Of a DNA stretch of 35,335 nucleotides, positions 1 to 35,335 are shown in pieces. Numbering within the stretch: position 1 is the first letter of the stretch; every line of letters begins with the position of its first letter. Origin of the DNA: Gammaproteobacteria bacterium (GTDB lineage Bacteria; Pseudomonadota; Gammaproteobacteria; CAIRSR01); assembly GCA_963575715.1 (NCBI GenBank), contig CAUYTW010000133.1, positions 1-35,335 on the forward strand, read 5' to 3'. The notes under the pieces are model-generated. The model worked only from the letters and a program-made list of their open reading frames with translations, was not told the origin of the DNA and did not search any database. Made by a program: the position numbers and the translations under genes.

Positions 1-677
1 ATTCTTCTAAATCTTTTTAATCTCCAGAACAACCGTTCCACTTCATTTCTTTTTTTATACATTTTTTTATCATATTTTCATTTCACAGTCCTATTCTTTT
101 TTGTAGGAACTACAGGTTCCATTCCGAGATCGGATACAAGTTTCCTTTTTTTATTGTCTTCATAGGCTCTGTCCATGATGACTAGAATTTCTTCCAATTT
201 TTCCATATTTAATTGTTCGAGGAGTTTTCGTCCTTCGGGTGCATCGTGGGATTGTCCACAAGATAATGAAAAATAGAGTAATTTTTTATCATTGACCGCA
301 ATCATGTGAATTTTTGTAGTCCATCCACCGCATGTTTTACCGATCGATTGTGGACCACTACTTTTTAACGCCCCGGTACCATCGGGATGTACTTTAATAA
401 TTGTACTATCCAATGAGATATGATCAACTTCATTCATTACTTCTTCCCTCAACACGGAAAGGACGCGATCCAGGACACCTCTTTTTGCCCATCGATTGGC
501 GCGCGTATAAATCGTGTGCCAATTCCCAAATTCTCTTGGGAGACCTCTCCATTTACAACCGTTTTCTAAAACATATAGTATCGCGGTTAGTACAGAAAAA
601 TTGGAATATGTCACATTACCACGTTGACGTGGTAATAGCTTTTCAATTTTTTCAAAAATTATCGCGGTTAATGTCAT
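1..677 (-). pseudogene. IS5-family transposase, interrupted by in-frame TGA and cut by window edge
   Basis: The reading frame opens at ATG 677 behind a good ribosome site (AGGAG, 7 nt spacing). It encodes an IS5-family DDE transposase: an N-terminal DUF4096-like part (ENGCKWRGLP, then WHTIYTRANRW), then the catalytic Asp in SLDSTIIKVH and the second Asp in VIMDRAYED. The frame meets TGA at 78-80. It then continues in the same frame as KYDKKMYKKRNEVERLFWRL up to the window edge, which is the expected family C-terminus carrying the third acidic residue (NEVER). The family usually has Trp just before the YDK motif, so the TGA most simply reads as a TGG-to-TGA nonsense change. The 199-residue product lacks the third catalytic residue and should be inactive. 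A possible right terminal repeat (AACAGGCCCT) lies near 702-711; the left end is outside the window. Confidence 0.85.
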
Positions 678-819
678 GTTTTTACTCCTAATTTTAGTGT
701 TAACAGGCCCTGGTTAAGTCAATGTGGCCTAATGTATTCATGGTGAGATCTCATAGAGATTATAAATTAAGGGATACAACAGTTTATAATACTGCTTACG
801 TCGAGTTCACGTTACAATA

Positions 820-1094
820 TGCTTGTCGGCAGACAGATAACTCAGGACACTGAAGCGGCAGGTGCAGATAAGCTTGGGGGTGGTACGAAACGGTCTGTCG
901 CTAGGTTCAAAATATCGAACCGAAACTGCGCTGCAACATTGGCGAAGGGAGTGAGGGCCGCAAGGCTCTCCGTCCTGGGCCGCATAAGAGCTGACTGCCT
1001 GAAAGACCGGCAACCTTTAACTTCAACGTCAAAAAATTAGGAGGACGGCGCTTCCTACCCACGGCTAAAGCCGGGGTTTCAGCACCGAATTTAG
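820..1094 (+). ncRNA. Decayed omega-RNA/IS200-IS605 right-end-like element (element A)
   Basis: This stretch has no convincing gene. It contains the block CACTGAAGCGGCAGGTGCAG (848-867), which resembles the 3' end of the HEARO-like element at 12780-12958. It also contains GAGGACGGCGCTTC (1041-1054), shared with the minus-strand element at 22284-22450. A hairpin follows at 1058-1076: CCC, bulged A, CGGC, TAAA loop, GCCG, GGG. Such hairpins are typical of the right ends and omega-RNA scaffolds of TnpB/IscB elements. No tnpB or iscB gene is present. The element ends about 10 bases before the start codon at 1095, so it would be transcribed as that gene's leader. Its exact 5' limit is uncertain. 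Confidence 0.5.
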
Positions 1095-3593
1095 ATGAAG
1101 CGTGAAACCATTTTCCAACTTGTTGCATTTTTAATGCTGTTATTTCAGATGAATATTCTTTTGGGAAAAACAGAAATAACTGACGATAAAACTTTATCCC
1201 CTTATTTTTTCGTGAAAAGCAATGATGCGACGGTAGATCAATTGCCGTTGAAATCAACAGATTCCCAAGTGAATATCGCTGGTGTGATCGCCGACGTAAA
1301 GGTTGCTCAAGTTTATAAAAACGAAGGCAAGCAGGCGATTGAAGCTATTTATATATTTCCTGCGTCCACTCGGGCAGCGGTTTATGCCATGAAAATGACC
1401 ATCGGGGAGCGGGCTATTATCGCCAGGATTCAAGAAAAACAAAAAGCGCGTCAGGAATATGAACTGGCAAAACAGCAAGGTAAAAGCGCATCTCTTTTGG
1501 AGCAACAACGGCCAAACGTATTTCAAATGAATGTGGCAAATATAATGCCTGGTGATTTGGTTCGGGTGGAGTTAAGTTATATCGAGCTTTTAGTCCCTAA
1601 TGAAGGAATATATGAATTTATTTATCCTGCAGTAGTTGGTCCGCGTTATTCAAATAAAACTGAATCTCGTGCTGCGTCCGCCGATAAATGGATAAAAAAT
1701 CCTTATCTTTATGAGAATGAAGCACCACCGTATGAATTCGGCGTAACAACCAGGATTGCTGCGAGCCTACCGATTCAGGAAATTTTTTGTTCTTCTCACA
1801 AGGTAAATATTGACTACGAAAACGCGGGACTTGCGAATGTTCAGCTTGATCCAGTGGAAAAATCTGGAGGCAATCGTGATTACATTCTGAAATATCGCCT
1901 GGCCGGTGGGCGAATTGAATCTGGTCTGTTGTTATATCAAGGTGAGCAAGAAAAATTTTTTCTGCTGATGATGCAACCACCTAATCAAGTAACCAATTCA
2001 TTAATTCCGGCGCGGGAATATATTTTCATTGTAGATATTTCCGGTTCCATGCACGGTTTTCCCTTAGAGATATCCAAGCAGCTCCTAAAAGATTTGATTG
2101 GCGGTCTGAAACCAGAAGATACATTCAATTTGCTACTTTTCGCAGGTAGCTCATCCATTCTTGCGAAAAATTCCTTACCAGCCACGTCCATGAATATCAA
2201 TAAGGCCATCAAGCTAATTGAGAATCAAGATGGTGGTGGCGGAACGGAATTGCTACCCGCGTTACGGCGTGCCCTGGCCTTGCCGGGTGATGAAAAGCGC
2301 TCTCGCTCTATTGTAATTGCCACTGATGGTTACGTGGACGTTGAAAAAGAAACGTTTCAATTAATTCGGGAAAATCTCGGAAAAGCCAATATATTTTCCT
2401 TCGGAATTGGTTCTTCTGTGAACCGCTACCTGATGGAAGGAATCGCGCGTGCTGGTATGGGCGAACCTTTTATTATCACTAAACCGGATGAAGCATCGCT
2501 GACCGCTGAAAAATTCAGAAAATATATTCAATCTCCAGTACTGACTAGAATAAAAATCAATTTTGGAGATTTTATGACTCATGATGTAGAACCAACATCA
2601 ATTCCCGATATATTCGCCGAGCGTCCGGTAATTGTGTTCGGTAAATGGGAAGGTGAGCCAAAAGGCCTCATCAAACTTGAAGGTATCAGTGTGAATAGTC
2701 CTTATTCAACAACGATGGATGTTTCTCAGGTTAAACCATCACCAAATAATTCCGCACTCCGTTATTTATGGGCAAGGAGTAGAATTTCAATGTTGGCGGA
2801 TTATAATCATCTGTCGTACAATGATAAACGCATAGAGGAAATCACGCGGCTGGGGATTGATTATAACCTTCTGACTGAATTTACCTCTTTTGTGGCAATT
2901 GATTCTCTGCGTAGAAATGCTGATGGAAAAGCGGCGACGGTAAATCAGCCACTGCCCTTGCCGCAAGGAGTATCTGACCTCGCGGTAGGATCAGGCGCGC
3001 TAAATTATTCAGCCAGCCCGGCACCAGTCATGTCACGGACAATGACGCCACCTTCAGTCATGAACGCCAAATCAGCTAAGTTCAGGGAAGTAAGAGAAGA
3101 GATGGGTGATGATGTTGTTCAAACAGGGAAGATAAACACAGTACCCGGAACATCAGCAGAGGTCACTACTGCGGTTAGGGGTGATGTAATACATGACAAT
3201 GCTCCCCATGCCGCAGCGACCGAAACTACATTCAAGGATGAAAAAACTAAGGGCGATAAAAAAGAAATGGATGGCATCATTCACAAGGTAACACTAAGTC
3301 ATCTTTCCGAACAGATGATAATCTCTAATAATCTTTCCAGGGATGCAATAGAGAAGTTTATACTCAGCCATCTAAGCGAAATTGAACAGTGTTATCGCGT
3401 CATTAATCAACCCGATCATAAAATTTTTTCATTAAAAATAAATATTGATGGTAATGGCCAACTGCTTAAGGTTGAAGTAGAAATAGAAAATCAAGATTTG
3501 AAATCGTGCATTGCTAAATTAATCCAAAGCTGGGTATTCCCTGCGACCCTGGATGGAAAACACGCATCTGTTCAATTTTTTCTAAAAAATTGA
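1095..3593 (+). CDS. Secreted VIT/von Willebrand factor A domain protein with AgmX-like C-terminus
   Basis: This is an 832-residue exported protein. Residues 1-25 form a signal peptide with a hydrophobic core (LVAFLMLLF). A VIT (vault/inter-alpha-trypsin) domain covers about 45-175. A VWA domain begins near 308, with the metal-ion-adhesion-site motif DISGS and a later TDGYVD. The family segment RLGIDYNLLTEFTSFVAID closes the VWA-associated region. After a Pro/Ser/Thr-rich linker, residues about 750-832 resemble the AgmX/PglI/TonB-like C-terminal module (EQCYR, NIDGNGQL, SWVFP). There is no LPXTG-type or other sortase signal, unlike the related marine proteobacterial sortase targets. A role in surface adhesion or envelope assembly is inferred from the family only. 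No Shine-Dalgarno is visible before ATG 1095, because the leader is element A. gspM follows after 51 bases. Confidence 0.8.
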   Translation: MKRETIFQLVAFLMLLFQMNILLGKTEITDDKTLSPYFFVKSNDATVDQLPLKSTDSQVNIAGVIADVKVAQVYKNEGKQAIEAIYIFPASTRAAVYAMKMTIGERAIIARIQEKQKARQEYELAKQQGKSASLLEQQRPNVFQMNVANIMPGDLVRVELSYIELLVPNEGIYEFIYPAVVGPRYSNKTESRAASADKWIKNPYLYENEAPPYEFGVTTRIAASLPIQEIFCSSHKVNIDYENAGLANVQLDPVEKSGGNRDYILKYRLAGGRIESGLLLYQGEQEKFFLLMMQPPNQVTNSLIPAREYIFIVDISGSMHGFPLEISKQLLKDLIGGLKPEDTFNLLLFAGSSSILAKNSLPATSMNINKAIKLIENQDGGGGTELLPALRRALALPGDEKRSRSIVIATDGYVDVEKETFQLIRENLGKANIFSFGIGSSVNRYLMEGIARAGMGEPFIITKPDEASLTAEKFRKYIQSPVLTRIKINFGDFMTHDVEPTSIPDIFAERPVIVFGKWEGEPKGLIKLEGISVNSPYSTTMDVSQVKPSPNNSALRYLWARSRISMLADYNHLSYNDKRIEEITRLGIDYNLLTEFTSFVAIDSLRRNADGKAATVNQPLPLPQGVSDLAVGSGALNYSASPAPVMSRTMTPPSVMNAKSAKFREVREEMGDDVVQTGKINTVPGTSAEVTTAVRGDVIHDNAPHAAATETTFKDEKTKGDKKEMDGIIHKVTLSHLSEQMIISNNLSRDAIEKFILSHLSEIEQCYRVINQPDHKIFSLKINIDGNGQLLKVEVEIENQDLKSCIAKLIQSWVFPATLDGKHASVQFFLKN

Positions 3594-3644
3594 ATGGCCT
3601 TATAATTTTTTAAAGTTATCATCATCATAAAGGGTTCGCAATTA

Positions 3645-4130
3645 ATGAATGCTTGGTGGGAAAGTTTATCCGCGCGTGAACGTGGGATGTTAAGCCTGGC
3701 ACTGGGAATAACTATCATTGCGACGCTTTATTTCGCGGTTTGGGAACCTTTTCAGGTCCAATTGCGAACTTTGCGTCAGACCGTTACCGATGAGCGTTCC
3801 CAGGTGTTCTGGATGGAACAGGCCACCGCCGAGGTAATTGCCTTACGCGGTGTGGTCCCCGTTCAAAAAAATAACGGCGAGTCGTTGCTCACGCTGGTTG
3901 ATCGTAGTGCGCGGGTGGCGGGAATGGGCGCAGGTATTAACAGGGTGGAACCTGAAGGAAAGGAAAAAGTTCGTGTGTGGCTGAACGATATTGCCTTCGA
4001 TACCCTAATTCCCTGGCTGGCTGGATTGGACAAGATCCAGGGAGTAGTTCCAGAGAGCCTGGTGGTTGACCGCCAGGGTGCAGCGGGACAGGTCAATGTC
4101 CGCCTGGTACTGGTAGGAGGTGGAGTGTGA
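3645..4130 (+). CDS. gspM: Type II secretion system protein M
   Basis: This 161-residue bitopic inner-membrane protein belongs to the GspM family of the type II secretion platform, where it partners GspL. The short cytoplasmic N-terminus (WWESLSARERGMLSLA) is followed by one transmembrane helix (about residues 15-31) and an alpha/beta periplasmic ferredoxin-like domain, the usual GspM plan and length. An AGGG-type ribosome site precedes ATG 3645. It overlaps gspN by four bases (GTGA type), so the two are translationally coupled. GspC to GspL are not upstream. The preceding gene is a VIT/VWA protein, so this pair is detached from the rest of the secretion operon. Confidence 0.85.
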   Translation: MNAWWESLSARERGMLSLALGITIIATLYFAVWEPFQVQLRTLRQTVTDERSQVFWMEQATAEVIALRGVVPVQKNNGESLLTLVDRSARVAGMGAGINRVEPEGKEKVRVWLNDIAFDTLIPWLAGLDKIQGVVPESLVVDRQGAAGQVNVRLVLVGGGV

Positions 4131-4921
4131 ACGGAATCAAGATTGGATCCCTGACATTGCTGGGGATAGGTGCCTATTTGATTTTCCTTGTTTTACAACT
4201 CCCGATTACTCATGTCTTGGCCCGGCTCGAACCATTACCTGAAAAAATACGCATCTATGGTGCGCAAGGAACTATCATTGCAGGCAATGCCGCGCTTGTG
4301 GAAAAAGAAAATTGGCGCCTTGAAAATTTCACCTGGAAAGTACGTCCCTGGGCGTTATTGAAAGGTTGCCTGGAATTCGTAATTACTTTCCAGAATATCG
4401 ATGAAACTCGGGGGCGCGCTCGGGTCGGAGTCACTCTTTTTGGCCAGACTTATCTCGCGCGTCCGCAGGTGCGATTGCGACTGAACACTCTCGAGCCTCT
4501 ATGGCGACCGATGATAATAAACCTTGGTGGTTGGATCGATGCCAAGCTGGATCACGTTACCTGGTCGGTATCCGGTCTTGATACCAAGGGGCAGGTAATT
4601 CTCGAAAACGTTGTCTGGGAAAGCAATCCACCGTTATCGCTTGGAGATTTCCTGATCGCATTGGAGACGGTTACAGCTGATAACTCTCCCAATCGGATGG
4701 TACGCGGCCAACTGAGTGATCGTGGTGGGCCGATAGGAATTCAGGGTCAGCTCCAGCTTGACTCACAAGGGGCTTGGCGACTTACCGGCACACTCGCTTC
4801 GCGTTCTGATGCCACGCCAAAAATCCGTCAAATGCTTTCCTTCCTTGGACAACCCGATCAAGATGGCCGTTTTCCAATATCCTTTAATGGACGTTTGCCT
4901 ATTTTGAAGCAAACAAAATAA
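4127..4921 (+). CDS. gspN: Type II secretion system protein N
   Basis: This 264-residue GspN-family protein has an N-terminal membrane anchor (IGSLTLLGIGAYLIFLVLQL) followed by a beta-rich periplasmic domain. The pattern WRLENFTWKVRPWALL and a C-terminal FPISFNGRLP match the T2SSN family. GspN is an accessory component of the type II secreton, absent from many systems and of unclear role. The gene starts at GTG 4127 within the last codons of gspM, so expression is coupled to it. No typical terminator follows, but a gap of 68 bases precedes the next gene, which has its own ribosome site. Confidence 0.82.
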   Translation: MNGIKIGSLTLLGIGAYLIFLVLQLPITHVLARLEPLPEKIRIYGAQGTIIAGNAALVEKENWRLENFTWKVRPWALLKGCLEFVITFQNIDETRGRARVGVTLFGQTYLARPQVRLRLNTLEPLWRPMIINLGGWIDAKLDHVTWSVSGLDTKGQVILENVVWESNPPLSLGDFLIALETVTADNSPNRMVRGQLSDRGGPIGIQGQLQLDSQGAWRLTGTLASRSDATPKIRQMLSFLGQPDQDGRFPISFNGRLPILKQTK

Positions 4922-4989
4922 CCACTCTCACCGCCGTCGCTGACGGTACCAGGTATAATTTTTCTACTCAACCTCAGAGGTAAAATTCA

Positions 4990-6156
4990 ATGGAATATGG
5001 CCCCCGTGAAATTGTGACGCCTTATCGCCCCATCCCGCTGGTTGTTCCCGAGGGGATGAAACCTAACGAATTTTTCAACAGCGCAGAAAATCTTAACGAT
5101 CTTGCCCATAACAACGGACTATTAGTTAATCCGGAAAATTTGCTGCTTTATCGCAAAGCGCTAGGCCACAGCAACGAGTTTGATACTTCCATTATTTACA
5201 ATACTTCTCAAACCATCCTTGATCCCTTGGGCCGTCCAGTACGCCGAACTCAAGTACCGGATCATGTCAAGCGTGTTTGGAATCGCATGAATTTGATTTT
5301 GATCGAATACATGCTCGAAAAATATCCCGACCCTGGGGAGGCGATAGTCTTAGCAGGTGAAGCGAGCCTAGACGCTACCTGGCCGTTAACTTCACCGGGG
5401 GTACCAAGCATTCGGATGTTGCACAATCATTTTATTGTGTTTCCCATGGATCAGCTCCGCGCTGCGTCGCTCACCGACCCAAATAATCCTAATCTTAACG
5501 ATGGCGGCCAACACAGCTTATTCCAGGAAAATATGCACGCGGTCTATCAAAAATTCTTCGACTACGCATTGGATTTGAAAATCCTCCATCCGATTGATTC
5601 CGACATTGCACGTATTCAATTAACCGGTTATCCCCAGGGATTGCCGTGCTGGGAAATTCAGGGAGGCGTGGATGCCCTTGAGGATGTACGATTCTGGAAG
5701 GAATACGACTCGTTATTGATGGGGTTCCTTGATTTTTATCATACCTTTTTCTCACAGGTATCCATCCGCAATGCCAAGACCCCGGATGATGTTTATTTCC
5801 CGGATCACGTAGAAAATATTTTGCTCTTCAATAATGACTTCCTAAAAACTGCCAAGAAGGTTCGTGATCGTTGCATCGTTGATGCACGTTACGCTAATTC
5901 CATTCGTTGGCAGCCTGCATTTAAGCAGCTAATTTACCGCAATGAATTAGGAAAGCTGATCGTTACCATTAGCCAAAATTCCATCGGCAATGCTATTACT
6001 GAATTACTTGGCGTAGTGGTTAAGCGTGTTTCGGATGCCGCTGGGTATGAAAAATCAGAAAAATTGCTGATTGAAAAGTTACTAGAGGTTAGAAACCGTT
6101 TGATTGAGGCAGATCTCGGAGAGGGTATCGCCACTCCACACTGGTCGGCGCGATAA
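4990..6156 (+). CDS. Unrecognised 388-residue cytoplasmic protein with HNH-like histidine motif
   Basis: I do not recognise this family. The protein is soluble-looking, without signal peptide or membrane helices. A central motif, LHNHFIVFPMDQLR (around residues 144-157), loosely recalls the HxHx pattern of HIT/GalT-type nucleotide transferases. The surrounding fold cannot be judged by eye, so no function is assigned. The start ATG 4990 has a good ribosome site (AGAGGT, about 8 bases upstream). It is the last gene of this plus-strand block and is followed by a strong intrinsic terminator at 6171-6200. Codon use looks like that of its neighbours, which argues for a resident gene. Confidence 0.7.
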   Translation: MEYGPREIVTPYRPIPLVVPEGMKPNEFFNSAENLNDLAHNNGLLVNPENLLLYRKALGHSNEFDTSIIYNTSQTILDPLGRPVRRTQVPDHVKRVWNRMNLILIEYMLEKYPDPGEAIVLAGEASLDATWPLTSPGVPSIRMLHNHFIVFPMDQLRAASLTDPNNPNLNDGGQHSLFQENMHAVYQKFFDYALDLKILHPIDSDIARIQLTGYPQGLPCWEIQGGVDALEDVRFWKEYDSLLMGFLDFYHTFFSQVSIRNAKTPDDVYFPDHVENILLFNNDFLKTAKKVRDRCIVDARYANSIRWQPAFKQLIYRNELGKLIVTISQNSIGNAITELLGVVVKRVSDAAGYEKSEKLLIEKLLEVRNRLIEADLGEGIATPHWSAR

Positions 6157-6170
6157 GTACTTGATTTATT

Positions 6171-6200
6171 CCCCTCTTTCCCAAGAGAGGGGATTTTTTT
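6171..6200 (+). terminator. Rho-independent terminator after the 388-residue gene
   Basis: A 7-bp perfect stem, CCCCTCT (6171-6177) with AGAGGGG (6186-6192), has an 8-base loop and is followed by A and seven T (6194-6200). It lies 15 bases after the stop codon of the plus-strand gene and faces the convergent motB gene. Confidence 0.85.
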
Positions 6201-6255
6201 GCAACTTAAAAAATTGCGATTAAATTCTGCCAATGTGGTACTAAAAAATGCGTAT

Positions 6256-7020
6256 TTATTTTATTGTTTTCGCAATTTTTTCAAACAAAAAAACTACACG
6301 CCGATTTGCCGCACGGCGTTCGGCTTCGGTGGATCCCACAATGGGTAGTAGCGGACGGGTATCGGCATAACCCGTAACTGCCAGCCGATTGGGTGCAATG
6401 CCATGGTCAATAAGAAAACGGGCGACGCGACCTGCACGAGCCGCCGACAATTCCCAATTGGAAGGAAATTGTTGGGTACGGATGGGAATATCATCCGTGT
6501 GACCCTCAATACGAATAGCATACGGGAGACGTGCAACAAAAATAGAAATACTATTCAATAAAGTGGTGGCAGGGGGAGTCATTTCTGCGCTGCCGGAGGC
6601 GAACAGCAAATCGCCAGCTGCTGTCAGTGCAACTCCCGATGAGACTAATTGCACATGAGCCAATTTCTCTAACCCCATAGCACTAAGTTCGTGTTGGATT
6701 TCTTTAATCAAGTCATCATAGCCGACTTGTTTGACTACGGGTTGACTCAAGGTTGTATTTTTAATAAGCGTTTTTGCAAGGGATTCCTTGATTTGCTCGG
6801 CTTTATATGCGTCGATACGGGATGCTGCATAAAGCACGACAAAAAAACCAAGCATGAGCGTGATTAAATCCGCAAAGGACATAAGCCAAGCATCCAGATC
6901 ATCTTCGGCTACCTGGCGCCGGCGAATCGGACGCAGTGAACGCGTCGCCGTAGGTTTAGGCTGAGGAGTGGATTTTGCTGATAATTGCACTGATGCAGGT
7001 TTTGTTGCGGAAGTATCCAA
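6256..7020 (-). CDS. motB: MotB-type flagellar stator / OmpA-domain protein
   Basis: This 254-residue stator B subunit is anchored to peptidoglycan. Residues about 1-38 are a basic, Pro-rich cytoplasmic tail. One transmembrane helix follows (LMSFADLITLMLGFFVVLYA), whose Asp in SFADL is the conserved ion-binding residue of MotB/PomB. A linker/plug region leads to an OmpA-like peptidoglycan-binding domain (IRIEGHTDDIPI, NWELSAARA, NRLAVTGYAD, RRANRRVVF). The start is TTG 7020, chosen because AAGGAG lies nine bases upstream. It follows motA by 16 bases in the same operon. The MotC/MotD (second stator) subtype is possible. Whether H+ or Na+ is used cannot be read from the sequence. Confidence 0.88.
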   Translation of the reverse strand: MDTSATKPASVQLSAKSTPQPKPTATRSLRPIRRRQVAEDDLDAWLMSFADLITLMLGFFVVLYAASRIDAYKAEQIKESLAKTLIKNTTLSQPVVKQVGYDDLIKEIQHELSAMGLEKLAHVQLVSSGVALTAAGDLLFASGSAEMTPPATTLLNSISIFVARLPYAIRIEGHTDDIPIRTQQFPSNWELSAARAGRVARFLIDHGIAPNRLAVTGYADTRPLLPIVGSTEAERRAANRRVVFLFEKIAKTIK

Positions 7021-7036
7021 TTTTAGATTCTCCTTA

Positions 7037-7831
7037 CTAGTCTATATTCTTGCGGTCTTGACCTACCCGGACATCTTTCCACTGGCGGGCCGGAATGAAT
7101 GCTTTAAGTTGATCAAGAACCATACTCGGTGGAGTTTTTGTAGCCACTAGTAACACGCCCTCCATGATTACCTCCATGAGCAGCGTATGTTCTTCAATGC
7201 GTCGCTCCATTTTGACTGCGATGGGAAAAAATATTAAGTTGGCGAGTAAAACCCCATAGAGAGTGGTCAGCATGGCCATTCCCATGGCCGGACCAATACC
7301 ACTCATATTATCACCGAGGTGTTGGAATAGGTTGATAAGCCCAATCAAGGTTCCCACCATTCCGAATGCTGGCGCAAAACGGGCCATGGTGCGAAACATG
7401 GCTGCCTCCCGTAATTCTGATTCACGGGCCTTTTCGATAGTACTTTCCAGGATATAACGGACTCGATCCAATGGATAGCGGTCCACAATCATGCGTAGAG
7501 CATCTTGCAGAAAAAAATTCTCCACGCCCTCCAATTCTTTCTCCAAACGCATAGTACCACCAGCTATCGATTGCTCCGCTAAATAATGCAGAGCCTGAAT
7601 GTAATGTGGTACTGGCAAGCTCTCACGGCGCAATACTTTAATAAACGCACCAAATGAACGAAATACATCACGCAAAGGATAAGATGTGAAGGTAGCGGCG
7701 ACTACCCCGCCGACCACGATAGCTAAACTTTCGGGTTGGATGAATAATGCGGCATTGCCAGTCGCGCTGTAAATGGCCCAACTCAATGTAATAAAACCAA
7801 TTAATACGCCCATGATTGTGGCTATATTCAT
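7037..7831 (-). CDS. motA: MotA/PomA-type stator protein
   Basis: This 264-residue inner-membrane channel subunit has four transmembrane segments, at about residues 4-22, 33-50, 155-175 and 185-207. A large cytoplasmic loop between segments 2 and 3 carries the charged region (IVDRYPLDRVRYILEST, AREAA-like) that contacts FliG. The motif FAPAFGMVGTLIGLINLF is the classic MotA/PomA signature. ATG 7831 follows GGAG at a good spacing. It is the first gene of the motA-motB operon. The roughly 365-bp gap upstream should hold the promoter, but I see no confident sigma-28 or sigma-70 box. No other flagellar genes lie nearby. Confidence 0.9.
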   Translation of the reverse strand: MNIATIMGVLIGFITLSWAIYSATGNAALFIQPESLAIVVGGVVAATFTSYPLRDVFRSFGAFIKVLRRESLPVPHYIQALHYLAEQSIAGGTMRLEKELEGVENFFLQDALRMIVDRYPLDRVRYILESTIEKARESELREAAMFRTMARFAPAFGMVGTLIGLINLFQHLGDNMSGIGPAMGMAMLTTLYGVLLANLIFFPIAVKMERRIEEHTLLMEVIMEGVLLVATKTPPSMVLDQLKAFIPARQWKDVRVGQDRKNID

Positions 7832-8196
7832 CTAAATCTCCGAGAAACATTCGACGTTAGCCGTTGAAATGAAAGGATACTGTTTTTGCAATCTTCTTTG
7901 TGCTTACCTAGGCCAAAAAATGCGATAAAAAAATTAGCATGCTCAGTTAATTCAACAATTTATTGCCTAATCTTTGGAAATGAGCTGAATATTTAGTAAG
8001 CTATAGATATCTATTTTTGGTTATCGCGTTTAGTAGTCAGTTAAATTTACCTAGATCTAGGTTAAATAATTTGACGTGTTACCATAAAAATAGAATCATT
8101 CGTATCAAAAAAGTAGCTCGATACATACACGTTCTTTAATAATCTTGCTCATCACAATCTTTATCTTAGCCTACAATCAACCATAAACTATAAATT
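7832..8196. other. AT-rich intergenic region upstream of motA
   Basis: This 365-base gap holds no gene that I can support. It must contain the motA promoter on the minus strand. The downstream (3') end of the cyclic-nucleotide-binding gene abuts its other side. No terminator hairpin with a T-run was found. Confidence 0.6.
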
Positions 8197-9324
8197 TTAT
8201 AGTCCGAGAGCAATTTGTTTGATACGCTCTATGATGCGTTGTTCTAACTGTACTACTCGAATATCATCAACATTATTAATCGAGTTCATGGTATCGGTGA
8301 TAACTTTACGCATACGCTCAGAAAGAGCACCAAGGGCGCGTTCGCTCACTAGTTGATCCTGTTTTTTTAATAATAATGCTAAATCATAAGGCTCAATTTC
8401 ACCAAAGATCAACCCCAGGGTTTCTTGATCGACAAATTCGATATCACAGAATTCATTTAAATTCTCAATCTTTTTACATGATCGTTTTTTAAAAAATTGA
8501 GGTCCTTTTTCTTGAAGTAGCTTCATGACTTCTGTGCGACGAAACATAAATAAACCCGCTGCTAATTCTTCCTGTGCTATTTTACGCAGAATAAGTGATT
8601 CTTCTACACCAACGATGCATGCTAATTCATCTAATTCGATAAATTCTACATCCGTGTGGAGATTATCGGTAATGAAACTATTCATCTTGTTAGTAAGGTT
8701 ATGGGCATCTGCAACGATCTTAGCAGGATCAAAACGCACAGTAGTGCGTTCTCCCCCACCATCTACCTTAATTAAATTAAGATTGGCCATGTGCCGCAAA
8801 ATCTCTTTAACCCTGAAGGGCGGAAGGGTAGCCACTGTTGAAGTCAAGGTTTTGAAGCATTTGGTGTAAGGAAGGCTAACGATGGCATTCTCAGTGCGGC
8901 CATGTCCTCCTCCACAGGAACGTGCCAACAGTTCCAAAACAGTGGCGAAAGAAATGAAGGTAGTACTTGCTGCTGCATAAGGCACAGCCGTTTCGGTCAA
9001 ATTTTTAACACGGTCAATAAGAGCAATAATGATAGTGCGTAGTAATGGGTTAGCCTGTTGCATAAGCTGTTCCAGTACCGTTCGATTCACTAGATAGACT
9101 TCGGTGTACTCGTGAGCGGTAGCCGTAGCACTACGCGGCTCACCGAGGATCGTACTCATTTCGCCGAAACATTTACCCGGCCCCACTTTAGTCAACACTA
9201 CCTTCTGACCGTTACGTAGGATTGATATTTCGACCTGTCCGGTTTTAACGATGTAGGCATACTGACCAGTATGACCTTCACGGAAGATGATCTCTCCTTT
9301 GCCAAAGGTAGCGATTGTTGCCAT
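8197..9324 (-). CDS. Cyclic nucleotide-binding / winged-helix protein with FliG-like C-terminal domain
   Basis: This is a 375-residue protein. An N-terminal cNMP-binding domain (about 1-130) shows GKGEIIFREGHTGQYAYIV and the phosphate-binding cassette FGEMSTILGEPRSATA. A Crp-like winged-helix region follows (about 150-225; FRVKEILRHMANLNLIKVDGGG). The C-terminal part (about 290-375) resembles FliG middle/C domains: FVDQETLGLIFGEI, then DLALLLKKQ, LSERMRKVITDTM and a terminal long helix. I chose ATG 9324 (GGGGA upstream). The longer frame to 9441 would begin inside the palindrome of a MITE. It sits between motAB and a class III nucleotidyl cyclase, which suggests it couples cAMP or cGMP to motility. 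The FliG assignment is by pattern only. Confidence 0.72.
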   Translation of the reverse strand: MATIATFGKGEIIFREGHTGQYAYIVKTGQVEISILRNGQKVVLTKVGPGKCFGEMSTILGEPRSATATAHEYTEVYLVNRTVLEQLMQQANPLLRTIIIALIDRVKNLTETAVPYAAASTTFISFATVLELLARSCGGGHGRTENAIVSLPYTKCFKTLTSTVATLPPFRVKEILRHMANLNLIKVDGGGERTTVRFDPAKIVADAHNLTNKMNSFITDNLHTDVEFIELDELACIVGVEESLILRKIAQEELAAGLFMFRRTEVMKLLQEKGPQFFKKRSCKKIENLNEFCDIEFVDQETLGLIFGEIEPYDLALLLKKQDQLVSERALGALSERMRKVITDTMNSINNVDDIRVVQLEQRIIERIKQIALGL

Positions 9325-9384
9325 GGATAAGTTCCCCAGGATATTCCTTAATATGGTGACGGATTTAACCTTGAAGTGCAATTT

Positions 9385-9553
9385 GGAGTTACGCAGTTGA
9401 ACTTGTAACTCTATTAAAGAATTGAGTTTTTTTGTTGTCATTCTGCGCGGAGAGCGCGTTAGCGCCCGTAGTTGCAGAATCTATATAGATGGATTCTGCG
9501 ACTCCGCTTCGCTGCGCGTAGAATGACTTGCTATTTTTCAACTGCGTAACTCC
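9385..9553. repeat. MITE-like element with three nested inverted repeats
   Basis: A perfect 16-bp terminal inverted repeat bounds the element: GGAGTTACGCAGTTGA at 9385-9400 against TCAACTGCGTAACTCC at 9538-9553. Inside is a 13-bp pair with one mismatch (9437-9449 and 9515-9527, GTCATTCTGCGCG type). At the centre is an 8-bp hairpin, GCAGAATC/GATTCTGC (9474-9481 and 9492-9499), around the palindrome ATCTATATAGAT. No transposase is encoded. It lies between the cyclase gene and the start of the cyclic-nucleotide-binding gene. Confidence 0.8.
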
Positions 9554-9694
9554 TATGCAACAATGAAATTAGCGGATTGTAATTTATTTTTCAAAATTAT
9601 AACTTCTCCAACTATGTTTTTATTATGAATAATATTGTTATTAATGGATGTATCGTCTAGGATTAATGATAGTTAAAATAAGTAGCAACTTGAA

Positions 9695-11836
9695 TTATTT
9701 ATTATGTAATTGCCAGACGCCATTTTCATCCAGTACTCCCTTTTTCAACCAATCTGAAATAGTTTTTTGGTCTTTGCTATAAATCACAGGGCAATGGGTT
9801 TCTGTTCTTATTCCAGATTCTATTGCTGTTATCCATTGCTCCCACGCATTAATATTTTCAGAGGCAAAGCGCGGGTCATCTTTACTGCCTAGTGCGTACA
9901 AAATTTCAGGTTTTAGTCGCCCTTTCACTTGCATGGCTCCTAAACGGCGTATCACTAAATTTTCTACGGCAGCGGCATTTTTAGCAAAATCGCCGGCAAT
10001 AATAATTTCAGTGTTAAACATTCGAGTTAAACTTTCAATGCGTGACGCTAAATTAATCGGGTCGCCTAAAATCGAAAATTTTTTGATACCTGTTTTCGGG
10101 CCTAAATTACCTTTCACCATATCTCCTGAGGTGATACCAATACCGGCATTGATAATTGTACTGATTTTTTCAATCACATCATGGGTTAGCACTTCCTTAT
10201 AACGCGCCGAGACTGAAGAAAAAAATTTTTTCTGTAATGATGCCAATTCAATCGCACTTAATAGCACTTGTTTATAAACGTTTTGTTCGTTACTGTTTTC
10301 ATATTCCCAGTAATAACATACCATATCCCCAACATAACCTTCTAAAACGCCATTGTAGTTATCTTGCAAAATAATCGAGGTAGCAGTTAAATAGTCGTTC
10401 ATTAAATTCATCACATATTCAGGCTCTTTGAGCAAGCTAGTGACGGTGGTATATCCTTCTAAATCACTCATTAATATAACAACTTTGCAATGTCGAGGTT
10501 GAAATGATTCAGGATTTTCAAAAGGCATAAGCACATCAATAACTTGCTTAGGCAAATATTCAAAAAGTAAATTACCATGTTGAATACCAGAAATCAAATA
10601 CACTGCGATTATTTGGATTGCGCCAATAAAATAAGCTATCATGACAGCAGTAACTGGCCACAATTGGGTAATAGGATTTAGAAAACAAAGAGCGGATAAG
10701 GTTAAAAAAACAATAATAGCTCCTAACCATAATAGGATCTGAGAAAAATAAGTTCCTAGTCCTATACTTAATAGCACAGCGCAAATAAAGAGGAGAATGC
10801 GGACTGATTGCGGTGGGGGTTGCGGAAAATCTTGATTGAGCAGCGTTTCCAATTCATCCACGAGAAATTGCGCACCTACGGTCATCAGCTGTGGTCCAAA
10901 CAGTGCGGTTGTCATCGGTGTAACAATGATGTCAGTAGATTCGCTAGGTGATGAAGCCTGTAGAATAACTAGCTTATTTTTTAACAGGGCGGCTGTTTTG
11001 TTAGCGATAGTCTCATCACAAGAAGCTAACTGACTCAATGGTAAAATTAATTGATTATTTTGAGTATTAACTTTGTAAATAGGTTTACTTAAACGTAAAC
11101 GACGACATCTTTTGTTGCCATCACAAAGCTCATCCAGCCGATTTTTTTCATATAATCTGGTAATACGCTCAGGAGCGAGTAAATAAGCCAAGTGAAAAAT
11201 GGCATGATCTTCACTCATATCCAGCCATCGAGCAATCGGAGTAGACTTAAGCACCAGCCGATCACTAGCAACTAATCCGGTTAAAGGAATAGCTTGCGCT
11301 GCATCATAATCGTAAAGTAGAAAATCAGGCAAATCTGAGCGTTCTTTACCTAGTAAATAAGGCGCAATCTTGAAGCGACTGATTGCATCTACATTCATTT
11401 TTAGTGGAGCTGCCCCTGCTTCACTATTGCCAACATGACAAACAGAATTCGTGCTATCGACACCACATGTTGGCTGTGACCAACGCGCTTCTCCATCACT
11501 TTCTAAACAAACCGCATAAGGCATTCGTCCTTCTATTTCTTTGGAAACGCGTGCATCTAAATAAACGCCTTTTGCCCCTTGCTCAATCAGACGCTCAGCC
11601 GCTTTAGCAAATAATGGTAAAGCTTGGATTCGAGTTACTCTAAAAGGAATATCATCATCTAAGACGACGATACCAGTATATTTCCAGTTTTGCCGTTGTT
11701 GATAAACAATGGCCGAGTCATGTAACCAATAATCAATGCGCGTCCCCATGCCATAATCTGTCAAGATTGCAATTAAACTGGCAAGCACTATAAAAAAACT
11801 TAATGTTTTTTTATGTGTAAAAGGACGCGCTCTCAT
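9695..11836 (-). CDS. CHASE2-domain class III nucleotidyl (adenylate/guanylate) cyclase
   Basis: This is a 713-residue membrane receptor cyclase. A short cytoplasmic tail and an N-terminal membrane helix (FFIVLASLIAILTDYG) lead to a periplasmic CHASE2 sensor (about 40-340; IVVLDDDIPFR and GAKGVYLDARV are family-like). Two to three closely spaced helices follow at about 350-430. The C-terminal catalytic domain has both metal-binding Asp regions (LMSDLEGYT and GYVGDMVCYYWE) and the motif FSILGDPINLASRIESL. Base specificity (ATP or GTP) is not decidable by eye. ATG 11836 is chosen, ten bases after the stop of the upstream periplasmic gene. The longer frame to 11917 overlaps that gene by about 70 bases. 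Two genes downstream lies the stator operon, with a cNMP-binding protein between. Confidence 0.87.
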   Translation of the reverse strand: MRARPFTHKKTLSFFIVLASLIAILTDYGMGTRIDYWLHDSAIVYQQRQNWKYTGIVVLDDDIPFRVTRIQALPLFAKAAERLIEQGAKGVYLDARVSKEIEGRMPYAVCLESDGEARWSQPTCGVDSTNSVCHVGNSEAGAAPLKMNVDAISRFKIAPYLLGKERSDLPDFLLYDYDAAQAIPLTGLVASDRLVLKSTPIARWLDMSEDHAIFHLAYLLAPERITRLYEKNRLDELCDGNKRCRRLRLSKPIYKVNTQNNQLILPLSQLASCDETIANKTAALLKNKLVILQASSPSESTDIIVTPMTTALFGPQLMTVGAQFLVDELETLLNQDFPQPPPQSVRILLFICAVLLSIGLGTYFSQILLWLGAIIVFLTLSALCFLNPITQLWPVTAVMIAYFIGAIQIIAVYLISGIQHGNLLFEYLPKQVIDVLMPFENPESFQPRHCKVVILMSDLEGYTTVTSLLKEPEYVMNLMNDYLTATSIILQDNYNGVLEGYVGDMVCYYWEYENSNEQNVYKQVLLSAIELASLQKKFFSSVSARYKEVLTHDVIEKISTIINAGIGITSGDMVKGNLGPKTGIKKFSILGDPINLASRIESLTRMFNTEIIIAGDFAKNAAAVENLVIRRLGAMQVKGRLKPEILYALGSKDDPRFASENINAWEQWITAIESGIRTETHCPVIYSKDQKTISDWLKKGVLDENGVWQLHNK

Positions 11837-11846
11837 TGTGCATTCA

Positions 11847-12575
11847 TTAAAAAGAATAGTTAATGCTGATATTTTTATTAGCATGCTCTTGTTTGACGAC
11901 TCCTTCGACACAAGCAATTAGGTCTTTGTTATCACTATTGATAGTAAAGTTATTAATCATCCCTATTGTGGCTGTCCAGCTCATTTCTATTTTTTCAGAA
12001 ACATTATATAAGTTTTTGCATAACTCAATGTCGGGTTTAATTTTTTTTATAATATCTTCTGCAGAAGATGCTGCTTGAAATAGATTACGCATTTTAGGGG
12101 AAGTTGTCATTTCAGGGGTAGAACTTAAATTTTCCTGTTTAGTGTTAGCAATCGCACAGAAGAATCCGTTTTTCTTTCCTTCTTGACTTTCACAATTTAA
12201 TTTATTGTTTTTCCACAATTCACAATTTTTTAAACCTTGCGGTTTAATCCAAGGCGAAGACGTTCCAGCGAGATTAACATTGACGACCCACAGCGATTTA
12301 TTTTGACAAATTAATTGAGAACCTTCCCCTTTGGAATTTGGATCAAACTTCAGCCAAACTCTGCTACCCGATGACAAAGCCAATACTGAGCCTATTGCTA
12401 ATTTTGATGGTTCTTGACAGGTATTATTAATCACACTGACACCGACACTGGCCGCTTCAATCAATTTTGCTTGGCCACATTCAGCTGCCATCACTTGACT
12501 AGCGACTAAGTTGCCAATTAATAATCCCACTTTAAAAGCAAATAAGCTTTTATGTTGATTCATTTTTTTACTCAT
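11847..12575 (-). CDS. Small periplasmic protein of unknown function, coupled to CHASE2 cyclase
   Basis: This 242-residue exported protein has a signal peptide (KSLFAFKVGLLIGNLVASQV) with a likely cleavage after VMA, giving a mature start at AECG. It contains about eight cysteines, consistent with periplasmic disulfides, and no recognised domain. The phrases SVLALSSGSRVWLKF and NLAGTSSPWIK suggest a beta-rich N-terminal half resembling FecR/cell-wall-type ligand domains, but this is weak. ATG 12575 is supported by TAGGAG six bases upstream. The cyclase starts ten bases after its stop, so the pair is probably co-transcribed. It could be a sensor partner for the CHASE2 domain (inference). Confidence 0.72.
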   Translation of the reverse strand: MSKKMNQHKSLFAFKVGLLIGNLVASQVMAAECGQAKLIEAASVGVSVINNTCQEPSKLAIGSVLALSSGSRVWLKFDPNSKGEGSQLICQNKSLWVVNVNLAGTSSPWIKPQGLKNCELWKNNKLNCESQEGKKNGFFCAIANTKQENLSSTPEMTTSPKMRNLFQAASSAEDIIKKIKPDIELCKNLYNVSEKIEMSWTATIGMINNFTINSDNKDLIACVEGVVKQEHANKNISINYSF

Positions 12576-12779
12576 CACATGCTCCTAAAAATTAAAATTT
12601 TTACTCTTGGCTTGGAATAAAAATATAGATTTTGTATGACGCTGGTGCATAGACTAATCAGAAGTGATAGGATAATAACATAGTAACCTCAATATGCCAT
12701 CAAGATGTCATCTACTAAGCACGCGGAACCTATTGATCGGTAGTTAAAGCAGAAATCCTGAACTAATACAGAATTGTCC

Positions 12780-12958
12780 ATGCACTAAGGACATGGTTGT
12801 CAACCACCCCACGGCTAAAGCCGGGGGCTTGTGAAGTCAGATTTACAGGCCCGGTTACCAGCCTCAGCCCGGGAAATCGGGCTACGTTGCAACAAAGTAA
12901 AAGACTCACCCCGGGGCGCTTCCTCAACTCCGGGCACTGAAAGCGGCGGATGCAGATG
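12780..12958 (+). ncRNA. HEARO (IscB omega-RNA)-like element without iscB (element B)
   Basis: A structured stretch resembling HEARO RNA. It has a GGTTG/CAACC hairpin at 12795-12805 and a hairpin CCCC-A-CGGC-TAAA-GCCG-GGGG at 12807-12827. Next come GTGAAGTCAG, then AGCCCG/CGGGCT (12866-12871 with 12878-12883), ACGTTGCAAC, GTAAAAGACTCACC and a final block CACTGAAAGCGGCGGATGCA. A partial second copy starts at 35249 and shows compensating changes in one stem. In HEARO loci an iscB nuclease gene normally follows; here the element runs directly into the radical SAM gene. Assignment is from remembered motif patterns, not a covariance search. Confidence 0.62.
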
Positions 12959-13519
12959 ACCATTAAAACACTACAACTCGCAGCATATTTGCCACGTTCA
13001 CGGGCAAATGGCCCTGGTTTGCGTTCTGTGGTGTGGACCCAGGGTTGCCCTTTCAATTGTTCAGGTTGTTTCAATCCTGATTTTCTGAGCTTTTCTGGTG
13101 GCCGGATAGTGTCTGTTTCAGAAATAGTGGACTGGATATTGACCGAAGAAGATACCGAGGGCGTAAGTTTTTCCGGTGGTGAGCCTTTTTCGCAGGCTAG
13201 CGCTCTGGCCGAGGTAGCCGAACGAGTTCATGATGCTGGCAAGGGTGTACTAATCTTTACCGGCTTCACGTCCGAAGCTTTATATAAAAATACTCGGATC
13301 GATATTCAAAGATTGTTAGCGACTACCGATCTCTTGGTTGCCGGACCCTATCAACGCGATAAACCTTGCCGCCATTCTTTGCTGGCTAGTACTAATCAAG
13401 AATTAATATTTTTAACGCAACGTTACCGCACGCTTGACCTCGGTCACCGCCGCATGGAATTCTGTATTAGCGTGGCGGGCGAGGTCACGGTGACGGGTTT
13501 TCCTATGTTGTCATCATAA
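12956..13519 (+). CDS. Radical SAM 4Fe-4S protein, NrdG/activase-like
   Basis: This 187-residue protein carries the activase-type radical SAM cluster motif CxxxCxxC as C31-P-F-N-C35-S-G-C38. The glycine-rich SAM-binding motif FSGGEPF follows. It resembles the anaerobic ribonucleotide reductase activase NrdG and related short 4Fe-4S proteins. No nrdD is nearby. Instead it is followed after 40 bases by a Ycf46-type AAA+ ATPase, a pairing I believe recurs in cyanobacteria and some Proteobacteria. The target is therefore unlikely to be a ribonucleotide reductase. Start: ATG 12956, or in-frame ATG 12950. Both lie at the very end of the HEARO-like element, so that element forms the leader. Confidence 0.82.
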   Translation: MTIKTLQLAAYLPRSRANGPGLRSVVWTQGCPFNCSGCFNPDFLSFSGGRIVSVSEIVDWILTEEDTEGVSFSGGEPFSQASALAEVAERVHDAGKGVLIFTGFTSEALYKNTRIDIQRLLATTDLLVAGPYQRDKPCRHSLLASTNQELIFLTQRYRTLDLGHRRMEFCISVAGEVTVTGFPMLSS

Positions 13520-13559
13520 TCATACAATTAAACAATCTTAAAAAAAGAAATGATTATTT

Positions 13560-15128
13560 ATGTCCTTTCAAGACGATCTAAGATTATTGTTTGATGCGCG
13601 TATTGCGGTAGTCAATATCGTTACCAGCGAGGAAGCCCGCGTTCTTCAAGAAATCACCAGCTTAATGAAAAGTAAAAGCCGCGAGGACGAAGGACTTTAT
13701 TCCTGGGATATTGCTGACCAATTCGCCTGCCTAAAACCGTCCAAGGTCAGTTTCGACGAAAAACGCGAGGTGACGCCGGATACTATTTTACGTGTAATCC
13801 GTGATTATAAAGGGGGAGCAACTTTTATCCTCAAGGATTTTCATCAAATTTGGGAGACCAAACGCGGCCTTTTACGTGGGTTGCGCAATCTTTCTGCAAG
13901 TTTACCGGAATGCTCGCCACGCAAGAATATCGTCATTACTACTCCAGAGCATTGCCTGCCAGTTGAATTGAAATATGATGTCCCGATACTAGAATTAGCA
14001 AAACCAGATGCACGCGAAATTGATATTTTACTGGAACGCACCATTGGTACTACAGGCGCTTTGCGGGGAGTCAAATCCGGTCTACGCGCAAAACTGGTGG
14101 AGGCCGCCCTGGGATTGACCAGCACCCAGGCGCGCCGTGTTTTTCAAAAGGCCGCTGTGAGTCGGCGCGCGGGTTCGCTTGACGAACGCGCTATCGATTT
14201 AATCATTGAAGAAAAACGCGCGACCATTCGCGAAAGTGGCGCGCTTGAACTCTACCCATATGTCGAGGAGGCCGATCAAGTAGGAGGGCTGGAAACACTC
14301 AAAAGTTGGCTGGAGAAACGTCGATTAGCTTTCAGCGAGGAAGCACGAGAATATGGTCTGGATCTCCCCCGTGGAGTTGCGCTAATTGGTATTCCCGGCA
14401 CTGGAAAAAGTCTTTGTGCTAAAGTCACCGCCGGAATGTGGAAACTACCCTTGCTGCGTCTAGACATGGGCGCGGTGTTTGGCGGCACCCTAGGCGCATC
14501 GGAAAAGAATATTCGTGAGGCAATGCAAATCGCCGAGGTTATCGCTCCCTGCGTGCTCTGGGTCGATGAAATCGAAAAAGCCTTTGCCGGTTCAGATGGC
14601 GATAGCGGCACCGCAAGTCGGGTGCTCGCTACTTTTCTCACCTGGATGCAAGAAAAACGCACTCCGGTTTTTATTTTTGCCACCGCCAACGCCCACGACC
14701 ACCTTCCACCGGAATTCTTGCGCAAAGGACGCTTCGATGAAGTATTTTTTCTTGATTTGCCAACCAATCGAGAGCGGGAACAAATTTTAGAGGTTCACCT
14801 GAGCAAGCGGGGGTTGACCATGATCCGCCAACGTTTTGACTTATCGAGCGTTGCCCGGGCTACCGAGGGTTTTGTTGGAGCGGAATTGGAAGCTGTGGTT
14901 AAGGATGCGTTATTTCCGGCCTTCATGGATGGCAGGCGTGAACTAGAAACCGATGATCTGGTACATGCCGCCGGCGATATGGTACCGCTTGCCAGGTCTA
15001 ACCATGAGCGCATTCAAAAACAGCGTCAGCTGGTGATTAATGGCGAGGCACGCAATGCTTCAAAATATACTGTCCTAGATGAGGTAAAAGTTGAGAAGGT
15101 ACGTGGTGAACGGTTGCTAGAGATGTGA
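13560..15128 (+). CDS. Ycf46-like AAA+ ATPase
   Basis: This is a 522-residue ATPase. The N-terminal half (1-240) is the characteristic Ycf46-type domain (FDARIAVVNIVTSEEARVL, then FILKDFHQIW). The AAA+ core spans about 250-450, with Walker A GIPGTGKS (near 277), Walker B VLWVDEIEKAF (near 331), sensor 1 FATAN and an arginine-finger region LRKGRFDEVF. The family includes cyanobacterial Slr0374/Ycf46 proteins linked to stress and carbon-limitation responses. Its biochemical client is unknown. It is probably co-transcribed with the radical SAM gene 40 bases upstream. Both genes use codons like the rest of the chromosome. Confidence 0.85.
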   Translation: MSFQDDLRLLFDARIAVVNIVTSEEARVLQEITSLMKSKSREDEGLYSWDIADQFACLKPSKVSFDEKREVTPDTILRVIRDYKGGATFILKDFHQIWETKRGLLRGLRNLSASLPECSPRKNIVITTPEHCLPVELKYDVPILELAKPDAREIDILLERTIGTTGALRGVKSGLRAKLVEAALGLTSTQARRVFQKAAVSRRAGSLDERAIDLIIEEKRATIRESGALELYPYVEEADQVGGLETLKSWLEKRRLAFSEEAREYGLDLPRGVALIGIPGTGKSLCAKVTAGMWKLPLLRLDMGAVFGGTLGASEKNIREAMQIAEVIAPCVLWVDEIEKAFAGSDGDSGTASRVLATFLTWMQEKRTPVFIFATANAHDHLPPEFLRKGRFDEVFFLDLPTNREREQILEVHLSKRGLTMIRQRFDLSSVARATEGFVGAELEAVVKDALFPAFMDGRRELETDDLVHAAGDMVPLARSNHERIQKQRQLVINGEARNASKYTVLDEVKVEKVRGERLLEM

Positions 15129-15146
15129 TTATTAAAGAATACTGAT

Positions 15147-15370
15147 TTACCGCATTCGTTGATTACCCCAACGGTGGTGCAGGAGTCGCTCCCAGGGAGC
15201 GAAAAATAGCTTGTCGGTAAACAGGTCGATGAGAACGATGATGCTCATGATACCGATGACCTGCTCCATGGCGTGTATAGCTAGAGCACCATAAAATGAA
15301 CATGCCATACCACAGATCCTGTAGGTGGTTACTATCTTCCGAGTTCCAGCAGATATCCATTTTATGGTTA
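15147..15370 (-). pseudogene. C-terminal fragment of a polytopic membrane protein, possibly an ABC permease
   Basis: One minus-strand frame ending at 15147 lacks a start but reads like the tail of a membrane permease. It contains YRICGMACSFYGALAIHAM, then GIMSIIVLIDLFTDKLFFAP and WERLLHHRWG. The end resembles the last helix and basic tail of NitT/TauT-type ABC transporter permeases (pattern LLDRLFFAPLERR). The frame opens near 15370, directly against a second, unrelated fragment. I treat it as a remnant. The family assignment is tentative. Confidence 0.4.
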
Positions 15371-15374
15371 TTTA

Positions 15375-15447
15375 GCTCTAGTTTGTTTTTGGTTTTCCGT
15401 CGAGGATCGGCGAGTGCAGCAAAGTAGGGTCTGGGATCAGGCAGCAT
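15375..15447 (-). pseudogene. N-terminal fragment of an ISAs1-type transposase
   Basis: The first residues of a 94-residue frame read LPDPRPYFAALADPRRKTKN, like the DPR-containing N-terminus of ISAs1-family transposases. After this the frame becomes unrelated sequence. No catalytic part remains. It is a small decayed remnant next to the permease-like fragment. Confidence 0.4.
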
Positions 15448-15686
15448 GGGAGTTTAGGGAGAGAAGTAACGAAACCGTCATCCTCTCCTTCCTTATCAAG
15501 GGGGTAAATAGCGCGATTGCCCTGGCTCTTTAGGGGGGTGATTGACACTAAATTTAGAGAATAGCTATGATTGAGACCATTATCAAAATTTAATTTGAAA
15601 TCAATGATTTATGTAGAATTCATGTTAATTTAGTTGGTTACCGACAAAATTAGAATCTCCAAGATAACCTGACGCTTAATTGCAAC
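15448..15686. other. Intergenic region without recognisable gene
   Basis: This 239-base gap lies between the gene fragments and the 3' end of the PP2C phosphatase gene. I see no terminator with a T-run and no RNA gene in it. Confidence 0.55.
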
Positions 15687-17198
15687 TTAATTGAGTTTGT
15701 GTTCGGACTCCAAAGAAACGACCGCCAATGTAATATCATCCTCTTGTGACTTATAACCACGAAATTCAGAAAGTATTGTAATGATTTCTTCTAATGGGCG
15801 ATTCTCCTTTATTATTGTTTCCAGCAAATTTTCAAAGCGAGAATCACTAAACATCTCTCCGGTTATTGAGCGAGTTTCAGTAATTCCATCAGTAAAGATC
15901 ACTACTTGATCTCCCGGTGCCAGACCTATACTCTTGCCAGCGGGGTCAAATTGATCGGTAGAAAGAATTCCCAATGGCAACGCATGACTCGACACACGGG
16001 TGACTATTACGCCTTTGCGCATTATTTTTACTTGAGGAAGGCCACCATTCCATATTAATAAATGCTGATAAATCGGGTCCAGCTCAACGAAACACCCAGC
16101 GAGGAAAAGCGATGCTGGAAGTTTTTTATGCAATTTTTTATTGATTTCAGCTAAAATTTGATCCGGAGCGAATCCTTTTTTTGTCATAGAATAAAAAATA
16201 TCGGTAACCAGCGGACCAACCAATGCTGCAGAAAGCCCATGACCGGTAAAATCTCCAAGAAAAATATGCTTAGTGCCATTGGGGCGCGATGAAGAGAGTA
16301 ATAGATCTCCCGATGTATTTTCAACGGGTTGATTCAAAATATGTAATGCATTTTTTTCAAATGGTGATGCACGGTGCATCCTTGTTAGAATCCCTTCAAT
16401 GACACGACGTTCTTCCTCCATGTAATTTTTTTGCTGACGCAGTTCATTTTCAATCAATATCCTTTTGCTAATATCATGCAATATTCCAGTAAACAAAATT
16501 TTCTTATCGGATGAAACGGGTACTTGGGAAACCGCTAAATGCATCGAAAATATATGTCCATCGCGGTGTAAACAACTTACCTCGCGTCCGACACCGATAA
16601 TTCTGCTTTTTCCTGTTATCAAATAATCCTGAATATATCGATCATGACTAGATGACCAAGGCTCAGGGATCAACAGATTGATTTTATTTCCTAATAAATC
16701 TTTCTCGGAATAACCAAACGCCCGAGTAGTAGCATGATTGACAAAATGAATTATGCCATCACTGTCGATAATTATAATTGGATCAACAGCGGTGTCGAAT
16801 ATCGAACGAAATTTCCGTTCTATTTCCTGTTGTGCTTTAGTTCGGTCAAGAAGGATGCGAATTTGTTGGCGAATGACAAAACCATTCAGTGGTGTGGTGA
16901 TAAATTCATCGACATCGACGGTAAAGGCATCATTAAAACTGGAAGCATCCTCAACGTTGAGAATTATGATAATCGGAATTCGTTTACCCCACGAAGTAAC
17001 ACGAATTTTTTGACAGACAGAAAAATTTTGAGAGTTGGCTTCTAAAATGATTAAATCAGCAGTCTCGATTTCTTGAGCATGAGCAAAAAGATCATCACCA
17101 TTTTCGAATCCGGTGACGTGAAAATCAAAATCAGATAAAAAATCAAAAAATAAATTTCTTTTCGATGCTGAATTATGGCTAATTAAAATAGTGAACAT
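15687..17198 (-). CDS. Degenerate receiver-PAS-PP2C (RsbU/SpoIIE-type) phosphatase
   Basis: This is a 503-residue three-domain signalling protein. Residues 1-120 form a receiver-like domain in which the phospho-accepting Asp position reads DLIILEAN (Glu), and the conserved Lys near FITTPLN is missing. It is probably not phosphorylated in the usual way. A PAS domain follows (about 130-250; FRSIFDTAVDPIIIIDSDG, then FTGILHDISKR). The C-terminal SpoIIE/PP2C-like domain (about 290-503) keeps the metal-binding residues (SGDLLL, GDFTGHGLSAALVGP, FTDGITE, QEDDITLAVV). It probably dephosphorylates an anti-sigma-factor antagonist. No such partner is in the window. ATG 17198 is used because the longer frame to 17303 reads through the proA terminator. 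Confidence 0.85.
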   Translation of the reverse strand: MFTILISHNSASKRNLFFDFLSDFDFHVTGFENGDDLFAHAQEIETADLIILEANSQNFSVCQKIRVTSWGKRIPIIIILNVEDASSFNDAFTVDVDEFITTPLNGFVIRQQIRILLDRTKAQQEIERKFRSIFDTAVDPIIIIDSDGIIHFVNHATTRAFGYSEKDLLGNKINLLIPEPWSSSHDRYIQDYLITGKSRIIGVGREVSCLHRDGHIFSMHLAVSQVPVSSDKKILFTGILHDISKRILIENELRQQKNYMEEERRVIEGILTRMHRASPFEKNALHILNQPVENTSGDLLLSSSRPNGTKHIFLGDFTGHGLSAALVGPLVTDIFYSMTKKGFAPDQILAEINKKLHKKLPASLFLAGCFVELDPIYQHLLIWNGGLPQVKIMRKGVIVTRVSSHALPLGILSTDQFDPAGKSIGLAPGDQVVIFTDGITETRSITGEMFSDSRFENLLETIIKENRPLEEIITILSEFRGYKSQEDDITLAVVSLESEHKLN

Positions 17199-17227
17199 TA
17201 AGATAATGATTCCAAAATGACGGGTAT

Positions 17228-17270
17228 AAAAAAACCGGACCCACCATCTTATAAAGATGGGTCCGGTTTC
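17228..17270 (-). terminator. Rho-independent terminator of the amgK-murU-SDR-proA block
   Basis: On the minus strand, AAACCGGACCC pairs with GGGTCCGGTTT (17259-17269 with 17232-17242). An inner 5-bp extension (ATCTT/AAGAT) and a GGT bulge follow, then a run of seven T in the transcript direction (A-run 17228-17234 on plus). It lies about 30 bases after the proA stop codon. Confidence 0.88.
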
Positions 17271-17299
17271 CAGATGACTGCATGACACCGGAAATTGGT

Positions 17300-18562
17300 T
17301 CAAGTGCGAATATGACCATCTCCCAGCACAATGAATTTTTGAGAAGTTAACCCCTCCAGCCCTACTGGACCTCGGGCATGAAATTTATCGGTGGAAATGC
17401 CGATTTCTGCGCCTAAACCGTATTCAAAGCCATCGGCAAAACGCGTCGAGGCATTCACCATCACAGAACTCGAATCAACCTCGGCAAGAAAACGCCGAGC
17501 CTTGCTCCAATCTTCGGCGCAGATGGCATCGGTATGAGCTGATCCATACATGGCGATATGATCGAGGGCGGCATCAATACCGTCAACCACGCGGATCGAG
17601 AGAATAGGCGCCAGATATTCTGTGTTCCAATCCTCCTCGGTCGCCGCTGTCACCGTCATGTTGGCGAGCAACGCCTGGGTGGCATGACAACCGCGTAATT
17701 CCACGCCTTTTTCCACATACATGCTGGCCAGGCGCGGCAGGATACGCGGAGCAATAGCAGTATCCACCAGCAAGGTTTCCATGGTATTGCAGGTGCCGTA
17801 GCGCTGGGTCTTGGCGTTGAAAGCAACACGCACCGCCTTTTCGAGATCAGCGCTTTCATCAATATAGACATGACAGATACCATGTAAATGCTTGATAACA
17901 GGCATTTTCGCTTCCTTGCTGATGAGATCCACCAGCGATTTACCGCCTCGAGGAATGAGCACGTCGACATATTGATTCATGCGCAACAATTCACCAACTG
18001 CAGCGCGATCGGTGATTTCGATTACCTGCACTGCTCCGGCAGGTAGCCCGGCTGATTCCAATCCTAAATGAATGCACGCAGCAATGGCCTGATTGGAATG
18101 CAGGGACTCTGAGCCACCACGCAAAATAGCGGCATTGCCCGCCTTCAGGCATAGCCCGGCAGCGTCTGCGGTTACGTTGGGACGCGATTCATAAATAATC
18201 CCGATGACTCCCAAAGCTACCCGCATCCGACCTACCTGAATGCCGGAGGGCCGATAAGCAAGATCGGTTACTTGACCAATGGGATCGGGTAATGCCGCGA
18301 TCTGGCGTAGCCCCTCGGCCATGCTGGCGACTCGCGCGGGAGATAAAGCAAGGCGGTCAAGCATTGCTTCATCCAGGCCATCACGTTGACCTTTATCCAG
18401 ATCTTGGGCATTGGCCGCGAGTAAGCTCGCACGGGTTTGCTCCATGGCCTTCGCCATGGCAAGCAAGGCACGGTTTTTGGTAGCGGTTGGGGTACGTGCG
18501 AGGATCCGGGCACAATCCCGAGCGCGAACGCCAACCTGCGTCATGTAATCATGAATATCCAT
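17300..18562 (-). CDS. proA: Gamma-glutamyl phosphate reductase
   Basis: This 420-residue cytosolic enzyme reduces L-glutamyl 5-phosphate to glutamate 5-semialdehyde with NADPH, the second step of proline synthesis. The length matches the family (E. coli 417). Visible signatures are [28 protein letters not shown]-like [17 protein letters not shown], and the catalytic Cys in [10 protein letters not shown]. The start is set at ATG 18562 ([11 protein letters not shown]); the frame extends upstream but that part overlaps the preceding SDR gene. It follows the SDR gene by 61 bases and is followed by a strong terminator. proB is not present here. Confidence 0.93.
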
Positions 18563-18623
18563 GGTTAATTGATTCTTGAATAAAATTTTGGATGTTAGCG
18601 CTGGACATAATGGCAAAGCACGT

Positions 18624-19328
18624 TTAGCTCTCGCCGTATACCGGTAGGGCCACGCCATGAATGGCCCGTGCGGCATCCGAGGCTAAAAACAGGATAACAT
18701 CTGCCAACGCCACCGTTGGAACCCATTTGCTAAAATCAGCGTCGGGCATAGCCTCACGATTCTCTGAGGTATCGATTGTGCCCGGCAGGATGCAATTGAC
18801 ATTGATCCCATAACCGCTGTTTTCCGCCGCTAGAGTTTCGGTTAGGGTAATTACCGCCGATTTGGATACACAATAAGAACCCATGTTCGCCTTCCCTTCC
18901 AGGGCGGCACGCGCGGCAACATTAATAATCTTTCCGCCACCCTGCCTGCGCATATAAGGTACTACCGCGCGACTCATGAGAAAAGCCGAACGAACATTTA
19001 CATCCAGCATGTTGTCCCATGCTTCCACAGGAGTTTCATGAATTGGCGGACCCATGGTAAAACCACCGGCGATATTGGCCAGCACATCGATTCGTTCATA
19101 ATGGGAAATAGCCTCTTCCACCGTATCCTGGATCTCGCTTTTATTGGTGAGATCAGCGGCGAGCAATAATATCCCTTCTGAGGCTGGCCACGCCCATTCC
19201 AAATGTCCGCGATTACGCCCCACCAACGCCAAATGAGCACCCACACAGCGGAACGCCTCGGCAGTCGCGCGACCCAGATTTCCAGCCGCCCCTGTAATCA
19301 TTACCACTTTTCCCGCGAAGCCAAACAT
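18624..19328 (-). CDS. Short-chain dehydrogenase/reductase (SDR) family oxidoreductase
   Basis: This is a 234-residue classical SDR. It has the Rossmann cofactor motif TGAAGNLG (residues about 11-18), the NAG-like ANIAGG, the catalytic Ser region and the SYCVSKSA (YxxxK) active site near residue 150, and the ending [13 protein letters not shown]. The substrate cannot be deduced. The ending [13 protein letters not shown] is typical of SDRs annotated as short-chain oxidoreductases next to sugar or cell-wall genes. The start ATG 19328 has GAGGTG at good spacing. An upstream GTG at 19337 is possible but overlaps that ribosome site. It lies between murU and proA. Its leader contains the 3' end of an IS605-type remnant. 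Confidence 0.85.
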
Positions 19329-19344
19329 GAATTGCACCTCATCA

Positions 19345-19406
19345 TTGTCTCGGAGATACCCCTGGCTTTAGCCATGGGAAGGATAAAGAGACGGTTATTG
19401 CAACCG
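19345..19406 (-). ncRNA. IS200/IS605-type right-end/omega-RNA remnant (element C)
   Basis: On the minus strand the element reads ACGGTT...AACCGT (a 6-bp hairpin, 19391-19407), then CTTCCC, then a hairpin TGGC-TTTA-GCCA type (read CCCATGGCTAAAGCCAGGGG) at 19359-19378, and ends GTATCTCCGAGAC. This is the same plan as element D. No transposase is present. It fills the gap between murU and the SDR gene. Its 3' end lies 17 bases from the SDR start. Confidence 0.6.
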
Positions 19407-20300
<894 letters not shown>

Positions 20301-20364
20301 ACCGCTGACTACAGAGTTCGGAATTTAGGAAGCATCCTAATTTGCTTTCACAAGCATCACCTTA

Positions 20365-21384
20365 TTAAGGAGGGGTAATTAGCGGCACTGATTTCCACGA
20401 AAGCCGTGGCAGAATCTCGGTTCGCAGCCAGGCATGAAAAGGGAGAAGATCTTGATATTGAGCTGAAATTTCTAAGACATAGTTCAGAGTGCGAGGAATA
20501 TCGGCAAGATAACCGGATTTACCGTCACGGTGATTAAGCCGGGAAAAAATCCCGATGGCCTTCAGGTGACGTTGAATCCCCATGCGGTCGAACCATCCCA
20601 AGAACCGACCCGGGTCATTCTCACAAATCACTCCCGCCTGCAAGGCCAGATCATGATAGCCCAATGCCCATTCCTGAACTTGTTCGCGTGGCCAAGCGAT
20701 ATAACAGTCACGCAATAATGAAACTAAGTCATAAGTCACGGGACCGACGACTGCATCCTGAAAATCAAGGATACCGGGGTTATTTTTTTCAGTCACCATC
20801 AAGTTACGAGAATGATAATCTCGATGTACGCATACCATCGGCTGTTCCATGGCCGAGGCCGTAAGCGCGGAAAAGGTTGCGTCCAGCAAAGCGTTTGCAC
20901 CTTCTCCTAAAACCATGCCCAAGTGACGCCTAAGAAACCAATCCCTGAACAAGGACAGCTCGAAGTCAAGCAATCGTGCGTCGTAGGGAGGTACCAGAGA
21001 AGTAGTCACTGGTCCACAGGCTTGCAAGGTTAGCAAGGCGCTCAATGCGTCACCGTAGAGTCGCTCGACGGTAGCTGGCCCTAATCTAGACAGATAAAGC
21101 GTCGCGCCTAGATCCGTGAGGAGAAGAAAACCTTGCGTAAAATTCGCTTCCAATACTTCCGGGACGTTCAGCCCAAAGGAGCGAAATTCCTGCGACAGCA
21201 CCACAAAGGGACGACTATCTTCTTTATCTGGCGGGGCATCCATGACAATTAGGGTGGAATCGGGTCGGTAAACACGAAAATAGCGCCGAAAACTGGCATC
21301 CGCCGACGCTGGCGCAAGGTGAAATGTTCCTTTATTAAATATCCCGTCAAGCCAATTGGTAAGTTCTGTAAGACGTGCGCTCAA
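20365..21384 (-). CDS. amgK: N-acetylmuramate/N-acetylglucosamine anomeric kinase
   Basis: This 339-residue aminoglycoside-phosphotransferase-fold kinase phosphorylates the anomeric hydroxyl of MurNAc (and GlcNAc) during peptidoglycan recycling. Motifs: SADASFRRYFRV at the N-terminus, the catalytic loop CVHRDYHSRNLMV and the metal-binding ILDFQDAVVGPVTYDL. The length fits AmgK. The start is TTG 21384, preceded by a weakly spaced AAGG. The downstream partner murU follows after an inserted element, so they may no longer share tight translation coupling. Confidence 0.88.
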   Translation of the reverse strand: MSARLTELTNWLDGIFNKGTFHLAPASADASFRRYFRVYRPDSTLIVMDAPPDKEDSRPFVVLSQEFRSFGLNVPEVLEANFTQGFLLLTDLGATLYLSRLGPATVERLYGDALSALLTLQACGPVTTSLVPPYDARLLDFELSLFRDWFLRRHLGMVLGEGANALLDATFSALTASAMEQPMVCVHRDYHSRNLMVTEKNNPGILDFQDAVVGPVTYDLVSLLRDCYIAWPREQVQEWALGYHDLALQAGVICENDPGRFLGWFDRMGIQRHLKAIGIFSRLNHRDGKSGYLADIPRTLNYVLEISAQYQDLLPFHAWLRTEILPRLSWKSVPLITPP

Positions 21385-21407
21385 AGATGTTTATACCTTA
21401 ATTAAGG

Positions 21408-21490
21408 TCCAATGAATCGTGAACCGTGCTGTAATGCGCGGAAGACTACCAGGGAAGGCATAATGCGACTCAACATTAGCGGCAAATTCC
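21408..21490. repeat. Dispersed repeat copy G, shared with 29142-29225
   Basis: The block GTCCAATGAATCGTGAACCG begins at 21408 and runs on to ACTCAACATTAGCGGC near 21471-21486. It matches 29142-29225 (GTCCGATGAATCGCGAACCG ... ACTCAACATTAGCGGC), with a variable hairpin-like middle. It lies in the gap between the 3' end of the pentapeptide-repeat gene and the amgK start. Family unknown. Confidence 0.65.
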
Positions 21491-21502
21491 AAGATGAACA
21501 AT

Positions 21503-22276
21503 TTAAGGACATTCACCCACCGCGCCTGGCTTGCAGCGACGACGATCCATCCATATCGCATTATCGAGGCGCGCCTTGTCTAAGCGTGCTCCGCTCATGT
21601 CTGCACCGACCAAAGTAACGTGATTCAAGTTTGCCGCTGTAAAATCTGCGCCAGAAAGTAAGGCACGATCCAGACGTGCATTCTCAAGTACGGCCCCCAA
21701 CAAGCGTGCATCCTGCAAGTTGGATTGGATTAAATTGACGTTGCGCAACGTAGCATTGCTGAAGTTCACCTCGCGGAGATCCGCTTGCTCCAGGATGGCA
21801 CCATCCAAGGTAGCGCTGGTTAGATCGGCCTTGCGCGCTTTGGCATCGTACAAAGAAGCGCCCTCTAGGTGGGCACGAATTAGCCTGGTAGCTTCCAAAT
21901 CAGCGCGATTCATGCGCGCGCGATCAAGACGCGCATCAACGAAAGAAGCCTGACGTAGATTGGCACCCACCAATCTGGCTGCACTCAACCGTGCTCCGTC
22001 AAGATGGGCGGCGGTAAGATTGACAAAACTGAGGTCGGCTTCCACGAGATTGGCCTCGTTCAAATTAGCTGCCGTGAAATTGGTACGAACAAGTGTTGCG
22101 TGATCGAGCTGCGCGCCCTGAAGGTCAGCGTTGCGTTTGTCACAACCAATCCAGATGACGCGGGGCACCGGAGGATCGCTACAAGCCGATCCCGCGAACC
22201 GGGTTCCAAGCAAAAGAGACAGAAGGAATACGCCAACAACTATCCGGCGCAAATTGGTGAGGGTCGAAAAAATCAT
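21503..22276 (-). CDS. Exported pentapeptide-repeat protein
   Basis: This is a 257-residue protein with an N-terminal signal peptide (RRIVVGVFLLSLLLG) and a likely cleavage near SACSD. It has about 32 tandem A(D/N)LXX pentapeptides from residue 50 to 240 (for example ADLQGAQLDHATLVRTNFTA), which form a right-handed quadrilateral beta-helix. The C-terminal cap AIWMDRRRCKPGAVGECP is Cys-containing, as in periplasmic members. Function of these exported repeat proteins is unknown. The ATG follows a short CCGCA/TGCGG hairpin with no clear Shine-Dalgarno. The leader is element E, so its expression may depend on that element. Confidence 0.85.
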   Translation of the reverse strand: MIFSTLTNLRRIVVGVFLLSLLLGTRFAGSACSDPPVPRVIWIGCDKRNADLQGAQLDHATLVRTNFTAANLNEANLVEADLSFVNLTAAHLDGARLSAARLVGANLRQASFVDARLDRARMNRADLEATRLIRAHLEGASLYDAKARKADLTSATLDGAILEQADLREVNFSNATLRNVNLIQSNLQDARLLGAVLENARLDRALLSGADFTAANLNHVTLVGADMSGARLDKARLDNAIWMDRRRCKPGAVGECP

Positions 22277-22283
22277 CCCGCAT

Positions 22284-22450
22284 TTGCGGCGCGAAAACTC
22301 CCGCCTTATAAGAGGTGAAAGAAGCGCCGTCCTCCTGTTTAGTTGATAAACATAGCTATCGCTACGACTGAGAATTGTTCAGTGCCCAGAATTAATAAAA
22401 CGCACCAAAGTGAGTCTTTTACTTCGTTTCAAGTCAGATTTATTGAATCT
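22284..22450 (-). ncRNA. HEARO-end plus right-end-like remnant (element E)
   Basis: Read on the minus strand, it has AAGTAAAAGACTCAC (identical to element B), then GGGCACTGAA (also in B), about 50 bases of other sequence, and AGGAGGACGGCGCTTC (22335-22320, identical to element A). An imperfect hairpin, CACCTCTTATAAGGCGGG, follows. The order of blocks matches element A, suggesting one element type with a HEARO-like 5' part and a TnpB-like 3' part. It abuts the pentapeptide-repeat gene start. Confidence 0.55.
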
Positions 22451-22651
22451 TAGGTTAATCAACTTTAAAGGCTCAGTTTCATAAAACTGCCCTCCTTTTA
22501 ATCGGGAGTAGCTGACAATGCTATTGTACATTGCTTACTTAATTCGTAGCGATTTTTCTATCACTTTTGTATAAAAATTAATTTTTAATGCTTAAATTCC
22601 TATACAGCCGCTTAACGGCTGTACAGAAATTCGATTCAACGGTTCTTGACA
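22451..22651. other. AT-rich gap with a short hairpin
   Basis: A perfect 8-bp stem, TACAGCCG/CGGCTGTA (22603-22610 and 22616-22623), with a CTTAA loop lies 29 bases downstream of the 69-residue gene. No T-run follows on the minus strand, so terminator function is uncertain. Confidence 0.5.
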
Positions 22652-22861
22652 TCACATGGATTTTTCGCATTCCGTAATTAAGGCATCCAATGCTTTTACT
22701 GTACTTTTAGCCTCTTCCTTAATTTCCGTTAAAAATTGCAATTCGGATTTTGATACTTTGCCATCTTCAAGAATTGTCTTTCGTAAAACATTAACCTCTT
22801 TTTCACTTATATGTCCATCCATCAACACAAAAGCTTTTGCTACTTTGCGCCAGTCAGCCAT
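22652..22861 (-). CDS. Small TerB-like acidic helical protein (69 residues)
   Basis: This is a short cytoplasmic protein. It has two similar half-repeats, MDGHISEKEVNVLRK and EDGKVSKSELQFLTE, of the DGxIxxxEVxxL type, followed by a helix and a C-terminal ECEKSM. This recalls the TerB/EF-hand-like small helical proteins often found as single genes. No function is known to me. The start ATG 22861 has a good ribosome site (GAGGG, about 7 bases), which supports a real gene. It is separated from gyrB by a gap carrying a long inverted repeat. Confidence 0.68.
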   Translation of the reverse strand: MADWRKVAKAFVLMDGHISEKEVNVLRKTILEDGKVSKSELQFLTEIKEEAKSTVKALDALITECEKSM

Positions 22862-22933
22862 GTGAAAACCCTCTTTAAGATTAAGGTAATATTTTAAACA
22901 TGAATAATTGATATTGTGTACTGCATTATAGCC

Positions 22934-22964
22934 ATCATCGCTAGTGATAACGACTAGCGACGAT
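22934..22964. repeat. 12-bp inverted repeat between gyrB and the TerB-like gene
   Basis: ATCATCGCTAGT (22934-22945) pairs with ACTAGCGACGAT (22953-22964) with one mismatch and a 7-base loop. Flanking TTATA/TATAA (22926-22930, 22965-22969) lengthens the symmetry. No T-run follows. It could be a terminator for gyrB or an operator. Confidence 0.7.
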
Positions 22965-22991
22965 TATAACACCGTGAGCAAATTATCGATA

Positions 22992-26004
<3,013 letters not shown>

Positions 26005-26424
26005 GTGAGCGGACCGGCCTTTGGTATTCCTAGCCTGGCCGTGCGTTGGCTAGGCGCTTTGTTCGCGGTGCTTGCCACCTATAATCCGAGTGGCAGCTCC
26101 TATGTCCACTGGCTCGTGGACCTTTCTGATCATCGTTGGTCATTAAAGGCGCTAGTGGGTATTTTACTAGTAGTCGTAAATATGACTTTCTACTACGCCA
26201 GTATGCGTTCATTACGAAGTAGTGGGATGTTCGCCGCTGTAATTTTTTGCATTACTGCGGTTTGGACACTGTTGGACTACGGCTACCTGCAAACACTTGC
26301 CTTCCAAACGTGGATTACGGTGATACTGATATTATCGGGTAGTATTCTGGCATTGGGCATGTCTTGGTCCCATATCCGTGGTCGTCTCTCCGGACAGTCC
26401 GACTCCAACGATGTTACCCTCTAA
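26005..26424 (+). CDS. DUF6524-like four-helix membrane protein
   Basis: This 139-residue polytopic inner-membrane protein has about four hydrophobic segments (at roughly 10-25, 47-65, 72-90 and 98-117). The N-terminal phrase ALFAVLATYNPSGSSYVHW is that of the DUF6524 family, whose role is unknown. The start is GTG 26005 behind GAGAGGT; a TAG lies five codons upstream in frame. The next gene begins at the base following its stop, so it heads an operon-like group with the helical anchored protein downstream. Confidence 0.75.
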   Translation: MSGPAFGIPSLAVRWLGALFAVLATYNPSGSSYVHWLVDLSDHRWSLKALVGILLVVVNMTFYYASMRSLRSSGMFAAVIFCITAVWTLLDYGYLQTLAFQTWITVILILSGSILALGMSWSHIRGRLSGQSDSNDVTL

Positions 26425-27666
26425 ATGAGATCTATTTCGCACTCACTCGGCCGTATGTTTGGGAGGGTAACACGGTCTCTGGGCGGATGGTTTAATGAAT
26501 GGGTAGTTGGGCAGCGTAGGCGATTTACTGCATGGATGAAGGTATTAAAGCTACGGTTTGCCGCATGGTCTTCGTGGCGTCATCCGGTGTGGATGGTGGC
26601 GCTGGCGTTGCTGGTGGTGATGCTAATTTTAATGCGTAGCCCTGCCCGTTCGGTGGCGCCGGCACACCGTCTGGTGCTGTCCGCCACCCCCATGACCATC
26701 CTGCCCAGTAAGGTTGTCACGGGGATGGATGCCGCAATTGTCGCAGCATTGGGTGATGCCCGACAGGAAGCGGTAGGCCTGGGTCAACGCAAGGTTGCGG
26801 CATTGGTTGGAACCCTTGCACAACGGGTTCAAACCGATTTCGTGCCTTGGTATTTATCCTTTGGGCGACGTAAGTTGGAAGAGATCAGGGCCTACAACAC
26901 TTTTGCCATGAGCTGGCTAGGTGGTCTTGCGTCGGGAAATTTTCAAGATGAATCGCGCAGGATTTTGATTAAAACTTTCGAAGAGGAATTTGCGGCGCGT
27001 GTCCTTACACCGATGGAGACGCGCCAAGCCTTGCAAGCCATTGGCCGTGAAGTTGCTCAGGATTATGGAACACGGGTAACCGTAGCGCTTCAGAATCTCC
27101 AGGAGCGGCGTTCGATGTCGTTTGCTAAGTGGCATAAATACTTACAAAAACTTCCGCCAGGGCGACTTACCCTGGCGGGAAAACCGATGCTGGTTCCTTT
27201 ACCTGCGCTAGCAGCTCCAGATCCCATTCGTGAGGTTCTGGGCGAGGACATTGGCAAAACCCTAGTGGAACGTTTCACGTCATTCCCTACAGTCGCTTCT
27301 GATTATAGCGATCTTCAAGTCCGTGATGGCCGGGTTATCTTTGAAGTAGGTAGAAACGCCTGGACTTACTATGGATCTTACGTAGTTTATTGGATTGTAT
27401 TAATTTCATTAATCAGAAGTGGATTTATTCCCATTAATCTCTCTGGTGCCTTGGTGGGATGGTTGATCTGGGAGACTTTCGCCTGGGGTAGCTGGATCAC
27501 TTGGGAATCTCTCGACTTCGAACAAACTCGCCAACAGCTTGAGCCAATTATTGTCCGTCATTCAGATGCTTATTTCTCAGGAATGCGCGCGACGCTTACC
27601 GACCCTGGGGCTGAAGGTCCGTTTCAGGTGTTTCACGCGTTGGAGCGGAGCTGGGAGGGGAGTTAA
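26425..27666 (+). CDS. Membrane-anchored helical protein, paralogue 1 of the ABC cluster
   Basis: I do not recognise a named family. This is 413 residues. The basic N-terminus is followed by a transmembrane helix (54-70), a long mainly helical extracytoplasmic region (80-300) and further hydrophobic segments at about 313-345. A conserved stretch, FEEEFAARVLTPMETRQAL, matches ASKFNELVLQPAGGIPAL in the minus-strand gene at 27596-28732 and VNQFRTHLIAPQTMLRAL in the gene at 30060-31238. An upstream WYLSFGRRKLEEIRAY similarly aligns with FTDFHSRVSAFGEW and FTDLDARRESFLLTL. So the three look paralogous. ATG 26425 follows the previous stop directly. Its 3' end overlaps the convergent paralogue by 71 bases. 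Confidence 0.75.
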   Translation: MRSISHSLGRMFGRVTRSLGGWFNEWVVGQRRRFTAWMKVLKLRFAAWSSWRHPVWMVALALLVVMLILMRSPARSVAPAHRLVLSATPMTILPSKVVTGMDAAIVAALGDARQEAVGLGQRKVAALVGTLAQRVQTDFVPWYLSFGRRKLEEIRAYNTFAMSWLGGLASGNFQDESRRILIKTFEEEFAARVLTPMETRQALQAIGREVAQDYGTRVTVALQNLQERRSMSFAKWHKYLQKLPPGRLTLAGKPMLVPLPALAAPDPIREVLGEDIGKTLVERFTSFPTVASDYSDLQVRDGRVIFEVGRNAWTYYGSYVVYWIVLISLIRSGFIPINLSGALVGWLIWETFAWGSWITWESLDFEQTRQQLEPIIVRHSDAYFSGMRATLTDPGAEGPFQVFHALERSWEGS

Positions 27667-28732
27667 ACCCTGGGCCAACATTAAGCAAGGGACGGATTCG
27701 TGCCAGACGGGCACCAATCGTTGCTTGTTGTTCTGCAAGCCAGGTTTTTCGCAGGCGTTGATGTTCATTCTCCAATACTCGATGGATTTCGCCTTCCATA
27801 TTCGGACGGCTGATACCGGCGTCGGTTTGACTAAGCATGTAGTCAATACTGAGAAAAGCAACGATAACCGCTGCGAGATTACTTACACTGCCCAACAAAG
27901 TCTCCGTCTGGTTGCCAATTGCCTCTCCGGCGGCAGTCACCGCCGCCGCAACTGGTGGGCGGATAGTAAGACGCGCTAGTAATGGACGTGCGGCGCGAAC
28001 CTTGACTGGGCTAGCAACAGCTGAAATATCTGCCATTAAGGCTCCCTGCTCAATTGGCAAAGAAATTTCCTCTGCCTCTTCGCCTTCACCAAGCGAAGGT
28101 GGCAATGTTTGGCCATGCAATAGCGCCACCGTGCGCAAGGTATCGGTCACGACCATATCCACTGTGGGGCGCATATCTGTAAGCCAGTGTTCGTGGGCGT
28201 TCCGCAGCGCGGGAATACCACCGGCAGGTTGTAGAACCAGCTCATTGAATTTGCTCGCAATCAATTCGTTCCAGACCGAATTGATTTGCTCTAATTCCGG
28301 ATTTTCACTGAAGGGCAGAGTAATTGCGGTCAACATGCCCTCGCGTAAAAATTTATAACCAGTTCGCCAGCCGAAGGCCCATTCACCAAACGCAGAAACA
28401 CGGCTGTGAAAATCGGTGAATAAGGGGTCCAGAATTGCATCCAAGCGCTCGGCGGCGGTCGCCGCGAGAAGGCGGCTATCACGCTCAATTAACTTTTCGC
28501 TTGAAGTCAATACTTGCGAAATGGGAACACTAGCGACCGGAGCTACCGTCTTGAGAGGTGATGGACGAGAAAAGCCAAACAAGGCTGCTGAAAGCAATCC
28601 TGCACTGGCTAACGTCACCGCAAGTCGGATAACAGATGCGGAAAAGAATGGCCAGATAACATTTGCTGGTTTAGTGGAGAAAATGATCGATCGTGGGGAT
28701 ATTTCAGTACGCCCGGGATTGACGGGTATCAT
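27596..28732 (-). CDS. Membrane-anchored helical protein, paralogue 2 (opposite strand)
   Basis: This protein has about 378 residues and no family I can name. A hydrophobic stretch, FFSASVIRLAVTLASAGLLS (residues about 28-47), acts as anchor. The following helical region contains FTDFHSRVSAFGEWAFGW and FNELVLQPAGGIPALRNAHEHW, shared with the two plus-strand paralogues. A second hydrophobic segment, VSNLAAVIVAFLSIDYMLS, lies near the C-terminus. It is the only gene of the cluster on the minus strand and is convergent with paralogue 1, overlapping 71 bases. The start is uncertain: ATG 28732 is chosen as the last Met before the anchor. The frame is open to 29107, where it reads into repeat H. 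Confidence 0.65.
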   Translation of the reverse strand: MIPVNPGRTEISPRSIIFSTKPANVIWPFFSASVIRLAVTLASAGLLSAALFGFSRPSPLKTVAPVASVPISQVLTSSEKLIERDSRLLAATAAERLDAILDPLFTDFHSRVSAFGEWAFGWRTGYKFLREGMLTAITLPFSENPELEQINSVWNELIASKFNELVLQPAGGIPALRNAHEHWLTDMRPTVDMVVTDTLRTVALLHGQTLPPSLGEGEEAEEISLPIEQGALMADISAVASPVKVRAARPLLARLTIRPPVAAAVTAAGEAIGNQTETLLGSVSNLAAVIVAFLSIDYMLSQTDAGISRPNMEGEIHRVLENEHQRLRKTWLAEQQATIGARLARIRPLLNVGPGFNSPPSSAPTRETPETDLQPQGR

Positions 28733-29283
28733 GGCGTTCTCGAACAATTTATTGAATTTTAGAATCAGTTTAGATTTTTGTAACATTAGTCTCAACTTTG
28801 ACAGAATCAAAGACAAAGGCCAAACCAAGTGGTTACTTTCAAAGAATCCATCTTGAAGCGAGCCAGGGAAGGCGAGCGACTTTTGCCTCTGATTGCGTAG
28901 CGTAGCGGAGCAGAGGACGCAGGGGAAGATCGCGTCGGCGTAGTTGCGATGGTGAGGGCGCAGGGTTATCATCATTTTGGGGTTAGGGTATGCGGTTCTG
29001 TCAAGAAGACCCGGAAGAGCAGGTAAAACTCGCCAGGCAATGTCGATGATAATCGCTGCAGGCGGGAGGGCCACGGAAGTTATGCGCGTGGAGGACGATA
29101 GCCCCAAGCGCCGGTGGCGATGGCGTTACCGGAATGCAGGCGTCCGATGAATCGCGAACCGTGCGGCTATGCGCTGGAGGTCGTCGTGGATGACGACCTA
29201 CTCAACATTAGCGGCGAACTCCAAATAATAGCTTACCACCTCTATTCGAGGTTTGACTCAAACGTTGATGGGGTCTTACGGTC
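28733..29283. other. Intergenic region with GC-rich palindromes and repeat H
   Basis: This roughly 550-base gap holds a CCTCTG/CAGAGG hairpin near 28889-28915 and a GC-rich stretch from 28960 to 29230. The end of the latter (29142-29225) is repeat H, which shares its sequence with repeat G at 21408-21490. No convincing gene is seen. Short plus-strand frames encode the repeat only. Confidence 0.6.
29142..29225. repeat. Dispersed repeat copy H
   Basis: It is the partner of the copy at 21408-21490. The shared ends are GTCCGATGAATCGCGAACCG and ACTCAACATTAGCGGC. The middle contains a GTCGTC/GACGAC hairpin absent from copy G. The match does not extend further upstream, so copy G could be a truncated end. 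Confidence 0.65.
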
Positions 29284-30063
29284 ATGGAAAAAGCAAACAA
29301 AGGCGGTTTAAGCCGTCTGATATCTTGGTTATGGCGATCCGAAGATGTGGGCGCTGTACCCACAGAGGTTCCGCGGTTTCAATCACGAATACGCCGTCCC
29401 CCGTTGGTAACTAATTCCACGCGCGTGGGTGTGCCCCACGCCGAGCGCCCACACGCCGATCCGATGCATAGGGATTGTTCCCACGCTGATGAGCATAACG
29501 GACGTTCGCGTGGAAAATCGGTACCCGTGGAGCATTCTCATGCGGAACCAGTGCAGGTTGCACATACGGATGGCAAACATGTGCCAGCCGAACACGGACA
29601 CAAGGATCCAGTACACGCAGAGCACACGCATGGTGGACCGATTCCCGTTGAGCATGAACACCTCGCTCATGTCGAACATGGTCACAGCCATGGTCACGAC
29701 GATCATGGTCATCACGAAGTGCTGGTGGCAAAGGGTACGGGTGGACACCTGGCGCTCCATGGCAATACCCTCCACTTAACCAAGGGAGGACTCTTCGGCT
29801 TTTTTGTAACCTTACTCGGTCTGCATGGGGGACATGCTCATCAGACTATTCGCGTGAGTGATATTTCTGCCATTGAATTCGAAAAACATGGCCTGTTCTT
29901 CCATTATGTCCGCTTCTGTTATCCCGGTGCGCCCAAAGAGAGCGGTAATCATTTACATGACATGATGGCGGACAATGCACTGTTGATGAGTATATTCGAC
30001 AACCGTGGACTTTATCGGATTAAGGAGCGTATCGAACAATCCATGGAAACGAAAGCATCATGA
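29284..30063 (+). CDS. Histidine-rich protein with C-terminal PH-like domain
   Basis: This is a 259-residue protein without signal peptide. Residues about 50-150 hold roughly two dozen His, arranged as imperfect 19-20-residue units: VPVEHSHAEPVQVAHT, VPAEHGHKDPVHAEHT, PIPVEHEHLAHVEHGH. They end in GHSHGHDDHGHHE, which is a strong candidate metal (Zn/Ni/Co/Cu) binding stretch. The C-terminal 100 residues (LALHGNTLHLTKGGLFGFFV, IRVSDISAIEFEKHGLFFHY) look like a bacterial PH/GRAM-type beta domain. The N-terminus is basic with SRLISWLWRS. It overlaps the next gene by four bases (ATGA), so it is part of the same operon. No ribosome site is evident at the start. Confidence 0.78.
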   Translation: MEKANKGGLSRLISWLWRSEDVGAVPTEVPRFQSRIRRPPLVTNSTRVGVPHAERPHADPMHRDCSHADEHNGRSRGKSVPVEHSHAEPVQVAHTDGKHVPAEHGHKDPVHAEHTHGGPIPVEHEHLAHVEHGHSHGHDDHGHHEVLVAKGTGGHLALHGNTLHLTKGGLFGFFVTLLGLHGGHAHQTIRVSDISAIEFEKHGLFFHYVRFCYPGAPKESGNHLHDMMADNALLMSIFDNRGLYRIKERIEQSMETKAS

Positions 30064-31238
30064 GCCGGATTCTCCCACTCCGTCGGGTTGTTGGGGTTCT
30101 TATTTTGCAGAGCCTGCTAATTTGGGAGACAGGCTCAACCGCCGCCGCTACTGTCGAGGAACCGGTTGCGGCGGCTATGCCAATCGTCCCATCCAGCGCG
30201 GAGCAACACTGGTTGGTGTGGTACGGAAATGATAATAAAGTCCATCGCCAACAAGTGGATGGCAATGCTTACGCAGAGTTGCGTCAGTCTTTACGCCAAG
30301 TTCGGGAAGAAGATCTTCATCGTCTAAAAAATCTTGCCAATGATTACCTTCGTATCGACCTAGAATCGATTTTTACTGATCTGGATGCACGACGCGAATC
30401 TTTTTTGCTTACCCTTTTTGATTTCGGCACTAGCAGTTCCTTGCTTGGAACAGCATTGACCGCCGCCGGACAAGCGCTAAAATCAAATGCAGAAAATGCG
30501 GAAGCAGCCCTGGAACAAGTGCGAGAAGCTACTGCCAAGGAAGTCGTTAATCAGTTTCGTACTCATTTGATTGCTCCGCAAACGATGCTACGCGCGCTAC
30601 GCGCCGCAGCGGGGCGCTCGCTTGGGTTACTGAAGCAAGATCTTTTACAGGACTGTGACCGTTACGATCGTGCCTTCCGTGGGTTCGTGTTGGAGTCAAC
30701 CGCAACCATGGAAACCTTAGATGTAATGACTGGCTGGCAAGTCGATATTTCCTGGCGCCCGGAAACCGCGACTTTTCGTTCTCTGTGTGCGGGATTACGT
30801 CATGTTGATCCTGGTATTTACTTGGTCGAATCCTCGCTGGCGGAGTCGTTTGTGAACGCTGAACCGTCCATGTATAACGAGGCTCTGGAATTGGTTTTAC
30901 CAATTGCGAAAACTTCACTAGAATTAAATAATTATACTGAAAATGCTAGTACCTCGCTTGGAGCTTGGGGAATACCGAAGAATTGGGCAAATCCTCCGGC
31001 AACCGTCGTCAGCTATATTGCCCATACTCAGATTCTGGCGCGCCGCGTGGGAGAGCGTCTTGATGTACGCCGCAAACGTCCTCGTTTGCGGGTAACGCTC
31101 CAAAAAACTCTAGATGAACTTCAGGTTGATCTCGTGGAACGCCTAAGACGCACCTGCGACGAATTCATTACCACAGAACTAGATCGTATTGAGTTAGGAC
31201 TGGCGGCACGCGGCGAAGGTGTTTGGAGCATGCCATGA
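30060..31238 (+). CDS. Membrane/periplasmic helical protein, paralogue 3
   Basis: This is a 392-residue protein. An N-terminal hydrophobic segment (VVGVLILQSLLIWETGSTAA) looks like a signal peptide with an AxA-type cleavage. The region LANDYLRIDLESIFTDLDARRESFLLTLFDF and the later FRTHLIAPQTMLRALRAAAG align with paralogues 1 and 2. The C-terminus is charged and helical (ERLRRTCDEFITTELDR), so an elongated periplasmic helical protein is likely. It starts at ATG 30060 within the histidine-rich gene's stop (ATGA) and ends overlapping the next gene by four bases, again ATGA. Translation of the three is therefore coupled. Function unknown. Confidence 0.78.
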   Translation: MSRILPLRRVVGVLILQSLLIWETGSTAAATVEEPVAAAMPIVPSSAEQHWLVWYGNDNKVHRQQVDGNAYAELRQSLRQVREEDLHRLKNLANDYLRIDLESIFTDLDARRESFLLTLFDFGTSSSLLGTALTAAGQALKSNAENAEAALEQVREATAKEVVNQFRTHLIAPQTMLRALRAAAGRSLGLLKQDLLQDCDRYDRAFRGFVLESTATMETLDVMTGWQVDISWRPETATFRSLCAGLRHVDPGIYLVESSLAESFVNAEPSMYNEALELVLPIAKTSLELNNYTENASTSLGAWGIPKNWANPPATVVSYIAHTQILARRVGERLDVRRKRPRLRVTLQKTLDELQVDLVERLRRTCDEFITTELDRIELGLAARGEGVWSMP

Positions 31239-32365
31239 ATGATGACTGGCAAAATCATCGATTTTTGATGGCCTTAACAAGTCTTGTACTCATGGTTGGA
31301 GTGGTGGTGGCGGCTTTGCGTATTGTTCCCCGCCCACCAAGCTCACTCGTTCCCGATGTTTCCTATGTAACCCTCGGAAGTCTTGACGCTAATGCCGGAG
31401 AAGGACCCATATTCATCCTTGGTGACGATCTCTTTCCCCATCAATGCGGCAAGGCGCGCCTAATGGTTGAGGGTAAGCTAGATCTCCTAGCGTATGCCGA
31501 TCCGACTTGCCGTAGCGGTGTTACCAAATCGCAACCCTTTTTATTAGCCGCGGATATCAGGGTTCCCTGGGCAGTGGTTCCCTCGACCGAGAGGGATGAT
31601 TTGCGCCATCTAGCCGCTACAGTGATGGAACAATGGGAAAAAGTGGGTCATCGACTCATTCATAGCGCATTTTTCGAGCAGTCCTATGCTCCGATTATCA
31701 AAGAAATTCTGCGCGATGCCTTCCGTCAGGCATGGACTTCCCAAGCTACCGATCAGGCATTGACCCGCGCTGGGGAAACCTTTGATCATCGCCAAATCGA
31801 TCAAATTATTGAAGGTATTCTTCCCATTTTTTTTGAAAAGGCTAAAAAAAATTTTTGGCAAACTGTCCGTGGCTATACAGAAACAATGTTTGGCAGCGAG
31901 GATAAAACCCATCAAGAGACAATGACAAAACTCGGCGTCGAAGTGTTTTCTGATCCACGAACTCGCGAACATATAACACGAACCGTTCCCACTTTTTTAA
32001 CCAGCCGTGAAGTAATGACGGTAGGTGCGGTAATGGCTAAGGAATCTTTAAAAAGTATTGTTGACAACCCACGTACTCTACCGCTAATGGGACGATTGTT
32101 AACTGATCAACGTTTCCTGGCATTGCAACCATTTTCGACCGAAGTTGAACGATTTATCCGAGTTTTACCATTGCGTCTCATGCGCTTGCGTCGCCAGTTC
32201 GACCATAATCCCCTGGCGACTTACATCTTACGTAACATGATCCGTGGTCGCCGCAGTTTTTTGATTCTCATGTTGAGTCCACCACAAGAGTTGCAATTAG
32301 CCAATAGTGATTTACCTCCAGGACCTGCCTTGAGAAGGATCGAGTCGTCAACTACCAAACATTAA
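31235..32365 (+). CDS. Single-pass membrane protein with large periplasmic domain
   Basis: This 376-residue protein begins at ATG 31235 (ATGA overlap with the previous stop; a TTG at 31223 is possible but less likely). One N-terminal membrane helix (FLMALTSLVLMVGVVVAAL) is followed by a short beta-like region (PIFILGDDLFPHQCGKARLM) with two Cys. A mostly helical region follows (FDHRQIDQIIEGILPIFFEKAKK, MAKESLKSIVDNPRT). I do not recognise the family. By position it is a candidate periplasmic partner of the ABC transporter encoded 153 bases downstream, but it is not an MCE/MlaD protein as far as I can see. Confidence 0.75.
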   Translation: MNDDWQNHRFLMALTSLVLMVGVVVAALRIVPRPPSSLVPDVSYVTLGSLDANAGEGPIFILGDDLFPHQCGKARLMVEGKLDLLAYADPTCRSGVTKSQPFLLAADIRVPWAVVPSTERDDLRHLAATVMEQWEKVGHRLIHSAFFEQSYAPIIKEILRDAFRQAWTSQATDQALTRAGETFDHRQIDQIIEGILPIFFEKAKKNFWQTVRGYTETMFGSEDKTHQETMTKLGVEVFSDPRTREHITRTVPTFLTSREVMTVGAVMAKESLKSIVDNPRTLPLMGRLLTDQRFLALQPFSTEVERFIRVLPLRLMRLRRQFDHNPLATYILRNMIRGRRSFLILMLSPPQELQLANSDLPPGPALRRIESSTTKH

Positions 32366-32518
32366 GGAACAAAATTTTCCTTAAATAAATTTATAGTTAA
32401 TCACCCATACAGGCTGACTACCGGAAAAGGCCGTCATTTAACAACGACACGACCGCTACGGGGTCGCCGCTATTCTTCCCTAATTTTTTGAAGCTAAAGT
32501 CTCCACAGAAATATTCTG

Positions 32519-34060
32519 ATGAATACTGTATCCAAGCTACCAAGTTTTACCGTTAAAGGTCTTACGATCACAACACCCGCCGGTAAACTATTGGTGGAAA
32601 ACGCTGAATTCAGCCTTGCCCAAGGTGAGGTAGTGTTACTAGTAGGACCAAGTGGCAGCGGTAAGTCCACCATTATCAAACTTCTTAGTGGCTTGCTAGA
32701 GAACGAAGGTAAACCCTGGCGAATCGAAGGCACTCTGCTCCATGATGGCGAGGTTCGTAACCTTGCCCACGATCGCTGTGATATTGGTGGGTTGGTATTC
32801 CAAAACTATGCTCTTTTCGATGATTTAACCGCGATAGAAAATCTTGGCATCGCTTTAGATCACGCTAACCATACAGATCCGGCACTCATGGAATATTTGT
32901 TGGATCTCCTCGTCGATATTGAACCCAATCAGACTATTGCTTCATCAAGTGGCGGTCAACGTCAGCGTCTCGCCATCGCACGAACCTTATTAGCCAATCG
33001 ACCACTACTCTTATTCGATGAACCTAACTCGGGCCTGGATCCTTCGACAGCACAGCGACTTGGCGCATTAATTCAAGACCTTTGTCGACGGATGGGACGA
33101 CCAGCGCTAATTGTTGCTCATCATGTAGATGATATTTTGCCCTTGGCAGATGCCGTCTACCTGCTGGATAGTCGGACTCACGCACTGCGTACGCTACCGC
33201 TTGATCGGGAAGCCGTTGATGAGGCCTTATTAGCCGTAGGAACGGTAACTGAAGAAAAAGAGGAAGGAGCACCGGCGATATTAGCTACTCCGTCTTCTGT
33301 ATCGGACATCACTGCGCGTTGGCAGCGACGTCTCAAATCACATGCCGCCCATCGCTGGTTTTTCCGCTATCTATATGAATATTTTTGGATTCTTTGGGGT
33401 TCTCCCTTGATGTTGCTTTATATTTTTTCTGGAGCTGGCATCGTTGGATTTGTTACCCTGTGGTTCGGCTTTAATTATGAATTATTAGGTGATGCGATTC
33501 GATCCTTTATCCATGATGAGTCCTTAGCGGGACTTGGCTTCATTGAGAGTTATATCGCCGTGCCCCTAATTAGCTGCATACTCATGGTGGCACGTAATAA
33601 TGCAATTATCACGGCAGACGTGGGTAACCGTGTCCTTTCCGCTCAATTTCTCGCCATGCGTAATCTCCACATTCCAGGACGAGCATATCTAACAGCGGCA
33701 ATATTAATTAATACGATTATAGGCGCGCTGGTACTGGTTGGCGCTTCATTAGTAGTATCAGGATGGGCATCATTTAAGACATGGCAATTTTTGTTTCATG
33801 ATCAGCCATTCGAGTTGTGGCAAGAAAATTTTTTCTACGTGCTGCTACGTAAACCCGCTTCGGCATGGCGTAATCTATTTTGGGTAGTAATAAAAGTTTT
33901 ATTAAGTGGTGCCTGTGGCTCATGGGTGGCCATTCAGGCTGGATTTTCCCGTAAAGAATCAGTAATCGCGGTGAATTATGCTATTGCCCGCTCCATCGTA
34001 ATGGGAGTAACGATAACTCTGCTGATTCATGCAGGAATCGCATTATTAGTGTGGCCATAA
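32519..34060 (+). CDS. ABC transporter: ATPase fused to MlaE-like permease
   Basis: This is a 513-residue fusion. Residues 1-235 are an ABC ATPase with Walker A GPSGSGKST (43-51), Q-loop VFQNYALFDDLT, signature SSGGQRQRLA, Walker B LLLFDEPNSGLD and H-loop IVAHH. It resembles MlaF-type subunits. After a linker, residues about 285-513 have about five transmembrane helices. A segment ARNNAIITADVGNRVLSAQ...IPGRAYL resembles the MlaE permease motif (GRxGSAxTAExGxM...EQ). MlaF and MlaE are normally separate proteins, so the order here is half-transporter style. No MlaD/MCE gene follows. The start at ATG 32519 lacks a visible Shine-Dalgarno. It is the last gene of the plus-strand cluster. Confidence 0.82.
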   Translation: MNTVSKLPSFTVKGLTITTPAGKLLVENAEFSLAQGEVVLLVGPSGSGKSTIIKLLSGLLENEGKPWRIEGTLLHDGEVRNLAHDRCDIGGLVFQNYALFDDLTAIENLGIALDHANHTDPALMEYLLDLLVDIEPNQTIASSSGGQRQRLAIARTLLANRPLLLFDEPNSGLDPSTAQRLGALIQDLCRRMGRPALIVAHHVDDILPLADAVYLLDSRTHALRTLPLDREAVDEALLAVGTVTEEKEEGAPAILATPSSVSDITARWQRRLKSHAAHRWFFRYLYEYFWILWGSPLMLLYIFSGAGIVGFVTLWFGFNYELLGDAIRSFIHDESLAGLGFIESYIAVPLISCILMVARNNAIITADVGNRVLSAQFLAMRNLHIPGRAYLTAAILINTIIGALVLVGASLVVSGWASFKTWQFLFHDQPFELWQENFFYVLLRKPASAWRNLFWVVIKVLLSGACGSWVAIQAGFSRKESVIAVNYAIARSIVMGVTITLLIHAGIALLVWP

Positions 34061-34393
34061 CTACTCAAATTAAATACAATTCACACTATTTTGAGACTAA
34101 TCAATCAATTATTTTTGTAAATCACCCCATAAATCCCGATTCCAATAAAGCTGCAAGGTGATTGACAATTAAAAATAAATACTCAAGATCCCTAATTTAC
34201 GAACTTTCCCGAACAAAACGCTTTCATATTTAATCACGCTGTTTTTTCACTTCTGAAGTAGTCTTAAATTCGTTGTAAGTAGTCATTATAATAATTGGCT
34301 AAATTCATTTTCAATTTTTAATTGAATAATACAATGACAAATATTTATCACTGTCAAGTGTTTCTGGATAATGCAGACACTCAGGTAAGGAAA
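34061..34393. other. AT-rich gap upstream of the pilin gene
   Basis: No gene or RNA is supported here. A longer in-frame start for the pilin at 34322 exists, but its first 24 codons do not look like protein of the family. The gap is likely to hold the pilin promoter. Confidence 0.55.
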
Positions 34394-34810
34394 ATGATTA
34401 ACCAAGGTTTCACTTTAATTGAATTATTAATTACGATTGCCATCATTGGTATCCTTGCTTCTGTTACTTTTCGAGCATATTCAGTATATTTCGCAAAGTC
34501 GCAATTTACATCAGCCATGGAAGAAATCGCTGCTGGTAAAGCTACCATGGAAAACATGCTTTCTCAAGGAATTAAACCATTAACCGCTGATGATATAAGC
34601 TTGCAATCATCTACTAAATATTGTACTCAAATAACCATTCGTGATGAAACTTCTACTACCGGAGATATTTTAATTCGTTGTCAAATCAAAGGAAATCATC
34701 TGATTAATGGAAAAGTTGTTCGCTGGCGACGAAACTCGTCAAGTGGTACCTGGCGATGCACAACTAATGCGATATCCAAGTATATTGGGACATGTGAAAA
34801 TGGTTTGTAA
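34394..34810 (+). CDS. Type IV major-pilin-like prepilin (PilA/PilE family)
   Basis: This is a 138-residue type IVa prepilin. The short leader MINQG is followed by the prepilin peptidase site and N-methylated Phe: G-F-T-L-I-E-L, with Glu at +5 as expected. The hydrophobic alpha-1 helix (LLITIAIIGILASVTFRAYS) follows. The globular domain has a Cys pair at the end (WRCTTNAISKYIGTC), forming the usual D-region disulfide. ATG 34394 is chosen because it leaves a five-residue leader; AAGG lies just upstream. The longer frame from 34322 would give an atypical leader. No pilus assembly genes are in the window, so this may be a minor or orphan pilin. Confidence 0.9.
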   Translation: MINQGFTLIELLITIAIIGILASVTFRAYSVYFAKSQFTSAMEEIAAGKATMENMLSQGIKPLTADDISLQSSTKYCTQITIRDETSTTGDILIRCQIKGNHLINGKVVRWRRNSSSGTWRCTTNAISKYIGTCENGL

Positions 34811-35248
34811 ATTTTCAGCGTTGATGTATAGATAATATTTATATTATACTAATCAAAATTATTGATTATTTAATGCTTAATTTGTTAAAGGTAAAAGATA
34901 TGGTGTTGCACGCTCATTTCTGGGTTGCTCAGAAAAATTTTCAATTTTATCTAAAATTTTTCCAAATTCATTCACTATGCTTGATTCTGGGAATGAGTCA
35001 CTTGGCAGCGTAAGGGTTGACAGTCGGTGCTTGGCTGTTACAAAACTGTCTCCTTACTTCACCACTTTAACGGGCGATATTTTTCGGAGATAATCAAAGT
35101 TGACGATTATATCTCCTGGAGATATAATCTAAATAAAGTATTTAGATGCATATTATTGCCAATACCATAAAATTCAATACCTATTATTTGACGTTCGTCC
35201 GTAATAATTTATATTATAATGCTCATGGATAGGTTACCCAAATAATGT
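34811..35248. other. Gap after the pilin gene, with a 25-base palindrome
   Basis: The only feature seen in this stretch is the palindrome at 35105-35129. No gene is supported. Confidence 0.55.
35105..35129. repeat. Perfect 12-bp inverted repeat with a 1-base centre
   Basis: GATTATATCTCC (35105-35116), T, GGAGATATAATC (35118-35129). The arms are perfectly complementary. Such tight symmetry fits a protein operator or a recombination-type site better than an RNA hairpin. Confidence 0.85.
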
Positions 35249-35335
35249 TAAGAACCGCACGGCTAAAGGCGGGGGCTTGAGAAGTCAAATTCACAAGTTC
35301 GGACTTGACCAGCCTAAGTCCAAAGTATCGGACTA
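35249..35335 (+). ncRNA. Second HEARO-like element, cut by the window edge (element F)
   Basis: It carries the HEARO-like start CACGGCTAAAGGCGGGGGCT, then AGAAGTCAAATTCACA, a CAAGT-TCGG-ACTTG hairpin, and ACCAGCCTAAGTCC. A stem, AGTCC/GGACT (35317-35321 and 35330-35334), corresponds to AGCCC/GGGCT in element B, with a compensated base pair. The element runs past the end of the window, so whether an iscB gene follows is unknown. Confidence 0.6.

Follow-up and report, generated by a model that had tools for sequence, protein, structure and literature searches.

Gene organization of the locus

The window, i.e. the whole stretch of 35,335 nucleotides analyzed here (contig CAUYTW010000133.1 of assembly GCA_963575715.1), belongs to a gammaproteobacterial genome of the order CAIRSR01 (3.70 Mb in 363 contigs, 99% complete). 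Between positions 26005 and 34060 it carries seven genes, here named A to G, together with one overlap between two of them:

26005..26424, plus strand: gene A, DUF6524 protein of 139 amino acids with four transmembrane helices predicted from hydropathy (PF20134, 126.9 bits against a cut-off of 27)
26425..27666, plus strand: gene B, 413 amino acids, N-terminal transmembrane helix (54-72), helical domain and C-terminal hydrophobic region (about 319-357)
27596..28732, minus strand: gene C, 378 amino acids, anchored helical protein, homologue of E; with a TTG start the reading frame would reach to 29107
29284..30063, plus strand: gene D, 259 amino acids, His-rich N-terminal tail and conserved C-terminal domain of about 110 residues, no transmembrane helix
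30060..31238, plus strand: gene E, 392 amino acids, helical protein with an N-terminal signal anchor
31235..32365, plus strand: gene F, 376 amino acids, one transmembrane helix, a predicted small β-domain and long helices
32519..34060, plus strand: gene G, ABC ATPase fused to an MlaE-type permease
27596..27666: stretch of 71 nt in which B and C overlap tail to tail on opposite strands, of identical length in all four CAIRSR01 genomes compared

A first-pass annotation of this DNA had described all genes as co-oriented, which does not hold for C. The tight junctions it listed are present: the stop codon TAA of A is directly followed by the ATG of B (26424/26425), and D/E as well as E/F share four-base ATGA overlaps at 30060 and 31235. 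They recur in Achromatium, with GTGA in place of ATGA between D and E. The spacing between F and G is 153 nt in the window.

The complete block is also found in three sister genomes of the window's family (protein identity 46-96%), and gene order and junctions are kept in four out of four sequenced genomes of this family. The flanks of the three sister genomes are alike in their layout, and none of the genes flanking the block in the window was found among the sister flanks compared. As the flanks of the window thus differ from those shared by the sisters, the entire block occupies another site in the window's genome, and it extends from the start of A to the end of G. Its G+C content is 0.50 compared to 0.44 in the left flank. 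The order conserved despite differing flanks and the junctions recurring in Achromatium argue that the grouping of the genes is more than chance, and we regard the block as a real, conserved and hitherto undescribed transport unit. Neither F nor B was present in the plasmids searched. Outside the block, the window contains a gene for a radical-SAM activase-like protein and, next after it, one for an AAA ATPase (12950-15128).

The ABC-MlaE fusion and its partner

The ATPase half of G (residues 1 to about 225) matches PF00005 with 87.5 bits, and its Walker A (GPSGSGKST), signature (SSGGQRQR) and Walker B (LLLFDEP) motifs are invariant in an alignment of nine sequences. The permease half (residues 279-513, positions 33353-34057) matches the MlaE family PF02405 with 37.6-40.3 bits compared to a curated cut-off of 22.5, and the same family matches all 12 permease halves collected from carrier genomes. 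A profile of these halves retrieved only MlaE/YrbE chains from the PDB, including YrbE1 of the Mce1 structure. Judged by these matches the membrane half is a true MlaE-family permease, and G as a whole is an ATP-driven MlaE-type transporter with intact ATPase motifs. The fusion proposed in the first-pass annotation, with both families above their cut-offs, and the MlaE nature of the permease, in the sense of family membership, are thereby borne out. Of 369 Gammaproteobacteria, 364 lack the permease half, and the fifth match (genome G004) is weak with E = 2e-4.

Gene F is the constant companion of G. Both genes are present in 12 out of 12 genomes examined and adjacent in 11 of them, and their ends overlap or abut in most carriers. 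F consists of an N-terminal transmembrane helix (10-28), a predicted β-domain (42-105), a helical domain (109-337) and a short C-terminal β-α element. AlphaFold2 models were calculated for six sequences and compared with the PDB by Foldseek and VIA-align 2. The model of F shows one transmembrane helix, five strands within residues 42-105 and then the long helical domain, at a mean pLDDT of only 64; the searches returned generic helical matches, and no fold stood out. Searched with a limit of E = 1, neither the proteins of the block nor 12 F sequences matched the MCE family PF02470, in line with the earlier expectation that the proteins without an assigned family are free of an MCE domain. Judged by sequence, F is a constant, non-MCE, single-pass partner of G, and the F-G pair is the core of the block. 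The modelled layout of F (transmembrane helix, β-domain, helices) is reminiscent of MCE proteins, a likeness at the level of layout.

The F-G pair is probably an ATP-driven MlaE-type transporter for membrane lipids, as far as this can be read from the sequences. The first-pass annotation had further suggested that an unrelated helical partner takes the MCE role. This stands as a reasonable, if putative, reading, given a constant partner in which no MCE domain was found; the model of F matched no solved fold. We lean, with some reserve, towards F being a functional substitute for the MCE protein.

Accessory genes of the block

Gene A shares 93-96% identity with its counterparts in the sister genomes and 59% with that of Achromatium. 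All 12 genomes with F-G contain DUF6524, in many cases as two or three copies and close to F-G. The family also occurs above cut-off in 63 out of 369 Gammaproteobacteria (about 17%), there as single copies. The assignment of gene A to DUF6524 made in the first-pass annotation is hence correct, and DUF6524 was rejected as a marker of the block since it is common by itself. A literature search returned no paper mentioning DUF6524. In a Rhodospirillaceae locus a gene for a ParA/MinD-like ATPase lies between two DUF6524 genes (L035:12048-12743, minus strand); ATPases of this type position cell contents.

Genes B, C and E had been regarded as three anchored paralogues. B matches no Pfam or NCBIfam family and is 47% identical in Achromatium. 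C occurs in four out of four CAIRSR01 genomes and did not turn up in those parts of the Achromatium genome that were inspected. E carries a conserved CDRYDRAFR motif and two invariant cysteines (199, 243) and is 34.5% identical in Achromatium; a sample of 293 Gammaproteobacteria yielded no further member except a partial match in genome G285. Profile comparisons gave P = 0.0009 for C-E, 0.005 for B-E and 0.06 for B-C. The protein from G285 matches both the C and the E family over one and the same stretch (E about 1e-14 and 1e-16), and this bridge makes C and E homologous. B scores 34.5 against a merged C/E profile, compared to a maximum of 23.6 in 100 column shuffles and to 28 for the presumably unrelated F, so that homology of B to C and E is suggestive at the level of sequence. 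The proposed paralogy thus stands for C and E, and the three anchored proteins, counted earlier as part of the set, fall outside the widespread F-G core. Weak matches to DUF445 and Mitofilin were below cut-off and discarded. The bridging protein itself (L164:9248-10924, plus strand) has 558 residues with a cytoplasmic N-terminus, one transmembrane helix and the C/E-matching domain, and F-G does not lie nearby.

The N-terminal tail of D contains 24 histidines in 150 residues, and D is His-rich in all four CAIRSR01 genomes. This might be taken to mean that G moves a non-lipid cargo (a metal, bicarbonate or small hydrophobic compounds), inward or outward, with D acting as a metal chaperone. Against this, those MlaE-family permeases whose function is known transport lipids, D was not seen in the F-G loci of other carriers, and the D protein of Achromatium lacks the tail and does not contain a single histidine. 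We therefore consider a non-lipid cargo improbable. The His-rich protein of the first-pass annotation is found as such in the window, and it lies outside the widespread core. The conserved C-terminal domain of D has a sequence pattern that reads like a bacterial PH-like domain; Pfam did not confirm this, and the model of D (mean pLDDT 55) gave no useful fold match. The profile searches and structure predictions that had been recommended as a check accordingly assigned families to A and G, and yielded models of low confidence for F and D.

Distribution of the F-G pair and related loci

The 12 carriers comprise four CAIRSR01 genomes, Candidatus Achromatium palustre, three lake MAGs labelled Acetobacteraceae, Rhodospirillaceae bin11 and the genomes G450, G784 and G1027. 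F is rare: it occurs in 2 out of 398 Pseudomonadota, in 2 out of 194 genomes of the family of Achromatium, in 3 out of 200 genomes of the family of the Acetobacteraceae-labelled MAGs and in 1 out of 48 genomes of the order of G450. Of about 900 further genomes searched, nearly all lack the block. The genes do co-occur elsewhere, as the first-pass annotation had supposed, with the full block in four CAIRSR01 genomes, six of its seven genes in Achromatium and F-G in 12 genomes. In carriers other than CAIRSR01 and Achromatium, none of B, C, D and E lies within about 10 kb of F-G; the set of B, D and E was seen only in CAIRSR01 and Achromatium, the other carriers having been searched near F-G only. 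In 10 out of 10 genomes tested, a gene for a canonical MlaD lies at another place, so the F-G block represents an additional system.

The neighborhoods of F-G in other carriers hold further genes of interest. The Rhodospirillaceae locus contains a gene for an MlaA lipoprotein and the locus L138 one for a VTT/DedA protein, both of which we take to be lipid-handling families. Anchored coiled-coil proteins adjoin the alphaproteobacterial F-G loci (L034:13775-14794, L035:11158-12063, L032:5756-6598 and L033:11548-12414); they look like the Mic60/mitofilin type, with one weak match in Pfam. Outside the window's family, small signal-peptide proteins with GxxxG runs (glycine zippers) occur repeatedly in the vicinity of F-G, and their mutual similarity is weak:

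L033:3235-3543, minus strand
L035:5576-5938, minus strand
L035:7463-7894, minus strand
L145:6136-6675, minus strand
L146:5994-6623, plus strand
L146:6688-7059, plus strand

Cyanobacterial calcyanin likewise has glycine zippers.

Relation to CaCO3-forming lineages

In Candidatus Achromatium palustre all genes of the block but C were found, with the same tight junctions, distributed over contigs as A-B, D-E-F and G alone (zero-base junction for A/B; four-base overlaps GTGA for D/E and ATGA for E/F). Achromatium belongs to an order other than CAIRSR01, is non-magnetotactic and stores CaCO3 in pockets of the cytoplasmic membrane (PMC6995342). One of the carriers of the window's family, genome G002, is KR-bin-0880, which was placed in the order CAIRSR01 alongside morphotype 3, large magnetotactic cells full of bilayer-bounded amorphous CaCO3 (Mangin et al. 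2025, PMC11773610). From membership of the CAIRSR01 clade we infer CaCO3 formation for the organism of the window as well. Mangin et al. 2025, in their survey of magnetotactic bacteria that form CaCO3, state that no molecular determinant of the trait is known in Pseudomonadota and that it is therefore unclear whether the trait arose once and spread or had several origins (PMC11773610). The link of the block to two CaCO3-forming lineages is absent from the first-pass annotation.

Since CAIRSR01 contains magnetotactic cells, the block might belong to magnetosome formation. MamB scores above the curated cut-off in the window's genome, as is expected of the CAIRSR01 clade, in the other CAIRSR01 genomes and in G450. 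It remains below cut-off in 7 out of the 12 carriers including Achromatium, hence magnetotaxis is not the common factor, and no magnetosome gene lies near the block in the window. With MamB above cut-off in 5 out of 12 carriers only, membership in a magnetosome cluster was rejected; we consider this role of the block to be very remote. MamB-like genes about 6 kb apart (G000:C33:33219-40390) probably mark the magnetosome cluster of the window's genome.

A further hint towards a connection of the two CaCO3-forming lineages arises from the tree of G. Among 12 sequences, Achromatium groups with CAIRSR01 at support values of 90-100, to the exclusion of G784, a member of its own family; identity of the Achromatium protein is 66.7% to CAIRSR01 compared to 52.4% to G784. 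This suggests an exchange of genes between both lineages, and with 12 sequences and one comparison within a family it is only indicative.

The F-G pair is found in four CAIRSR01 genomes and A. palustre, that is, only 5 out of the 12 carriers come from lineages in which CaCO3 formation is known; the sample of carriers left out the alphaproteobacterial iACC genomes (CCP-1 and relatives). The seven other carriers may form CaCO3 without having been recognized as doing so, or the core may have a broader role. The latter would be the case if the system took part in general envelope upkeep or in the life of large or membrane-rich cells, and if the overlap with CaCO3 reflected a shared habitat at redox interfaces in lakes and sediments or exchange there. 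F-G is present in Alphaproteobacteria without reported CaCO3, several carriers come from stratified lakes, and permeases of the Mla type normally maintain the order of the envelope. On the other hand the canonical MlaD is already there in all ten carriers tested, joint occurrence of B, D and E was observed in none but the two CaCO3 lineages, and the tree of G unites Achromatium and CAIRSR01 against G784. We give this explanation less than an even chance. That the block serves the CaCO3-enclosing compartment in CAIRSR01 and Achromatium is proposed tentatively, on the strength of a correlative link. A farther-reaching reading would have A-G spread by horizontal exchange and determine intracellular CaCO3 formation in Pseudomonadota, where an MlaE-type lipid pump lacking MCE, with anchored helical proteins of its own, both builds and feeds the membrane of the mineral, the other F-G carriers being unrecognized formers; this appears rather unlikely to us.

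Proposed mechanism and comparison with known systems

In our model, ATP hydrolysis by G would drive the movement of phospholipids across or out of the cytoplasmic membrane; the model leaves the direction of transport undefined. F, perhaps as an oligomer, would take the position of MlaD with its long helical domain in the periplasm, and may, as a conduit or scaffold, guide lipids through the periplasm or else into a neighboring membrane. The DUF6524 protein and the anchored helical proteins could shape, tether or organize the receiving membrane. With less certainty, the target in CAIRSR01 and Achromatium might be the large internal membrane around the CaCO3 inclusions, which, filling as much as two thirds of the cell, must demand much lipid. 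For the model as a whole we see even chances.

The Mla system (MlaFEDB, MlaC, MlaA) resembles the block in combining an ABC ATPase with an MlaE-family permease and in its single-pass periplasmic partner with an N-terminal transmembrane helix, encoded alongside; an MlaA gene is moreover present in one related locus (L035). It differs in that ATPase and permease of the block are one protein, that genes for MCE (MlaD), STAS (MlaB) and MlaC proteins are missing from the block, F having no detectable MCE domain, and that DUF6524 and anchored helical proteins are added. The mycobacterial Mce systems (YrbE and Mce) resemble the block in that the permease profile matches YrbE1 of the Mce1 structure, and differ in their Mce proteins, of which the block is devoid. 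CaCO3 formation in Cyanobacteriota (ccyA/calcyanin) shares at most the trait: homology to the block is not shown, the carbonate link is correlative, and ccyA is missing from CaCO3-forming Pseudomonadota (PMC11773610).

What is new here is a variant of probable MlaE-type lipid transport in which no MCE domain is detectable by sequence, and its link to two CaCO3-forming lineages. To our knowledge every characterized MlaE-type transporter works with an MCE protein. A conserved and widespread pair lacking it would show that an MlaE permease is able to work with a different kind of lipid conduit. The block is a candidate for, and not proof of, machinery of the mineral compartment in Pseudomonadota. 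With a shared gene set and a tree joining two distant CaCO3-forming lineages, the question whether the trait originated once or several times becomes directly testable.
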